The notes: generated from the sequence alone by a model not told the origin. A DNA stretch of 64,000 nucleotides from Deltaproteobacteria bacterium (GCA_029547805.1 JAKPOP010000001.1:186001-250000), one strand, 5' to 3'. Shown: positions 1-64,000, numbered from the stretch's first letter. Made by a program: numbers and translations.

Positions 1-176
1 CGACGGAACGACCTGGGCCCCCTGTGCCCCCGTCGATGCGGTGCGGCGGCCCGGGATCCCCGGGAGGCACCCCCTCGACCTCGCGCCTCGGACTGCGCCT
101 CCGGCCACCTGGCGCCCCTGGCCGGGGTCCTGAGACCTCCGTTCCCATGGTCGGCCAGGGGGCGCGAAGCGGGGCG

Positions 177-1286
177 TCACTGGCCCAGGGTGTCCAGGGC
201 CAGGGTGCGCCCCGCATCGGTCAGCAGGAGGCGCCCGTCGAGACGCCGGACCAGGCCCCGGGTCAAGGCACTGCGGACGACCTCCCGGGCGAAGGGGGAA
301 TCCCAGGCCACGTGCTGCAGCAAGTGGTCCTCCCGGCACTCCATGTCGGCCTCCGGGGAGTCCTGGTGCTGCAGCAGGTGCACGCAGAGGGTCCGCAGGG
401 CGAAGTGGCGGCGCCGGGCCCGCCGGGCCACCAGGCGAGAGAGCAGGCCTTCCCGGGGGGCCAGCACCCAGGAGAGCAGGAACAGCCCCCCGACCGCGAC
501 GGCCATGGACCCCGCCAGGGAGGAATCGGACCACCAGGCCAGGGCGAATCCCAGGGCTGATCCCCCGGTGGCCAGCGCCACGGCCAGGATCAGCATCCGG
601 GGGAAGGACCGGGACCAGAGGCGGGCGGTGGCTCCCGGGGCGATCATGAGGGCCACCACGAGCACGGACCCCACGGCATCGAAGGCCGTGACGACCGTGA
701 GGGCCGTCAGGGTCATGAGGCCCAGGTGGACGACCTGGGGGTGGAGCCCCAGGGTCTTCGCAAACTCGGCATCGAAGGACGAGGCCTGGACCTCGTGGAA
801 GAAGGTCGCGATCAGGACGACCTGGAGCGCCAGCACCCCGGCCATCACGAAGAAGGCCCGGGGGCCGAGGTCCTGGCCGGCGACCTGGAGGCGGTCCAGG
901 GCCGAGAAGGCCAGTTCCCCCAACAGCACGGCGTCGGTGTCCAGGTGCACGTGCCCCGCCTGGAGGGCCACCAGGAGCACGCCCAGGGCGAAAAAGGCCG
1001 GGAAGACCAGGCCCGTCGCCGCATCCTGTCGCAGTCGGCCCGAGCGCTGGAGGGCCTCGATGAGCCACACCGCCAGCAGGCCGAAGACGGTGGCCCCGGC
1101 GACCAGCAGTGGGGAGGCCAGGTCCTTCACCACGAGGTAGGCCAGCACGATCCCCGGCAGCACCGAGTGACTGACGGCGTCGGCGATCAAGGCGTTGCGA
1201 CGCAGCACCAGCAGGGTTCCCGGCAGCGCGCACGCGGCGGCGGTGACCGTCGCCACCGCCAGGACCTCCCACCGGTACCAGGTCAT
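177..1286 (-). CDS. Metal (Mn/Zn/Fe-type) ABC transporter permease with C-terminal winged-helix tail
   Basis: Inner-membrane permease of the ZnuB/MntB/TroC-D family, which forms the channel of a binding-protein-dependent Mn, Zn or Fe importer. The 369-residue product has about eight to nine hydrophobic segments over residues 1-280 and the family pattern of an early LRRNALIADAVSHSVLPG stretch. The last ~85 residues are soluble, His- and Arg-rich, and end in a winged-helix-like unit (ALTRGLVRRLDGRLLLTDAG); most permeases of this family stop near residue 280. The ATG at 1286 was chosen because it overlaps the TGA of the upstream permease (ATGA) and begins the hydrophobic family N-terminus; the same frame stays open further upstream only as a shadow. 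The metal cannot be decided from sequence. The cognate ATPase and binding protein are probably the genes at 11.8-12.5 kb and 19.5-20.4 kb. Confidence 0.92.
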   Translation of the reverse strand: MTWYRWEVLAVATVTAAACALPGTLLVLRRNALIADAVSHSVLPGIVLAYLVVKDLASPLLVAGATVFGLLAVWLIEALQRSGRLRQDAATGLVFPAFFALGVLLVALQAGHVHLDTDAVLLGELAFSALDRLQVAGQDLGPRAFFVMAGVLALQVVLIATFFHEVQASSFDAEFAKTLGLHPQVVHLGLMTLTALTVVTAFDAVGSVLVVALMIAPGATARLWSRSFPRMLILAVALATGGSALGFALAWWSDSSLAGSMAVAVGGLFLLSWVLAPREGLLSRLVARRARRRHFALRTLCVHLLQHQDSPEADMECREDHLLQHVAWDSPFAREVVRSALTRGLVRRLDGRLLLTDAGRTLALDTLGQ

Positions 1287-2389
1287 GACGGCTCCTCCTC
1301 CTCCGCCGCCTGCCGGAGTCCCTCCTCGGTGAGGGCCAGGCGGCCCTCGGAGTCCCGCCGGACCCAGCCCCGGTTCTCCAGCGTGCGGAGGGCGTCCTCC
1401 AGCCGCGCCTCCCCCGGGGCCATCAGGCGGAAGACCTCCCGGGGGTGCCAGGCGGGCCGGTCCCCGTGGGCCCGAGCCAGGGCCAGGAAGTCCTGGAGCA
1501 GGGCCTCGGGGGACGCCGGGCCCCGGATGCCGACCCGGCCTCGCCACCAGGCGGGCAGGATCCCGTGGCGGGGGGCCAGGAGCAGGGAGGCTGCGGCAAT
1601 GCAGGTGACCCCGATTACCGAGGCAGGCCCCGTGGGGACGTGCTCCACCGCGGCGCTCACGAGGGTTCCCGCCAGGCTCCCCAGGACCCCGAACATCGCC
1701 GCCAGGACCATCATCCCCCCGAACCGATCGGTCCACTGACGGGCCCCGGCCGCCGGGGCGACCAGCATCGCGCTCATCAGCACCACCCCGACCGACTGGA
1801 TCCCCAGCACCACCACCCCCACCGCCATCCCGTTCAGCAGCAGGTCCAGCAGGCGCACCGGGACCCCCTGGGTCGTCGCGTATTCCCGGTCGAAGAGGAC
1901 CTGCTTCCACTCCTTCCAGAAGAGGCCCAGGAGGGCCCCGACGGACAGGAGTCCCCCGGCCATCCAGGCCAGGTCCCCAGGACGCATTCCGGCGGCCTGG
2001 CCGAACAGGAAGCGGTCCAGGCCCGCCTGGCGGGCGTCGGCCGTCTGCTGCACCCGGCTCAGCAGGGCGATTCCCAGGCCGAAGAAGACCGCCAGCAGGA
2101 GCCCCAGGGCCGTGTCTTCCGACAGGCGGGTGGTCTGGAGCAGCCAGGAGGTCCAGAGGGTCCCGAGGATCCCTGCGGCGGCGGCCCCGGCAAGCAGCAC
2201 CGGGGTCTCCCGGCTCCCGGTCCACCAGAAGGCCAGCACGATCCCCGGGAGGGCTGCGTGGCTCACGGCGTCCCCGAGCAGACTCTGGCGCCGGAGCAGG
2301 AGCAGGGTGCCCACGGTCCCCGCCAGGGCCCCCATCAGGCAGGCCCCGGCGGCCAGGACCTGCACCGTTGGGTCCATCCACCAACCCAT
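1283..2389 (-). CDS. Metal (Mn/Zn/Fe-type) ABC transporter permease with C-terminal winged-helix domain
   Basis: First permease gene of a two-permease operon; 368 residues of the ZnuB/TroC family. The N-terminus carries the conserved LLRRQSLLGDAVSHAALPG stretch, followed by roughly eight transmembrane segments to about residue 280. Residues ~290-368 form a soluble tail with a winged-helix pattern (LEDALRTLENRGWVRRDSEGRLALTEEG) like the DNA-binding half of DtxR/MntR-type repressors. It overlaps the next permease by four bases, so translation is probably coupled. A GGAG sits about nine bases before the ATG, and a TAGAAT -10-like box lies 40 bases upstream. Two different permeases suggest a heterodimeric channel, as in TroCD systems. 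Tail function, either metal sensing or ATPase docking, is unknown. Confidence 0.92.
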   Translation of the reverse strand: MGWWMDPTVQVLAAGACLMGALAGTVGTLLLLRRQSLLGDAVSHAALPGIVLAFWWTGSRETPVLLAGAAAAGILGTLWTSWLLQTTRLSEDTALGLLLAVFFGLGIALLSRVQQTADARQAGLDRFLFGQAAGMRPGDLAWMAGGLLSVGALLGLFWKEWKQVLFDREYATTQGVPVRLLDLLLNGMAVGVVVLGIQSVGVVLMSAMLVAPAAGARQWTDRFGGMMVLAAMFGVLGSLAGTLVSAAVEHVPTGPASVIGVTCIAAASLLLAPRHGILPAWWRGRVGIRGPASPEALLQDFLALARAHGDRPAWHPREVFRLMAPGEARLEDALRTLENRGWVRRDSEGRLALTEEGLRQAAEEEEPS

Positions 2390-2428
2390 CGTCGCGTCTC
2401 CGTCGTCCCGGTCTCGGGATCGGCGTCC

Positions 2429-2434
2429 ATTCTA
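2429..2434 (-). promoter_or_regulatory. -10-like box (TAGAAT) upstream of the metal permease operon
   Basis: TAGAAT on the minus strand, five of six matches to the sigma-70 -10 consensus, about 40 bases upstream of the permease ATG at 2389. No convincing -35 box was found. It lies in the 144-bp divergent gap shared with the metallophosphoesterase gene. Confidence 0.4.
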
Positions 2435-2503
2435 CTCCGGGGTGGCTTCCGCACGGGAACCCCGGGGAGAACGGGGGCCATCGTCCGTCGGCCCGGGAGG
2501 CGC

Positions 2504-2509
2504 TATGCT
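2504..2509 (+). promoter_or_regulatory. -10-like box (GC-TATGCT-TCG) and RBS for the metallophosphoesterase gene
   Basis: TATGCT preceded by GC and followed by TTCGG-like sequence, 25 bases before the ATG at 2534. GGAGG at 2520-2524 is well spaced for that start. Nearly the same GCTATGCTTCG string stands upstream of the GH28-like gene at 12681, which supports a real promoter element. No -35 box was recognised. Confidence 0.4.
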
Positions 2510-2533
2510 TCGGCGGGTCGGAGGCACTGCCCG

Positions 2534-3955
2534 ATGAACCGGTACCTCATCGTCTCGGACCTGCACCTCTGCGACGTCGAGGATCACGCCGACGGTTGGA
2601 AGGACTACAAGTCCTCCCGGTATCTCTTCGACGAGGCCCTCCGGGGACTGGTCCAGGATGCGGTCCACCGGCGGCCCCAGGGGGCCTCGTTCACGCTGGT
2701 CCTCAACGGGGACGTCTTCGACTTCGACCTGGTCACGGCGGTTCCCGATCCCCCGCCCTGGCCGGTGAGCCGACCCGAGCGGAAGCGGGGACTGGACCCC
2801 ACGCCCGAGAAGTCGGCCTGGAAGATGGGGCGCATCCTGGACGATCACGGGGTCTTCGTGGACCTGCTGGCGGACCTGGTCCGGAGTGGCCACCGGGTCG
2901 TCTTCGTGCTGGGCAACCATGACCGGGAACTCCACTTCCCCGAGGTGCGCCGGGTGTTGGTGGAGCGTCTCCGGGAGCGGATCGAGGCCTCGGGGGACAC
3001 GATGGACGACTCTCGGGTCCTCTTCGAGCCGTGGTTCTTCCTGGTTCCCGGGGAGGTCTATGCGGAGCACGGCAATCAGTACGACTACTACAGTTCGTTC
3101 CGGAACGTCCTGTGCCCGACGGTCCGGCTGGACCGGGAGGTCCGGATCGCGCTTCCGATGGGCAACCTGTCGAATCGCCATCTCCTGAGTCGGATGGGCT
3201 TCTTCAATCCCCATGCCTCGGACTTCATCCTGAACCTGTTCGCCTACCTGTGGCACTGGCTGCGGTTCTACGCCTTCTCCCGTCGCAGCCTGGTGGGGCC
3301 CTGGCTCTGGGGAAGTCTGGTGGTGATGGGCCGGCTGTTGCGGGTCCGGGCGGCCCTCCAGCGGCAGACCCCGGACTGCGAGGCCTTGCTGGACCAGGAG
3401 GGGACCCGGAAGGGACTCCCCCGGGAGGTCATCCGGGCGCTCCACCGGCTCCACCTGCCTCCGATCACCGGGCGGTTCTTCCGGATCGTCCGGGAGTTCT
3501 GGGTCGATCGGCTGCTGATCGCCGTGGTCATGATCGGCGGGACGGTGACCCTGGCCCTGGTCCCCATCCCCCTCTGGATCAAGCTGATGGTGCCCCTGAC
3601 GGCCTTTCCGCTGGCCTTCTTCCTCTACGAGAGCCTGGTCCGGGGGGAGGACATCTTCACGGCCGAACGGCGGATGCCCGAGCGGGCCCGGGAGGTGGCC
3701 CGGATCGTGCCGGTCCGGCTGGTGACCTTCGGGCACTCCCACGTGCCGCTGCTGGTGCCCCTGGCTCGGGGAGTGGTCTACGGGAACTCGGGGACCTGGG
3801 CGCCGATCCCGGAGCGATGGAGAGGGCCATTGCGGGAGGGCTACCGGGATTTCCTGCTGGTGGACATCGGGGACAACGAGGCCAGGGTGATGCTGGACAG
3901 CGGGCTGGAGTTGCGTCGGAGCGGGACGACCGGCGAAGGCGAAGAGGGGCCATGA
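2534..3955 (+). CDS. Calcineurin-like metallophosphoesterase with inserted membrane hairpin
   Basis: Binuclear-metal phosphoesterase of 473 residues. Metal motifs are in order: DLH (D9, H11), GD (D60), GNHD (N128-D130) and GHSH (400-403). Between GNHD and GHSH lie two strongly hydrophobic segments at about 327-365, so the enzyme is probably anchored by a membrane hairpin with the active site on one face. LpxH-type enzymes share the motif order but are about half this length and lack the insertion, so the substrate is unknown. The ATG at 2534 starts the canonical beta-strand, follows GGAGG at 2520 and lies just after a -10-like box; the longer open frame upstream is a shadow of the divergent permease gene. 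Its stop overlaps the apbE start by four bases, suggesting a two-gene operon. Confidence 0.88.
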   Translation: MNRYLIVSDLHLCDVEDHADGWKDYKSSRYLFDEALRGLVQDAVHRRPQGASFTLVLNGDVFDFDLVTAVPDPPPWPVSRPERKRGLDPTPEKSAWKMGRILDDHGVFVDLLADLVRSGHRVVFVLGNHDRELHFPEVRRVLVERLRERIEASGDTMDDSRVLFEPWFFLVPGEVYAEHGNQYDYYSSFRNVLCPTVRLDREVRIALPMGNLSNRHLLSRMGFFNPHASDFILNLFAYLWHWLRFYAFSRRSLVGPWLWGSLVVMGRLLRVRAALQRQTPDCEALLDQEGTRKGLPREVIRALHRLHLPPITGRFFRIVREFWVDRLLIAVVMIGGTVTLALVPIPLWIKLMVPLTAFPLAFFLYESLVRGEDIFTAERRMPERAREVARIVPVRLVTFGHSHVPLLVPLARGVVYGNSGTWAPIPERWRGPLREGYRDFLLVDIGDNEARVMLDSGLELRRSGTTGEGEEGP

Positions 3956-5055
3956 GGGGACGACACGGAGGGGCCTTGGGCGGCAAGGGGGTCCCATGGA
4001 AGGCGATCGCCCGGGGCATTGGGGTCGCGGCCATGGCCGCCTTCATGGGGGGGCTCGGGGGGGCCTGTCGGTCCGGCACCGGGGACTTCCTGCGGGAGAC
4101 CCGGGAGGTCTATGCGGGCATTCCCGCGGAGATCACCTTCGCGGTCCCCGAGGGACGCGGGGAGGAGGCGCGCCGGTGGATGGCGGCCTGCTGGGAGGAG
4201 GTGGAACGGGTCGGACGGGTGGTCAACGCCTTTTCCGCCGACTCGGAGGTGGGCCGGCTCAACGCCGCCCGGAAGACCGATCCGTGGCCCCTCTCGGGGG
4301 AACTGGCGGGGCTGCTGCAGCGCTGTCGGCAGGTCTTCGAGGCGACCTCCGGGGCCTTCGACCCGACGGTGTGGCCCCTGAAGCAGGTCTTTCGTCAGGC
4401 CCGGACCGAGGGGCGTTTGCCAGATCCGCAGCGGCTGGCGGAGGCCCGGGATCGGGTGGGCATGGGACGGGTGCACCTGGACGGGGATCGGGTCCGGTTC
4501 GAGGTGCCCGAGGCGGCGTTGGACCTGGGGGGAATCGCGAAGGGCCACGCGGTGGACCGGGTCGTGGAGTTCCTCGAAGGCCAGGGGGTGACCCGCTACC
4601 TGGTGCGCATCGGGGGCGAGATCGGGGCATCGGGCACGTCCCCCCAGGGACGGCCATGGCGGATAGGCGTGCAACACCCCCGGATTCCCGGGCAGCCCAT
4701 CGGGGTGCTGGAGGTCCCCGGGCGGGTCTTCGTCTCGACCAGCGGTCCCTATGAGCAGCCGGTGGTGATCGGGGGGCAGGTCTTCCACCACGTCTTCGAC
4801 CCCCGGACCGGGGAACCGGCGCCCCTGGACGTGCTGGGGGTCACGGTGGTCTCCCGGGCGGGTCCCCGGGAGGGGGCTCGGGTGGATGCCCTGGCGACGG
4901 GACTGGCGGTCCTGGGTCCGACGGAGGGACTCGCGGTGGCGTCCCGGGAGGGGGTCGATGCCCTCTTCCTGGTGGCCGGTCCCGGGGACAGCATCACGAC
5001 CCGGGCGACCCCAGGCATGGAGGTGATCTACCGGCCTCTGGGCGACACTCGGTGA
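3952..5055 (+). CDS. apbE: FAD:protein FMN transferase (ApbE family), probable lipoprotein
   Basis: ApbE enzymes attach FMN through a phosphoester bond to Thr/Ser of DgxtGAT motifs in extracytoplasmic flavoproteins. The 367-residue product has an N-terminal hydrophobic stretch ending in a weak lipobox (LGGAC), then the ApbE core: N-A-F-S-x-D-SEVGRLN, GAFDPTVWPLK, ALDLGGIAKGHAVDRVVE, YLVRIGGEI, and the C-terminal HHVFDPRTGEP and DALATGLAVLG segments. It starts inside the metallophosphoesterase stop (ATGA). It converges on the operon whose 1198-residue fusion protein at 5330-8926 contains a TGAT flavinylation motif, the obvious candidate substrate. Periplasmic-side location follows from the signal sequence and known family biology. 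Confidence 0.95.
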   Translation: MRGRHGGALGGKGVPWKAIARGIGVAAMAAFMGGLGGACRSGTGDFLRETREVYAGIPAEITFAVPEGRGEEARRWMAACWEEVERVGRVVNAFSADSEVGRLNAARKTDPWPLSGELAGLLQRCRQVFEATSGAFDPTVWPLKQVFRQARTEGRLPDPQRLAEARDRVGMGRVHLDGDRVRFEVPEAALDLGGIAKGHAVDRVVEFLEGQGVTRYLVRIGGEIGASGTSPQGRPWRIGVQHPRIPGQPIGVLEVPGRVFVSTSGPYEQPVVIGGQVFHHVFDPRTGEPAPLDVLGVTVVSRAGPREGARVDALATGLAVLGPTEGLAVASREGVDALFLVAGPGDSITTRATPGMEVIYRPLGDTR

Positions 5056-5126
5056 CGATTCCGCGCCGGGACCCGTGCGCGGCCCTGGGGGTCGGACCCC
5101 TTGCCCGCTGCCACGAAATTCCACGG

Positions 5127-5333
5127 TCACCGGTAGAACATGGCCTCATGGTCCGAGAGGCGCTGCTGCTGGATCATGCGCTCGATCCGGGTGGGATCGA
5201 CGGACCGGAGCGTTCGGCCGGAGGTCAGGGCCTCCGGGGTGCCGCGGCCGCCGGTGACCCAGGTCCAGAGAATTCCGGCGGCACAGAGGACCACCAGCAG
5301 GCCGTACACCACCTGGAGCAGCCGGTGCCTCAT
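5127..5333 (-). CDS. Small single-pass membrane protein downstream of the FMN/Fe-S fusion protein
   Basis: 68-residue protein not assignable to a named family. Residues ~5-26 form one transmembrane helix with an Arg before it. The rest is a hydrophilic tail ending in SDHEAMFYR. The ATG overlaps the stop of the 1198-residue fusion gene (ATGA), so it is very likely co-translated, and its position as last gene of the operon suggests an accessory subunit of that redox protein. It is embedded in the same frame as a long spurious reading frame; operon context and the overlap support the short version. No cysteines or cofactor motifs remain in the tail. Confidence 0.7.
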   Translation of the reverse strand: MRHRLLQVVYGLLVVLCAAGILWTWVTGGRGTPEALTSGRTLRSVDPTRIERMIQQQRLSDHEAMFYR

Positions 5334-8300
5334 GGCTCCGCCTCCTCCGGGGGCGCCTTCCGGGACCGGACCCCTGGGACGCAGCGGTTGCACCGGAGGC
5401 ACTCGAGGTCGTGAGGCCCCTGGACGTCGAGGTCGCAGGCCCCGAAGGACCGGCGGGGGCCCAGACCCAGCCAGCCCGCCAGGCGGTTGCCCAGGTTCAG
5501 GAAGGCCCCCACGGGGCAGAAGACCCGGCACCAGAAGCGGAACGCCAGGAGGCTTCCCACCAGGGCCGCAGCCGCGATCCAGGCTCCGGGGCCCTCCGGG
5601 TGGCCCGAGAAGGCGACTGCCAGGGGGTCGAAGGCCAGGGCCCCCTCGGGACGGGGCGAGAAGAGGGACAGGACCACCAGCACCAGCACGCCATACTTGA
5701 GGCTCCGGGCCACTCGGGAGAGGCCCGGGGAGGGGCGGCCGATCCAGTGGAGCCGGCCCGAGATTCGGCTCGTGATTTCCTGGAGGGCGCCGAAGGGGCA
5801 GAGGTGGGCGCAGTAGAGGGGGCCCAGGAGGGCCGCCAGCAGCAGGACTCCGGCCGACAGGATCGCCAGGGCCGCGTTGGCCTGCCAGGATGGCCACTGG
5901 AACCGGGCCAGGGAGGCCAGCCAGGTGGCCGAGACCTGGAGGTTGAAGAGGATGCCTCCCCCCACGGCCGAGACGCCCAGCAGCAGGAGGCGGGCCCTGG
6001 GGCCCCCCCGGAGGTGCACCCACAGGGCGGCCAGCAGCGAGGCGATCACGAAGAACACCCGGGCGTCCAGCAGGGGATGCCACCAGGGGGCCTCCGGGGT
6101 GGCCCCTTCCGCCGGGAGACCCAGGACCTTGCCCGCAAGGGCGGCCCGGGTCCGGTCCAGGGCCGCCAGCACCGCGTCTCGGGTCACCGTGGCGCCGGTC
6201 ATGGCATCGATCTCCCCGAGGTCCCGGGCCGACAGGGGGTGTCGGGCATCCCGTCCCCGGAGGGCCTCCATCAGGGTTGGCAGGCCTCGGACATAGGACG
6301 GGGTTTCGTGGTGGGCGATCACCGCCGCGCCTCGGATCCGGCCGTCTTCCCCGATCGAGAGGGCCAGGTTCAGGGGACCCCCGTAACCCTGGACGTCCGG
6401 AGCCACGGCCTGGGAGGAGGCGGCGACCGCCGTGGCGGGAGGGGTCCCCAGGCCCTCCAGGCGGTGGTGGGGGAAGGGGTCCTCTTGGGGAGTGGCCGCC
6501 GAGAAGGCCTCGATGCGTCGGAGGTCCCCCAACGAGAGCCGAGAGGAGAGCCGAGGGTCGGGCTCCCGGGAGGCGTGCCAGAGCAGCAGGGCGCCGAGGG
6601 TCAGCACGGTGGCCACGGCCGGCGCCCATCGCCAGGGGAAGGCCGGGCTGGCCAGGGACCGCCACAGGCGATGGCCCCGAAAGGACCGGCCCGGGGCCAG
6701 GATGTCGTCGGCCACCAGCAGGATGGCCGGGATCACCACCAGTCCCGCCAGGGCCCGGAAGGTCGTCGCGGTTCCGAAGACCGCCAGGCAGAAGACCCCG
6801 CCCACCCCCGAGAGGACCATGGCCCCCCAGTGGTCCGCCGCCTCCAGCCGGGCCGCGACCCGGGACCCGGGGGCAAGGCCTGCGGCCAGGGGCCAGGCGC
6901 CGCCGGTCACCAGGCCCGCGGTCAGGAAGGCCAGTCCGAATCCCCACCGAGAGTTCCCGAGGGCTGCCAGCAGACCCGGGGCCAGGGCCAGGAGCCCCGC
7001 GGTGACCAGGGCGTACCCCAGGGACCGGCGCCGGACCTCCGCGGGACCCATTGCACCGGCCCAGCGATGGGCCCCGTAGGACCCGAGGGCAAGGCCTGCC
7101 ATCGATGCGGAGGTCCACAGGGCGATCTCCCCGTGGATCGCCCCCAGGCGGGCCTGGCAGGTCGTCAGCAACAGGGCGTGGGTCGTGATGGAGGTTCCTC
7201 CGACCACTCCCAGGAGCAGGGATGCGGCGAATCCCTCGGGGTCCGAGTCCCGGCGGACCCGTTCCCGAAGGACCGCGACGGCCAGGACCGCGAGAATGGC
7301 CGCCAGCCACCAGGGGCCTGCCCGGGAGGCCCGGGAGAGGACCCCGACCAGTGCCGAGTCCGATTCCCGGAGGCGGGCCAGCAGGTGCAGCATGGAGGCC
7401 AGGGGGCGGTCATCCCGGTTCACCAGGCCCCTCGGGGCCTCGCCGTAGAGGGTCGTCGCCAGGGCGATCCGGTCCGGCGGCAGCATCGGGACGAAGGCCT
7501 CGGGTGGGAAGGGGGGCGGGGAGGGGACGATGGAACGGTAGCGATCGGCCAGCACCCAGGGGTCCAGGGCCACCGGCTGATCCGACGCGATCAGGACGGC
7601 CCGGTCCCCGGGAACCACCGTGACGGATTCCCAGATCGCCTGGAGGGTCTGCCAGACCGACTGCCCGTAGCGACGTTCCTCCGTGCCCAGGGCGTTCTCC
7701 CCGGACCGGACGGGAACCGCCACGACCCCGCCCGGCGCCAGCAGGCGGCGGACCACCTCCAGGAACTCCACCGTGTAGAGCCGGTTCGCCAGCAGGGTGG
7801 TCGGCTCTCCTCCGGCGATCACCACCAGGTCCAGGGAGGATCGGCCGCTTCCGGACTCCTTCTGGCCCAGGCGTTGGACCCAGTCCCGCTCGTCGGCGGT
7901 CACCAGGACCACCCGGTCCAGCAGGTCGGCCCCGGATCCGGTGCGGACCCAGGCCTGCCGGAACTGCTCCCCGTAGACGGGGTCCCGAACCACGCACTGG
8001 ACCACCGGAAACACCCGCGCCAGCCGGGTGGCCAGCAGCAGCCCGTCCTGCCCGATCACAAGGGCCCGATTTCGGTTCGCCGGCAGCGTGGCCAGCAGGG
8101 CCCCGATCCCCTCTTCCCCGGGACCCGGTGGAAAGGAGGCCGCCACCTCTCCGTTGGTCAGCAGCACCGTCTGGCCCGGCATCCGGGCCTCGGTGAGGGC
8201 CTGATACGGGGTCTCGATGTCCCGGACCCACTCCGCCTGGGGCAGACTGGCTCGCAGCCGCATCCGGGGATAGGCGTCTCCGAGGCTCACGGCGGCCACC

Positions 8301-8926
8301 AGGACCCAGGCGATCCCCGGCAGCAGGCCCAGGGCCCTCCGGTGCCTACGTCCCAGGGCCCCGACGGCACCCAGCGCCGCCAGGGGCAGGCCCCCCAGCA
8401 CCACCAGGCCGGAACCGCCCAGGCCGCCCTGGATGGCCAGAGCGGAGGCCAGGCCCCCGACGACCGCCCCGGCCGCCTCCAGGGCATACCCGATCGAGGC
8501 TCCGGTCCTGGACCCTTCGGCGGCGCCCTCGCAGACCGCCGGGAAGACCAGGCCCGTCCAGAGGCAGACCGGGGCGGTGGACAGCAGGGCCGCCAGTCCC
8601 AGCACCCCCGGGGGGACGGGCTCGTAGGCCGGGATGCCCGACAGCATGCGGGCCCAGGGGATGGCCCAGACCCCCAGCAGGCCCGCCAGGGGCTGCAACG
8701 ACAGCAATGGCCACCGGTGGCGCAGGACGACCCGGTGGAGCGCCGGGACGCGCCGCATCGCCGTGGCCCCCAGGGCAATCCAGGCGAACCACGCCGCAAA
8801 GAACGTCCCGAAGGCCAGTTCGCTGCCCCCGAAGGGGATGAGGAACTCCCGGATCAGGGCCACCTGGGTCGCGATGGTGAAGAAACCGAGGCTCCCGGCG
8901 GCCCATCGTGAGAACCGGACGGTCAT
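5330..8926 (-). CDS. Fusion: spermidine-synthase-like membrane protein + FMN-binding domain + NapH/NosR-like Fe-S domain
   Basis: 1198 residues. About 1-220: six to seven transmembrane helices. About 225-480: Rossmann-type methyltransferase/spermidine-synthase-like domain (LVIGQDG near 289; LAPGGVVAVPV near 396), in which the usual catalytic Asp region reads AGGEP, so polyamine synthesis is doubtful. About 535-785: second helix bundle. About 790-925: periplasmic FMN-binding domain with HHETP (872-876) and DAMTGAT (907-913), where T913 is the predicted flavinylated residue. About 950-1198: NapH/NosR-like membrane domain with C1039xxxC1043P, C1133xxxC1137P and a terminal C1176xxC1179xxC1182. 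Likely role: electron transfer across the membrane via flavin and Fe-S clusters. ApbE lies next door. A GGAGG six bases upstream supports the start, which is 24 bases after the MEMO1-AMMECR1 gene. Confidence 0.9.
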   Translation of the reverse strand: MTVRFSRWAAGSLGFFTIATQVALIREFLIPFGGSELAFGTFFAAWFAWIALGATAMRRVPALHRVVLRHRWPLLSLQPLAGLLGVWAIPWARMLSGIPAYEPVPPGVLGLAALLSTAPVCLWTGLVFPAVCEGAAEGSRTGASIGYALEAAGAVVGGLASALAIQGGLGGSGLVVLGGLPLAALGAVGALGRRHRRALGLLPGIAWVLVAAVSLGDAYPRMRLRASLPQAEWVRDIETPYQALTEARMPGQTVLLTNGEVAASFPPGPGEEGIGALLATLPANRNRALVIGQDGLLLATRLARVFPVVQCVVRDPVYGEQFRQAWVRTGSGADLLDRVVLVTADERDWVQRLGQKESGSGRSSLDLVVIAGGEPTTLLANRLYTVEFLEVVRRLLAPGGVVAVPVRSGENALGTEERRYGQSVWQTLQAIWESVTVVPGDRAVLIASDQPVALDPWVLADRYRSIVPSPPPFPPEAFVPMLPPDRIALATTLYGEAPRGLVNRDDRPLASMLHLLARLRESDSALVGVLSRASRAGPWWLAAILAVLAVAVLRERVRRDSDPEGFAASLLLGVVGGTSITTHALLLTTCQARLGAIHGEIALWTSASMAGLALGSYGAHRWAGAMGPAEVRRRSLGYALVTAGLLALAPGLLAALGNSRWGFGLAFLTAGLVTGGAWPLAAGLAPGSRVAARLEAADHWGAMVLSGVGGVFCLAVFGTATTFRALAGLVVIPAILLVADDILAPGRSFRGHRLWRSLASPAFPWRWAPAVATVLTLGALLLWHASREPDPRLSSRLSLGDLRRIEAFSAATPQEDPFPHHRLEGLGTPPATAVAASSQAVAPDVQGYGGPLNLALSIGEDGRIRGAAVIAHHETPSYVRGLPTLMEALRGRDARHPLSARDLGEIDAMTGATVTRDAVLAALDRTRAALAGKVLGLPAEGATPEAPWWHPLLDARVFFVIASLLAALWVHLRGGPRARLLLLGVSAVGGGILFNLQVSATWLASLARFQWPSWQANAALAILSAGVLLLAALLGPLYCAHLCPFGALQEITSRISGRLHWIGRPSPGLSRVARSLKYGVLVLVVLSLFSPRPEGALAFDPLAVAFSGHPEGPGAWIAAAALVGSLLAFRFWCRVFCPVGAFLNLGNRLAGWLGLGPRRSFGACDLDVQGPHDLECLRCNRCVPGVRSRKAPPEEAEP

Positions 8927-8950
8927 GATCCGCCTCCGGGGCCAGGGCGG

Positions 8951-10498
8951 TCAGGGCCGCTCGTGGAAGACGTGGGCCTGGAAGGTCTGGAACCGGGCGC
9001 CGGACTTCCACGCATCCGGGGCCAGTCCCGCCTTCATCGAGAGGTGGGTCAGCGTGGTCGGCAGGTCCCAGCCCTGTTCCGGGGCCACCTGGGGCAGGAA
9101 GACGGCCCGGCGTCCCCCCTTCTCCAGGAGCACGCCGTCGCGGCCCAGGCGAATGTCCTGGAAGGAGGGCACCTCCTCCAGGGGCGTCAGCACCGAGACC
9201 TCGATGTCCACCTCCGGCTCCTCTGCCGGGGTCATCGGCGAGAACCGGGGGTCGTGGGCAGCGGCGTTGACGGTGTTGCGGATGACGCCCTGGTAGAGGG
9301 GTTCGGTGCCCACGATGGAGCCGATGCAGCCCCGGAGGTCGCCGTGCTTCTTGAGCGTCACGAAGACCCCGTAGGTCTCCCGGGCCCTCGGGGGGACCTC
9401 CCGGCCCTCCCGGACCGGGTCCGGCAGGGGCTTGCCGGCCAGGTGTCGCTGGAGGGTCTCCCGGGCCAGGGCCAGGAGCCATTTCTGGGTCGCCTCGTCC
9501 AGCAGGTCCCTGTTCTCGAAGGAGACCGGTCCGGTCCTGGGGACGAAGGCGATGGAGAAATAGGACACGGAGTTCTGGTAGTCGCCGGTCATGCGTCCCG
9601 AGGTGTCGAACCGCAGGGGCACCGCCTCGGCCGATGCCGGCAGGGTCGCCAGCAGCACCAGGATGGGACCCGCGCCACAGATCGTGTCCCCGGTGGACTG
9701 GAGGTGGGCCTGGAATCCGTCCAGGTCCATCTGGGCCAGGGGCTTCGCGGCCTGCATCGCCAGGTCTTCCAGGCGCTCCGGGACCCTGTCCCGGAACGGG
9801 ACATGGCCGTAGTTGGGGCCGTAGTGGGTGAAGTCGGAACTGGCCACGATCACGGTGTGGTCGTCCACGATGCTCCGGAGGGTCGCGGCGGCCTCTCGGG
9901 CCTCGGCGGGGCCCACCTGCCCCACGACGATGGGCACCAGGGTCGCCTCGGGGGCGACGACCTGCAGGAAGGGGATCTGCATGTCCACCGAGTGCTCCTG
10001 GGCAAAGGCGTCTGGACGAGTGGCGAAGACCCCGCCGGACTGTCGGAGGCGGTCCAGGGCCTCCTGGTCCAGGGGCACCTCCCCGAGGGGGGTGCTCCAG
10101 TGGGTGGCATCGGGGATTGCGAGGCCCCGGAAGGGCACCCGGTGGCTGGGGCCCAGCACCACGACCCGCCGGATGTTCCGCCCCTCCAGCAGCCGATAGC
10201 CGTGGGCGGCGACTCCACCGGAATAGCGGTATCCCGCATGGGGCGAGATCAGGCCCAGCACGGGGCCGCGATGACTCGACAGGTCCGAGAGGTCGGCCTG
10301 GTCCAGCATCCGCCGGACCTCCCTCCGGAGCCCCTCGGGGTCCCCGGGGTACCAGGACCCGGCCACGGGGGAGTGGATCACCCGCTTCACGACTGGAGGG
10401 GACCCAGGATCGGTGTTTCCTTTCATGGCAGCCTCCTGACCCTTGCAACACAGGCTCACGGACAGCACCCCCAACCACAGCGCCCCGAGGTTCTTCAT
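8951..10498 (-). CDS. amrB-amrA: AmmeMemoRadiSam system fusion protein: MEMO1 domain + AMMECR1 domain, lipoprotein-like signal
   Basis: 515 residues. After a short hydrophobic leader ending in SVSLCC, the N-terminal part is a MEMO1 domain (dioxygenase-like fold) with SPHAGYRYSG, GPSHR, HSVDMQIPF and SSDFTHYG, which supply the metal-site His/Asp/Cys set. The C-terminal ~165 residues are an AMMECR1 domain with the signature LRGCIGS. In most genomes A and B are separate genes or fused in this order. The ATG at 10498 is preferred because GAGGGG lies six bases upstream; ATG 10504 is alternative. The leader suggests export and lipidation, which is unusual for MEMO/AMMECR1 and should be tested. It follows the Tat-signal gene by 10 bases. 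The pathway product is not established. Confidence 0.92.
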   Translation of the reverse strand: MKNLGALWLGVLSVSLCCKGQEAAMKGNTDPGSPPVVKRVIHSPVAGSWYPGDPEGLRREVRRMLDQADLSDLSSHRGPVLGLISPHAGYRYSGGVAAHGYRLLEGRNIRRVVVLGPSHRVPFRGLAIPDATHWSTPLGEVPLDQEALDRLRQSGGVFATRPDAFAQEHSVDMQIPFLQVVAPEATLVPIVVGQVGPAEAREAAATLRSIVDDHTVIVASSDFTHYGPNYGHVPFRDRVPERLEDLAMQAAKPLAQMDLDGFQAHLQSTGDTICGAGPILVLLATLPASAEAVPLRFDTSGRMTGDYQNSVSYFSIAFVPRTGPVSFENRDLLDEATQKWLLALARETLQRHLAGKPLPDPVREGREVPPRARETYGVFVTLKKHGDLRGCIGSIVGTEPLYQGVIRNTVNAAAHDPRFSPMTPAEEPEVDIEVSVLTPLEEVPSFQDIRLGRDGVLLEKGGRRAVFLPQVAPEQGWDLPTTLTHLSMKAGLAPDAWKSGARFQTFQAHVFHERP

Positions 10499-10508
10499 CC
10501 CCATCCCC

Positions 10509-10748
10509 TCACCCCGCCAGATCCTCCCGGGTGGCCAGGTCCTCCGGGAGCAGCGGCTTCCCAGGGATCCGGAGGGCTGGACCCGGCGAATTCCCATCTC
10601 GTGGCCCTCCCACGGCTGTCGGCGCCAGGGCCAGCGTCGCTGCGGCCAGGGCCCCGGCCGTCAGGAACTCCCGCCGATCGATCGGGGTGCCCTGGGCCAG
10701 GGGGGCCCTGCGGATGCCTTTCGGCCCGGGACCGGCCTTCCTCTTCAT
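10509..10748 (-). CDS. Tat-signal mini-protein within the AmmeMemoRadiSam operon
   Basis: 79 residues, no recognised family. It contains a twin-arginine signal (DRREFLTAGALAAATLALAPTA, roughly residues 24-45) preceded by a basic N-terminus. Only about 30 residues would remain after cleavage, rich in Pro and Leu/Asp/Glu, with no cysteines. The ATG overlaps the TGA of the radical SAM gene (ATGA) and the stop is 10 bases before the MEMO1-AMMECR1 start, so it sits inside one transcription unit. It could be a maturation substrate of the system, a membrane-anchored partner, or the stub of a longer Tat protein that lost its 3' part. Confidence that it is expressed is moderate. Confidence 0.65.
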   Translation of the reverse strand: MKRKAGPGPKGIRRAPLAQGTPIDRREFLTAGALAAATLALAPTAVGGPRDGNSPGPALRIPGKPLLPEDLATREDLAG

Positions 10749-11737
10749 CTGGGCCTCCCAAAGACCCCCGCAATGGGGGTTCCACAGGCCGGACATCTCC
10801 CCTCCGCGGTGACCCGGAGGTCCGTGACCTGGTGCCCTGCCCGGGCGATCACCACGGCCCCGCAGGAGGGGCACCGGGTGGACTCGGAGGGATGTCCCGG
10901 GACGTTGCCGAGATAGACGTAGCGCATGCCCTCGTCCCGGGCCAGATTCCAGCAATCCTCGAGGGTCCCGACCGGGGTGGGGGGCAGGTTTCGCAGGCGA
11001 TGCTGGGGCACGAAGCGCAGGAAGTGCAGCGGCGTATCCGGTCCCAGGTGGTCCCGGACCCACCGGACCAGTTGCCGGACCTTGCCCCGATCGTCGGACA
11101 TCCCCGGGATCACCAGGTTCGAGACCTCGAGCCAGGCTCCGGCCTCCCGGGCCGTTTCGAGGGTTTCCAGCACCGGCCGCAGGCCGCCGTCGCAGACCTC
11201 CCGGTAGAAGGCCTCGTCGAAGCACTTCACGTCGATGGTGGCCGCCTCGACCACCCGGAAGAGGGCCCGCATGGGGTCCAGGTTGCCGTAGCCTGCCGAC
11301 ACGATGGCGCTCCGAAGCCCCTGGTCCCGGGCCAGAGCCGCGGTCTCGTAGGCGTACTCGTAGTAGACGATGGGCTCGGTGTAGGTGTAGGCCACCAGGG
11401 GGATGCCCCGTTCCCGGGCCAGGTCCACCACCCGGGCCGGAGGGAGGGCGTAGGCCTCCGTCTCCTCGGGATTCGCCTGGGAAATCTGCCAGTTCTGACA
11501 GTTCTGGCAGTGGAGGTTGCAACCGACGGTGGCCAGGGACAGAATGCGCTGTCCCGGGAACCAGTGGAAGAAGGGCTTCTTCTCCACCGGGTCGTCGTGG
11601 ACCGCCACCGGGAACCCGAAGGTGACCGCCCGGAGCGTCCCGTCCAGGTTGATCCGGATGCGGCAGTCCCCGGCCTTCCCGGGCGGAATCTGGCATTGCT
11701 TCGGGCACAGCAGGCACTCGACGGTCCTTGCGGCCAT
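10745..11737 (-). CDS. amrS: AmmeMemoRadiSam system radical SAM enzyme
   Basis: 330-residue radical SAM enzyme. An N-terminal cysteine cluster (CLLCPKQC, then AGDC) is followed by the SAM-cluster motif C73xxxC77xxC80 (CNLHCQNC) and NWQIS, typical of this subfamily. The C-terminus carries a zinc-ribbon pair (CPSC...CPAC). It partners MEMO1 and AMMECR1, encoded two genes downstream. The substrate is unknown to me. The ATG at 11737 is preceded by GGGAGGTG at ideal spacing and begins at the family's first Cys cluster; the longer frame to 11824 overlaps the ATPase gene and is rejected. Only 28 bases separate it from the ABC ATPase stop, so both may share one transcript. Confidence 0.95.
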   Translation of the reverse strand: MAARTVECLLCPKQCQIPPGKAGDCRIRINLDGTLRAVTFGFPVAVHDDPVEKKPFFHWFPGQRILSLATVGCNLHCQNCQNWQISQANPEETEAYALPPARVVDLARERGIPLVAYTYTEPIVYYEYAYETAALARDQGLRSAIVSAGYGNLDPMRALFRVVEAATIDVKCFDEAFYREVCDGGLRPVLETLETAREAGAWLEVSNLVIPGMSDDRGKVRQLVRWVRDHLGPDTPLHFLRFVPQHRLRNLPPTPVGTLEDCWNLARDEGMRYVYLGNVPGHPSESTRCPSCGAVVIARAGHQVTDLRVTAEGRCPACGTPIAGVFGRPR

Positions 11738-11765
11738 CGGCGACCACCTCCCCTGTTTCGGGATC

Positions 11766-12530
11766 CTATCCCTTTCCGGCGGGGTCCGCCTCCCGGTCCC
11801 GGGGGAAGACCGCGATGCGCCCACCGAAGGCGGCCCGGAGGTTGGCCTCGTGAAAGACCTCCTCCACGGGACCCGAGGCGATGCGGCGGACGTGGATCAG
11901 TGCGACGTGGTCGAAGTAGTCCCGGACCGTCTGGAGGTCGTGGTGGACCAGCAGCACGGTCCGGCCCTGTCGCTGGAGGTCCTTCAGCAGGGCGACGATG
12001 GCCTTCTCGGTCCGGGCATCGACCCCCTGGAAGGGCTCGTCCATCAGCAGGACCTCCGCGTCCTGGACGAGGGCCCGGGCCAGGAAGACCCGCTGCTGCT
12101 GGCCGCCTGAGAGTTCCCGGATCTGGCGGTCGGCGAAGCCCACCATCCCGACCTGCTCGAGGGCCCGGGAGGCCCGGTCCAGGTCCTCCCGGGAGGGGTT
12201 CCGGAAGAGGCCCAGGGCGCCGTATCGCCCCATCACCACGACGTCGCGGACCTGGATCGGGAAGTCCCAGTCCACGGTGCTCTTCTGGGGGACGTAGGCG
12301 ACCTGACGCCGGACCTGGTCCAGGGGCCGGCCCAGGATGCGCACCTGCCCCGCAGCCGGCCGCACCAGCCCGACGATGGCCTTCAGGAGCGTGGACTTCC
12401 CGGCCCCGTTGGGTCCCAGGATGGCCATCCGGCTGCCCCGGGGCACCTCCAGGTCCACGTCCCAGAGGACCGGTCGATCCCGGTAGGCGACCGTCAGGTC
12501 CCTCACCTCGATGGCGGCGGAGGTCGTCAT
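11766..12530 (-). CDS. Metal ABC transporter ATP-binding protein (Mn/Zn/Fe class)
   Basis: 254-residue cytoplasmic ATPase powering a ZnuABC/MntABC-type importer. Walker A GPNGAGKS (39-46), Q-loop PQK (81-83), signature LSGGQQQR (140-147), Walker B LLMDEP (161-166) and H-loop VHHD are intact. The segment VDWDFPIQVRDVVVMGRYG is characteristic of the manganese/zinc/iron (SitB/MntB-like) subfamily. The ATG directly precedes the first beta-strand, has no Shine-Dalgarno, and lies about seven bases after a perfect-looking TATACT box, so translation from a leaderless mRNA is likely. The permeases are at 0.2-2.4 kb and the binding protein at 19.5-20.4 kb, an unusual separation. It may head the transcript of the AmmeMemoRadiSam genes. 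Confidence 0.95.
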   Translation of the reverse strand: MTTSAAIEVRDLTVAYRDRPVLWDVDLEVPRGSRMAILGPNGAGKSTLLKAIVGLVRPAAGQVRILGRPLDQVRRQVAYVPQKSTVDWDFPIQVRDVVVMGRYGALGLFRNPSREDLDRASRALEQVGMVGFADRQIRELSGGQQQRVFLARALVQDAEVLLMDEPFQGVDARTEKAIVALLKDLQRQGRTVLLVHHDLQTVRDYFDHVALIHVRRIASGPVEEVFHEANLRAAFGGRIAVFPRDREADPAGKG

Positions 12531-12536
12531 GGGCCG

Positions 12537-12542
12537 AGTATA
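12537..12542 (-). promoter_or_regulatory. -10 box TATACT giving a probable leaderless ABC ATPase transcript
   Basis: TATACT (five of six consensus) on the minus strand ends six bases before the ATG at 12530. With normal spacing, transcription would start at or next to the A of the ATG. There is no purine-rich ribosome site between them. No strong -35 was seen. Confidence 0.5.
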
Positions 12543-12618
12543 GCAGGGGACGGCCCCCCGGGACCCATCCGGCCCGCCGCCTTCCAGGAGGGTCGGGCTG
12601 CGCGCCTCGCGGCGTCGT

Positions 12619-12637
12619 CCCGGCGTTCGGCGCCGGG
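12619..12637. other. Perfect 7-bp hairpin in the divergent ATPase/GH28 gap
   Basis: CCCGGCG, loop TTCGG, CGCCGGG: a perfect stem in the 236-bp gap between two divergent genes. There is no T-run on either strand, so it is not an obvious intrinsic terminator. It could be a protein site or an mRNA structure, or chance in GC-rich DNA. Nothing else coding was found in this gap. Confidence 0.3.
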
Positions 12638-12682
12638 CGGATTCGCCGTGACGGCATCCTGGAGCGGGGGTCCGGGAGTTGC

Positions 12683-12688
12683 TATGCT
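12683..12688 (+). promoter_or_regulatory. -10-like box (GC-TATGCT-TCG) for the GH28-like gene
   Basis: TATGCT in the context GCTATGCTTCG, shared with the box at 2502-2512 upstream of the metallophosphoesterase. It would give a leader of about 70 bases before the ATG at 12767, which has GGGAGG at 12755-12760. Confidence 0.4.
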
Positions 12689-12766
12689 TCGCCCGGCGTC
12701 TGTCCCGCAGCGGGAGGGGCCCTCTGCAGCGGGACGGCGGCCGGGGCCGTGAGCGGGAGGATCTCG

Positions 12767-14281
12767 ATGGCGTCGCAGCGGGGATGGGGTCGCGTGGCGG
12801 GTGGAGGCCGGTGGCGAACCCTTGGCGGGGTCCTGGCCATGGCGGTCCTGGGAGGGTGCGGTGGCGGCACCGGAACCCCGGACATCCTGGGGGATGTGCC
12901 GGACGGGGATCCGTCGTGGGTGGACCTCCCGGAGGCCTCGGACCTCGGGGCCGAGACCGGGGACCTGTCGGAGGCCGTCCAATGCGACGTCCGGCAATAC
13001 GGCGCCGTCGGCGACGGCGAGACCCTGGACACGGCGGCCCTCCAGGCGGCCATTGATGCCTGTGCCGGGACCGGCGGGACGGTGGTGGTGCCGCCGGGGA
13101 CCTGGTACACCGGGACGCTGTGGCTCAAGTCGCGGATGACCTTCCGGCTGGAGGAGGGGGCCCGGCTGCTGGGGTCCACCGAGCGGGAGGACTGGACGGG
13201 GCCGGGCCTGCTCAGTGCCGACGGGGTGGAGGACCTGGTGCTGGAGGGACCGGGGACCGTGGACGGCAACGGCCTGCACTGGTGGGTCCAGTTGCTGTTG
13301 TCGGAAGATGGGTGGCGGCCCGATCGCCTGGTCTGGATCCGGGACGGCCAGCGGGTCACTGTGCGCCAGATCCTGCTGACCCAGTCGCCCAAGTGGACGC
13401 TGCACTTCCTGCGCTGCGACCACGTGCTGGCCGACGGGGTGCGGATCCGGAACACGGTGGGCGACCGGGTCACCAGCCCCAACACCGACGGCATCGACAT
13501 CGACGCGTGCCGGCATGTCGAGATCCGGAACTGCGACATCGAGACCGGCGACGACTGCATCGTGGTGAAGAACGGGACCCCGGGATATCGACGGGAGTCC
13601 TACGACATCGATGTCCACCACTGCACCTGCGCGGCCTGGGCCAACGGGTTCAAGATCGGCACCCGGCCCGGGGCCGACGTCCACGACGTGACCTTCCGGG
13701 ACTCGGTCGTGCAGGCCACGGTGGACTCCCTGCCGGGCACCCGGGTGATGGGCGGCGTGACGCTGGTCTCGGACGACGGCGCCCGGGTGTATGACATCCG
13801 GGCGGAGAATCTGCACATGAAGGCGGTCCATGCCCCGTTCTTTCTGCGGGTCCAGGAGCGGGACCTCACCGAGGAGGAGGGGCGCATCTCCGAGGCGGGA
13901 CATCTGTCCGGCGTCATCCTGCGGAACATCCAGGTCGATGACTGCACGCTGCCGGGGATGATCCTGGGCATCCAGGGACACCCGGTGGAGGACGTCCGGA
14001 TCGAGGACGTCACGGTCACCAGCAGCGTCGGGGGGACCGAGGCGGACCGGGAGATCGACCCCCCGGAGCGGAACCTGGAGTACCCCGACGCGGTCTATTT
14101 CGGCACGATGCCTGCCTATGGGCTCTATGCCCGGCATGTCTTGGGTCCCCTGGTGCTGGCCGGGGAGGTCCGGTTCGCCTCCTCGGCGCCCGCCGAGGCC
14201 CGGCCGGCGATCGTCCTCGACGATGTCGCCCAGAAGGACCTGGCCGGACTGGCCGAGGGTACTGAGGTGGTGACCCGGTAG
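12767..14281 (+). CDS. Secreted lipoprotein with GH28 (polygalacturonase-like) right-handed beta-helix
   Basis: 504 residues. Signal peptide with lipobox LGGC, then an Asp/Pro-rich linker of about 40 residues (DVPDGDPSWVDLPEAS type) and a parallel beta-helix domain beginning YGAVGDGETLDTAALQAAID, the standard GH28 opening. Catalytic-acid motifs are visible: NTDGIDI (NTD 239-241) and GDDC (261-264). The usual GHG is replaced by a WANGFKIGT stretch, so the specificity, or even the activity, on pectic polymers is uncertain. Cell-surface polysaccharide degradation is the best guess. The start is fixed by GGGAGG seven bases before the ATG; the reading frame is open far upstream only by GC-driven chance. 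Confidence 0.85.
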   Translation: MASQRGWGRVAGGGRWRTLGGVLAMAVLGGCGGGTGTPDILGDVPDGDPSWVDLPEASDLGAETGDLSEAVQCDVRQYGAVGDGETLDTAALQAAIDACAGTGGTVVVPPGTWYTGTLWLKSRMTFRLEEGARLLGSTEREDWTGPGLLSADGVEDLVLEGPGTVDGNGLHWWVQLLLSEDGWRPDRLVWIRDGQRVTVRQILLTQSPKWTLHFLRCDHVLADGVRIRNTVGDRVTSPNTDGIDIDACRHVEIRNCDIETGDDCIVVKNGTPGYRRESYDIDVHHCTCAAWANGFKIGTRPGADVHDVTFRDSVVQATVDSLPGTRVMGGVTLVSDDGARVYDIRAENLHMKAVHAPFFLRVQERDLTEEEGRISEAGHLSGVILRNIQVDDCTLPGMILGIQGHPVEDVRIEDVTVTSSVGGTEADREIDPPERNLEYPDAVYFGTMPAYGLYARHVLGPLVLAGEVRFASSAPAEARPAIVLDDVAQKDLAGLAEGTEVVTR

Positions 14282-14303
14282 GGCCGGTTCCGGGGCCGGG
14301 CCT

Positions 14304-14323
14304 CCGGGGCTCTTCGGCCCTGG
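14304..14323. terminator. GC hairpin between convergent GH28 and GT39 genes
   Basis: CCGGGGC and GCCCTGG pair (one G-U wobble) around a TCTTCG loop, in the 75-bp gap where two genes converge. There is no T-run, so it could only be a weak or factor-assisted terminator serving both strands. Confidence 0.35.
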
Positions 14324-14356
14324 CGGGGGCCGCCGCCTGGCCACCGCGGCCCGGGG

Positions 14357-15946
14357 TCACGGGGAGGCCCTGTCCCGGCGGACCAGCCAGACCGGGCCCA
14401 GGTCCCAGACCCGGACGGCCCCCCGGGCTCGGTCCTCCCCCGGCAGGGTCAGCGTGTAGCGCCGCCGGGCGTTGCGGTCCTCCCGGAAGTCCCGGCCCAT
14501 CTCGTGGATGGCCAGCACGTGGACGGGATAACTGGCGCACTGGGTCCGGGGCAGCGCGCACTCGAAGGCGATCGGGACGCCCGGGCTGTCCTCCAGGATC
14601 AGGCGGGCGGTCTCCCGGTGCACGGGCACGCTGATCTTCGCCTCCTCCTCCAGGTAGTAGCGCCCCGAGAGGACCGCCTGGGTCAGGGCGATGGGCACCA
14701 GCAGGGCCAGCAGGCCCAGGCGCCACCGCTGCCGGGAGACCCGGGAGACGGCCCAGGCGATCGGCACCAGCGCCAGCGGGAAGACGATCATCGTGTAGTG
14801 GGGAAAGAACAGTTTGCGTCCCCAGAACATCATCGCCACCAGCGGCAGGTTGACCAGGACCAGGAAGGAGAGGGGGTCCCGCTGGATCGCCTGGCGGCCC
14901 AGGCGGACCAGTTGCCCCAGGACATGGCCCAGCAGGGCCAGGGTCGCCGCCAGGGACCCCAGCAGCGCCAGGACCAGTGCGGTCGTCAGCACCCACCCGG
15001 CCGGCCCCTCCCAGCCCAGGAACTTCCCCATCCGGCGGAGTCCGTCGCCTCCGTAGAAGCCCCACTCGGTCATGGGCGACGCCGACCCCTTCGCCACGAA
15101 GTAGGACATCTCCCCCGCCGGATAGAGGACCATGTAGTACATCGCCCGGAAGGCCTCGGCGATGGGAGCCGTGGAGGTCGCCGCGTGCCCCAGCAGCAGC
15201 CGGGTGTTGGGAAACCCCTGGATCCCGTCCACCACGAAGTAGGGGAGGTAGGTGCCCAGGCCGGCCGCTGCCCCCAGCAACCCCTGGCGCCAGGGGATCC
15301 CCCGGGGGCGGGTCGCCAGCAGCAGCACCACCGACAGGCCCCCCAGCAGCACGCAGGACAGGTGGATCTGGGGCACCGCCACCAGCAGGAATGCGAGCCA
15401 GAAGAGCGGCCGCCGTCCCTCCCCCCGCATCGTGCGGACCAGCAGGGTCAGGCCCAGGAATCCGAAGAAGGCCATCAGGTTCGGGTTCCAGATCCGGTCC
15501 GAGTGGAACAGGTGGAAGGGATTGAAGGCGGCCACCAGCATTGCCGCCAGGGCCGCCGGGGGGCCGTATTCCCCCCGGAAGAGCCGGTAGCCCAGCCCGA
15601 GCCCCAGCACCGACACCAGCACGATCAACACCATGCTGGCCTCGGGGCGGTCGAAGAGGACCTGGGGCAGCCCGATGATCAGGAAATAGGCGCCGCCGGG
15701 AATCCGGGCGTTCTCGGCCACCGTGGTCAGGGTTCCCTGGACCGGGAAGAGCCGGAACTCCCCGACCTCCCGGGCGATGTGGTACTGGAGGGCCTCGTCG
15801 GCCGCAAAGCGGGCGTGATCGAAGAAGACCAGTCGGAAGGCCAGGGAGGCCGCCAGCAGGCCCAGGGCCATCCAGTCCCACCGGGTCCAGTCACCGGTCC
15901 GGGAGAAGGCCGCCGCCAGCCGCGCCCGCCAGGATGGTCGGGTCAT
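14357..15946 (-). CDS. GT39-like membrane glycosyltransferase (ArnT/PMT family)
   Basis: 529-residue polytopic protein of the dolichyl/undecaprenyl-phosphate sugar-dependent GT-C fold. The first helix is followed by FAADEALQYH, in the loop that carries the family's acidic metal/catalytic residue, then about ten to eleven more hydrophobic segments and a soluble periplasmic tail of ~100 residues. FHSDRIWNPNLM resembles the conserved second loop region. Such enzymes transfer sugars from a polyprenyl carrier to lipid A, protein or other acceptors on the outer face of the inner membrane. GAGGAA just upstream supports the ATG. It lies 27 bases after the GT2 gene, which probably makes the lipid-linked sugar donor. 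Confidence 0.85.
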   Translation of the reverse strand: MTRPSWRARLAAAFSRTGDWTRWDWMALGLLAASLAFRLVFFDHARFAADEALQYHIAREVGEFRLFPVQGTLTTVAENARIPGGAYFLIIGLPQVLFDRPEASMVLIVLVSVLGLGLGYRLFRGEYGPPAALAAMLVAAFNPFHLFHSDRIWNPNLMAFFGFLGLTLLVRTMRGEGRRPLFWLAFLLVAVPQIHLSCVLLGGLSVVLLLATRPRGIPWRQGLLGAAAGLGTYLPYFVVDGIQGFPNTRLLLGHAATSTAPIAEAFRAMYYMVLYPAGEMSYFVAKGSASPMTEWGFYGGDGLRRMGKFLGWEGPAGWVLTTALVLALLGSLAATLALLGHVLGQLVRLGRQAIQRDPLSFLVLVNLPLVAMMFWGRKLFFPHYTMIVFPLALVPIAWAVSRVSRQRWRLGLLALLVPIALTQAVLSGRYYLEEEAKISVPVHRETARLILEDSPGVPIAFECALPRTQCASYPVHVLAIHEMGRDFREDRNARRRYTLTLPGEDRARGAVRVWDLGPVWLVRRDRASP

Positions 15947-15973
15947 GGGTTCCTCGCTTTCGGTCCGGGCCGG

Positions 15974-16816
15974 TCAGTCCTCCAAGAGAGGTGGCGCTGC
16001 AGGATACCGTCCCTCCCGGACCTGCCGCCGGATCCGCACCAGGGCTCGCCACATCTCCAGGCTGTCCCGCACCAGGCGCACCGACGACCCGTCCCGCTGG
16101 ACCGGCGTCACCGGCAGGCGATGGATCCGGAGGTTCCAGGACCGTGCCAGGGCCAGCAGCTCCACGTCGAAGGCGAAGCGATCGACCGTGAGGCTCGCAA
16201 AGAGGGCCCGGGCCACGGACCCCCGGAAGGCCTTGAATCCGCACTGGGTGTCCGGAATGCCCAGGTGCAGGTAGTGATCGACCAGGGCGGCGAAGACCCC
16301 GTGGCTGACCCGCCGCAGCAGCGATTCCGGGCGGTCACCCCCGGCGGCCCGTCCCAGGTCCCGGGCACCGATGACCACGTCCGCGCCGGCCTGAAGTTCC
16401 CGGAGGGCCGCCTCGACCGTGACGATGGGGTAGGAGAGGTCCGCGTCGAAGAAGACCACCGCCGACCCGGTGGTGGTGGCGACCCCCGCCCGCAGGGCTG
16501 CTCCCTTGCCCCGGTTCCGGGGAAGCAGCACCGGGCGCACGAAGGCGTGGGCCGACGCGGCCTGGAGAATGGCCTCCCGCGTGCCGTCCCTGGACCCGTC
16601 GTCCACCAGCACGACCTCGCAGGGCCGGGCCCAAGTGTCGCAGAACCGGGCGACCTCCTGGACGGTCCCCGGGAGGCGCGGGGCCTCGTTGTAGCAGGGG
16701 ATCACCAGCGAGAGCGCCGGGCGGTGGCCCGGTCCCTGGTCGGAGGGCAGGTGGTCGGAGGCCCGGTCGGTGGCCTCTGGCTCTGGAGCACCGGGCGATG
16801 TGGTGGCGCCTTCCAT
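15974..16816 (-). CDS. GT2 polyprenyl-phosphate glycosyltransferase (ALG5/DPG synthase-like)
   Basis: 280 residues. GT-A glycosyltransferase with SLVIPCYNEAPRLPGTV, VVLVDDGSRDGT, RNRGKGAALRAG, FFDADLSYP (DxD) and the late motif DTQCGFKAFRG, which is specific for dolichyl-phosphate glucosyl/mannosyltransferase-like enzymes. Unlike many relatives it has no C-terminal membrane anchor, ending in a basic tail. It probably loads a sugar onto undecaprenyl phosphate for the downstream GT39-type transferase; the two form an operon. The ATG at 16816 lies eight bases after a TAGGCT -10 box with an ideal -35, indicating a leaderless or nearly leaderless transcript. Confidence 0.9.
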   Translation of the reverse strand: MEGATTSPGAPEPEATDRASDHLPSDQGPGHRPALSLVIPCYNEAPRLPGTVQEVARFCDTWARPCEVVLVDDGSRDGTREAILQAASAHAFVRPVLLPRNRGKGAALRAGVATTTGSAVVFFDADLSYPIVTVEAALRELQAGADVVIGARDLGRAAGGDRPESLLRRVSHGVFAALVDHYLHLGIPDTQCGFKAFRGSVARALFASLTVDRFAFDVELLALARSWNLRIHRLPVTPVQRDGSSVRLVRDSLEMWRALVRIRRQVREGRYPAAPPLLED

Positions 16817-16824
16817 GGCGGCGA

Positions 16825-16853
16825 AGCCTAGGCAAACGGCCGGGCCCTGTCAA
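16825..16853 (-). promoter_or_regulatory. Sigma-70-type promoter TTGACA-N17-TAGGCT for the glycosyltransferase operon
   Basis: Consensus -35 TTGACA (16848-16853) and -10 TAGGCT (16825-16830) on the minus strand, separated by exactly 17 bases. The -10 ends only eight bases before the GT2 ATG, implying a leader of zero to two bases. Confidence 0.7.
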
Positions 16854-16960
16854 ATGAGGGACGTGCCCGATCGATCTTTCCCAACCAGTTGGGATTCCTT
16901 GGAGATTCCTGGAAATCGCCCTCGGCCCCGATCCTGGCCGGCCGGGCTCCTCGGGGCCGG

Positions 16961-19396
16961 TCATTGGCGATAGGGTTCCCCGCTGACCCCGTTGCAGTAG
17001 TCCCAGTGGCAGGCCGCCTGCTGGTAGCGTTGCTGGGCCTGCCGGATCCGGGCCTGGACCTCCGGCCACTCCCGCCCCCCGTCCTCGGAGTAGCCCCGTC
17101 CGTCCGCCGTGATGCGGATCCCGAACCGTTCCGGGTTCAGGTGAATCCGGGAGTTCGAGTCGAACCGATAGGGCATGATGTTCAGGTGGCCCACGAAGGG
17201 GCGGTGCCGGGCGATCCAGTCCAGGGCCTCCTCCACGTCCTCGTCGGTCTCCCCGGGCAGGCCCGCGATCAGGTTCACGACGGACCGGATGCCCGCCTCG
17301 TGGGTCCACTGGAGGATCCGGGTGGCCTCGTCCAGGTCGAACCCCTTGGTCATGCGGCGGTTCATGCGCCGCGACGCGGCGTCGATTCCCCAGATCAGCA
17401 CCTCGCATCCCGCCTCCCGGAGCCGCTGCAACTGCTCCCGGGAGAGGTTGCGGGGCTTCGCCGAATCGACCCACCGGATGGGCAGCCGGGCCCCCCGCAG
17501 TCGGTCGGTCAAGGCATCCAGGTACTGGGGGTTCGCATTGATCAGGGTGTTCAGGAAGACGAAGTTCCGGCAGTCGGAGGTCTCGACCATCCGGGCGAGG
17601 TGATCGACGACCCGGTCCGGATCCCGCATGCGCATCCGCCCGTTCGTGTAGTCGGCGCAGAAGGCGCAGTGATAGGGACAGCCGTGGACGAACATGGAGG
17701 GCGCGACCTTCTGCCCCTGGAACGGGAAGCGGGCCCGGGGATAGAGGGTGAAGTCCAGGTCCGACAGGTCCGGAGGCGCCACGAGGTCCAGGGCGTGCTC
17801 GGCGCTGGGATGCACCAGGATCGCACCCCCCTGGCGGTGGACGAGCCCCGGGATCCCGTCCAGGGGCCGGCCCTCGGCCAGGCGCTGCGCCAGCAGCACC
17901 AGGGGCACTTCCCCCTCGCCCTCGACGATGGCATCCACCATCGGGGACGCGGCCAGGATCCGGGGGCCGTTCCGAACTCCCCGGCCCCCGAGGACCCGAA
18001 AGACGGTCTTTCCGAGGTCCTCGAAGAGGCCGGTGGCCAGCGGCAGGGCCAGGGGATCGTCCAGCGAGAAGCCGACCAGTGCGACGTCGCCTCGCCGTCC
18101 CAGGACCTCCCGCAGGCGATCTCGACAGAAGGCCTGAACCGGCGCCAGGGAGGCCTGGGACGAGGCCTCCAGGCCGGCCCGGTGGGCCTCGGCGGCCAGG
18201 TCCAGGGTCGTCACCGGGAAGGCGGCCTCCCGAAGCATCGACCCCAGCAGGATCAGGGAGAGGGGCGGCAGCCAGTCGAGCCCCTGGCGGTCCGACTCCT
18301 CCAGGACCGGGAGTCGGACCAGCAGCACCTCGAAGGGCCGAGATGGCGGGCGTCGGGCCGGGCGATCGGCGAGGCCCAGGGAGACCCGGCTTGCACCGGT
18401 GGAGACGCCCAGGTCCGATCGCCATCGCCGATCCCGCCAGCGGTCCGACGGCAGGAACTGGTTGCGTGGCTGGTGCAGCAGTGGGCGATCCCGGTCCTGG
18501 TATCCCTCGTTGTCGGGCCTCGGGAGAAGCCACTGGGGCACTCCGTCCGACAGAGGGTGGAGGTGGGGTTCCCAATCGGGTGGGACCTGCCGTCGCCAGG
18601 GTCCCCGGCAGGCGGCGTCACAGACCTCGGCCCCCCGGCAGGGCGCGCAGAGGGCCAGTCGTGGCCGGCCGTCGTCGCCGGGGGAAGGGCGGGGATGGAG
18701 GAAGACCCGGGAGGCCTCGTCGGGGAGCAGGCAGAGGGGGAGGCCACTCTCGCCGTCCAGGTGGAACTCGGCCAGTCCGGGGCCGGCGTCCAGGGTGCGG
18801 TAGGCCTCGATCGCCGCCAGGACCTCCCGGGCGACTACCGGGAATGGGGGTAGCCGCAGGCCCCCGGCGGCATCCCGGGCCGACCAGAGGGAGAGTTCCA
18901 GGGACTGCACCCGGGGGCCCAGGAGCCGCACGGCCCGGGCCAGGGATCCCCCATGGGCCAGGCCCCGGGGCTCGATGGGGACCCAGGCCTCCAGGCGCAG
19001 CGGCGAGAACTGCCGGCCCTGGCCATCGGGGTCCAGGCCTGCCAGGTCCAGGCGGCACCGGTCCAGCCACGCCAGCGCATCGTCCAGGGCCCCCGTGGCC
19101 CCGAAGGCCCGGTCGTAGCGTTCCGGCAGGGGGGTTGCCAGGCGCCACTGGATCACCCGGAGGCCCGCCCGGATCAGTCGCCGGAGGAGGTCCGGGTCGA
19201 TCCGGGGAGGATGGGCCACCACCAGGCCGATCCGCCGGTGGGGGGCCAGCCACTCCAGCAGCGGGACGATCACCGCCTCCTGGCGGACCGGGTCGTCGGG
19301 CACCAGATAGACCTTCGGGGGCAGGCGATCGATGTCGGCCGGCCACAGGGCCTCGGCCCGTGATCCCACCGGGACTCTCAGGAAGGAACCGTTCAT
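16961..19396 (-). CDS. B12-binding-domain radical SAM protein with an extra N-terminal radical-SAM-like half
   Basis: 811 residues in two halves. Residues ~1-290 look like a degenerate radical SAM/SPASM-type barrel lacking CxxxCxxC but ending in a Cys-rich cluster (CAPCRGAEVCDAAC). Residues ~350-540 form a B12-binding-like alpha/beta domain starting FEVLLVRLP, with VLGGRGV and IVEGEGE. From ~545 a radical SAM core follows, with FVHGC573PYHC577AFC580 and GLPGETDEDVEEAL. B12-type relatives methylate or rearrange unactivated carbons or cut backbone bonds; the reaction here is unknown. Many relatives lack the DxHxxG cobalamin ligand, and I could not find one here. It is single or at the end of the 23.0-19.5 kb operon (82-base gap). 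Confidence 0.85.
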   Translation of the reverse strand: MNGSFLRVPVGSRAEALWPADIDRLPPKVYLVPDDPVRQEAVIVPLLEWLAPHRRIGLVVAHPPRIDPDLLRRLIRAGLRVIQWRLATPLPERYDRAFGATGALDDALAWLDRCRLDLAGLDPDGQGRQFSPLRLEAWVPIEPRGLAHGGSLARAVRLLGPRVQSLELSLWSARDAAGGLRLPPFPVVAREVLAAIEAYRTLDAGPGLAEFHLDGESGLPLCLLPDEASRVFLHPRPSPGDDGRPRLALCAPCRGAEVCDAACRGPWRRQVPPDWEPHLHPLSDGVPQWLLPRPDNEGYQDRDRPLLHQPRNQFLPSDRWRDRRWRSDLGVSTGASRVSLGLADRPARRPPSRPFEVLLVRLPVLEESDRQGLDWLPPLSLILLGSMLREAAFPVTTLDLAAEAHRAGLEASSQASLAPVQAFCRDRLREVLGRRGDVALVGFSLDDPLALPLATGLFEDLGKTVFRVLGGRGVRNGPRILAASPMVDAIVEGEGEVPLVLLAQRLAEGRPLDGIPGLVHRQGGAILVHPSAEHALDLVAPPDLSDLDFTLYPRARFPFQGQKVAPSMFVHGCPYHCAFCADYTNGRMRMRDPDRVVDHLARMVETSDCRNFVFLNTLINANPQYLDALTDRLRGARLPIRWVDSAKPRNLSREQLQRLREAGCEVLIWGIDAASRRMNRRMTKGFDLDEATRILQWTHEAGIRSVVNLIAGLPGETDEDVEEALDWIARHRPFVGHLNIMPYRFDSNSRIHLNPERFGIRITADGRGYSEDGGREWPEVQARIRQAQQRYQQAACHWDYCNGVSGEPYRQ

Positions 19397-19478
19397 CCTG
19401 ACTGGCGCCTCCGCAGGATCGAGGCCTTGGGCCCTGTCCAGGCAGAACGATAGCAGAACCGGGGCCGATCCGTCCTGG

Positions 19479-20429
19479 TCACGGCTCCGTGGCCCCGGTG
19501 GCCAGGCCCCGGACCAGGGTCCGGACGTTGGCCCGGATCATCCCCTCGTAGGTCCCCTCGGAGGTCCCAGGCGAACCGAGGGAGTCGGAGAACAGGGCCC
19601 CGCCCAGGCCGACCTCGTGGCCCTGCGCGGCCACCGACCGCATCACTGCCTCGACCAGTCGCGGCGAGAGGGAGGTCTCGACGAACAGGCTCGCGACCTG
19701 CCGTCGGGCCACCTCCTCCGCCAGGAGCCCGATGTCACGGCCTCCCGCCTCGGTGACCGTGCTGAGTCCCTGGACGCCTCGGACCTCCAGGCCATAGGCC
19801 CGCCCGAAATAGGCGAAGGCATCGTGGGCCGTCACCAGCAACCGTTGTTCCGGCGGGATGCGCCGGACCTGTTCCCGGACCCAGGCGTCCAGTGCCGCCA
19901 GACGATGGATCGTCTGCTCCCCCCGTTGCCGGTATCCGTCGGCCTCCCGGGGGTCGATGCGGCAGAGGGCCTCCACCAGGCCGGGAACGGCCTGGGCCCA
20001 GAGCCCGACGTCCATCCAGACGTGGGGGTCGGGGGCTTCCCCATGGCGCAGGATCCGGTCCTCTGGCAGCGACTCGCCGAGGGCCAGCGACGGGACTCCC
20101 AGGCGTGGCAGCGCCTCCAGGACGTGGGTCATCCGCCCCTCCAGGTGGAGGCCGTGATAGACCACGAGCCGCGCCTCGAGGATGCGACCCAGGTCTCCCT
20201 CCCGGGCCCGGTACTGGTGGGGGTCCACCCCGGGGCCCATCAGGGACGAGACCCGGACCCGATCACCGCCGATCTGGCGAACCAGGTCCGCGGCGATCGT
20301 GGTGGTGGTCACGACGGACCAGGAACCCGGTTCGCCGGCGGGGCGAGGGATTCGCCGGAGGTTCCCGAGGCCCCAGGCCATGGCCGCCAGGGACATCACC
20401 GTCATCAGGACTGCCAGCAGCCTCCTCAT
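19479..20429 (-). CDS. Metal ABC transporter substrate-binding protein (TroA/ZnuA family)
   Basis: 316-residue periplasmic metal receptor. N-terminal hydrophobic anchor (1-20), then two Rossmann-like lobes. Metal-ligand positions are visible: H71 (VDPHQY), H136 (DPHVWMD), H202 (TAHDAFAYF) and D282 (SDSLG). The three-His/one-Asp set matches TroA/ZnuA rather than the His/His/Glu/Asp set of PsaA/MntC, so zinc or mixed Zn/Mn is favoured. There is no His-rich loop. No lipobox cysteine is present, so it may be anchored by an uncleaved helix. It is translationally coupled (ATGA) to the gene upstream. Cognate ATPase and permeases lie 7-18 kb downstream on the same strand. Confidence 0.93.
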   Translation of the reverse strand: MRRLLAVLMTVMSLAAMAWGLGNLRRIPRPAGEPGSWSVVTTTTIAADLVRQIGGDRVRVSSLMGPGVDPHQYRAREGDLGRILEARLVVYHGLHLEGRMTHVLEALPRLGVPSLALGESLPEDRILRHGEAPDPHVWMDVGLWAQAVPGLVEALCRIDPREADGYRQRGEQTIHRLAALDAWVREQVRRIPPEQRLLVTAHDAFAYFGRAYGLEVRGVQGLSTVTEAGGRDIGLLAEEVARRQVASLFVETSLSPRLVEAVMRSVAAQGHEVGLGGALFSDSLGSPGTSEGTYEGMIRANVRTLVRGLATGATEP

Positions 20430-21100
20430 GGTGGGGCCTCCGGAGGACCGGACCTCGATGCATCCGGGGATGGGGCCGTTCCGGCTCCGGAGGCGCGACC
20501 CGGGGCCACCAGGGCCAGCACCGACAGGACCACCAGCAGCAGGAACTGGATGCCCGCCGAGGCCAGCAGCAGGCCCAGAGGCGTCCCGTGCGGCGAGTCA
20601 GAGGGTGCGTCAGGGGGCTGGACGGCCGCGAAGTCCTGGGGGCCGAGACGGTCCCGGAGGGCCTCGGCAAAGGCTTCAGGCGGCGAGTCGCCGGGGATCT
20701 CGCCTGCCTCCGGGCAGCCGGTCCAGGCGATGGGGGCCGGGATGGACTGCCCCGGCTCCCGAGGCCACAACTCCCCGAGCAGGCAGCCTCCCGATGGTGG
20801 CCGCAGGCGGACCTGGACCGACCGGGCGCCGATGGCCAGGGACTCCACCTGCCAGCCCGAGGGCAGCCGTTCACGGACCCCCGGATCCTCCAGGGCCTGG
20901 CGGAGGGTGTCGGCGGTCTCGGGCCTCAGGACCCAGGACGCCGGTCCGGCCCGCCCGGACCCCGATGCGACCGCCGTTCCGGCCATCAGCATGGCTGCCA
21001 GCAGCAGCCCCCCCAGGCACCGGCCATCACGAACAAGGCCCGTTGCCTTGCGGACATCGCTGGCCACACCGTCACGGGTGATGGGGGGACGCTGCCTCAT
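20426..21100 (-). CDS. Envelope protein of unknown function with signal sequence and C-terminal membrane helix
   Basis: 224 residues, no family recognised. A hydrophobic segment at ~29-45 (GGLLLAAMLMAGTAVA) is a probable signal peptide. The middle ~130 residues are extracytoplasmic with two cysteines that could pair (GGC and WTGC). A second hydrophobic stretch near 180-197 (LLLASAGIQFLLLVVLSVLALV) anchors the C-terminus, leaving a Ser/Pro/Ala-rich cytoplasmic tail. It overlaps both neighbours by four bases: its ATG lies in the stop of the polytopic membrane protein gene and its stop lies in the start of the metal-binding protein. That arrangement suggests a role with the metal receptor, but nothing in the sequence shows it. 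Confidence 0.75.
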   Translation of the reverse strand: MRQRPPITRDGVASDVRKATGLVRDGRCLGGLLLAAMLMAGTAVASGSGRAGPASWVLRPETADTLRQALEDPGVRERLPSGWQVESLAIGARSVQVRLRPPSGGCLLGELWPREPGQSIPAPIAWTGCPEAGEIPGDSPPEAFAEALRDRLGPQDFAAVQPPDAPSDSPHGTPLGLLLASAGIQFLLLVVLSVLALVAPGRASGAGTAPSPDASRSGPPEAPP

Positions 21101-23022
21101 CTTCCGTCCTCCCGGTCCCGGGCGTGGTGCTCCAGGAGGCCCTGTCGGTCCAGCAGTTCCCACAGCCAGGATACGGCCTCCGGGGGACCCTCGATGACCA
21201 GCGGGGGCATTCCCGTCTCGGGGGCACGGCATCCGGGGTGGCCCACGGTCCACCGCATCACCAGCCGGGCGTCGGGACGATCCTGCGGGAAGGACGGCAG
21301 CACCAGTCTTCGGCCGGCGGGGTCCGTCTGGGCCTCGGGCACTCCCTCCAGCGAGAGCGTGGCCGTGCAACGGGCCACCAGGGGCAATGACGCCAGGGCG
21401 GTCTCGGGCCCCGGCCGGATCGGGACCCGGAGTTCCCGGGGGACCTCCCCCACGCTGTCGGGCAGCGGCGCGGTCACGAAGGATCCGCGCCAGTCCCCAG
21501 GCGCCTTGACCGCCATGCCGGTCTGATGGCAGGAGAGGCCGTCCCCGGACCCCGACGGGTCCCTCTCGCAGGCCTCGAAGCGCTCCCAGTCCAGCCGAGG
21601 ATGGGTCGCCAGCGCCAGCAGCCTGGAGTCCCCATCCTCCTTCCAGGCCTCGATCCCTGCAGGCAGGGGCTGCGGCAGCGGCCAGGGCGGCGTCTTCAGG
21701 AAGGTCCAGGCGCGGCTGGGAGGGCCCGGGTCCCGCTCGGGCCAGTCCGTCACGAAGTCCAGGTGGGTCCGAATGACCCGTTCGTTGGGCTCCCGTACCT
21801 GGAAGACCCGGTGGGTCGGCTGGAAGTCCGGTTCGTCGGCCAGGCGCCTGGCGATGGACTCAAGGTCCCCCTGGCGGAACATCGGCAGCCCGTCCACGCC
21901 CAGGAAACGGGCCTCCCGGTGGACCGGGGCCAGGGCCAGCAGGCCAAATCCGGCCAGCACGATCGCGGCGAGTCTTCGCTCCCGGTGGGCGGCGGGCCCA
22001 GGAGGCATTGCCAGCCTCTTTCTCTGGAATCGGGATACCAGGTCCACGGCTGCCGCGGCCAGCAGCAGGGCCGTGGCCCCCTGGGCCGCGATCAGGTACT
22101 TGTCGTCGGGGGAGACCCTGCCGGCCAGCCCCGCCCCGTCCAGGGCCAGGAGCGGCGCGGCGACCAGGGCCAGCAGGACCGGGGTCTCTCCTGGGCGGGA
22201 ATCCTCCGTCCGTCGCCAGGCCACCCGCACCAGGGCGATCCCCAGGGCCACCCGGCAGGCCCAGGCCGGGAGCGAGGTCCCGAAGTCGCTGACCGTGGAC
22301 ACCGAACCCTGGATGCCACCGGCGTCCAGGAGGACCTGGAGGTTGTTCCACCAGGCCGCCGGGGAGGTGGCGATGCCGACCGCCAGGAAGGAGATGCCGC
22401 CCAGGGCGGCCCCGGCCCAGGGTCGCCTCCGGAGTGCCAGGGCCCCCACCGGCAGCATCGCCGCGCCCCAGGTCGCCGTGGCCATGTGGATGTTCGTGGC
22501 GATGGCGGCCACGGACGCCGTCAGGACGACCAGGAGGGGGCGTTGCCGCTCGACGGCCCACAGGGCCAGAACGGCCACCAGCGCCCCGATCAGCGGGAAG
22601 GGGCGGTGGTTGTACACCATCGCGATCTTCAGGTCCGACAGGAGGCACAGGGCCGCAAAGGTCGTCGCCGCCAGCCAGCCGGCCAGGGGACCCCGGCGGC
22701 GCCAGGCCGCCGTCGCCACCAGCGCGACGGCCACGCCGAAGGAGACATGGAGCAACAGGTGCAGGGCCTGGTCACCCAGGCCCGCCAGGGCCCAGAGGGT
22801 CCGGAAGTGGATCCAGTTGGCCCCGTGGGCGATCCGATTCAGGGAGGAGGCGATGCCCACCGTCCCGCAGGCCCCCTCTTGGCACCAGTGGACCAGGACC
22901 TGATCCCCGACGACGTCCAGGGAGAGGCCCGGGTCGGCGCCGCCTGCCCGGAGGGCCAGCACCGTCCCGGACAAGGCCGCCGACAGGATGCCCCACCAGG
23001 GCGCATGGCCTCCTCGCTGCAC
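21097..23022 (-). CDS. Polytopic membrane protein of unknown function with large soluble tail
   Basis: 641 residues from GTG 23022. About ten hydrophobic segments up to residue ~385, then a ~250-residue soluble domain with four to five cysteines, probably periplasmic. The architecture resembles GT-C glycosyltransferases, but I see no conserved acidic loop motif, so no function is assigned. The start is uncertain: GTG 23022 has GGAGG five bases upstream and a TATAGT box 37 bases upstream, while the frame is open further as a shadow of the divergent acetyltransferase. It is first of a three-gene overlapping operon ending in the metal-binding protein. Confidence 0.7.
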   Translation of the reverse strand: MQRGGHAPWWGILSAALSGTVLALRAGGADPGLSLDVVGDQVLVHWCQEGACGTVGIASSLNRIAHGANWIHFRTLWALAGLGDQALHLLLHVSFGVAVALVATAAWRRRGPLAGWLAATTFAALCLLSDLKIAMVYNHRPFPLIGALVAVLALWAVERQRPLLVVLTASVAAIATNIHMATATWGAAMLPVGALALRRRPWAGAALGGISFLAVGIATSPAAWWNNLQVLLDAGGIQGSVSTVSDFGTSLPAWACRVALGIALVRVAWRRTEDSRPGETPVLLALVAAPLLALDGAGLAGRVSPDDKYLIAAQGATALLLAAAAVDLVSRFQRKRLAMPPGPAAHRERRLAAIVLAGFGLLALAPVHREARFLGVDGLPMFRQGDLESIARRLADEPDFQPTHRVFQVREPNERVIRTHLDFVTDWPERDPGPPSRAWTFLKTPPWPLPQPLPAGIEAWKEDGDSRLLALATHPRLDWERFEACERDPSGSGDGLSCHQTGMAVKAPGDWRGSFVTAPLPDSVGEVPRELRVPIRPGPETALASLPLVARCTATLSLEGVPEAQTDPAGRRLVLPSFPQDRPDARLVMRWTVGHPGCRAPETGMPPLVIEGPPEAVSWLWELLDRQGLLEHHARDREDGR

Positions 23023-23058
23023 CGGGGCCTCCGCCAGCCATGGAACCGTCTCTGGCCG

Positions 23059-23064
23059 ACTATA
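23059..23064 (-). promoter_or_regulatory. -10-like box TATAGT for the 23.0-19.5 kb operon
   Basis: TATAGT on the minus strand, 37 bases before the GTG start at 23022. It lies in the 174-bp divergent gap to the GNAT gene. No clear -35. Confidence 0.4.
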
Positions 23065-23196
23065 CCAGAGGCGTTCCTGGCCATCCCATTCCGGTCCCTG
23101 GGGGCCCGATGGCGGGATGCCGGGGGGAAGGTCCTGGAGTGACAAGGGACCTTCCCGATGGCATGCTTGCCCCGTGCCCCGGCAGGATGGTGCCTG

Positions 23197-23652
23197 ATGC
23201 CGACGTCGTGGAGGGTGCGACTGGTCACCGATGAGCCAGGCCTGGAGGCCTGCCGGGCGCTGCGCCGGGAGGTCTTCGTCCAGGAACAGGGGGTCTCGGA
23301 GGAGGAGGAGTGGGACGGCCGGGACGGGGAATCCCGGCACCTGCTGGCCCTCGGGGTGTCGGGACCTGTCGGGACCGCCCGGGTCCGACTCATTGGCCCC
23401 CACGTGGCGAAGGTCGAACGGGTCGCCGTGCGAAAGGCGTTCCGGGGACGGGGCATCGGCCGGCTGCTGATGGAGGCCGCCGAGCGGACCGCCCGGGCCC
23501 TGGGGGCCCGGGAGGCGGTGCTGGGGGCCCAGGTGACGGCGCTTCCGTTCTATCGGCGCCTGGGGTGGACCGCCGAAGGCCCCGAGTTCCTGGATGCCGG
23601 CATTCTCCACCGCCGGATGCGCAAGACCCTGTTCCCGGAGGAGACAGGATGA
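23197..23652 (+). CDS. GNAT-family N-acetyltransferase (ElaA/YjcF-like)
   Basis: 151 residues, a single GNAT domain. The opening VRREVFVQEQGVSEEEEWDG-type segment is typical of the ElaA/YjcF group. The acetyl-CoA loop is VERVAVRKAFRGRGIGRLLM (Q/RxxGxG/A), followed by the beta-bulge strand and ALPFYRRLGW near the end. The acceptor is unknown; relatives act on small amines or protein N-termini. The ATG at 23197 was chosen over 23158 because the shorter form begins at the domain and AGGA lies upstream. Its stop overlaps the next gene (ATGA). Confidence 0.88.
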   Translation: MPTSWRVRLVTDEPGLEACRALRREVFVQEQGVSEEEEWDGRDGESRHLLALGVSGPVGTARVRLIGPHVAKVERVAVRKAFRGRGIGRLLMEAAERTARALGAREAVLGAQVTALPFYRRLGWTAEGPEFLDAGILHRRMRKTLFPEETG

Positions 23653-24623
23653 GGGAGACCCACGAGATGCTGCCCCGGAAGGATGGCGGACAGGTCTTCG
23701 TGAGGACCTGGCACCCCGACGCCTCTCCCCGGGCCGTGATGCTGGTCCTCCACGGCATGCAGGAGCACGGAGGCCGCTATGGAGGTCTGGCCCGGGCCCT
23801 GGAGCCTCTGGGGCTGGTGGTCGTGGTCCCGGATCATCGAGGGCACGGCCGCAGCGTGAGCCGCCCGGAGGCCCTGGGTGTCCTGGGATCCGAGGGGCAC
23901 GAGGGCGTGATCCGGGACATCGAACTGCTCATGGACCTCTGTCGGAGCCGATACCCCGGATTGCCGCTGGTGCTGCTGGGGCATTCCTGGGGGTCCTTCC
24001 TGGCCCAGGCCGTCGCCCAGCGTCGGGGAGGGGACCTGGCGGGTCTGGTCCTCTCCGGCACCAATGGCCGCAATCCCCTGGTGCTGCCGGGGGTCCTGCT
24101 GGCCCGCCTGGTCTGCGCGTTCCGGGGGGCGGATCGTCCGGCGGACCTGCTGGAGACCCTCTCGATGGGCCACTTCAACCGGGCCTTCGAACCGGGGCCC
24201 ATGGGCAAGGAGTGGCTCTCTCGGGACCCGGAGGAGGTCCGGGCCTACGTCCAGGACCCCGCCTGCGGCTTCAAGTGCCCGAATTCCTTCTTCCTGGAGA
24301 TGGTGCGGCTGCTCTATCGGACCTGGCGACCAACGGCCGAGGCCCGGATGCCGCGGCACCTGCCGGTGCTATTCCTCACCGGCACCGAGGACCCGGTCTC
24401 GGAGAAGGGGCGGGGTGTCCGGGTCCTGATCGACCGCTGGCGGCGAGGGGGGATGGAGGACCTGTCGGCGCGATGGTATGCCGGGGCCCGCCACGAGGTC
24501 TTCCACGAGATCGACCGGGAGCAGGTCTTCGAGGACCTCCGCCAGTGGCTCCGGGACCGGGTGCTGCACGCTGGACCGGAAGGCGGCCCCCCGGGAAGTG
24601 GCGACAGCGGGTCCGTGGCGTGA
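23649..24623 (+). CDS. Alpha/beta hydrolase, monoacylglycerol lipase-like
   Basis: 324 residues. Serine hydrolase with oxyanion strand LVLHGMQEHGGRY, PDHRGHGRS, nucleophile elbow GHSWG (S113), acid in TGTEDPVS and His in GARHEVFHE. The HGxxEHxxRY pattern is that of monoglyceride lipase/lysophospholipase (PldB/YtpA group). It has no signal peptide, so it is cytoplasmic, where it could hydrolyse lysolipids or short acyl esters. It is translationally coupled to the GNAT gene. The C-terminal ~15 residues are a Gly/Ser-rich tail. Confidence 0.9.
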   Translation: MRETHEMLPRKDGGQVFVRTWHPDASPRAVMLVLHGMQEHGGRYGGLARALEPLGLVVVVPDHRGHGRSVSRPEALGVLGSEGHEGVIRDIELLMDLCRSRYPGLPLVLLGHSWGSFLAQAVAQRRGGDLAGLVLSGTNGRNPLVLPGVLLARLVCAFRGADRPADLLETLSMGHFNRAFEPGPMGKEWLSRDPEEVRAYVQDPACGFKCPNSFFLEMVRLLYRTWRPTAEARMPRHLPVLFLTGTEDPVSEKGRGVRVLIDRWRRGGMEDLSARWYAGARHEVFHEIDREQVFEDLRQWLRDRVLHAGPEGGPPGSGDSGSVA

Positions 24624-24625
24624 CA

Positions 24626-24655
24626 TTGTCAGTCCTTCCGCGAACCGGATACCCT
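24626..24655 (+). promoter_or_regulatory. Promoter TTGTCA-N18-TACCCT for the AI-2E-family gene
   Basis: -35 TTGTCA at 24626-24631 and -10 TACCCT at 24650-24655 with an 18-base spacer, starting within the end of the hydrolase gene. ATG 24682 follows with a GAGGCGGTGGG ribosome site. Confidence 0.5.
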
Positions 24656-24681
24656 TGATTCGCCACGCTCGAGGCGGTGGG

Positions 24682-25680
24682 ATGGACGGGGACTCCAACC
24701 AACGGGTCATCGTCGGGTCGCTGGTGATCCTGGCGACCCTGGCCATCGGGGTGGCCCTGGCGGTGATGCGGCCGGTCCTGGTGCCGCTGACGCTGGCCCT
24801 GCTGGTCACCTACACGCTGGCCCCGCTGGTGGACGGCCTGGCCCGCCTGAAGGTCCCCCGGGTCATCGGGTTGCTGGTGGCCCTGTCCCTGGTCGCGGGG
24901 CTGGCGTTCCTGCTGGGGCTCCTGGTGGCCTCCTCGGTGAACCAGTTGAGCGAGCGGGGGCCCGAATACCAGCAACGACTGATCCAGATGGGCAACTCCC
25001 TGCTGGAGTGGGTTCGAGCCCGGGGCCTGCCCATCGAGGAGACCACGCTGCAGGAACGCCTCGCGGCCCTGCCCATCACCTCGATGATCCTGGGGTCCCT
25101 GAACCAGGTGCTGGCCTCCATCTCGACCCTGCTGCTGGTGCTGGTCTTCGTCTTCTTCCTGATGTCGGGCAGGCGCCATGACGTTCCCCGGAGCGAGGTC
25201 TGGGTCGAGATCGACCGGCGCATCAACCGCTACCTGCTGGTGAAGGTCGCGTCCTCGACCGTGACGGGCCTGTTGACGGGTCTCGTGCTCTGGGCCATCG
25301 GCCTGGACCTGGCGGTGGTCTTCGGCCTGCTGGCCTTCGTGCTGAACTTCATCCCCTCCCTGGGGTCCATCTTCGCCGTGATCCTGCCGCTGCCCGTGGC
25401 CCTGGTGCAGTTCGGGACCTCCTTCGAGACGCTGCTGGTGCTGGTGATCCCCTCAGCCATCCAAATGACCATCGGGACCGTCATCGAGCCTCGTATCGCC
25501 GGGCAGGCCCTGTCGTTGCACCCGGTCACGGTGCTCCTCTCCCTGATCTTCTGGGGCATCCTCTGGGGGCTGCCGGGGATGTTCCTGGCGGTCCCGGTCA
25601 CCGCGGTGATCAAGATCATCCTGGATCGGATCGAGGCGACCCGGGCCTTCGGGGCGTTGCTGGAGGGCCGCCGTCCCTGA
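24682..25680 (+). CDS. AI-2E family transporter (YdiK/TqsA-like)
   Basis: 332-residue membrane protein with about seven to eight helices arranged in the family's 2+1+4-5 layout. A hydrophilic periplasmic stretch at ~85-145 follows the third helix, and the late motif FVLNFIPSLGSIFAVILPLP is diagnostic (the FLNFIPxxG signature of the former UPF0118 family). Members export autoinducer-2, sodium or other small solutes; the substrate cannot be inferred. It has its own likely promoter, and the gap to the OPT gene is 66 bases. Confidence 0.92.
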   Translation: MDGDSNQRVIVGSLVILATLAIGVALAVMRPVLVPLTLALLVTYTLAPLVDGLARLKVPRVIGLLVALSLVAGLAFLLGLLVASSVNQLSERGPEYQQRLIQMGNSLLEWVRARGLPIEETTLQERLAALPITSMILGSLNQVLASISTLLLVLVFVFFLMSGRRHDVPRSEVWVEIDRRINRYLLVKVASSTVTGLLTGLVLWAIGLDLAVVFGLLAFVLNFIPSLGSIFAVILPLPVALVQFGTSFETLLVLVIPSAIQMTIGTVIEPRIAGQALSLHPVTVLLSLIFWGILWGLPGMFLAVPVTAVIKIILDRIEATRAFGALLEGRRP

Positions 25681-25693
25681 GGGTCATCGCACC

Positions 25694-25723
25694 TTGACCC
25701 CTGCGGGGCATTCCCGGGATACT
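25694..25723 (+). promoter_or_regulatory. Promoter TTGACC-N18-GATACT for the OPT transporter gene
   Basis: -35 TTGACC at 25694-25699; the best -10 is GATACT at 25718-25723 (18-base spacing). A purine-rich GGAGAGGAGGAAG follows just before ATG 25747. Confidence 0.45.
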
Positions 25724-25746
25724 CGGCCCCCGGAGAGGAGGAAGCC

Positions 25747-27831
25747 ATGAGCGACGGAAACATCCACCAGCCGATGGTCCGGGACGAGAGCACGATGCGG
25801 GAGTTCACGGTCCGGGCGCTGCTGATCGGCCTGGTGATGTGCGTGGTGCTGGGGGCCGCCAACGCCTACCTGGGCCTCAAGGCCGGCATGACCATTGCCG
25901 CGACCTACCCGGCGGCCGTGATCGGCATGGCGATCCTCCGGCTCTTCAAGGGGACCCTGCTGGAGGAGAACTTCGCCCGGACCGTCGGGTCCATCGGGGA
26001 GTCAGTGGCCGCCGGGGCGATCTTCACCCTGCCGGCCTTCGTGATCCTCGGGGTCTGGAAGTTCCAGCCCGAGACGCTGGTCACCGACTACCTGATGAGC
26101 GCCGCCCTGATGATCCTCGGCGGCGCCCTGGGGATCTTCTTCGTGGCCATCCTGCGCCGCGTGATGGTCGAGGACCGGTCGCTGCCCTTCCCGGAGTCGG
26201 TGGCCGCGGCGGAGATCCACAAGGCGGGCCAGAAGGGGACCTCGGCGGCGGGCATCCTGTTCCGGGCCATGGGCGTCGGAGGGCTGATCAAACTGCTGGG
26301 GCGTACCGATGCCGGCACCTTCGACGGGCTGGGGGTCTTCTTCTCGAGCAACAGTTTCCAGGTGGCCGTGGGGCACCTGCGGGACGGCCTGGTGCGGCTG
26401 GGGATGCTGAAGGACCAGGACCCGGCGACCGTGAAGGCCGGGGGCATCACCTCGGTGTCGGCCCCGGCGGCCACTCCGGCCTACATCGGCGTCGGCTACA
26501 TCATCGGGCCCGAGATGGGCGCCTTGAACTTCGCCGGGGGCGTGCTGGCCTGGGGCCTGCTGGTGCCCCTGCTGGTCTATTTCCTGGGCCCGGGGCTCAT
26601 CGACTCCTACCTGCCCCGGACCGGTGGGGACGAGGCAGCGGCCTGGGGGAGCATCGCGAACCACCTCTACAAGTTCATCGTGCGTCCCATCGCCGTGGGA
26701 GGCATGCTGGTCGGGGCCGTCTACACCCTGTTCCGGATGCGGGACAAGCTCTACGGCGGCCTGAAGCGGAGCGTCGGCGACCTGAAGAAGTCGGCCACTG
26801 CCACCCAGGAGACCCGGCGGACCGAGCGGGACATCCCCTTCCGGACCGTGCTGCTGTCCCTCGGGGGCATCTTCCTGCTGATGGTGGCCCTCTACCTGTA
26901 CTTCATCGGCATCGTCCACGGGGCCATCCTGGCGGCCCTGGTGATGCTCGTCACGGGCTTCTTCTTCGCTGCCGTGTCGGGGAACCTCGTGGGGACGATC
27001 GGGTCCTCGAACAACCCCATCTCGGGGCTGACGCTGGCCACCACGATCATCGCGGGGCTGGTCATGGTGCTGATCGGGGTCACGGGCCCCAGCGCCGTCA
27101 CGGCGGTCCTGGGGGTCGCGGCGGTGGTCTGCGTCTCCTCGGCGGTGGCCGGGGAGATGCTCCAGGACCTGAAGGCCGGGCACATCCTGGGCGGTACCCC
27201 CTGGCGGATGCAGGTCGGAGACCTGGTCGGCGTGCTGCTGGCGGGTCTCGTGATGTTCTTCCCCCTCTACATCCTCCACAACTCGGACCTGGCCGCGAAC
27301 CCGGGCATCGGCGGCTTCGGCGGCAAGAACCTCCCGGCGCCCCAGGCGAGCCTCATGGCCGCCATCTCCCAGGCCATCGTCGGCGGCGAGATGGCCTGGC
27401 CCCTGGTCGTGGTCGGGGTGCTGATGGGCGTCGCCCTGATCCTGGTCAAGGTCCGCAGCCCGATGCTCTTCTCGGTCGGCATGTACCTGCCCCTGGAGAC
27501 GACCTTCGCGATCTTCGTCGGGGGCCTGATCCGGTGGGCGGTGGAGCGGGTCGCGGACCGCCGGGGCCTCAACGAGGCCCAGAAGGGACGCGTGTCCAAT
27601 GCCGGCGTGCTCACGGCCTCGGGCCTCATCGCCGGGGAGGCCCTGATGGGGCTGATCATCGCCGCGGTGGTCTTCTTCCGGGGCGGCTTCCCGGCCCTCA
27701 CGATCTTCGACCCCGTGGCCGCCTGGCTCGCGATCCCCGTCTTTCTGTTCCTGATTCTCTACCTGGTGTTCGGCCCGCTGCGACGGGCCGGACGCCCGGA
27801 CGAGGAGGCGCCGCCCCCGGCGGTGATGTGA
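25747..27831 (+). CDS. OPT-family oligopeptide transporter
   Basis: 694-residue inner-membrane proton-coupled carrier of the OPT superfamily (bacterial YgiS/TIGR00733-like branch). It opens with EFTVRALLIGLVMCVVLGAANAYLGLKAGMT, the family's first helix signature. About fourteen to sixteen helices follow, with conserved KAGGITSVS near 235, GSSNNPISGLTLATTI near 418 (the NPISG motif) and VAGEMLQDLKAGHILG near 470. The substrate may be peptides or metal chelates; sequence does not decide. A strong GGAGG-type ribosome site precedes the ATG. The stop overlaps a PqqD-like gene. Confidence 0.95.
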   Translation: MSDGNIHQPMVRDESTMREFTVRALLIGLVMCVVLGAANAYLGLKAGMTIAATYPAAVIGMAILRLFKGTLLEENFARTVGSIGESVAAGAIFTLPAFVILGVWKFQPETLVTDYLMSAALMILGGALGIFFVAILRRVMVEDRSLPFPESVAAAEIHKAGQKGTSAAGILFRAMGVGGLIKLLGRTDAGTFDGLGVFFSSNSFQVAVGHLRDGLVRLGMLKDQDPATVKAGGITSVSAPAATPAYIGVGYIIGPEMGALNFAGGVLAWGLLVPLLVYFLGPGLIDSYLPRTGGDEAAAWGSIANHLYKFIVRPIAVGGMLVGAVYTLFRMRDKLYGGLKRSVGDLKKSATATQETRRTERDIPFRTVLLSLGGIFLLMVALYLYFIGIVHGAILAALVMLVTGFFFAAVSGNLVGTIGSSNNPISGLTLATTIIAGLVMVLIGVTGPSAVTAVLGVAAVVCVSSAVAGEMLQDLKAGHILGGTPWRMQVGDLVGVLLAGLVMFFPLYILHNSDLAANPGIGGFGGKNLPAPQASLMAAISQAIVGGEMAWPLVVVGVLMGVALILVKVRSPMLFSVGMYLPLETTFAIFVGGLIRWAVERVADRRGLNEAQKGRVSNAGVLTASGLIAGEALMGLIIAAVVFFRGGFPALTIFDPVAAWLAIPVFLFLILYLVFGPLRRAGRPDEEAPPPAVM

Positions 27832-28169
27832 CCGGCATGCCCCGCAGACCGCCCCCGCCGGACCTCTGGGAGACCTGTCCCCGGACTGCCCGGGCTTGGG
27901 AGCGGGCCGAGGACGGCCACGTGGTGCTGCTGGTGCCGAAGTTCGACGGGGCCATCCTCGGGCGCTTCCTGCAGCCTCGTCTGCGAAACCCCTGGATGCG
28001 GATCCACCTGGATGCCCTGGGGTCGGCGGTCTGGGAGCGCTGCGACGGGACCCGGACCGGCGCCCGGATCGCCGAGGAGATGGCCCGGTGCTTCCCGGAC
28101 CTCCCGTCGATGCCCGATCGGGTCCGGCAGTTCCTGCGGCTGCTCCAGTCCCAGGGGCACGTCGCCTGA
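27828..28169 (+). CDS. PqqD-like (RRE fold) small protein coupled to the OPT transporter
   Basis: About 110-113 residues. The middle and end match the PqqD/RiPP-recognition-element pattern: VPKFDGAILGRFLQPR, then LDALGSAVWERCDGTRTGARIAEEM and LRLLQSQGHV. PqqD-type proteins present leader peptides to modifying enzymes. No precursor peptide or radical SAM RiPP enzyme lies beside it, so here it may act as a stand-alone adaptor. The start is GTG 27828, overlapping the transporter's TGA (GTGA), or ATG 27837. Coupling to a peptide transporter makes peptide handling plausible, but that is inference. Confidence 0.8.
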   Translation: MTGMPRRPPPPDLWETCPRTARAWERAEDGHVVLLVPKFDGAILGRFLQPRLRNPWMRIHLDALGSAVWERCDGTRTGARIAEEMARCFPDLPSMPDRVRQFLRLLQSQGHVA

Positions 28170-28293
28170 TCCATTCGGTCGCCGGACACGGTGCAGGCCC
28201 CCGGTGACCTCCGGCGGTCCGGGGCATCGAGGCATCCGGTCGTGATGTCCGTGGCAGGAGAAGGGGCCGCCAGTCCGCCTGGGGCCGGCCCGG

Positions 28294-29790
28294 CTACCAG
28301 GTGGCCGTCAGCGTGTAGGTGCTCGTGGTCGAGTAGGCCTTGTTGTAGCCGTAGACGACCACATAGACCGTGGCGGTCCCCGACGAGGACCCCTGGAGGG
28401 AGAACCTTTCGAGCAGCCCCTTGTCGTTCTCGCTCTTGGTCACCAGCGTTCCCGAGGCATCGTAGGCCGCCAGGTCGTAGTCCTTGCTGGACGGGGGCTG
28501 CATGGTCACCTGGAGCGTCCGTCCGGCCGGCAGGTCCACCCGGAAGACGTCGATGTCCGAGGTGCTGGAGATCTTGCCGGTCAGGGTGGTGGTCCCCGGG
28601 AGGACCTGGGCGGTGCTCATGGCGTTGTTTGGCTCCACCTCGGTCTTCGGCGAGGTCGTGCCGCCGCCGGTCCCGCCGGTGGTCGGGGGCACCACGGTCG
28701 CCACCAGTTTCACGCCGGAACAGGCCGAGTAGGCGTGAATGCCGATGTACCAGGTCCCGGCGGCGGGGCTCGTCACCGAGACGCTCTCGGCGTTGCCGTC
28801 CAGATAGGGCCGGTACTGGTAGTTCGAGGCATCGGGCAGCGCCCCCTGCCGGACGTAGAGGTCCGCGTCGCCGGTCCCCGAGGACATCGCGACCTGGAGG
28901 GACTGCTGGCCGCTGGGGACCTGGATCGAGAAGTACTGCCAGGACCCGGTGGCCCCACTGAGGTTCGACAGGGCCACGCCGCTCTGGAGGGCGGTCACGG
29001 TGGGCGTCGTGGGCGGCGTGGTGCCGCCCCCGGAGGTGCCGCCGCCAGCCGTGGTGCCGGTCAGGTGGGAGGCGATGAAGGAGGCGTAGGTGTCCACGCG
29101 GGTGTTGGCCCCCTCCTGGACGCAGGTGCTGTCGCCATAGGACGTCACCGCCACGAGGGTCTTCACGCCGTTGATCGTCGCGAAGGTGGGTCCCCCCGAG
29201 TCCCCCTGGCAGGTCCCCTTGGAGTCGGGGCCGTAGTAGAGGAAGGTCGAGTCCTGGCCCGTGATCTTGAGGTCCACGGTCCGGCGGGTCCCGTTGCCCG
29301 TCTGGTAGTAGGCATTGGTCACTCCGTAGCCCACCATCTGGAGGGTCTGCCCCACGAGGTTCGGCAGCGTCGTCTGCTGCCACGGCATCGGCGCCACCGG
29401 GGCATCCTGGGCCAGCGTCAGGTAGGCCACGTCGTTGATGGGCGCCCCGTCGCTGCGGACGTAGTAGGAGGAGTGCGCGGCCCCGCCGATGACCCCCACG
29501 GTCGTGCCGCTGCCCCCCACGGTGGTCCCGAAGAACACCTTGATCTGCGTCACCGGATAGCCCGTCTCCTTGAGGCAGTGGCCGGCGGTGACGACGGTCC
29601 GGGAGGCGATCACGGTCCCGGTGCAGAACTGGGCCCCCTGGTAGGTCAAGGCCACCACCGCGACATCCGTCGTATCGACCGCCCCGTTGATGATGGGCGT
29701 GCCGGTCATGCCCGGAAGCTCCACCCCGCCATCTCCGCAGGCCCACAGGAACGCCATCAACACCCCGAGTCCCCATCGAACGGTTCGCAT
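28294..29790 (-). CDS. Secreted trypsin-like serine protease with two pre-peptidase C-terminal (PPC) domains
   Basis: 498 residues. Lipoprotein-type signal ending AFLWAC (C18), mature start around IINGAVDTTDVAVVAL, and an S1 protease with catalytic H71 (VVTAGHC), D120 (PINDVAYL) and S198 (GDSGGP). After a Thr/Gly/Pro linker (~235-265) come two beta-sandwich PPC-like domains (~270-360 and ~385-495), the second opening with the typical EVEPNNAMSTAQ. PPC domains are usually removed after export. It is probably extracellular or cell-surface and used in predation or scavenging. GGGAGGA eight bases upstream supports the start. It is monocistronic, with 154 bases to the next gene. Confidence 0.93.
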   Translation of the reverse strand: MRTVRWGLGVLMAFLWACGDGGVELPGMTGTPIINGAVDTTDVAVVALTYQGAQFCTGTVIASRTVVTAGHCLKETGYPVTQIKVFFGTTVGGSGTTVGVIGGAAHSSYYVRSDGAPINDVAYLTLAQDAPVAPMPWQQTTLPNLVGQTLQMVGYGVTNAYYQTGNGTRRTVDLKITGQDSTFLYYGPDSKGTCQGDSGGPTFATINGVKTLVAVTSYGDSTCVQEGANTRVDTYASFIASHLTGTTAGGGTSGGGTTPPTTPTVTALQSGVALSNLSGATGSWQYFSIQVPSGQQSLQVAMSSGTGDADLYVRQGALPDASNYQYRPYLDGNAESVSVTSPAAGTWYIGIHAYSACSGVKLVATVVPPTTGGTGGGTTSPKTEVEPNNAMSTAQVLPGTTTLTGKISSTSDIDVFRVDLPAGRTLQVTMQPPSSKDYDLAAYDASGTLVTKSENDKGLLERFSLQGSSSGTATVYVVVYGYNKAYSTTSTYTLTATW

Positions 29791-29944
29791 GGACAGGTCC
29801 TCCCGATTCCGACACGCCTGGTCCGGGTTGGGCCCCCAGCCCGGACGCTGACCAAAGGGCAATGCTGGTCCCCGTCGATCAGCCTTGTCAATACGCTTTT
29901 TCGAAGTCAGGGGACGATCTGTTCCATCAAGGGCCCAGGGGACG

Positions 29945-30994
29945 TCAGATCGCCCGGAACCGGTCTGCCGGATCGGCGTGATCCACCGCGACCAGACCCT
30001 CGGACTCCAGGATGTCCAGAGCCCCGACAACCTCCGAGAGGGTCAGGAAGATCTCGAAGGTGTGGACCCGGCCGAAGAGGGCCAGGCTGACCTCTTTGAG
30101 GGTCATCGGCCCCTGCCGCTGGAGGATCCGGTGCACCTCCCGGATCCGGCGGTCCTGGTGGTTCCGAAGGCTGCGACAGCGGTCCGCAAGGCCCTGGAAG
30201 GGGAGTTCGTGGCCCGGGCAGGCCAGCGTGCACGCCATCGCCTCGGTCCTCTGCAGGCTCTCCCGGTAGGCCCGCAGGGCCCGGTAGGGTTCCGTGTCTC
30301 CGGGCTCGGGACCCTCGAGGGTGGGGTTCGAGGTGATCGTTGGCAGGACGTGGTCCCCGGTCATCAGCACCCCGGTGCCCTCCAGTTCCAGGACGAGGTC
30401 CGTCGAGGAGTGGCCGGGGCGAGCGTGGACGCGCAGCCTCCGTCCCCCGCCGCCGGTCACCACGTCCCCGTCGTCGATCCCCAGAATGTCCGGGCAGGAC
30501 TGCATCATGCGCCGGGTCCGGCGAAGCAGGGACTCGAACAATCGGATCGTCTCGGGGGAAAAGCCCCCCCGCCGCAGGAAGGCCAGGACCCCCGGCGTGT
30601 CGGCCTCCGCCGCCCCCTCGACGTCCGAGAGCCGGCGCACTCCCCGCTGCCGGACCCGGACCTCGCATCCCGAGACCTCCCGGATGCGTCGGGCCTGTCC
30701 GGCATGGTCTGCATGGTGATGGGTCAGCACCAGGGTTCGGACGTCCTCGATGCGCCGCCCCCCCGCCCTCAGTGCCCCCGTCAGGGCCTCCCAGGAGGAC
30801 TCCCCGATCACCCCCGTGTCGATCAGCACCGGGTCGGGCCCATCGATCCAGTACAGGTTCACGTCCCCGACGGCGAACCCCGTTGGAATCGGAATCCGCC
30901 AGACGCCCTCGGCCACCTCAAAGAGGCGATCTCCCAGTCGTCGGCCCTCCACCAGGACCGGTCCTCCCTGATCGGGGGCAGCAGGCGCATCCAT
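29945..30994 (-). CDS. Metallo-beta-lactamase-fold hydrolase (LACTB2/GloB-like) with winged-helix tail
   Basis: 349 residues. The core motif THHHADHAGQ gives the HxHxDH metal site, with LVLIDTG-type strand before it, ARPGHSSTD and MTGDHVLP supplying further metal ligands, and CPGHE near the end. The C-terminal ~80 residues (RRIREVHRILQRQGPMTLKEV ... LDILESEGLVAVD) form a winged-helix-like domain as in LACTB2-type hydrolases. The substrate may be a thioester, lactone or RNA end; it cannot be inferred. The start codon overlaps the stop of the upstream lipoprotein gene by one base (TGATG), so it is the last gene of a three-gene operon. Confidence 0.88.
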   Translation of the reverse strand: MDAPAAPDQGGPVLVEGRRLGDRLFEVAEGVWRIPIPTGFAVGDVNLYWIDGPDPVLIDTGVIGESSWEALTGALRAGGRRIEDVRTLVLTHHHADHAGQARRIREVSGCEVRVRQRGVRRLSDVEGAAEADTPGVLAFLRRGGFSPETIRLFESLLRRTRRMMQSCPDILGIDDGDVVTGGGGRRLRVHARPGHSSTDLVLELEGTGVLMTGDHVLPTITSNPTLEGPEPGDTEPYRALRAYRESLQRTEAMACTLACPGHELPFQGLADRCRSLRNHQDRRIREVHRILQRQGPMTLKEVSLALFGRVHTFEIFLTLSEVVGALDILESEGLVAVDHADPADRFRAI

Positions 30995-32964
30995 CACAAC
31001 GACTCCGGGATGAATCCGAAATAGCGCCCCATCCAGTAGGGCAGCAGGTAGTCCGCGGGCATCTTGACGGTCCAGGGGTCCTCGGGGCAGACCTCCCGGT
31101 CGTAAGGGTCTCCCCACCACTCGAAGGTGGAGACGCAGCGCTCGTGGACCGGGATCACCTGTTCGGCGGCCATGTCGCCGTTGCGCTGCTTGCAGTAGGG
31201 CGGGTATATGGACTCGGTGTCCCGGGCCGCCTGGACCTTCCGGGCCGGGAACTGCCGGAGGCTGCAGATGCCCTCCTCGACGGCCTGCCAGGCCGGACCG
31301 TCGCTGCCGGGACCCAGGGCCTTGAAGGCCCCCCACCCGAAGTTGAACCAGGGGTTGCGCTGGACGATCAGGGCCCGGGGCTGGTTCGACTCCCGCATGA
31401 AATTCCGGTCGAAGGCCTCCTGGGCCCTGGCCCGGATCACCGGGTTCCGTTCGAACCAGATCAGCAACTGCAGCGACGAAAAGACCATGCTGAAGTTGTT
31501 GTAGTTCGACAGGCAGCCCTCGGGGCCCACGTAGAGCCACATCATCGGCAGGTAGTCGGGGTAGGGCCCCTCATCGGGATAGGGCCATCCCTCGCACTGG
31601 CCGTGGGTCTGGACCAGGCACTCGTCGTAGTAGGCCCGCAGCGCCGCATCGCCCGAGGCCTCGGCCCCGAGCAGGATGTAGGCCATGGACATCGCCGACA
31701 GGAACCCCGGGGTGTCGGCGAAGGAGAGGGCGTGCAGTCTTCCATGCTCGGTCTGGCGGCCGTCCCAGTCCACGAAGTAGAGGTCGTGCTGCTTCAGGTG
31801 CCAGGCCACCTGGGTCAGGAGGTCCTGCACGGTGGATCGGACCTCCGGGTCGTCCACCAGTCTCCACAGGGCCCCCAGGGCCAGCATGTGCCCCGCGTAC
31901 TCATCCTGGGAGACGTTGTCCAGCCAGCACCATCCGGCGAATTCCTGCAGCCCGCACCGGGGCGTGTCCACCCCGGCGGGGGTCGTGGTCCACTGCCCGG
32001 TGGTGCGATCGACCACCCAGAGGCAACCGTCGTCTCGGACCTGGACCCAGCGGTTGTCGTCCTTTTCGGCATCGGTCGTGTAGGCCTCCTTCTGGGTCTC
32101 GGGGTCCGGGCAGGCGATCCCCGGGATGCCCGGGGGAATGAACTGCCGGGTGAAGACCCCGGGCACCCCCGTGACCCTCATCCGAGTGACCTCCCCCGCG
32201 AGCAGCAGCCGGATCGTGTCCAGGGCCTCGTCGGACCGCGTGACGGCGTACCGGAAGGCCTGGGATGCCAGGTAGAGGGCGCTCCAGAGGCCGTCGTTCT
32301 CGCCGCTGTGCCACTGGGCGACGTCCTGCCAGGTGGCGTGATCCGGGTCCGGCGGGGCGTGGCAGGGGGGCGGGACCCCCTCGGGGCAGGTCACCTCCTC
32401 CTTCCGCAGCGTCACGGACATGATCCACCGGAGGTCCGGGTGGATGTGCAGTCGCCGGGCGATGGCATCGTAGTCGGCGGCCTTGTCGGCCAGGGTCTCT
32501 GGGGTGGCGCCGGGGACGTCGGGGCAGGTCCCGAAGACCGGGGACCCGTAGGCCCAGGGGTCCACGCAGGCCCCGGCCTCGCACAGGCGTCCCTGGTCCT
32601 CCATGCACCGGGTCTCGACGACCGCGCCGCCGGTGCAGGCGAAGGCCCGGTAGGCGTCCTCGGAGCACCAGGCGGTTCCTTCCTCACACCCGGCGGTCTC
32701 GGCGGCGTCTGTCAGGTCCCCGGGGGCCGGGTCTCCGGAGGCGTCGGCCTGGAGGTCCCGATCCCCGTCGTCGAGGACCGGGTCGGGCAGCGCGTCGGAT
32801 CCGCCATCCCGGGGGAGGTCCTGGGCCGCCTCGGCCGGGAGGTCCGTCGGTGGGACGTCCCGCAGGTCCGTCGTCTCGCCGCCTCCGCAGGCCAGGGGGA
32901 CCAGGAGCACCACCCATCGCAGGAAGCCGGGAACCCGGGACGCCAGGGGCCTTCGATACCTCAT
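30994..32964 (-). CDS. Large secreted lipoprotein of unknown function, possible alpha/alpha-barrel
   Basis: 656 residues. Signal peptide ending in LACGGG (lipobox), then an Asp/Pro/Ala-rich linker of ~65 residues, then a Cys-containing module (CEEGTAWC ... CTGG ... CEAGACV). From ~150 on it is rich in helices with Trp and aromatic residues (GENDGLWSALYLASQAFRYA; WCWLDNVSQDEYAGHMLALGALWR; HLKQHDLYFVDWDG), a spacing reminiscent of (alpha/alpha)6-barrel polysaccharide lyases and hydrolases, though no family signature was recognised. GAGGAGG before the ATG is a strong ribosome site. It lies 11 bases after the other unknown lipoprotein gene, and the pair probably functions together at the cell surface. 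Confidence 0.8.
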   Translation of the reverse strand: MRYRRPLASRVPGFLRWVVLLVPLACGGGETTDLRDVPPTDLPAEAAQDLPRDGGSDALPDPVLDDGDRDLQADASGDPAPGDLTDAAETAGCEEGTAWCSEDAYRAFACTGGAVVETRCMEDQGRLCEAGACVDPWAYGSPVFGTCPDVPGATPETLADKAADYDAIARRLHIHPDLRWIMSVTLRKEEVTCPEGVPPPCHAPPDPDHATWQDVAQWHSGENDGLWSALYLASQAFRYAVTRSDEALDTIRLLLAGEVTRMRVTGVPGVFTRQFIPPGIPGIACPDPETQKEAYTTDAEKDDNRWVQVRDDGCLWVVDRTTGQWTTTPAGVDTPRCGLQEFAGWCWLDNVSQDEYAGHMLALGALWRLVDDPEVRSTVQDLLTQVAWHLKQHDLYFVDWDGRQTEHGRLHALSFADTPGFLSAMSMAYILLGAEASGDAALRAYYDECLVQTHGQCEGWPYPDEGPYPDYLPMMWLYVGPEGCLSNYNNFSMVFSSLQLLIWFERNPVIRARAQEAFDRNFMRESNQPRALIVQRNPWFNFGWGAFKALGPGSDGPAWQAVEEGICSLRQFPARKVQAARDTESIYPPYCKQRNGDMAAEQVIPVHERCVSTFEWWGDPYDREVCPEDPWTVKMPADYLLPYWMGRYFGFIPESL

Positions 32965-32975
32965 GGGACGCCTCC

Positions 32976-34610
32976 TCACTCGGGGAACAGGGGGGTGACG
33001 CGGATGATGAAGCCCTCGTCCGCCGGGGCCACGAACCGCAGGGTCCGGTCGTCCAGCACGATGGGCATCTCCTCGGCGGTCTCCTGGAAGCCAGGCCGGT
33101 TCCAGTCGAGGACCTCGGCCCGGGAGAGGGTCCAGGGGAAGGGGAGGTCGATGGGGGTCGGAAGGGCCCCGGGGTTCGCCCCCAGGACGTAGGCCGCCCG
33201 GGTCGAGGCATCCCATTTGACCAGCAGGTGCGCCCGTCCCTCCTCGCCGACGAAGGTCGTGTCCATGCCCAGGTCCAGGCGGGGGCTCATCAGGGCCGGG
33301 CCGTAGACCTCCGGCAGGGACAGGGCCCGGAGGATCGACCGCATCCGCACGGCCGTGATCTCCCGGTTGTAGCCGTAGCCAAAGAAGATGATGCCGGTGG
33401 CTCCGGCGGCGATGGTCGAGAGGATCTCCTTCCGGAGGTAGCGCTGGGTGGGGAAGGGACCCGAGGCCCAGGAGTCGCTCGGCTGCCCGCTCCAGCAGAC
33501 GCCGGTTCCAATCCCGTCGTCGAAGGCGTAGCCCTGCATCCACATCCAGACCACGGCATCGGGATGGGCCCGGCGCCGGAGGCTGTGGGCCAGTTCCCAT
33601 CCGGCCGTGAAGGACCTCCGATGGTCGGGGTCGTTCCAGGCCAGCCAGTCGTCGTAGCACTCCCCCTGCTCGCCCTTCTGGCCATAGAGGATGGCATCGA
33701 GGCTTCCCCCCTCGAAGCGATTGCACACGTAGGTGTACGTGTCCCCGATGAGGAGGTTCGTGGTCTTCGCGAAGGCATCGGCCACGGAGTCCTGCAGGTA
33801 GTCATCGTAGCCATCGCCACCGCCGATCATGCGGAAGGTCGGATGCCAGCAGAACCAAGGCAGGTCCTCGAAGGGGGGCAACGTCGGGGCGTTTTCGGGC
33901 GACCAGCGGCCCCTGCGGGCCTTGAAATCCTCGAAGTCGGCCGCCATCTCGGCGATGCGCCGGGCCTTGTTGTCCGACATGTCCTCCTCGCCGTAGGGGC
34001 AGACCATGATCGGGATCGCCTCCTGGCCAGGTCCCAGGGACCCATGTTCCGGGTGCCAGATGCCGTGGAGCGGCGGGTCCACGGCCAGGAAGTCCGGGTC
34101 ACGGACGTAGTCCCATGTATAGGCGAAGTTGGCCCCTGCGGCGGCGGCGGCGTGGAGGTTCTCGATGCCGTTGTCCACGTGACCGATGACCTGGCCCGTG
34201 TCAGGGTCGATGCGGCACTGGCCGGGGCCCGAGACGCCGTCCCAGGCACCGATGTACGACGGGTGGACTCCCAGTCCAAAGATGGGGCGCATCTGGCCCG
34301 ACACGGGGTCCTTCACGGTCAGGAACCGGAGGTCGTCGATCGTCCGGGTCGCCTCGGCGGTCCACCAGGTGGGCCCGGTGGGGCCCTCGTCACCCAGGTC
34401 CGTGTTCGCAATGTCCCCGGGGTCCATCGCCGGCGGTCCATCGGGGACCATGTCGATGATGGCGTCCCCGGGCAGGTCCTCGGCTGCGCAGATGTCCGGG
34501 CATCGGGGACAGGAGTCGCAGGGGGCGCAGGGATCCGGGTTGCCGCTGCCGCACCCGGCGGCCAGGACCCACGGCAGGGCGATGGTTGTGACAAGGCAAC
34601 GCGTGGTCAT
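32976..34610 (-). CDS. Secreted lipoprotein of unknown function, possible TIM-barrel hydrolase
   Basis: 544 residues. Signal peptide with lipobox AAGC, a Cys-dense stretch (CAPCDSCPRCPDIC) and Asp/Pro linker, then a domain with alternating strands and helices (AGANFAYTWDYVRDPDF; GQEAIPIMVCPYGEEDM; LLIGDTYTYVCNRFEGG; AVVWMWMQGYAF; ATGIIFFGYGYNREIT) that looks like a TIM barrel, followed by a beta-rich C-terminal domain (from ~440). This resembles glycoside hydrolase architecture, but I cannot place the family or point with confidence to catalytic acids. It heads the 34.6-29.9 kb operon. GAGGAG before the ATG supports the start. Confidence 0.78.
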   Translation of the reverse strand: MTTRCLVTTIALPWVLAAGCGSGNPDPCAPCDSCPRCPDICAAEDLPGDAIIDMVPDGPPAMDPGDIANTDLGDEGPTGPTWWTAEATRTIDDLRFLTVKDPVSGQMRPIFGLGVHPSYIGAWDGVSGPGQCRIDPDTGQVIGHVDNGIENLHAAAAAGANFAYTWDYVRDPDFLAVDPPLHGIWHPEHGSLGPGQEAIPIMVCPYGEEDMSDNKARRIAEMAADFEDFKARRGRWSPENAPTLPPFEDLPWFCWHPTFRMIGGGDGYDDYLQDSVADAFAKTTNLLIGDTYTYVCNRFEGGSLDAILYGQKGEQGECYDDWLAWNDPDHRRSFTAGWELAHSLRRRAHPDAVVWMWMQGYAFDDGIGTGVCWSGQPSDSWASGPFPTQRYLRKEILSTIAAGATGIIFFGYGYNREITAVRMRSILRALSLPEVYGPALMSPRLDLGMDTTFVGEEGRAHLLVKWDASTRAAYVLGANPGALPTPIDLPFPWTLSRAEVLDWNRPGFQETAEEMPIVLDDRTLRFVAPADEGFIIRVTPLFPE

Positions 34611-34722
34611 GGACGGCTCCTCCAGGTCGTGTCGGGTCATGGACGCCGGGCGCAGCGTTCCGGGGAAATGCTGCCGGGAATCACGCCCGGTGGCAATCCT
34701 TTTCTCGACACCTCGAATCCCA

Positions 34723-34751
34723 TTGTCCAGCGGCTGGCGCCTCTCTAGACT
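34723..34751 (+). promoter_or_regulatory. Promoter TTGTCC-N17-TAGACT for the histidine kinase gene
   Basis: -35 TTGTCC at 34723-34728 and -10 TAGACT at 34746-34751 with 17-base spacing, in the 162-bp divergent gap. Predicted start of transcription is near 34758, and GGGAGG at 34760-34765 precedes ATG 34773. Confidence 0.6.
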
Positions 34752-34772
34752 GGGGCAACGGGAGGTGCATGC

Positions 34773-36071
34773 ATGGAGGACGGGCTTCGGTACGTCGATG
34801 CGGCACAGGTGGTGACGGACCTCGGGGGATTCCCGCCGGAGGTCCGGGAGGTCCTGGAGACGATCAACCGCAAGGTGGCCGCCGCGGAGTCGTTGGACCG
34901 GGTGATGGAGTTCCTCTGGGAGGCGACGCGGCCCCTGTGCCCCTGCGACCGGATCGGGCTGGCCTTCCTGGAGGACGGCGGGGCCCGGGTGGTGTCCCGG
35001 TGGGTCCGGGCCGACTACGAGCCCCTGCTGCTCGGTTCGGGCTACGGCGAGGAGACGGCGGGTTCGTCGCTGGAGGGGCTGCTGCAGGGGCGGCGGCTGC
35101 GGATCATCGACGACCTCCCGGCATACCTGGAGGCCCATCCCGACAGCCGTTCATCCCGGATCCTGGTCCGGGAGGGGGTGCGGTCCTCGATGACCTGCCC
35201 GCTGCTGGTCGAGGGACGGCCCGTCGGCCTGCTCTTCCGGTCGTCCAGGCGGCCGAGGGCCTACGGGGAGGCCGAGGTGGCGATGCACCTGGCAGTGGCC
35301 GAGCGGCTGTCCCTGGCCGTCGAGAAGGCCTGGCGCATCGAGCAGCTGGCTGCCGCCAACGCCGCCTACTCCGAGATGCTGGGCTTCGTGGCCCACGAAC
35401 TGAAGAGCCCCGTCGGGGCGATGGTGCTGGAGGCCCGGATGATCCTCGACGGCTATGCCGGCCCGGTCCCGGACGCCCAGCGGCGCCGGCTGGAACGCAT
35501 GGTGGCGAAGGGGGAGTACCTGCTGGGACTGGTCCGGGACTACCTGGACCTGGCCCGGGTCGAGGCCGGGGATCTGGCGCCGGCGGTCCGGGACGAGGTG
35601 GACCTGGCCGGCGAGGTGCTGGAGATGGCCATCGAGATCGCAGGCCCCCAGGCGGCCGACAAGGGCATCACCATCGATCGGGACTGGCCCGAGGCCCCCT
35701 TCCCGGTGGCGGTGGACCCGGACCTGATGCGCATCGTGGCCGTGAACCTGGTGGGCAACGGCGTCAAATACGGCCGGGAGGGGGGTCGGGTCCGGGTCTC
35801 GGCCCGGCGTACCGCCGAGGGCTTCCGGGTGGCGGTCTTCAACGAGGGTCCCGGCTTCCCCGAGTCGCAGCGCGGGCGGCTCTTCCGGAAGTTCAGCCGC
35901 GTGCAGGATCCCGAACTGATGCGCCGGAAGGGGACCGGCGTGGGGCTCTACACGGTCGCTCGCATCGTGCGCCTGCACGGGGGCCGCGTGGGCGCCGAGA
36001 GCGAACCGGGTTCCTTCGCCGAGTTCTGGTTCGAGATTCCCCAGCCGCCGGTGGTCGGTGGGGCCTCCTGA
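34773..36071 (+). CDS. Soluble GAF-domain sensor histidine kinase
   Basis: 432 residues, no transmembrane segments. GAF domain at ~30-185, then a short helix and HisKA domain with H-box FVAHELKSP (phospho-acceptor H208), and HATPase_c with N-box VNLVGNGVKYG, G1 NEGPGFPE and G2 GTGVGLYTV. It is therefore a cytoplasmic sensor, with the ligand of the GAF domain unknown. No response regulator gene is adjacent, so it is an orphan kinase. Promoter and GGGAGG support the start. The downstream gene is convergent. Confidence 0.93.
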   Translation: MEDGLRYVDAAQVVTDLGGFPPEVREVLETINRKVAAAESLDRVMEFLWEATRPLCPCDRIGLAFLEDGGARVVSRWVRADYEPLLLGSGYGEETAGSSLEGLLQGRRLRIIDDLPAYLEAHPDSRSSRILVREGVRSSMTCPLLVEGRPVGLLFRSSRRPRAYGEAEVAMHLAVAERLSLAVEKAWRIEQLAAANAAYSEMLGFVAHELKSPVGAMVLEARMILDGYAGPVPDAQRRRLERMVAKGEYLLGLVRDYLDLARVEAGDLAPAVRDEVDLAGEVLEMAIEIAGPQAADKGITIDRDWPEAPFPVAVDPDLMRIVAVNLVGNGVKYGREGGRVRVSARRTAEGFRVAVFNEGPGFPESQRGRLFRKFSRVQDPELMRRKGTGVGLYTVARIVRLHGGRVGAESEPGSFAEFWFEIPQPPVVGGAS

Positions 36072-36095
36072 CCCGGCAGGACCGTCAGGCCCGGC

Positions 36096-37076
36096 CTACC
36101 GTTCCAGCCACGCGACCTCGGCGAAGACCGGCCAGTGGTCCGAGGGGAACCGGAGCGGGTCCCCATACTGCGACAGGTCCATGTACCACCGCGTGACGGT
36201 CCAGGGGTGGGGATCGGCCAGGAAGATGTGGTCGATGTGGATGTCGTGGGACCAGGGCGGCACGGGGTCGATGTTGGAGATCTGCTCGGGGGCCGTGGCC
36301 AGGGCCCAGGCGTCCTGGAACCGGAAGCCGTCCTCGGCGAGACCGGTCGTCAGGATGCGGTAGGCCTCGCTGGAGGGCTCCGAGTTGAAGTCGCCGACCA
36401 GGACACCGGCAGGGAGGCCGCCAGCGGCACGGTGCGTTCCAGCACCATCGGCGCGCTGCGGGCCTGGGCGGGCTGGTTGTTGTCGAAGTGGGTGTCGATG
36501 AAGACCAGTTCGCGGCCCGATGGCCGGTCCAGCAGGCGCACCCAGTGGACCTGCCGCGGGATCACCTGCCCGTCGGCCAGGCCGACGGACCAGGGGATGT
36601 CGGGGGTCGGACTGAGCCAGTAAGTAGATGCCGTCGTCCAGTCGGGCGAAGCGGTCGGCGCGGTAGAGGATCGTCACGTCGGGGTTCGGCAGGTACCAGT
36701 CCTCCGGGTCCGTGAAGTAGAGGGCCTCCATCGGTCTGGGGGCCAGAGCCGCCACCTCGGCCACCTGGTCCGCGAAGAAGATCTCTTGGAGCCCCACCAG
36801 GTCCGGGTCGGCCCGGGCCAGGATGTCCCGGAAGGCCTCCAGGCGATCGGTCCAGGGGGCGTAGGCCGGGTCGCACCCGTCGCACAGGACGTTGAAGTCC
36901 AGCACCCGGAAGCGCGGGGGTTCCGGCGGGACGGAGGGATCCCCCGGGAGGTCGCCGGGGCCGTCGGAGGCGACGTCGGATCCGGGGTGGTTGTCTCCGT
37001 GGCATCCGGCCTGGGCGATCCAGCATGGCAGGACCAGACTCGCCGCGATCGCTCTCGGGAACCTGGCATGACCCAT
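36096..37076 (-). pseudogene. Endonuclease/exonuclease/phosphatase-family lipoprotein with two compensating frameshifts
   Basis: N-terminal signal and lipobox (AQAGC), an Asp/Pro linker, then the EEP fold: VLDFNVLC, DPDLVGLQEI and a late VGDFNSEP plus PSDHWPVFA. Between about 36620 and 36408 the correct reading lies in another frame, where VHWVRLL and ELVFIDTHFDNNQPAQARS are found. The first shift coincides with a 4-bp tandem duplication AGTA-AGTA (36619-36626); the second looks like a one-base loss near 36405-36410. Together they restore the frame, so a full-length protein with about 70 wrong central residues, including the THFD motif, would be made. Two assembly errors are the main alternative. 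The start at 37076 has GAGGGAGG upstream. Confidence 0.75.
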
Positions 37077-37348
37077 CCCGGCCTCCCTCGACACCCCGGC
37101 CGAGGATACACCCCTCGCAGGCCGCCTGCACCGGCCGGGATGCTGCGTGGCGGGTCGGTCTGACCGCGCCGAGGCGGGCGTTCGCCCATTGCCCTCGCCG
37201 CGACGTATCGATACCATTCTGGTTCTGGAGACACGGGGTGTGTGGATCGATTCTCGGGACCACCTGGGGATGGCAGAAGGGGGTCCCGTCTTGAGGTGTC
37301 CCGGCGGGTCATTGCACATCGCCGGAAGGGGTTGTCGGAGGTGGCGTC

Positions 37349-40300
37349 ATGAAGCAATCGCTGGCCTGGATGGTGGTTTGTGTGGTGGGGGCCATCGGGT
37401 GCGCCCCGGGGGGCGGGGGATTGGGGACCGACTCCGGGCCCCCGGGGGCCGATCTCTGGGACCCTGGGGTGCCAGGCGACATCGGTTCGCCCGATGGGTC
37501 GATCCTTCCGGACCCGGCCATGGATGCCGCGTCCTCCGATGCCGCCGGTCCGGTCGATGCCCTCGTCGCCTTCGATTTCGGGCCGGCCCCCGAGATCCCC
37601 TCTCCGCCGGTCGAGGAGAAGCCCTCGTCCTCGATCTGCGTCGATCCGGACGTCCCGGGCATCTCTCCGAGACCCCTCTGGGGACGCATCGTCCAGCCTG
37701 GCGCCGACGGCGGCGAGGCCATTCCCGACTACGTCGAGGTCTCCCGGAACTTCAACCTGGTCAAGAGCCTGAAGATCCTGGCCTCGGTGATGACGAAGGC
37801 CTCGAAGCGCATGCGGGTGGATGCAGAGGACCCCCTCTCGGGGGTCGTGGACGCCTTTCCCCCCGAGGCGACGGGTCACTGCATCTGCAACGGCTGCTCG
37901 CTGCAGGGCGCCGCGGCGACCGCCTGGGAGCAGGCGGAGCAGCAGGTCCAGGCCCTGTTCCAGGGCGACGGCGCGAATCTGCCCCCCATCGCGACGTTCC
38001 TGCAGGACCTGATCGACCACTTCCTGAAGCGCCTCGAACAGGGGTCCATCGAGGCCCTCCACGAGGTCGCGACGGTGGCCCCCATCCGCTGGAGGACGAT
38101 GGCCCAGGACCGGGCGGCGGCTCGGGTGAACGAGTTCCTGGCCGCCTGCCAGGTACCGCCGCTGCCGGCCCAGGACGTGGCGGACCTCACGGCGCAGGTC
38201 CAGGACCTGGCCCAGACCTTCCGGGACGAGATGGGTGATGTCCTGCAGGCCCTCCGGGAGGTGGACCTGCCGGCCCTGAGGCAGCAGGTCGGTGGGCTGC
38301 TGGACGATGCGAAGGCCCTGTGGAAGCAGTTTCGGCAGGTGGGGTCCCTGGGAGACCTCCTGGACAAGACCCGCTGGGATTCCGTCCGATCCACGGTCCA
38401 GAACCTCGTTCCCCGGGCCCGGGCCATTGCGCAGCAGATGGCTCCCCTGGCCGACGCCCTGGAGCAGGCCGTCCAGAACGTCGGGCCTTCCATCCAGCAG
38501 ACTGCATCGCAGGTCCAGGGCCTGCAGGGGGCCCTGACGACCCTGGCCCAGGCCGCCGGGAGCAGCCCCTGTGCCCAGGATGCCCAGGTCCTGGCCGCCC
38601 ACCTGGCCACCTTCCAGGCGCACCTCCAGCAGGACCTCCAGGACGTCGCCTCCACGGTGGCCCAGCAGACCGCCTCGGACCTCCGGGAGGTCGGACGGTC
38701 CGTGCTGGAGGATGGTCTCAGCGACCTCCAGGGCGCCACGATCGACGCCCTCGAGCAGCAGGTCGTGCAGCCCTACCTCAACATGCTCAACAACGGCCTC
38801 GAGGGGTGCCATCTGCGGGACACCCGGGCGGCCTGCGACCACTACTGCCAGGCCTACCAGGGGACGCTGGTCTGGCTGCCCAACGACTACTTCAAGACGC
38901 CCAGGGTCACCCCCTCCACGGTGGCCCAGGCGGGCCTCTTCGTGCTCAAGCAGATCGGCTGGCTGGACCAGGTCGTCCAGGGCATCCAGCAGTCCGGTTC
39001 CGGCGGGGCCCTGATGGAGGGCATCGGACAGGCGGCCCAGGTGGTCGGGTCCGCCGCCGAGATGCTGGCCAACTTCGCCGACCTGCTGGAACGCTTCCTC
39101 AAGCACGTGGACACCTTCACCGAGGGCTATCACCTCGGGGCCTATGACACCCTGCGGCCGCGTCTGCACCAGTGCGTCGGGTACGCTGGTCACGGCACCT
39201 TCGCCCAGATGGGCAACATCGGCGGGTCCGGGTTCCGGATCGGGGCCCGCTACACCTCCCACAACCTGAGCCGGAGCCACCGGGTCCAGGTCCGGACCGG
39301 CGGTTTCGGCGTGAGCGTGCTGGGGCGCAGCCTGAGCCTCGCCCCCAGCATCGAGATCAACACCCAGATCGAGGGCTGGCGGCTCTGGGACCCGACCCGG
39401 CCCTTCGGGCTGCCCGTCTCGACCCAGGTGACCGTGGGACAGATCGGCCGCTACGACCTCTTCCACCTGGTGGACGCCGGGGAACTGCAGGCGGCGGGCC
39501 TCGTGGACCAGAGTGGCCACGTGAACCTCTTTGTCCGCCCCCTCTATCCGACGACCTATCTGGACGACCAGGGGCAGACCCGGGTGTGGCCCCGGCCGGA
39601 GGTCCTGGCGCTGGTTCCCTCCGAGGGGAGCAGCACCGCGGTCTTCGGCGCCGGCCTCAACTTCGACCCGAAACTGAAGCCCATCCGCAAGGACCTGCCC
39701 ACCATCCAGATCTGGCCACCGTGGGTCACCGCGACGCCCTGGTTCCAACTGGCCGCGGCCCTGGAGTGGTTCTTCCAGGCGAATCGGTTCCTGGACCGCA
39801 TCCTGGAGCAGGTGAACCGCAACCTGCCGCCTGCGGACCGCCTGACTCCCGACGACCTGAAGCGGGACATGCATGCCTTCCAGGCGCCGGATCTCACCGG
39901 GGACGACGGCACCTCGGTCACCGTGGAGCCCTCGGCAGGGGTGGACCTCACGGTGGGGTTCAGCGTCTGGAAGGTCCGCTTCGGGGTGACTCTCGGGCTG
40001 GGCCTCGAGGTCTCCATCGAGCCGGGGGGCGCCGGCGGCATCGTAGACTTGAACGCCTCGCTGGTGGACACCCTCCGGCACTCGAATCCCCCCGAGGAGG
40101 CCCCGTGTTCGCCGGTCTACGTTGGCCGGACGTCCTACCAGTGCAACAACCGATTGTTCCGGGACTCGGAAGGCCAGTCCATCTCGCAGGCCGACTACTC
40201 CTGCGTCGCGGCCGGGGAGGGGTCCTGCTGCATCCAGATCGCCTGCGACCCGAAGGCCCCCCAGAAGTGCCAGGAGATTGGCCGCAAACTGGGCGTCGAG

Positions 40301-42526
40301 TGGCCCCTGGCGCTGTGCCTGGATGCCTGGACCGGCATCGACAAGCAGGTCTGTGCCCTGCTGAACCAGGGGCAGCAGGCCCAGGTGATCCAGGCGATCC
40401 AGGTGGCGAGCCAGTGGCTCGGCTACATGCCCTTCGGCACCGTCCCGCTCCGGGAGGCCCTGGTGGCGATCAAGAACGCCCTGGCCTCGTTCCAGGTCAC
40501 CGGGACCTGGGGATCGTCCCGGTGTGCCCATTCGGAGTGTCAGACCGCCTTCAGCACCGGGTGGATCAACCAGTCACCGCCCACCGAGTGCGAGACCCAC
40601 GGCTACTGCCTTGGCGGGGACGGGACTACGGAGCACGACCGGACCGAGGGCCAGTGCGGCAAGGAGGCGACCTTCGTTCCCTACCAGTGCGTGAAGACGA
40701 TCGAGGAGGACCTGGACCACTGGGAAGGGGCCGGCTGCTCGCCCCTGCAGCATGGCTATCCTTCGGCCTGCGGCTGTCTCCGGGACCAGGACTGCGTCGA
40801 GGGCCTGGAGGTCTGCGACCCGGTCACGGGCCGGTGTGCCTCGGCGTCGACCCAGGAGGCGATCTCCTGCCTCTGTGACGGAGGGGCCTGCCCCCCGGGG
40901 CGGGACTGCGTGGACGGGGCCTGCATGAAGCCCTGCGCGCAAGACGACGAGTGTCCCGGGCCCCAGGTCGTCTGCGCCCAGGGGCACTGCCGCCCGACGG
41001 CCTCGATTCCCACCGCCGAGCAGGTGGTCTCGGGCATCCGGGGCGTCGGTGCGCCGATGCACGCGGTGTCCACCTACGCGATGAGCACCCTGGACTTCAC
41101 GAGCCGCTTCCGCATGCACCTGACCATCGGTGCCGAGTTCAAGATCTTCGGCAAGAAGCGGTCCTGGAAGATCCTGGAACTGGCGAAGGCCTGGAACATC
41201 GGGCATCCCACCAGCAAGGCATGGTATCAGCCCGGACTGGAGGCCCGCTACCAGCACCAGTGCCAGTCCGTGGAGGGCGAGGGGGTGACCAACTACTTCC
41301 CCCATGGCCGGACCGACGACACGACGGGCCTGCTGGACCTCGCGGGGGCCACGGACCCCCAGCTGTGCCTGGCCGCGGCGAACGTCTGCCGCTATCCCGC
41401 CGAGGGGGCCTTCTTCGCCCAGTATCCCGATTTCGTGCCCCCGGACCAGGTCGGCCCCCGGAACACCTGCTCCACCGCGAACCCTGAGGCCTGCGAACTC
41501 GCGAGTTTCCTGGACTGGTGCACCGCCACGATGCCCGGGCGCGTCTCGGACCCCCATCCATCGACCTCCGAGGACATCTGGCAGGGAGTGTCGGACACGG
41601 TGGCCTGGGGCGAGGACGTGGGCATGGACCTCTGGGGCAGCGCCCAGTTGTGCATCAACGGCAAGGTCTGGACCCAGGCCCTCCTGGCCCTGCCCGGCAA
41701 CCTGGAGGCCCTGGACTGTCGCTACACGGACCCCCGGACCGCCATCACCTGGACCTTCCCCTGTGCGGACATCCACGAGCAGATGCTTCGGATCTGGGGG
41801 TGCCTGGACGTCCACGGCACGGTGCCCTATGCGAGCCAGATGGCCACCTATCCCGGCGCCCAGGTCTTCACCCAGTGGCAGGGCAGGGACGTGCTCGTGC
41901 TGGATGCCCTGTTCGATCCCGTGCCGATCGTGGACCCGAACCACGTGACGCCCAATGCCGTCGAGTGGGACCTCTCGCCGCAGCACCTGAAGCCGGCCAT
42001 CCGGCAATACTTCCAGCCGCCCCTGGGGGTGAACCTGGCGGACCTGTGGGTCCAGGGCCTGGCCGACTGCTTCGACCGGCGGTATCAGGACCCCCTGGAG
42101 ACCCGCTGCGAGTGTCAGCAGGATGCCGACTGCCTCGCCTGGGCCAGCCAGGGCCAACTGGTCCGGTGCGCCGCAGGAGCCTGCGAGGCCTTTGGCGACG
42201 GTCCCGACGGGGCAGCGACCTGGCAGCGGATGCAGTGTCCCGTGGTGGAACTGGGCGTCGAGGTCGTGGCGGGTCCCTGCTGCGGCGACGGCAAGGTCGA
42301 GTGGACCCAGGACCTGTCCTACGTCGAGGAGTGCGATGACGGCAATCTGGTGGACGGGGACGGTTGCTCGTCCCTGTGCCGGATCGAGGGCGAAGTCGGT
42401 CCCCCCTCCCGGATGGCCTGCGTGGACTGGATGAATCCCCAGTGCGAGCCTCGGCAGTGCCGTCTGCCCGGCGGCGAGGTCGGCCGTTGCGCCCGGACCG
42501 CCGCAAAGACCTGCGACTGCCTCTGA
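37349..42526 (+). CDS. Very large secreted lipoprotein with helical, beta and cysteine-rich regions
   Basis: 1725 residues. Signal peptide and lipobox (GAIGCAP, C18), Asp/Pro/Gly linker to ~90, then a long helical region (~200-590) rich in Gln, Leu, Ala and Asp, likely coiled coils. A beta-rich region follows at ~600-900 (HNLSRSHRVQVRTGGFGVSV ...). Repeated Cys modules lie at ~1110-1220 (CGCLRDQDCVEGLEVCDPVTGRC; DDECPGPQVVCAQGHC), and a DUF4215-like CGDGKVE...EECDDGNLVDGDGCSSLC motif at ~1645-1680. The cysteines imply oxidative folding outside the cytoplasm. It is probably a surface adhesin or scaffold; no enzymatic motif was found. GGAGG precedes the ATG. It is monocistronic. Confidence 0.88.
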   Translation: MKQSLAWMVVCVVGAIGCAPGGGGLGTDSGPPGADLWDPGVPGDIGSPDGSILPDPAMDAASSDAAGPVDALVAFDFGPAPEIPSPPVEEKPSSSICVDPDVPGISPRPLWGRIVQPGADGGEAIPDYVEVSRNFNLVKSLKILASVMTKASKRMRVDAEDPLSGVVDAFPPEATGHCICNGCSLQGAAATAWEQAEQQVQALFQGDGANLPPIATFLQDLIDHFLKRLEQGSIEALHEVATVAPIRWRTMAQDRAAARVNEFLAACQVPPLPAQDVADLTAQVQDLAQTFRDEMGDVLQALREVDLPALRQQVGGLLDDAKALWKQFRQVGSLGDLLDKTRWDSVRSTVQNLVPRARAIAQQMAPLADALEQAVQNVGPSIQQTASQVQGLQGALTTLAQAAGSSPCAQDAQVLAAHLATFQAHLQQDLQDVASTVAQQTASDLREVGRSVLEDGLSDLQGATIDALEQQVVQPYLNMLNNGLEGCHLRDTRAACDHYCQAYQGTLVWLPNDYFKTPRVTPSTVAQAGLFVLKQIGWLDQVVQGIQQSGSGGALMEGIGQAAQVVGSAAEMLANFADLLERFLKHVDTFTEGYHLGAYDTLRPRLHQCVGYAGHGTFAQMGNIGGSGFRIGARYTSHNLSRSHRVQVRTGGFGVSVLGRSLSLAPSIEINTQIEGWRLWDPTRPFGLPVSTQVTVGQIGRYDLFHLVDAGELQAAGLVDQSGHVNLFVRPLYPTTYLDDQGQTRVWPRPEVLALVPSEGSSTAVFGAGLNFDPKLKPIRKDLPTIQIWPPWVTATPWFQLAAALEWFFQANRFLDRILEQVNRNLPPADRLTPDDLKRDMHAFQAPDLTGDDGTSVTVEPSAGVDLTVGFSVWKVRFGVTLGLGLEVSIEPGGAGGIVDLNASLVDTLRHSNPPEEAPCSPVYVGRTSYQCNNRLFRDSEGQSISQADYSCVAAGEGSCCIQIACDPKAPQKCQEIGRKLGVEWPLALCLDAWTGIDKQVCALLNQGQQAQVIQAIQVASQWLGYMPFGTVPLREALVAIKNALASFQVTGTWGSSRCAHSECQTAFSTGWINQSPPTECETHGYCLGGDGTTEHDRTEGQCGKEATFVPYQCVKTIEEDLDHWEGAGCSPLQHGYPSACGCLRDQDCVEGLEVCDPVTGRCASASTQEAISCLCDGGACPPGRDCVDGACMKPCAQDDECPGPQVVCAQGHCRPTASIPTAEQVVSGIRGVGAPMHAVSTYAMSTLDFTSRFRMHLTIGAEFKIFGKKRSWKILELAKAWNIGHPTSKAWYQPGLEARYQHQCQSVEGEGVTNYFPHGRTDDTTGLLDLAGATDPQLCLAAANVCRYPAEGAFFAQYPDFVPPDQVGPRNTCSTANPEACELASFLDWCTATMPGRVSDPHPSTSEDIWQGVSDTVAWGEDVGMDLWGSAQLCINGKVWTQALLALPGNLEALDCRYTDPRTAITWTFPCADIHEQMLRIWGCLDVHGTVPYASQMATYPGAQVFTQWQGRDVLVLDALFDPVPIVDPNHVTPNAVEWDLSPQHLKPAIRQYFQPPLGVNLADLWVQGLADCFDRRYQDPLETRCECQQDADCLAWASQGQLVRCAAGACEAFGDGPDGAATWQRMQCPVVELGVEVVAGPCCGDGKVEWTQDLSYVEECDDGNLVDGDGCSSLCRIEGEVGPPSRMACVDWMNPQCEPRQCRLPGGEVGRCARTAAKTCDCL

Positions 42527-42881
42527 TCCGAAACGATCTTCTCTCCCGGGGCCCGCGTTCGAGACATCCGGCGGGAGGCCACGACCGGACGCGTCACCGG
42601 GCGGCGGTCACGGGGCCTGCCTCCTCGGGCAGGTGCTGTGGGAAATCGGTCCCGCGACGCTCCCGATGGGGCCCCGTGGGTCGTTGGCAAGGGCTTTCCG
42701 GGATGGACCCATCGGTCTCGGCGGCGGTGGCCGTTCTGATTCTTCAGGTCCAGCCCCCAGTCTCGCGCCTGATCGACATCGGCATGGTTGTTCTTGGAGG
42801 AGACCCGGCATTCATTGTAATCAAGAGGGATCAGGCGTCGGAGGCGCGTTGTGTGCCGGAGTCTCCTGGAACGTGCTCGTC
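42527..42881. other. Gene-free stretch before the clipped GGDEF gene
   Basis: 355 bases with no convincing coding signal on either strand. One plus-strand frame near 42815-42900 has an Arg-rich, Leu/Ala-containing reading that could be the decayed start of the diguanylate cyclase domain that follows, but it is not in frame with it and contains a stop. No promoter or hairpin stood out. Confidence 0.4.
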
Positions 42882-43337
42882 ATGTGGGCACCGAGTTCGC
42901 GGCGCCCGGCACCATCGTCAGACCGGGCGTTCTCGCTGGTTCTCATCGACATTGATCTGTTCAAGCGGGTCAACGACACCGTGGGGCACGTCGAGGGCGA
43001 CCGCCTCCTGCGACAGGTCGCGGGGCGGATGGCCGCAGACCTCCGTCAGGCGGACCTCGTCGGTCGGTATGGCGGGGAGGAGTTCGTGCTGTTGCTGCCG
43101 GAGACGCCGGTCGAAGGGGCGGTCGCCGTGGCCGACCGCCTGCGCCGTCGCATCGCCGACGAGCCCTTCCTGCTTCAGGGCGGACCTCGGGACATCACCA
43201 TCAGCCTGGGAGTCGCCACCCTGGCCGCCGGCGAGACGGTCCTGCTGGACGAGGTCCTCCGTCGCGCCGACGTGGCGCTGTACGACGCCAAGCACAGCGG
43301 CCGCAACCGGGTCGCCATCTGGCGCGGGGACCACTGA
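42882..43337 (+). CDS. Diguanylate cyclase (GGDEF) domain, truncated at its N-terminal end
   Basis: 151 residues from ATG 42882. The sequence from FSLVLIDIDLFKRVNDTVGHVEGDRLL through VGRYGGEEFVLLLPE (the GGEEF active-site loop) to ALYDAKHSGRNRV is a normal diguanylate cyclase core. The first helix and DxLTGLxNRR motif that open every intact GGDEF domain are missing, as is any sensor domain; the ~20 residues before the core do not fit the family. No good ribosome site is seen. It is therefore probably a remnant left by rearrangement at the left edge of the defence island, although a very short cyclase cannot be excluded. Confidence 0.65.
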   Translation: MWAPSSRRPAPSSDRAFSLVLIDIDLFKRVNDTVGHVEGDRLLRQVAGRMAADLRQADLVGRYGGEEFVLLLPETPVEGAVAVADRLRRRIADEPFLLQGGPRDITISLGVATLAAGETVLLDEVLRRADVALYDAKHSGRNRVAIWRGDH

Positions 43338-43445
43338 CTTCCCGTCGGCGGGTCTGGCAGGCCGGCAGGTCTTTCCGGATTGCGGGGCCGATCACGGGCA
43401 GGGCAGAAGCACCGCGAGAGGCAACACGGGATCCTCCGAATCAGG

Positions 43446-43451
43446 TACTAT
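43446..43451 (+). promoter_or_regulatory. -10-like box TACTAT upstream of the defence operon
   Basis: TACTAT 25 bases before ATG 43476. It is the only promoter-like element seen before the five-gene run, since all later gaps are 15 bases or less. No clear -35 was found. Confidence 0.35.
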
Positions 43452-43475
43452 CGGCCCCTGGTCATGGGGGTCCAG

Positions 43476-47041
<3,566 letters not shown>

Positions 47042-47045
<4 letters not shown>

Positions 47046-47689
47046 GCGCACCACCCCCGGAGCCCAAGGTCTATCACATCACGCACGTGCGCAACCTGCG
47101 TGGCATCCTCGACGCGAAGGGACTGTTGTCGGATGCGCGAATCACCGCGCAAGGCGGACCAAACCGGGGCATCGGCATGCCCATGATCAAGCAGCGGCGC
47201 CTCGAGCTCGAGGTGCCGTGCCATCCGGGAACCGTCGTTGCGGATTACGTCCCTTTCTATTTCTGCCCCCGATCCGTCATGCTCTACGTGCTGCACTGTG
47301 GCAACAACCCGGAACTGCGATATCGCGGCGGACAGGACCCGATCATCCACCTGGAAGGGGACCTTCATCGAATCGTGCAATGGGCCGGCACCAACGGCGT
47401 TCAGTGGGCCTTCTCCCTCTCGAACGCGGGCGCACGCCATGCGGAGTTCCGATGCAATCTCGACGACCTCTGTGAACTCAACTGGGAGGCCATCAACGCA
47501 ACGGATTTCCGTGACCAGGACCTGAAGGAAGGGAAGCAGGCCGAGTTCCTCGTGCACGGGTTCGTCCCATTCGACCTGATTGTCCGCATCGGGGTGAAGA
47601 GTCGGGAGGTCCAGGCAGAGGTGCTGCGTGAACTGGCCCAGACCCGCTATTCATCACCCGTGGATGTCATACCGGGCTGGTATTACTAG
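47042..47689 (+). CDS. darT: DarT-type ssDNA thymidine ADP-ribosyltransferase toxin
   Basis: 215 residues, the usual DarT length. Family hallmarks: YHITHVRNLRGILDAKGL at the start, NRGIG and QRR in the NAD-binding loop, VPFYFCPRSVMLYVL, and the catalytic glutamate in KQAEFLV (E168). DarT transfers ADP-ribose from NAD to thymidine in single-stranded DNA and blocks replication; with DarG it forms a toxin-antitoxin pair known to act in phage defence. Here the start overlaps the helicase stop (ATGA) and darG follows after 15 bases. All visible catalytic residues are intact, so it should be active. Confidence 0.95.
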
Positions 47690-47704
47690 TCAGGGAGGTG
47701 GATC

Positions 47705-48748
47705 GTGTTGGAGTACCTGACCGGCAACATCCTCGATGCGGACGCCGAGGCCCTGGTCAACTCTGTCAACTGCGTCGGGGTCATGGGTCGAGGCATCGCA
47801 CGCCAGTTCAAAGAGGCATGGCCCGACAACTTCCGGGCCTACGCCGACGCCTGCCGGCGAGGGGAAGTCCAGCCAGGCAGGATGTTCGTGTTCGAAACGG
47901 GACGACTCACGAACCCCCGTTACATCATGAACTTCCCGACGAAGCGCCATTGGCGCGGCAAGTCGCGTCTGGAGGATATCGAGGCGGGACTGCGCGCGCT
48001 GAAGGAGGAGATTCGCCGCCGGGGCATCCGTTCCATCGCGATACCGCCACTGGGTGCCGGCCTTGGTGGGCTCGATTGGGGGGTGGTCCGCAGTCGGATC
48101 GAACAGGCATTGGGGGACCTGGGCGACGTGAGGGTGATCGTCTTCGAGCCGACCGAGACGACACCGCTTCCTCGCAGCGTGCGCCGTGGCGAGGTCCCGA
48201 CGATGACCACTGGCCGGGCCGCCCTGGTGGGGCTGATGGACCTGTATCGGCGCGCATTGCTCGACCCATTCGTTTCGCTGCTGGAAGTCCACAAACTGCT
48301 GTATTTCATGCAGGAATCCGGTGAACCTCTGCGGCTGCGTTTCCTGAAGGGCCCCTACGGTCCCTACGCCGAAAACCTGCGACATGTCCTGCACGTCATC
48401 GAGGGGCACTACATCTCGGGCTACGGGAACGGGGGCGACCAACCGTACAAACCCCTGGAACTCCTGCCTGGGGCCGTGGAGGACGCCAGGCGCGTCCTTG
48501 AGGCGCACCCCGAGATCGCTCTGCGGTTCGAGCGTGTCCGCGAACTCGTGGAAGGCTTCGAATCCCCGCATGGTCTGGAACTGCTCGCGACGGTTCACTG
48601 GATCGCCACGCGCGACAGGCCGGAAACGGAAGACGACCTGGTCGCCCGTTTCTACGCCTGGCACGACCGCAAGCGACAGTTCAGCCGGCGACAGGTCCTG
48701 CGGGCGCTTGAGGTCTTGAGACAGAAGGGCTGGGTCCAGTTCACATAA
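47705..48748 (+). CDS. darG: DarG-type macrodomain antitoxin (ADP-ribosyl-thymidine glycohydrolase)
   Basis: 347 residues. N-terminal macrodomain (~1-155) with GNILDADAEALVNSVNCVGVMGRGIA and IPPLGAGLGGLDWG, the ADP-ribose binding loops, then a C-terminal domain (~170-347) that in DarG binds and blocks DarT. The macrodomain removes ADP-ribose from DNA. The start is GTG 47705 with GGGAGGTG six bases upstream. It is a full-length two-domain form, which argues for an intact toxin-antitoxin module. It ends 11 bases before the methylase gene. Confidence 0.95.
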   Translation: MLEYLTGNILDADAEALVNSVNCVGVMGRGIARQFKEAWPDNFRAYADACRRGEVQPGRMFVFETGRLTNPRYIMNFPTKRHWRGKSRLEDIEAGLRALKEEIRRRGIRSIAIPPLGAGLGGLDWGVVRSRIEQALGDLGDVRVIVFEPTETTPLPRSVRRGEVPTMTTGRAALVGLMDLYRRALLDPFVSLLEVHKLLYFMQESGEPLRLRFLKGPYGPYAENLRHVLHVIEGHYISGYGNGGDQPYKPLELLPGAVEDARRVLEAHPEIALRFERVRELVEGFESPHGLELLATVHWIATRDRPETEDDLVARFYAWHDRKRQFSRRQVLRALEVLRQKGWVQFT

Positions 48749-48759
48749 ATGGGGTCTTG

Positions 48760-51615
48760 ATGGGTACCGCAAAGAAACTGATCGAAGTCGCCATGCCGCT
48801 GCCGGAGGTCAACGACGCCTCGGCGTATGACAAGATGCCCGGGATCGGGCCGCACCCGAAGGGGATCCACCAGTGGTGGGCCAGGTTGCCGCTGCCAGTG
48901 GCCCGGGCCGTCCTGTTCGCGTCCGTGGTGGACGACCCTTCGAGCCACCCGGACCGGTTCCCGACCGAGGAGACCCAGGAGCGGGAACGGGAGCGGCTGT
49001 TCGGGGTCATCCGGCGGATAATGCAACCGAGGCTCCACGAGCACGAAGAGGTCTATGCCGAGGCCCGGGCCGAGATGCTCCGGCACTGCGGCGGGGCCTT
49101 GCCCCCGGTCCTGGACCCCTTCGCGGGCGGGGGATCGATCCCGCTCGAGGCCGCGCGCCTCGGGTTCGAGGCCCACGCGGGCGACCTGAACCCGGTGGCG
49201 CTGCTGCTGAACCGATGCAACCTGGAGGTGGTGCCTCGCTGGACGGATTGGCCTGCCGTGAACCCGCAGGACCGGGGCCGCATCGGCGGCACGGGCCAGG
49301 TTCGTGGCTTGACCGGCCTCGCCGCCGACGTCCGGTACTACGGCCGCGTGGTCCTGGAGCGGGCCCGGCAGCGCATCGGGCTTCTCTATCCGCCGGTCCG
49401 GGTGACCGAGGCGATGGCCTCGGAGCACCCGCACCTCCTGGGGCTCGTGGGCAAGGAACTGCCGGTCATCGCCTGGATCTGGGCCCGGACCGTGGCGAGC
49501 CCGAACCCCGCGGCCCGGGGGGCGCATGTGCCGCTGATGAGCACCTTCTGGCTGTCGAGCAAGAAGGGGGGCAGGGCATACCTGGAGCCGGTGGTGGACC
49601 GGGCGGCGGGGACGTGGCGCTTCCGGGTGCGCACGGGGGCGCCCGAGGACCGCGACGCAGTGAAGGCGGGGACCAAGACCGGGCGCGCGCAATTCCGTTG
49701 CCTCCTGACCGGCGACCCGATCACCGACGACTACATCAAGGAGCAGGGCAAGGCGGGCCGGATGGACGCGCGCCTGGTGGCCATCGTGGCCGATGTGGGC
49801 CGGGGTCGGGCCTACCTGCCGGCCACCGCCGAGCACGAGGCTGTCGTCCGGCAGGCTGAGCCGGGGTGGAGGCCGGAGGGGGATATTCCCACGAAGTTGA
49901 CCGGTGGCACATGCGCGCTCTACGGCCTGAGCAGTCTGGGAGACATCTTCACCCCCCGTCAGTTGACCGCGATGGTGACGCTCTCGGACCTGGTGCGGGA
50001 GGTTCCGGCGGACGTGCGGCGGGACGCGCTGGCTGCGGGGCTCTCCGAGACCGATGCCGACGCCTACACCACCGCCGTCGCCACCTTCCTGGCCCTGGCC
50101 CTGGACCGCTGCGCGGATTTCAACAACTCCCTGTGCAGGTGGACACCTGGCAATCAGAAGATCATGAACCTTTTTGGCCGACAGGCCATCCCGATGGTCT
50201 GGGACTTCGGCGAAGCCAATCTGCTAGGCGACTCGGTTGGGGCCCTGATCACCTGCGCCGACTACGTGGCCGAATGCGTCGAGACGGTCTCGTCTCAGGA
50301 CCAGGGCCACGCTTGCCCCCTCGACGCCGCGCAGCCCTGGGACGGCCTCCGGAACATCCTTGTCTCCACGGACCCGCCCTACTACGACAACATCGGCTAC
50401 GCGGCCCTGTCGGACTTCTTCTACGTGTGGCTTCGGCGCACCATCGGGGACCTCCACCCCGACCTCTTCGGCACGATCCTGGTGCCCAAGGGCCCCGAAC
50501 TGGTGGCCGCGCCCGAGCGCTTCGATGGCGACAAGCGCCGGGCCAGGGAGCACTTCGAGCAGGGCTTCCGGCGGGCCTTCGCGGCCCTGCGGGACAGGAT
50601 GGACCCGCGTTTTCCGCTGACCGTCTATTACGCCTTCAAGCAGGACGACGAGGAGGCTGGGAGCGCGGGCGTCTCGCCTGCCGAGGGAGAAGAATGCGAC
50701 CAAGAGGGTCGCGCTCCCAGGATTGACCTCACCACGGGCTGGGAGACCATGCTGAATGCCCTGATCGAGACCGGCTTTCAGGTCACGGCCACCTGGCCGG
50801 TCCGGGCGTCGCAGAAGTGGCGGATGAACGCCATGGAGGCAAACGCCCTGGCGTCTTACATCGTCATCGCCTGCCGCCCTCGCCCAGAGGATGCCCCCCA
50901 GACCGATCGCCGCTCCTTCGTGGCCGAGTTGCGACGCGACCTTCCCTCGGCCCTCCGGCGTCTCCAGCAGGGGAACATTGCCCCGGTGGACTTCGCGCAG
51001 GCCGCCATCGGCCCCGGCATGGCCATCTATTCCCGCTACAGCCGGATCCTGGAGGCGAGCGGCAGGCCCATGACCGTGCGCACGGCCCTCGGGCTCATCA
51101 ACCAGACCCTCACTGAGGTCCTCTCGGAGCAGGAGGACGACTTCGATGCGGACACCCGCTGGGCCATCGCCTGGTACGACCAGAACGGCTTCGATCCGGG
51201 CGAGTTCGGTCAGGCCGAGGTCCTGTCGAAGGCCAAGGTCACCAGCGTCGCCGGACTCGTGACCGCCGGGGTGGTGGAATCGCGCGGCGGGAAGGTGCGG
51301 CTGCTTCGGCCCGAGGAGTTGCCGAAGGACTGGGACCCGAGCACGGACCGGCGCTTCACGATCTGGGAGGCGACGCACCACCTGCTGCGCCTCTACTGGC
51401 ATGAACAGGCAGGTGACCGGGCGACCGGCGACCTGTTGAGGCGCCTCGGCCCTCTCGGGGACCTGGCGAGGGACCTGGCCTATCGCCTCTTCGCCATCGC
51501 CGAACGCAGGGGCCGCTCAGCCGATGCCCAGGGGTACAATGCCCTGGTCATGGGCTGGCCGGAGGTCACTCGGCTTGCAAAGGAGGCCCCCGTGCAGGAG
51601 CAGACCCTTCTGTGA
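48760..51615 (+). CDS. DUF1156 DNA methylase (HMA methylase)
   Basis: 951 residues. Opens with the DUF1156 pattern (IEVAMPLPEVN ... HQWWARLPLPVARAVLFAS). Methyltransferase motif I is DPFAGGGS (119-126) and motif IV is DPPY (538-541), the catalytic motif of N6-adenine/N4-cytosine methylases; a long insertion separates them, as in large DUF1156 proteins. It presumably marks host DNA so that the helicase and ATPase spare it. Residues ~633-655 derive from a palindromic repeat inserted in the gene (50657-50720). ATG 48760 follows GGGG; TTG 48757 is the alternative. Confidence 0.92.
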   Translation: MGTAKKLIEVAMPLPEVNDASAYDKMPGIGPHPKGIHQWWARLPLPVARAVLFASVVDDPSSHPDRFPTEETQERERERLFGVIRRIMQPRLHEHEEVYAEARAEMLRHCGGALPPVLDPFAGGGSIPLEAARLGFEAHAGDLNPVALLLNRCNLEVVPRWTDWPAVNPQDRGRIGGTGQVRGLTGLAADVRYYGRVVLERARQRIGLLYPPVRVTEAMASEHPHLLGLVGKELPVIAWIWARTVASPNPAARGAHVPLMSTFWLSSKKGGRAYLEPVVDRAAGTWRFRVRTGAPEDRDAVKAGTKTGRAQFRCLLTGDPITDDYIKEQGKAGRMDARLVAIVADVGRGRAYLPATAEHEAVVRQAEPGWRPEGDIPTKLTGGTCALYGLSSLGDIFTPRQLTAMVTLSDLVREVPADVRRDALAAGLSETDADAYTTAVATFLALALDRCADFNNSLCRWTPGNQKIMNLFGRQAIPMVWDFGEANLLGDSVGALITCADYVAECVETVSSQDQGHACPLDAAQPWDGLRNILVSTDPPYYDNIGYAALSDFFYVWLRRTIGDLHPDLFGTILVPKGPELVAAPERFDGDKRRAREHFEQGFRRAFAALRDRMDPRFPLTVYYAFKQDDEEAGSAGVSPAEGEECDQEGRAPRIDLTTGWETMLNALIETGFQVTATWPVRASQKWRMNAMEANALASYIVIACRPRPEDAPQTDRRSFVAELRRDLPSALRRLQQGNIAPVDFAQAAIGPGMAIYSRYSRILEASGRPMTVRTALGLINQTLTEVLSEQEDDFDADTRWAIAWYDQNGFDPGEFGQAEVLSKAKVTSVAGLVTAGVVESRGGKVRLLRPEELPKDWDPSTDRRFTIWEATHHLLRLYWHEQAGDRATGDLLRRLGPLGDLARDLAYRLFAIAERRGRSADAQGYNALVMGWPEVTRLAKEAPVQEQTLL
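50657..50720. repeat. 64-bp palindromic-ended element inserted inside the methylase gene
   Basis: Exact 11-bp terminal inverted repeats CTGGGAGCGCG (50657-50667) and CGCGCTCCCAG (50710-50720) enclose a 42-bp interior. It is read through in frame as a segment beginning AGSAGVSPA and ending EGRAPRI, a pair of strings familiar from small repeats scattered in other GC-rich genomes. No second copy was found in this window. It sits in a hydrophilic loop between AFKQDDEE and TTGWETM. Confidence 0.7.
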
Positions 51616-51625
51616 GGAGTGAACG

Positions 51626-54600
51626 ATGTCGATGACCAATCACGAGCGCGTGGGCAAGGCGCTGGATTTGCTTCGGGCCGGCCTTGCGCCCTTCGTGGAG
51701 CGGGAGTTCCGCGATGCCTTCGGCGACGACATGCCGGCCGAGGTTGCCCGGTTCCTGGACGACGACCGCCTGAACATGGGGCGCCCGGCCGGGGAGTGGG
51801 ACGTGGCGGCCCTCCTCAAGGTGATGTGGGAGTCCTGGAACGAGGTCTTCCGCAGGACGCTCGGGTTCGCGGAGCGAAGCCTCGTGTCCGAGTTGCGGGG
51901 CTGGCGCAACCGGTGGGCCCATCAGGAGGCGTTTTCGAGCGACGACGCGGACCGGGCCCTGGACTCGGCCGAGCGGTTGCTCACGGCCGTGTCCGCGCCC
52001 CAGGCGGAGGAGGTCCACCGGATCAAGATGGACCTCCGGCGGCTCGTGTTCGATGAACAGGTGCGCGCCGAGAGGCGGCGGCTCGGGGGATCGCTCATCG
52101 GGGCGGGGGCGGCCGGGGCGCTCAGACCCTGGCGCGAGGTTGCCGTCCCGCACCCGGACGTGCGCAGCGGTCGCTACCAGCAGGCGGAGTTCGCGGCGGA
52201 CCTGTGGCAGGTCCATCTGGGTGAGGGGAGCGACGAGTACCGCGACCCGGTGGAGTTCTTCCGCCGGACCTACCTCACCGACAGCCTCGGGCACCTGCTG
52301 ACCACGGCGGTCGCAAGGTTGTCCGGTGCAGGCGGCGACCCCGTCGTGCAACTTCAGACCAACTTCGGCGGCGGCAAGACCCACTCGATGCTCGCGCTGT
52401 ATCACCTGTTTTCCGGGCATCCCCCGACGGCCCTGCCCGGTGTCGAGACCGTGATGAGGGCCGCGGGCGTGGCGGCCTTGCCTGCGGTCCGCCGGGTGGT
52501 GCTGGTGGGCAACCGCCTGTCGCCGGGCAACCCCGTGCAAAAGTCGGACGGCACCGTCGTGCGCACGCTGTGGGGCGAGTTGGCGTGGCAGGTCGGCGGG
52601 CGGGAGGCGTACGATCGCATCCGGGCCGATGACGAGCGCGCGACGAGCCCCGGGGACCGGCTGCGCGAGATATTCAGGGATTACGGGCCGTGCCTGGTGT
52701 TGATTGACGAGTGGGTGGCCTACGCGCGGCAACTCCACGACGCTTCCGACCTCCCGGGCGGCTCCTTCGAGACCCAGTTCACCTTTGCCCAGGCATTGAC
52801 CGAATCGGCCCGCGCCGTGTCGAACTGCCTGGTGGTGGTGAGCCTGCCGGCGTCGGAGCAGGCCGCATCGCCCCACGCCCGGACCGAGGACGAGGAGGTG
52901 GGCGGGCTCCGGGGCCGCGAGGCGCTGGACCGGCTGCGCAACGTGATCGGTCGTGTGGAGTCTTCCTGGCGGCCCGCCTCCGCCGAGGAGAGTTTCGAGA
53001 TCGTGCGGCGACGGCTCTTCGAGCCGTTTTCGGACCCGGAACAGTTCACGGCGCGGGACGTGGTGGCCTTGGCATTCGCGGACCTGTACCGGGCGCAGCG
53101 CGGGGAGTTCCCGCCCGAGTGTTGCGAGGCGGGCTATGAACAGCGCCTCAAGGCCGCCTATCCCATCCACCCCGAGGTCTTCGACCGCCTGTACGGCGAC
53201 TGGTCCACGCTGCTCACGTTCCAGCGCACGCGCGGGGTCTTGCGCCTGATGGCCTCGGTGATCCACAGCCTGTGGGACAAGGGCGACCGGAGTCCGTTGA
53301 TCCTCCCGAGCAGCATTCCGATGGACGACCCGCGGGTGCAGTTCGAGATCACGCGCTATCTGTCGGACAACTGGGTGCCGGTGATCGAGAAGGACGTGGA
53401 CGGCCCGGGGTCGCTGCCGGTCCGCCTCGATGCCGAGGTGGATAATCTGGGACGGTATTCGGCGTGCCGGAGGGTCGCGCGCACGGTCTATTTCGGGTCC
53501 GCGCCTGTGACCGGGGCGGCCCACCGGGGGCTCGAGGACCGTCGGGTGCGGCTCGGCTGCGTGATGCCGGGGGAGTCGCCGGCCAACTTCGGGGATGCCT
53601 TGCGGCGGCTCGCGGCCGCGGCGACCTACCTGTACCAGGACGGCAATCGCTACTGGTATGCCACGCAGCCCACGGTGACGAAACTGGCCGAGGACCGGGC
53701 GGAGCAACTGCGGCGCGAGCCGGACAAGGTGGCCCGGGAGGTGGAGCGCAGGGTCAGGCAGGACGTGCGCCAGGCCGGCGACTTCAGTCGGGTCCACCCG
53801 TTTCCGCAAGGCAACGCCGATGTCCCGGACGACCTCGAGGCGAGGCTGGTGGTCCTGGACACGTCCGCTCCGCACGCGCGGGGCGATGACCACAGTGCAG
53901 CCTTGCGCCGGGCGCGGGACCTCCTGGATTCGCGGGGAGGCGCGCCGCGTATCTATCGGAATACCTTGGTTTTTCTGACGGCAGATCAGGCGAGGCTTCA
54001 GGACCTCGAGGCCGCGGTGCGTCTGTATCTGGCCTGGGATTCCATCCTGGGTGATCGCGAGGCCCTGAACCTCGCCCCCCAGCAGGTCCGGCAGGCCGAG
54101 ACGCAGCGGCAGGCCGCGGACCACATGGTGACGGCGCGCCTGCCCGAGACCTACATGTGGCTCCTGGTCCCGGTCCAGGTGGACCCGAATGCGGAGGTGA
54201 CCTGGCAGGCCTTGCGGCTGCAAGGGGGGGAAGGGCTTGCGGTGCGGGCGAGCAAGTGTCTGCGAAAAGACGAGTTGCTGCTCGTGTCCTTCGCAGGCAC
54301 GCGGCTGCGCATGGAACTGGACCGCGTGCCGCTGTGGCGTGGGGACCACGTGGAGGTCCGGCAACTGATCGAGGACTTCGCACGTTATCTCTATCTGCCG
54401 CGGCTGAAAGGCCCGGACGCGCTCCGAGCCGCCATCCGCGATGGGGTGGGCCTGATCACGTGGGGGCAGGACTCCTTCGCCTACGCCGATTTCTACGACG
54501 AGTCCTCGAGGCGCTACCGGGGGCTCAGGGGTGGGCAGGCCCTGGATCACATTTTGGAGACAGGACTGGTGGTCAAGCCCGATGTGGCGCGCCGCCAGAT

Positions 54601-54952
54601 GGACCAGGAGGAGGATTCGGGCGGCCGAAGGGGTGCCCAAGGGACTGGAGGCAGCCAGGGGCAGGGTGGGGGTACGAGCGGATCCGGCCAACAGACAGGC
54701 GTGTCCGAGGTCCAGGCTCCCCATCGCTTTCACGGGAGTGTGCGCCTTGACCCTGTTCGGGCCGGTGCCGACGCGGGCCGGGTCGTCCAGGAGGTGCTGG
54801 CGCACCTGGTCGGAAGTCCGGACACCAACGTCTGCGTGACCCTTGAAATCGAGGCCACCTCGCCGAGAGGCTTCAGGGAAGACGTCGTGCGCATCGTGAC
54901 CGAGAATGCCCGAACGCTGCGATTCACGGTCCAGGGCTTCGAAAGGGAATAG
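51626..54952 (+). CDS. Swt1/HEPN-DUF499 AAA+-like ATPase (HMA ATPase)
   Basis: 1108 residues. N-terminal helical domain (~1-150) of the Swt1-HEPN type with RNRWAH (R94...H99), the Rx4-6H RNase signature. The DUF499 ATPase follows, with Walker A NFGGGKTH (246-253, K251) and Walker B LVLIDEW (D361, E362). The C-terminal part (~990-1040) is a Gly/Ser/Gln-rich linker, then a ~80-residue domain. DUF499 ATPases occur with DUF1156 methylases and helicases in phage-defence loci. GAGGAG seven bases before the ATG and a 10-base gap to the methylase place it last in the operon. Confidence 0.9.
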   Translation: MSMTNHERVGKALDLLRAGLAPFVEREFRDAFGDDMPAEVARFLDDDRLNMGRPAGEWDVAALLKVMWESWNEVFRRTLGFAERSLVSELRGWRNRWAHQEAFSSDDADRALDSAERLLTAVSAPQAEEVHRIKMDLRRLVFDEQVRAERRRLGGSLIGAGAAGALRPWREVAVPHPDVRSGRYQQAEFAADLWQVHLGEGSDEYRDPVEFFRRTYLTDSLGHLLTTAVARLSGAGGDPVVQLQTNFGGGKTHSMLALYHLFSGHPPTALPGVETVMRAAGVAALPAVRRVVLVGNRLSPGNPVQKSDGTVVRTLWGELAWQVGGREAYDRIRADDERATSPGDRLREIFRDYGPCLVLIDEWVAYARQLHDASDLPGGSFETQFTFAQALTESARAVSNCLVVVSLPASEQAASPHARTEDEEVGGLRGREALDRLRNVIGRVESSWRPASAEESFEIVRRRLFEPFSDPEQFTARDVVALAFADLYRAQRGEFPPECCEAGYEQRLKAAYPIHPEVFDRLYGDWSTLLTFQRTRGVLRLMASVIHSLWDKGDRSPLILPSSIPMDDPRVQFEITRYLSDNWVPVIEKDVDGPGSLPVRLDAEVDNLGRYSACRRVARTVYFGSAPVTGAAHRGLEDRRVRLGCVMPGESPANFGDALRRLAAAATYLYQDGNRYWYATQPTVTKLAEDRAEQLRREPDKVAREVERRVRQDVRQAGDFSRVHPFPQGNADVPDDLEARLVVLDTSAPHARGDDHSAALRRARDLLDSRGGAPRIYRNTLVFLTADQARLQDLEAAVRLYLAWDSILGDREALNLAPQQVRQAETQRQAADHMVTARLPETYMWLLVPVQVDPNAEVTWQALRLQGGEGLAVRASKCLRKDELLLVSFAGTRLRMELDRVPLWRGDHVEVRQLIEDFARYLYLPRLKGPDALRAAIRDGVGLITWGQDSFAYADFYDESSRRYRGLRGGQALDHILETGLVVKPDVARRQMDQEEDSGGRRGAQGTGGSQGQGGGTSGSGQQTGVSEVQAPHRFHGSVRLDPVRAGADAGRVVQEVLAHLVGSPDTNVCVTLEIEATSPRGFREDVVRIVTENARTLRFTVQGFERE

Positions 54953-55254
54953 AAGGCGGACCTCCCCTGCACATGGCCGACGAGGAGGGGGCCCTGATGG
55001 AAGGCCTGGCCATTCCAAACAGATGGCAGAGGGGGCTTCCCACGGTCCGAGTGCTCCGGCCCTTCTCCAATCGTCCCGAGTCCTCTCGAACCTCCGCCAT
55101 CGGGGAGATGACCCAGAATGGGGGTTCCGGAAACCGGGTGCAGACCAGGGCCAGTCCCTGACCAGCAAACGGGGTGCAGGACGCCGGGACGCCACCGGCC
55201 GGTGCTAGACTTCGGCCGTTGTGACGCGGCCTTGCGGCCCCGCTCGCCCTGGAG
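54953..55254. other. Gene-free stretch between the defence operon and ccsA
   Basis: 302 bases with no convincing coding signal. It contains a TAGACT -10-like box at 55206-55211 in the context GCTAGACTTCGG, which is the probable promoter of ccsA. No terminator hairpin with a T-run was seen after the defence operon. Confidence 0.4.
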
Positions 55255-56040
55255 GTGACCGTGGTCCCGACCCTTCCCGACGGCGCCGGGCCGCTGCTGA
55301 TGGCGCCCTTCCGGGTGGCCCTGGGCCTGCTGGGCCTGTCCCTGGGAGCGTCCCTGGTGCGCCCCGCCTGGGGCCGCGGGCCGGCGGCACTGGCCGCCGT
55401 TGCGCTGCTGGCCGGCCTGGCGATCCGGGGTCACTGCATCGCCTTCCTGCCCCTGACCAACAAGTTCGAGTCCTTTTCCGCCGCCGCCCTGGGCGTCGCC
55501 ACGGCCGCCGTGCTGGCCTGGCGCCCGACCCGGGCCTTCGGCGCCTTTGCAACGGCCGTCGCCGCCGCCTTCCTGGCCGCGGCCCTGTCCTTCCCCAAGG
55601 CCCTGGCCTACCCGCCCCCCCTGATGCACACGGTCTGGTACTTCCTCCACGTGCCCCTGTCCTTCCTGGCCTACGGGGTCTGGACCATCGCTGCCGGCGC
55701 GGCCCTGGCATGGGCCCTTGAGGGCCGGGACCCCGCCTGGCTCCCCCGCATCCACCGCCTGGCCCTCCAGGGCCTGGGTCTCTGGTCTGCCTCCATGATC
55801 TGCGGCGGCGTCTGGGGCGTGCTGGCCTGGGGGGCCTACTTCCTGTGGGATCCCAAGGTCATCTGGTCCGTGATCCTCTGGTTTCATTACGCCACCTTCG
55901 TGCACGTCCGTCTGACCCCGTCGTTGCGCAGCCGCCCCTGGGTCGGCCCCGTCATGGCGGGCCTGGGCTTCCTCTTCGTCCTGGTGGCCTACGTCGGCAC
56001 GTCCTTCTTCTTCGGGAGGTCCAGTCATGCCTTCGGCTAG
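55255..56040 (+). CDS. ccsA: Cytochrome c maturation protein, CcsA/ResC family
   Basis: 261 residues, about seven to eight transmembrane helices. Contains the tryptophan-rich heme-handling motif WGVLAWGAYFLWDPK in the loop after helix five to six and conserved His residues (MHTVWYFLHVPLSF; WFHYATF) that ligate heme in CcsA. CcsA with CcsB/ResB exports heme and joins it to apocytochromes (System II). The start is uncertain: GTG 55255 gives this frame, while GTG 55261 is better placed after GGAGG. The 3' end overlaps the ResB-like gene by 14 bases. Confidence 0.9.
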   Translation: MTVVPTLPDGAGPLLMAPFRVALGLLGLSLGASLVRPAWGRGPAALAAVALLAGLAIRGHCIAFLPLTNKFESFSAAALGVATAAVLAWRPTRAFGAFATAVAAAFLAAALSFPKALAYPPPLMHTVWYFLHVPLSFLAYGVWTIAAGAALAWALEGRDPAWLPRIHRLALQGLGLWSASMICGGVWGVLAWGAYFLWDPKVIWSVILWFHYATFVHVRLTPSLRSRPWVGPVMAGLGFLFVLVAYVGTSFFFGRSSHAFG

Positions 56041-56773
56041 GCGCGTCCTGCAGGTCGTGAGGTCCCAGGGCTTCGGCGTCGTGATGGGCCTGTCCACCGT
56101 GGTGCTGCTGGCAGTGGGGTCGGTCGTGCTGGTCATCACCGCCGAGGGCGCCTCGGCCGCGGTGGCCCTGGATGACGTGACGGCCTTCTTCCGGTCCCCG
56201 TCCCCCTGGCACCTCTGGCTCTACCTGCTCTTGCCGGTGCTGGCGCTTTACGGCCTCTCGACGCTGCTGGCCACCTGGGACTCGGTGCTGGACGCCTGGC
56301 GGGCGGGCCGTCGGCGCCCCTCGGCCTACGCCCCCGCCCTGATCCATGTGGCCTTTCTGGGGATGCTGCTGGCCCACGGGGTGGGGGGCTTCCTGGGGGC
56401 CGAACACGGCGTGGTGCGGGTGGGCCCCTGGTGGACCGACCTCCCCGGCGGCCGCCAGGCCCGGGCCCTGGACGTGCAGGTGGACGCCCACCCCGACGGC
56501 AGTCCCCGGCAGGTCACCGCCACGCTGGAGGTCCGGGACCCCGACGGGACCACCGATCGACGCGAGGTGGCCTACAACCGTCCCCTCATCGACGGCCTGG
56601 GCCGCGACCTGCTGCTGCTGGTCCGGGCGGTGCAGATGCCGGGGGGCCAGGGCGGCGCGCTGGTGCCCGTGGTCGTGCTGAGGGCCCGCCATGCCCCGGG
56701 GAACCCCTGGGCGCTGGCCTCGGCGGTGCTCCTGGGGCTGGGCCTGCTGGCCATGGGGCGGCGCTGGGGGTGA
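56027..56773 (+). CDS. ResB/CcsB-like cytochrome c maturation protein (short form)
   Basis: 248 residues. Two N-terminal hydrophobic segments (~17-38, ~65-85), a third near 105-125, a periplasmic beta-rich region (~130-215) and a final helix at the C-terminus. The order fits ResB/CcsB, but the protein is well under half the length of typical ResB and lacks a long periplasmic domain. Assignment rests mainly on tight overlap with ccsA and the helix pattern. It probably completes a minimal System II heme-ligation complex. Confidence 0.7.
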   Translation: MPSARRVLQVVRSQGFGVVMGLSTVVLLAVGSVVLVITAEGASAAVALDDVTAFFRSPSPWHLWLYLLLPVLALYGLSTLLATWDSVLDAWRAGRRRPSAYAPALIHVAFLGMLLAHGVGGFLGAEHGVVRVGPWWTDLPGGRQARALDVQVDAHPDGSPRQVTATLEVRDPDGTTDRREVAYNRPLIDGLGRDLLLLVRAVQMPGGQGGALVPVVVLRARHAPGNPWALASAVLLGLGLLAMGRRWG

Positions 56774-57033
56774 CGCCTGTCGCCCGAAGGGGATGACCCG
56801 GCGGATGCGGCCTGTGCAGGTCATGGCCCACCGGCACGGCGACGTTCCTGCACGGCACGCCCGATTCCGGTCGCCGCCCCACGTCCTGATCGAGGCCGTG
56901 GCCTGCCGACTTGCCGCCGACGACCTTCCGGTCCTCATCCAGGGGAGGGGATGGGTGCTTTCGCCCAGGCCCACCGTGTGAACCCCACGGGATCGCTCGG
57001 GCCTGGCGCCCCGGGGCCACCCCGGATCGGTGG

Positions 57034-57039
57034 TATCAT
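57034..57039 (+). promoter_or_regulatory. -10-like box TATCAT for the pab operon
   Basis: TATCAT (five of six consensus) 26 bases before GTG 57065, in the 291-bp gap after the ResB-like gene, which holds no gene that I can support. AGGAG lies between the box and the start. Confidence 0.4.
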
Positions 57040-57064
57040 CCCCTCGCTTGGCCAGGAGTCGGCC

Positions 57065-57652
57065 GTGGGGACCCCGCCTCGGGTGATCTTCGCCGAGAAC
57101 GAGGACTCCTTCACCTGGAACGTCGTCGAGTGCCTCCCGGTGCCCCGGGATGCGGTGCGGCTGGTCCGGGGCCGGGTGCTGGCGGCGGACCCGGCGGCCC
57201 TGGAGGGATTCGACGTGCTGGTGGTGGGGCCCGGGCCCACGGACCCGATCCGGGCCGGGCTGGTGGGGCTGGTGGAGGAGGCCGCCCGTCGGGGGCTGCC
57301 CACCCTGGGCATCTGCCTCGGGCACCAGGCCCTGGGGCTGTGCTTCGGGGCGCGGCTGGTCCGGGTGGAGCCCGTCCACGGCCGGGCCGACCCGGTGTCT
57401 TTCGGCCCCTCCCGGTGGTTCCCGGGGCAGGAAGGGGTTCACGAGGCCATGCGATACCACTCCCTGGTTCTGACCGACGTGCCGCCGCCCCTGCGGGTCG
57501 TGGCGGCCACCGTTGACGGCCTCCCGATGGCCGTGGAGCACCCGGATCTGCCCCTGGCAGGCCTGCAGTTCCACCCGGACTCCCACGGGACGCCTCGGGG
57601 ACGGGAGGTCGTCCGGGCCTTCTTCGACGCCGTGGTGGGGAGGGGGCCGTGA
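57065..57652 (+). CDS. pabA: Aminodeoxychorismate/anthranilate synthase glutamine amidotransferase subunit
   Basis: 195 residues, class I glutaminase. Opens with VIFAENEDSFTWNVVE; the active-site cysteine is in GICLGHQ, the catalytic His in LQFHPDS, and the oxyanion region in VVGPGPTDP. It releases ammonia from glutamine for the PabB partner. GTG 57065 with AGGAG seven bases upstream was chosen over an upstream ATG because the domain starts here. The stop overlaps pabB (GTGA). Assigned as PabA rather than TrpG because of the downstream genes. Confidence 0.92.
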   Translation: MGTPPRVIFAENEDSFTWNVVECLPVPRDAVRLVRGRVLAADPAALEGFDVLVVGPGPTDPIRAGLVGLVEEAARRGLPTLGICLGHQALGLCFGARLVRVEPVHGRADPVSFGPSRWFPGQEGVHEAMRYHSLVLTDVPPPLRVVAATVDGLPMAVEHPDLPLAGLQFHPDSHGTPRGREVVRAFFDAVVGRGP

Positions 57653-58659
57653 CCCTCTCCGACCTGGACCGCCTGCCCTCCTTCGCCCTCCTGGGTCCCG
57701 GCTTCGGGGGGGACGGGTGGCGCCTCCTGGATCCCCTGGAGCCCTGCGGGGCCGCCGCCGCCCGCCTGGCCTTCGCCCCCTTCGAGGCCGCCGGGGACCG
57801 TCCGTTCCTCTTCGGGGCGGGACGGGAGTCCGTCCTGTCCGGGGCACCGGATGGCGATCCCTGGGAGGGGACGCCGCGGCTGGACCCTGCGGGGTATCGC
57901 GAGGCGGTGGAAGTCATCCGGGAGTCCATCCGGGCCGGGGACGTCTATCAGGTGAACCTCACCGTCCGGGCCGCCCTCCCCGGGGCCACGGGGCCCACGA
58001 TCCTGGCCGCCCTGTGCCGCCGGTGGGTGCCCCGCTTTGCGGCCTGGGTGCGCCTGCCCGACGGAACCGAGTTCGTGTCGGGGTCCCCCGAGCGCCTCTT
58101 CGTCACCGGGGGCGGCCGGGTGTTCTGCGAGCCCATGAAGGGCACCGCCCCGGCGGGGGAGGGTGACTGGCTGCTGGCCAGCGCCAAGGACCGGGCGGAA
58201 CTGGCCATGATCACCGACCTGGTGCGCAACGACCTGACCCCGGTGTGCCGCCCTGGCACCGTGGAGGTCCCCTGCGCCCGGCGCCTGCTGGACCTGCCCT
58301 ACGCGGTGCAGTCCGTCAGCGACGTGGTGGGCGACCTGCTGCCCGGTCTCTCTCCCCTGGACGTCCTGGCGGCCCTGCACCCGGGCGGATCGGTCGTCGG
58401 GGCTCCCAAGGGGGCGGCGCTGCAGGCCATCCGGCGTCTGGAGGCCGTACCCCGGGGGCCCTACTGCGGGGCGCTGGGCGTGCTGGAGGGCGACCATGCC
58501 GACTTCGCGCTGCTGATCCGCACCGCGGTCCGGGGGGCAGACGGCTGGTGGTACGGCGTGGGGGGCGGCATCGTCCACGACTCGGACCCGGCGGCCGAGT
58601 GGGAGGAGGTGCGGGTGAAGGCGGGGGCGCTGGCATGCGGTACACCACGGTCCTCGTGA
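57649..58659 (+). CDS. pabB: Aminodeoxychorismate synthase component I
   Basis: 336 residues, chorismate-binding family, short form lacking much of the N-terminal domain. Motifs: GDVYQVNLT, SGSPERLF, EPMKGTA (the Lys of PxKGT marks aminodeoxychorismate synthase as opposed to PxAGT in anthranilate synthase), MITDLVRNDL, SVVGAPKGAA and GVGGGIVHDSD. It makes 4-amino-4-deoxychorismate for folate. It is translationally coupled to pabA and overlaps the pabC-like gene by 25 bases. GTG start. Confidence 0.94.
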   Translation: MTLSDLDRLPSFALLGPGFGGDGWRLLDPLEPCGAAAARLAFAPFEAAGDRPFLFGAGRESVLSGAPDGDPWEGTPRLDPAGYREAVEVIRESIRAGDVYQVNLTVRAALPGATGPTILAALCRRWVPRFAAWVRLPDGTEFVSGSPERLFVTGGGRVFCEPMKGTAPAGEGDWLLASAKDRAELAMITDLVRNDLTPVCRPGTVEVPCARRLLDLPYAVQSVSDVVGDLLPGLSPLDVLAALHPGGSVVGAPKGAALQAIRRLEAVPRGPYCGALGVLEGDHADFALLIRTAVRGADGWWYGVGGGIVHDSDPAAEWEEVRVKAGALACGTPRSS

Positions 58660-59276
58660 CCTCCCGGGGGCCCTTCCTCCTGGAGGGGCACCGGCGGCGC
58701 ATCGCCCCGGAGGGCCCCGAGGCCCTGGCGGCCCTGGATGCCTTCCTGCGGGACGCGGCGCCGGGAGTGTACGGGGTGCGCCTGGAGGGCAGATGTCTGG
58801 TGGCGGTGCGCCGGGAGGGCACCGCGCTTCGCGACGGCATCCCGACGCGCCTCGCCTCGTCTCCGGTGGCGGGCCTTTCGGGGCCTCTGCCCAAGCCTCC
58901 CTCCCCCGGTCCCTACGACGCCGTGCGGCTGCCGGGGGTGGTGACCCTGCTGACCGACCCGGCGGGGACGGAGGTCTGGGAGGCCTGCCGGGCGGCCGTG
59001 GTGTCCTGGGACGGGCGTGGCTGGGTGGTGCCGCCCCGGGACCGGCCGGCGGTGGACTCGGTGGCCCTGGCGGCCCTGCGTGACCTTCTGCCGTTGCGGG
59101 AGGCGCCCATTCCCGTGGCCTCCCGCGATCCCCTGGTACTGATCAACGCGGTGGCGGGGGTGGTGGTGCCCGCCGTGCCGGGGCGGGATTCCCTGCCGGG
59201 GGAGGCCCTCCGGGAGATTCGGGCGGCGCTGGACCCCGGGGCGGATCGGGCGGACCGGATCGGGTCGGGGCCTTGA
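58635..59276 (+). CDS. PabC-like (class IV aminotransferase fold) protein without an obvious PLP lysine
   Basis: 213 residues in the pabC position. The fold pattern is there: opening TTVLVT...LLEGHRRR, WEACRAAVVSWDGRGWVVPP, PAVDSVALAALRDLL and a final LVLINAVAGVVVP. It contains only one lysine (in PLPKPPSPG), which is not obviously at the PLP position; the segment where the Schiff-base Lys normally sits has no other Lys. It may be a divergent aminodeoxychorismate lyase or have lost activity. The ATG overlaps pabB, so it belongs to the same operon. Confidence 0.7.
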   Translation: MRYTTVLVTSRGPFLLEGHRRRIAPEGPEALAALDAFLRDAAPGVYGVRLEGRCLVAVRREGTALRDGIPTRLASSPVAGLSGPLPKPPSPGPYDAVRLPGVVTLLTDPAGTEVWEACRAAVVSWDGRGWVVPPRDRPAVDSVALAALRDLLPLREAPIPVASRDPLVLINAVAGVVVPAVPGRDSLPGEALREIRAALDPGADRADRIGSGP

Positions 59277-59696
59277 GAAGGCCGACAGGTCGCGGGGGTC
59301 GGGTCCGTGGCAGCGCACCGGGCAGGCGGAGGCGGCCCGGGTGGGACTCCCCACCGCAGTCACCGCAGGCAGTGGGAAGAGGGGTCACGCACGACTCGGG
59401 CCTGCCGTGTCACCCATGCCGGTTGCGCCATCGCGGGGGCTGGATTCGAGCCAGCGACCGTCGGGTGATGAGAGCCCATTTTCTCCATCCCGGTCACCCT
59501 GTGGTCAGGGATTGGTCAAACCGCGCCGAGGGAGATCCCGTCGCCGCAGGGGCTGGGCCGGACCCTCCTCCGGGGAAGTCGCGCCCCGGTCCAGGTCGGG
59601 TGGGGCATCCCGAACTGCGGCACGCCAACCACTGGACACTCCAAGGGAATCAGGCTCATCGTCGGCGAATGAAAAGTCTTCTGCCTTCGGTGTCGC
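59277..59696. other. Gene-free stretch at the core/accessory boundary
   Basis: 420 bases with no supportable gene. It contains the tRNA 3' remnant at 59433-59475, described separately. The remaining sequence showed no convincing promoter, hairpin or coding frame. Confidence 0.5.
59433..59475 (-). tRNA. 3'-half remnant of an initiator-tRNA(fMet)-like gene
   Basis: On the minus strand the sequence contains a perfect T-arm (GCTGG, loop CTCGAAT, CCAGC), the CCCCGC acceptor 3' strand, a GGTC variable region and an anticodon-arm-like GGG...CCC around CTCATCA, all closely matching the 3' half of bacterial initiator tRNA. The 5' acceptor strand and D-arm are absent and the anticodon loop is two bases too long. 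It is thus not functional, but is the kind of fragment left at the far end of an island that integrated into a tRNA gene. Confidence 0.65.
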
Positions 59697-60158
59697 ATGG
59701 CGAAGAAGGAATGGGGCTTCTACGGGCGGCGCGACGAACTGGAATCGCTGACCCGGATCCTGCAGCGCAACCGCTGGTTCTTCGAGAAGGTCACGGGGCG
59801 CCGTCGCATCGGCAAGACCAGCCTTGTCCAGGAAGCGCTCAAGTCCATCCGGCGGGAACGCGTCGTCTATGCCCAGATCCCCGACTTCGACCCGGCCGGC
59901 GTGATCTCGGCCGTGCGGGACTTCTACTCGATGTTCGGCGTCGCCGGCCACGAGCCCCATGACCTGAAGTCCCTGGACGTCAGCATCGCGGCACTGGTCC
60001 GGGAGGGCTGGATCGTGGCGCTGGACGAGTTCCAGTACTTCCACCGGTCCTCGCCAGGGTGGGTCACTTTCCGGTGGCCGGAACCTCCGCCAAAACGGCC
60101 GACACTCGAACGAGGCTCGAGACCTCAGGCTGTCGTTCGCTCATCGAGCGCAACCTAG
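59697..60158 (+). pseudogene. Truncated archaeal-type (DUF234-associated) AAA ATPase
   Basis: The first ~120 residues match ATPases of the ExeA/archaeal ATPase class: YGRRDELESLTRIL, Walker A TGRRRIGKTSLV, and Walker B WIVALDEFQYFHR. Intact members have 400-470 residues. Family similarity stops right after FQYFHR, at about 60055, where an IS21-like end sequence begins. The remaining ~35 codons to the stop at 60158 are unrelated and overlap the 3' end of the opposite gene. The gene is broken and presumably inactive. Confidence 0.75.
60058..60104 (-). mobile_element. IS21-family-like terminal fragment
   Basis: Read on the minus strand from 60104, the sequence begins TGTCGGCC and runs through GGTTCCGGCCACCGG to AAGTGACCCACC, the type of motif found at the ends of IS21-family elements. 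Only this ~47-bp end is present; no istA/istB genes occur nearby. It abuts the break in the ATPase gene, so an IS-mediated deletion is likely. Identification is from memory of such ends and needs a search. Confidence 0.45.
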
Positions 60159-61456
60159 GCGGGCAGATACCGGCGATCGACGAGACCTCGGTTGACAAGC
60201 GCGCTCCGTACCGTAAAGGCCGATACGCCATAGTGGTCTGCTGCGCCCTCGATGTCGGAGTCCGACGGGTTGGGGAGCGGCAACAGCCGGACGAGGCCTT
60301 CCGTGGGGCAGAGGAACTCCTGGGCGAACGACCGCTGGACCTTCTGGCGGGCCGTAGACGCATCCGTGATGGGCAGCACCGCGTCCGCAGGTGGTCCGTC
60401 CAGGGCTTCCGCCAGGAGCCGCGCTGCCTCGAAGCGGCGAGAGTTCGGGTGACGCCTGATTCCGTGGAACTTCACTCGATTGGGGGCATCGGGGGAACGG
60501 AAGCCAGCCCCGAGGGGACCGGAGGTCGGTTGGTCTGCCATCACGTCGTACCCGACCAACTCGGAAATGCGCTCCGAAGAGACCGGTTCATCGGATGAGA
60601 GCCCGACCTCTCTCCGTGCAAGACCAGCCAGCGCAGCACCGCGCTCCCATGGTCTGGTGAAACGATGGTGACCATCGCGCCAGACTCGGCAGACGCCTTC
60701 CAGCGCGGCCAGATCCAGATTCGAACCCGGCTCCAGGCTCTTGTCCCTGAGGTACTCGATGGTGTTGCGGATCGCAGGCGCCCGGGCGGCCGCCATCGTT
60801 TCCTCGAGCGCTGCCTCGCCCATCCACGTGCCCGCCGATACGATGGCGGAGAGGTCGTCTGCGTCGATCGCGTCCGGGTCGAAGCCGAGGAGGGCCTCCC
60901 GGCGTCGCCTGGCTCCGGCCATCGGATCGCGACGCTCTGCCAGGACCTCTCGCCAGCCTTCCGCGAGGTCTGCTGCGTCCACACGTCGTGAGGAGAGCCT
61001 TGCCAACAGCAGCGACATCAGGTCATCGACCGCCCGTTCAAACGTCGTCGCACTGATCGTCCCCTCGGTGTTTCGAAGGTACCGAACCGGTGGCCTGTCA
61101 CTCATCGTGTCATGGAGGGACAGGCCAATGGTCTCCCCATCGGACGCGAACTGGAGTGCTGGCCAGACGAAGCCGCCGCCGGCACCGCCGATCTCATGAG
61201 CCATCCGCCAGTCGGGATCGATCTTGGGGGGCAGAGGCTCCCAGCGCAAGCGCCACCAGTTCGCCATCAACCAGATCCCGAGGTGCAGCATCGAGACGCG
61301 TGTGGTCGACCGGACGGTGGCGGCCGACAGGTCCAGGAGTTCGGTCAGAGCGACTCCGCCCCACCGTATCTCGAGCTCCCCGAACGTCTCGCGTTCCGCC
61401 GGGGATCCGTGGAGACGTTCGAGCCAGTCCACACGGAACTCGAAGACATCCTTCAT
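60155..61456 (-). CDS. Hypothetical protein with IrrE/ImmA-like C-terminal features
   Basis: 433 residues, cytoplasmic. An N-terminal region with WGG, HLGIWLMANWWRLRWEP and WRMAHEIGGAGGGFVWPAL is well structured and looks conserved. The C-terminal ~90 residues (ARQKVQRSFAQEFLCP ... IEGAADHYGVSAFTVRSALVNRGLV) resemble the end of ImmA/IrrE metallo-endopeptidases, in which a helix-turn-helix-like unit follows the catalytic helix. The HExxH zinc motif is absent, so peptidase activity is unlikely. It starts inside the stop of the upstream 139-residue gene (ATGA). The accessory neighbourhood suggests a defence or toxin-antitoxin role; the function is unknown. Confidence 0.8.
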   Translation of the reverse strand: MKDVFEFRVDWLERLHGSPAERETFGELEIRWGGVALTELLDLSAATVRSTTRVSMLHLGIWLMANWWRLRWEPLPPKIDPDWRMAHEIGGAGGGFVWPALQFASDGETIGLSLHDTMSDRPPVRYLRNTEGTISATTFERAVDDLMSLLLARLSSRRVDAADLAEGWREVLAERRDPMAGARRRREALLGFDPDAIDADDLSAIVSAGTWMGEAALEETMAAARAPAIRNTIEYLRDKSLEPGSNLDLAALEGVCRVWRDGHHRFTRPWERGAALAGLARREVGLSSDEPVSSERISELVGYDVMADQPTSGPLGAGFRSPDAPNRVKFHGIRRHPNSRRFEAARLLAEALDGPPADAVLPITDASTARQKVQRSFAQEFLCPTEGLVRLLPLPNPSDSDIEGAADHYGVSAFTVRSALVNRGLVDRRYLPA

Positions 61457-61872
61457 TGCCCTGCCTTCCGCCAGACCTCGAGGACGACTTCGCGGAACGG
61501 GTCGGTCGTGGGCATCGGGTAGCCGTGGTATTGACCGGTCTCGCGGTTCTCCAGTTCCGCCTCGAGGGGTTCTCCCGCTTCAGTCACCGACCAGATGTTC
61601 TGCGGAAAGTCCCCTACCCGCCGTTCACTCACGAGTCCGCGTTCGACGCCGGCCCTGAGCAACCGGAGGGTTTCCTCTCGCTCGAACACCTGGACGGTGT
61701 CGCAGAGGGTCTTGTCCGGGCGAGGGCAGGCCGGAGGAATCAGCCCGAAGTCACCGGGGTTCCGCTTGTGTTCGGGGTTGCCCCCGTACCGGATGGCCTC
61801 GATCAGGCGCGCGCGAGCCTCGTCGTCGAGTCGGCCGATCCGGCGTTTGATGTTGAAGCGAATTCTGCTCAC
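61453..61872 (-). CDS. Hypothetical 139-residue protein, partner of the IrrE-like protein
   Basis: 139 residues from GTG 61872 (GGAG five bases upstream). Contains a striking motif IRYGGNPEHKRNPGDFGL followed by PPACPRPDKTLCD and, later, a winged-helix-like run (RLLRAGVERGLVSERRVG). Ends with a charged stretch. I do not recognise a named family. Lys/Arg-rich segments near the N-terminus could bind nucleic acid. It is the first gene of a two-gene operon with four-base overlap and its own good promoter, the usual arrangement for a two-component toxin-antitoxin-like or defence module. Confidence 0.75.
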   Translation of the reverse strand: MSRIRFNIKRRIGRLDDEARARLIEAIRYGGNPEHKRNPGDFGLIPPACPRPDKTLCDTVQVFEREETLRLLRAGVERGLVSERRVGDFPQNIWSVTEAGEPLEAELENRETGQYHGYPMPTTDPFREVVLEVWRKAGQ

Positions 61873-61939
61873 GCCTGCTCCCAGTGCCCAGGAAGGCGTT
61901 CGAAGGAGACGCCGCCAACATCTGGGCTTCCTTGGAGAA

Positions 61940-61968
61940 AGCATAGGCCCTTGACGGATGGCGGTCAA
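61940..61968 (-). promoter_or_regulatory. Promoter TTGACC-N17-TATGCT with overlapping TTGAC/GTCAA palindrome
   Basis: -35 TTGACC (61963-61968) and -10 TATGCT (61940-61945) on the minus strand with exact 17-base spacing, 68 bases before GTG 61872. The -35 is one arm of an inverted repeat TTGAC-N8-GTCAA (61951-61968), a possible operator for autoregulation. Confidence 0.6.
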
Positions 61969-62166
61969 TGGTCGGAATGGCACCGGCCTGCCTGGGCTCC
62001 CGAAGAAAGTGCTGCATCGGGCCTTATCGGCCTGGAGCGGCAGATGATGGACCAAGCATACGTCTGACTCGGCGGCTTGCGGCGTGACCGCTCCCTCAGG
62101 TTTTCCGCCAGCCCCTGCACGAAACTGAACCCCAGGTTGATGTTCTCGCAAACCCCGACCGCCATC

Positions 62167-62196
62167 TTGACACCCGTCGGCGCCCCCGGCTACACT
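62167..62196 (+). promoter_or_regulatory. Promoter TTGACA-N18-TACACT for the nuclease/winged-helix gene
   Basis: Perfect -35 TTGACA at 62167-62172 and -10 TACACT at 62191-62196, spacer 18. Transcription should begin near 62203, exactly at the edge of the palindrome that follows. Confidence 0.75.
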
Positions 62197-62202
62197 ACTT
62201 AT

Positions 62203-62218
62203 AGGTAGAAATCTACCT
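62203..62218. promoter_or_regulatory. 16-bp palindromic operator AGGTAGA-AA-TCTACCT
   Basis: Perfect inverted repeat of 7 bp around an AA centre, lying at about +1 to +16 of the promoter. A further half-site GGTAGA (62222-62227) overlaps the ribosome site. The downstream gene encodes a winged-helix protein, so autorepression is the natural model. Confidence 0.65.
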
Positions 62219-62228
62219 GGGGGTAGAG

Positions 62229-63353
62229 ATGAGCCGGCAGGCAATCGAAGCATCGGTGGAGCAGATCCTGCGGGACGTGATCCCCGGCTTCCGCTCCAGG
62301 GTCCCCGAGCATTCCATCGTCGGCGGTCGCGTGGACCTGATGGCGGACGTCCAGGGCCGGCGCGTCGTGGTCGAGACCAAGAGAGTGCTGATCCCCGTGG
62401 TGGAAGACGTGATTGCGAAGCTGTCGATGGGTGCCCTACAGGCGCGTCGGCTTGCTGACGAGATGGATGCGGTTCCTCTCGTGGCAGTCCTCGTGCCGTC
62501 GCTGGGCCCCAAGACCATCGGTGCCGCGGTGGAGTTCATGGCGGCCCACCTGCCGGACGCAGGTTGGGCGCTGGTCGACCCGGCCGGGAACGCCAGGGTT
62601 CGCATCCCGGAACTTGGCATCGACATCGAGCGCCCCGTCGCCCGCATCGCGCGACCCCAGGCGGGGCGGTCCAGCGTCCGCCTGTTCTCCGACCTGAACC
62701 GCTGGCTGCTGAAGATCCTCCTGCTGGCGGACGCCCCGGCCGAACTGTGGGGCGGGCCGCGCCAGCCGATCCTGTCCAGCCCGGACCTGAGTCGGGTGGC
62801 AGGCGTGTCGCCTGAGATGGTCCGCCGCTTCGTGAGAGCGTTCGGCGAGCAGGATCTCTTGCGGCAGACCCCGCGGGGGATGCGCCTCGTCCGCCGGTCA
62901 GCCTTGCTGGACCTGTGGCGGGCCGACGAGGCCCTGAACACGCGACCCGCCGTGCCGGTGAGGCGCATGCTCGCGGGATCGGGTTCGTTGACGGACCTGT
63001 CGGGATTGGCAGACTTCCGGGAATGGGCGGTCGTGGCCGGATTCGAGGCGTGTCGCCTGCTCGGGGTGCTTCACGCGATCGTGCCGCCGCGGATCGAGGT
63101 CCACGTGGTCCTGCCGATCCCCGAAGTGATCCGGCGCCTTGGGCTCGAGGAGTGCGCACCCGCCGACGCCGACCTCTGGCTCCTCCCGACGCGGTATTCG
63201 CGTTCGATCCGGGGCGGCAAGGTGTTGCGCGACGGGGTGCCGGTGGCCGACGCCTTCCAGGCCGCGCTCGACGTGCTGCGCCACCCCGGTCGCGGCCAGG
63301 AACAGTCGGAGTACCTCCTGAAGGAGGTCCTGCATCTCGAAGGGGGTGACTGA
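62229..63353 (+). CDS. Nuclease-fold/winged-helix protein, probable regulator or antitoxin of an AbiE-like pair
   Basis: 374 residues. The N-terminal ~100 residues contain GGRVDLMADVQGRRVVVETKR, the D...ExK layout of restriction-endonuclease-like folds. A winged-helix region lies at ~150-245 (RWLLKILLLAD ... LSRVAGVSPEMVRRFVRAFGEQDLL). The C-terminal part resembles AbiEi-type antitoxins in length and position relative to a nucleotidyltransferase gene. GGGGGTAGAG precedes the ATG. The stop and next start overlap (tgATG). Regulation by the operator at 62203-62218 is likely. Whether the nuclease fold is active is unknown. Confidence 0.75.
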   Translation: MSRQAIEASVEQILRDVIPGFRSRVPEHSIVGGRVDLMADVQGRRVVVETKRVLIPVVEDVIAKLSMGALQARRLADEMDAVPLVAVLVPSLGPKTIGAAVEFMAAHLPDAGWALVDPAGNARVRIPELGIDIERPVARIARPQAGRSSVRLFSDLNRWLLKILLLADAPAELWGGPRQPILSSPDLSRVAGVSPEMVRRFVRAFGEQDLLRQTPRGMRLVRRSALLDLWRADEALNTRPAVPVRRMLAGSGSLTDLSGLADFREWAVVAGFEACRLLGVLHAIVPPRIEVHVVLPIPEVIRRLGLEECAPADADLWLLPTRYSRSIRGGKVLRDGVPVADAFQAALDVLRHPGRGQEQSEYLLKEVLHLEGGD

Positions 63354-64000
63354 TGCCAGGCCAACCACAGGACCCCGGGGAAGTCCTGGCGGACCTGGGC
63401 AATCTGATCGACGCGCTGGGCGCCTACCGGACGGTGGCCATCCTGACCGGCGGCTTCGTGCCCCTGATGTACCGCCGCATGCCAGATCTGGTGACGCCGC
63501 CGATGCCGCCGCTGCTGACCACGACTTCGACTGGACCGTGCCGACCCGCCTGGAGGTGCTGGGTGGCGAGGCGCTCGCGGAGCGGCTGCTTGACTCGAAG
63601 TTCGTGGCGATCCCGTCCGCCGGCACCGAGCCGCCGGTGCTGCGGTTCCAGCCCGAGCGGTTCGGGACCACGACGCTCGGGCCGACGTACGTGGAGTTCC
63701 TGGCACCCCTGGTCGGGGCCGATGTCGATCGGAAGGGCAATCCGAAAACGGTCGTCCGCGTCCAGCGCGGACTGACGGCCCAGGCCATGCGCTACCTGGA
63801 CCTGCTGTTCGTGGAACCGATCCTGTTCGACGCTGCCACGTTGCCGGAGCTGGGGCTCGCCGGGCTCACGAACATCCTGCTGCCGAACCCGGCGAGCTAC
63901 GTGATCCAGAAGCTGCTGGCCTGGCCGTCACGGGACGCGGGAAAGCGGGGCAAGGACCTCGCGTACGTGCACGAGGTGGCCGTCCTGACGCAGAAGCGCT
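63353..64000 (+). pseudogene. AbiEii-like nucleotidyltransferase, frameshifted and cut by the window end
   Basis: N-terminal part in the first frame: LGNLIDALGAYRTVAILTGGFVPLMYRR, with the TGG motif typical of AbiEii-like nucleotidyltransferases. After LLTT (about 63523) the sense reading continues in another frame as DFDWTVPTRLEVLGGEALAERLL, carrying the acidic DxD metal motif, then SYVIQKLLAWPSRDAGKRGKDLAYV to the window end. One missing base near 63522-63525 explains this. It is either a mutation or an assembly error. The partner gene upstream overlaps the start. Length and 3' end are unknown because the gene runs off the window. Confidence 0.7.

Follow-up and report, generated by a model that had tools for sequence, protein, structure and literature searches.

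A predicted membrane hub joining flavin, iron-sulfur and spermidine-synthase-like modules in an AmmeMemoRadiSam operon of Myxococcota

A 1198-residue membrane protein, referred to here as the hub, forms a conserved part of an operon that also encodes a MEMO-AMMECR1 fusion and a radical SAM enzyme, and comparison of sequences shows that its occurrence follows that of a single Tat-linked clade of radical SAM enzymes. It is encoded in the window, the whole stretch of 64,000 nucleotides that was analysed. The hub may act as the membrane centre of an extracytoplasmic AmmeMemoRadiSam system, an explanation which, taken whole with its flavin, electron relay, export and docking, we regard as evenly balanced between right and wrong.

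The hub protein and its operon

The features on which the argument rests are listed below in window coordinates; read along the minus strand, the operon runs from the radical SAM enzyme through the Tat peptide, MEMO-AMMECR1 and the hub to the tail protein.

10745..11737, minus strand: AmmeMemoRadiSam radical SAM enzyme (TIGR04337), probable start MAARTVECLLC
10509..10748, minus strand: 79-residue Tat-signal peptide (DRREFLTAGALAAATLAL), ending LAG before the stop, ATGA overlap with the radical SAM gene
8951..10504, minus strand: MEMO-AMMECR1 fusion (TIGR04336 and TIGR04335), lipoprotein-like signal, start at about 10498-10504
5330..8926, minus strand: hub gene, ATG to TGA, 1198 residues, comprising 7 TM helices, a spermidine-synthase-like domain (about 216-534), 8 TM helices, FMN_bind (847-924) and a NapH/NosR-like Fe-S membrane domain (about 957-1198)
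7802..7816, minus strand: AGGEP, hub residues 371-375, occupying the place of the spermidine-synthase DxxDP catalytic motif
6188..6199, minus strand: TGAT, hub residues 910-913, with covalent FMN predicted on Thr913
5127..5333, minus strand: 68-residue tail protein, one TM helix, conserved C-terminal LSDHEAMFYR, ATGA overlap with the hub gene
3952-5055, plus strand: ApbE flavin transferase, convergent to the hub gene, lipobox LGGAC

The sequence-only reading had described the hub as a three-part fusion with TGAT at 910-913, a polyferredoxin-like domain with three Cys sets and ApbE encoded next door, all of which hold good: the fusion is a single minus-strand open reading frame, its domains are backed by Pfam, NCBIfam and a profile of the synthase family, and ApbE lies convergent to it. 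Residues 847-924 match FMN_bind (PF04205; E 4.6e-11, 43.6 bits against a cut-off of 22), and two stretches match Fer4_5 (PF12801), the better being 1019-1058 (E 2.2e-13, 50.4 bits, cut-off 22). The NCBIfam models for NosR/NapH and RnfG match only under their cut-offs, and residues 33-405 give a weak NCBIfam aminopropyltransferase match. The Cys sets lie where that reading had placed them, as C1039-x3-C1043-P, C1133-x3-C1137-P and C1164...C1176-xx-C1179-xx-C1182. The flavinylation motif and both CxxxCP sets are retained by nearly all relatives possessing those domains. FMN_bind with (S/T)GA(S/T), Fer4_5 with CxxxCP and ApbE in the cluster are three of the features that define a NapH-like flavinylated protein, and these three are present; assignment of the C-terminal half to this kind is well supported. 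Thr913 is the likely site of FMN attachment by ApbE, as judged from the motif. Family searches of the window's genome detected this ApbE as the sole copy and one FMN_bind protein besides the hub.

NapH-like flavinylated systems combine FMN_bind with PF12801, with NosR and PceC as characterised members (PMC8238504). The hub resembles them in its FMN domain with S/TGAT, predicted to be extracytoplasmic, its two CxxxCP sets, its further Cys set and the nearby ApbE. It differs in carrying a preceding 15-TM spermidine-synthase-like module in the same chain, in the conserved tail, predicted to lie outside, that follows it and in belonging to an AmmeMemoRadiSam rather than a respiratory operon; the main text of PMC8238504 mentions neither spermidine synthase nor AMMECR1. 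RnfG and NqrC, the best PDB sequence matches of the FMN_bind part, share its domain with the covalent-FMN Thr motif, but the hub has different membrane partners and lies outside any Rnf or Nqr complex.

An assembly join of separate genes is excluded because the domain order, a search for which the sequence-only reading had suggested, recurs in independent assemblies of several Myxococcota families, with several fused forms cut by contig ends. A full-length relative with 74% identity occurs in a different Myxococcota genome, and relatives at E 1e-10 or better are found in 28 of 284 Myxococcota genomes. Elsewhere the halves are separate proteins, either the synthase-like part (about 740-815 residues) or the FMN/NapH-like part (about 425-490 residues). 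All comparisons are confined to Myxococcota; a contig search returned one relative, which also belongs there.

The neighbouring genes exceed the cut-offs of TIGR04335, TIGR04336 and TIGR04337 (170, 232 and 338 bits), and the operon is, with good support, of the AmmeMemoRadiSam kind. This operon, its Tat peptide, the tail, the MEMO-AMMECR1 lipoprotein and the Tat-linked clade were all absent from the sequence-only reading, the domain calls of which stand. Gene order is retained in relatives with sufficiently long contigs: MEMO-AMMECR1 is immediately upstream of the hub in most fused loci, preceded by the radical SAM gene where the contig reaches. Among the compared loci of Myxococcota, no further oxidoreductase recurs as a conserved part of the operon. 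MEMO-AMMECR1 is predicted to be a lipoprotein; 12 of 15 MEMO reading frames pass a simple mechanical lipobox-like test, and the Cys context in the window, VSLCC, departs from the textbook lipobox. The system shares with the AmmeMemoRadiSam system (TIGR04335, TIGR04336, TIGR04337) a MEMO protein, an AMMECR1 protein and a radical SAM enzyme above family cut-offs, and differs from it in the predicted lipoprotein, the Tat-linked clade and a dedicated membrane redox hub.

Mean hydropathy across relatives indicates 7 TM helices, followed by the synthase-like domain, 8 more TM helices, the FMN domain and lastly the NapH-like helices. In 12 fused relatives and 8 unfused ones, the mean number of Lys and Arg residues per loop is 1.7-5.5 on the inner side and 0.1-1.6 on the short outer loops, with the same pattern in both groups. 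The excess on inner loops predicts an extracytoplasmic location for the synthase-like and FMN domains and a cytoplasmic one for the Fe-S Cys sets, the CxxxCP motifs among them. The motif in the hub tail or tail protein is likewise predicted, by topology, to face outside.

A Tat-linked radical SAM clade that accompanies the hub

In a tree of 83 sequences, a clade of 28 rows (support 100/98) holds the Tat-fused enzymes together with those having a separate Tat peptide. Assigned partly by eye, 27 of the 28 rows are Tat-linked, the signal being fused to the enzyme in 7 and encoded by a small separate gene in 20; the Tat peptide of L101 sits on a different contig, and L140 has no detected partner. 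The fused chains, in which a Tat-like signal stands ahead of the radical SAM domain, come from G002, G035, G094, G155, G180, G200 and G246. A mechanical scan, which was relaxed after examples had been seen because its first version was too strict, so that its counts are not blind, finds the link in 20/28 rows within the clade against 2/56 outside (p 5e-11). All seven fusions that it flags fall within the clade; the flag on L040 is probably spurious, and the real fusion in L098 was missed. Paralogues outside the clade, among them L091, a second copy in the window's genome, lack the signal. The CX3CX2C cluster motif (GCNLHCQNC in the window) is present in all 28 clade rows. As a sequence pattern, the Tat link of this clade is well supported.

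The separate peptides lie 3' of the radical SAM gene and have RR.(F/L) and a hydrophobic stretch, ending AG before the stop in every complete case read by eye except L058; the window's own peptide scores slightly below the Pfam cut-off for TAT_signal. Readthrough of the stop after LAG was considered and rejected, the residues that follow being dissimilar between the window and L003. Two Tat-fused enzymes, L049 and L141, both of family f29, carry CxxCH after the signal, and haem attachment to this motif takes place outside the cytoplasm. The enzymes of the clade may accordingly be exported through Tat. The window's own enzyme has no fused signal, which weighs against the export model, and its export would depend on the separate Tat peptide that accompanies it.

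The search for the radical SAM family covered 189 genomes. Of these, 19 contain a Tat-clade enzyme together with a hub relative, two a hub relative only (G133, G158), one the enzyme only (G166) and 167 neither. The corresponding Fisher p of 7e-23 overstates independence because split halves count as hub relatives and the genomes share common descent. Seven further hub-positive genomes lie beyond the 189, and all seven have the radical SAM family above cut-off; six of these enzymes (in G191, G200, G206, G229, G246 and G267) fall in the Tat clade, and the seventh genome, G208, is the L140 exception.

The tail motif offers a possible contact between the two proteins. R.VD......LSD.EA.(F/W)(Y/W) is found in 15 loci, in some genomes on a one-TM protein and in others closing the hub chain at its C-terminus. 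The short motif (E/P)A(R/M)(F/Y/W)(Y/W) is carried by radical SAM paralogues that do not belong to the window-type group, and it ends about 8 residues ahead of the first Cys. In window-type enzymes the chain begins directly at the first-Cys region, and a similar motif stands in the tail of the membrane partner. When a matrix built from the 15 tails was applied to 55 paralogue N-termini, 14 exceeded the 95th percentile obtained with shuffles, against an expected count of about 3, and most of the matches lay 8 residues before the first Cys. There is moderate evidence from this short motif that the tail docks the radical SAM enzyme in trans.

The spermidine-synthase-like domain

The region of about 216-534 has a spermidine synthase fold by homology. 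A profile built from 15 homologous domains finds solved spermidine synthases (3anx, E 1.2e-33), and Spermine_synth of Pfam is matched by 9 of the 15. The window's synthase-like part by itself has no Pfam family match, being too diverged. A domain-only model of low confidence (pLDDT 54), used merely as support for the fold, ranks aminopropyltransferases first in Foldseek (E 2.2e-9); a full-chain AlphaFold model from two sequences was unusable (pLDDT 38).

AGGEP at 371-375 does replace the catalytic Asp region, as the sequence-only reading had stated, and the loss extends beyond the hub gene itself: the first Asp of DxxDP is absent from every aligned relative, with EP/DP.T..NR.YT.EF retained. 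Polyamine synthesis by this domain is thus not expected. Two elements that serve the adenosyl group, the Gly-rich loop and the ribose-binding acid, are largely retained in the unfused or distant relatives L036, L037, L049, L050, L052 and L053, which makes an adenosyl-type ligand plausible in some relatives; in the window's branch both are degenerate, so that SAM binding, or an adenosyl-type ligand of any sort, is doubtful there. NF037959, the fused MFS/spermidine synthase model of NCBIfam, is not matched by the window protein, and its cut-off is passed by the unfused relatives L037, L052 and L053. As in NF037959 and in the TM-containing aminopropyltransferases of PRK03612, the hub joins a TM bundle to a spermidine synthase fold; in contrast to them it lacks the catalytic Asp, its domain is predicted to lie outside and it is fused to flavin and Fe-S modules.

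Two other roles for this domain can be weighed against these observations. That the hub is a membrane-bound polyamine aminopropyltransferase with additional redox domains would agree with its fold and family matches; with the catalytic Asp gone in all aligned relatives and the domain predicted outside, the probability is close to negligible. The sequence-only reading had set polyamine synthesis aside, a view that the lost Asp favours, and had suggested instead that the domain might bind some other small molecule, such as a quinone. Retention of the fold despite loss of the Asp speaks for that proposal, as does the frequent handling of quinol by NapH-like proteins (PMC8238504). The domain is, however, soluble and predicted to lie outside the membrane, and the signature in relatives, worn down in the window's branch, is one for SAM-type nucleosides rather than quinones. 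We also know of no quinone-binding homologue of the spermidine synthase fold, and binding of a quinone, or of a different redox compound, is considered very improbable.

Proposed mechanism and its alternatives

In the proposed mechanism, ApbE would attach FMN to Thr913 of the hub, and electrons would move between the Fe-S clusters on the cytoplasmic side and the flavin outside, feeding, or draining, an outside chemistry carried out by MEMO-AMMECR1 and the radical SAM enzyme. The enzyme would reach this location through Tat, by means of its own fused signal or a partner peptide, and would be docked by the LSD.EA.(F/W)(Y/W) tail, which would supply in trans the N-terminal element of other paralogues. 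The synthase-like domain, no longer an aminopropyltransferase, would most likely hold an adenosyl-type ligand (SAM or its cleavage product) or serve as a scaffold.

In its specific form, the model has the radical SAM enzyme exported through Tat and working outside the cytoplasm, the hub relaying electrons by way of Fe-S clusters and covalent FMN, and the repurposed synthase domain dealing with SAM or with products of SAM. To this form we give slightly less than an even chance. Against it, we know of no periplasmic SAM pool, radical SAM enzymes require a strong reductant, stronger perhaps than quinol or a covalently bound flavin, and the degenerate adenosyl-binding elements of the window's branch make SAM binding there doubtful. 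The location of SAM in the cytoplasm and the use of Tat for proteins completed there would instead suit a cytoplasmic radical SAM enzyme that modifies the Tat peptide and the tail before export, with MEMO-AMMECR1 finishing the product outside and a peptide-borne redox group exchanging electrons with the flavin hub. The small conserved peptides adjoining the radical SAM gene, the C-terminal LAG before the stop and the conserved aromatics of the tail are in keeping with such substrates. This reading is nonetheless unlikely, given that a sister subclade has the Tat signal fused to the radical SAM enzyme itself, that two Tat-fused enzymes carry CxxCH, a motif requiring export, and that the complete window-type Tat peptides have hardly any conserved reactive residues besides the C-terminal AG. 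Somewhat less likely again is that the hub is an ordinary NapH-like flavinylated relay for a periplasmic reductase or oxidase, with MEMO-AMMECR1 and the radical SAM enzyme unrelated or merely regulatory. The FMN/NapH-like half is indeed of a known kind that serves many different enzymes (PMC8238504), but the gene order is retained across families, co-occurrence is nearly one to one and the operon contains no other conserved oxidoreductase gene.

If the extracytoplasmic model holds, it would break the usual assumption that radical SAM chemistry is confined to the cytosol. Phrases describing extracytoplasmic radical SAM enzymes were not found in a body of 5.39 million open-access papers, which is weak evidence of novelty since other wordings and subscription papers fall outside that scope; for AMMECR1 together with radical SAM, one passing mention was found in the literature. 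Conservation of MEMO and AMMECR1 extends from archaea to humans and, to our knowledge, neither has a settled biochemical function. Their apparent placement outside the cytoplasm beside a redox hub suggests a site for that chemistry, a need for transmembrane electrons and partners to test. Among the closest known systems are the 'Memo-Ammecr1 systems' reportedly described by Burroughs et al. in 2019. That study is cited in PMC7159879.

The genes near two of the Tat-fused enzymes vary. G180 has a small membrane protein whose cytochrome-b-type matches are weak, and G200 has a Rieske-like protein, a cytochrome b and multihaem cytochromes. Such varied electron carriers fit a need for electron exchange, in either direction.

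Transporter genes flanking the operon

The AmmeMemoRadiSam operon is flanked by two transporter genes, one lying upstream of the radical SAM gene and the other past ApbE, respectively:

11766-12530, minus strand: metal-type ABC transporter ATPase
1283-2389, minus strand: ABC-3 permease

Together these appear to form one metal-type ABC transporter, split around the operon. The arrangement of ATPase and ABC-3 permease around the operon is identical in L003, a relative's locus, and is absent from every other wide locus searched. ApbE is immediately preceded by the gene of a metallophosphatase-like protein with transmembrane segments (2534-3955, plus strand), sharing 83% identity with its L003 counterpart.

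Further family members in the same genome

Besides the hub protein, the window's genome (G000) contains a single FMN_bind match (L001 / L039, G000:C11:50413-50676), which falls within a 560-aa open frame. MEMO and the TIGR04337 radical SAM enzyme each have a second representative in the genome, on separate contigs: L149 (G000:C25:180976-181764) for MEMO, and L091 (G000:C23), which lacks a Tat signal, for the radical SAM enzyme. Family searches of the genome found no second AMMECR1.

Neighbours of Tat-fused radical SAM enzymes

Among loci where the Tat signal and the radical SAM enzyme share one chain, L141 (G200:C263) places a CxxCH-bearing enzyme near a Rieske-like Tat protein, cytochrome b and multihaem cytochromes. 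In L137, the gene immediately upstream of the fused enzyme (2853-3968, plus strand) encodes a DUF362 protein that carries a Tat-like signal.
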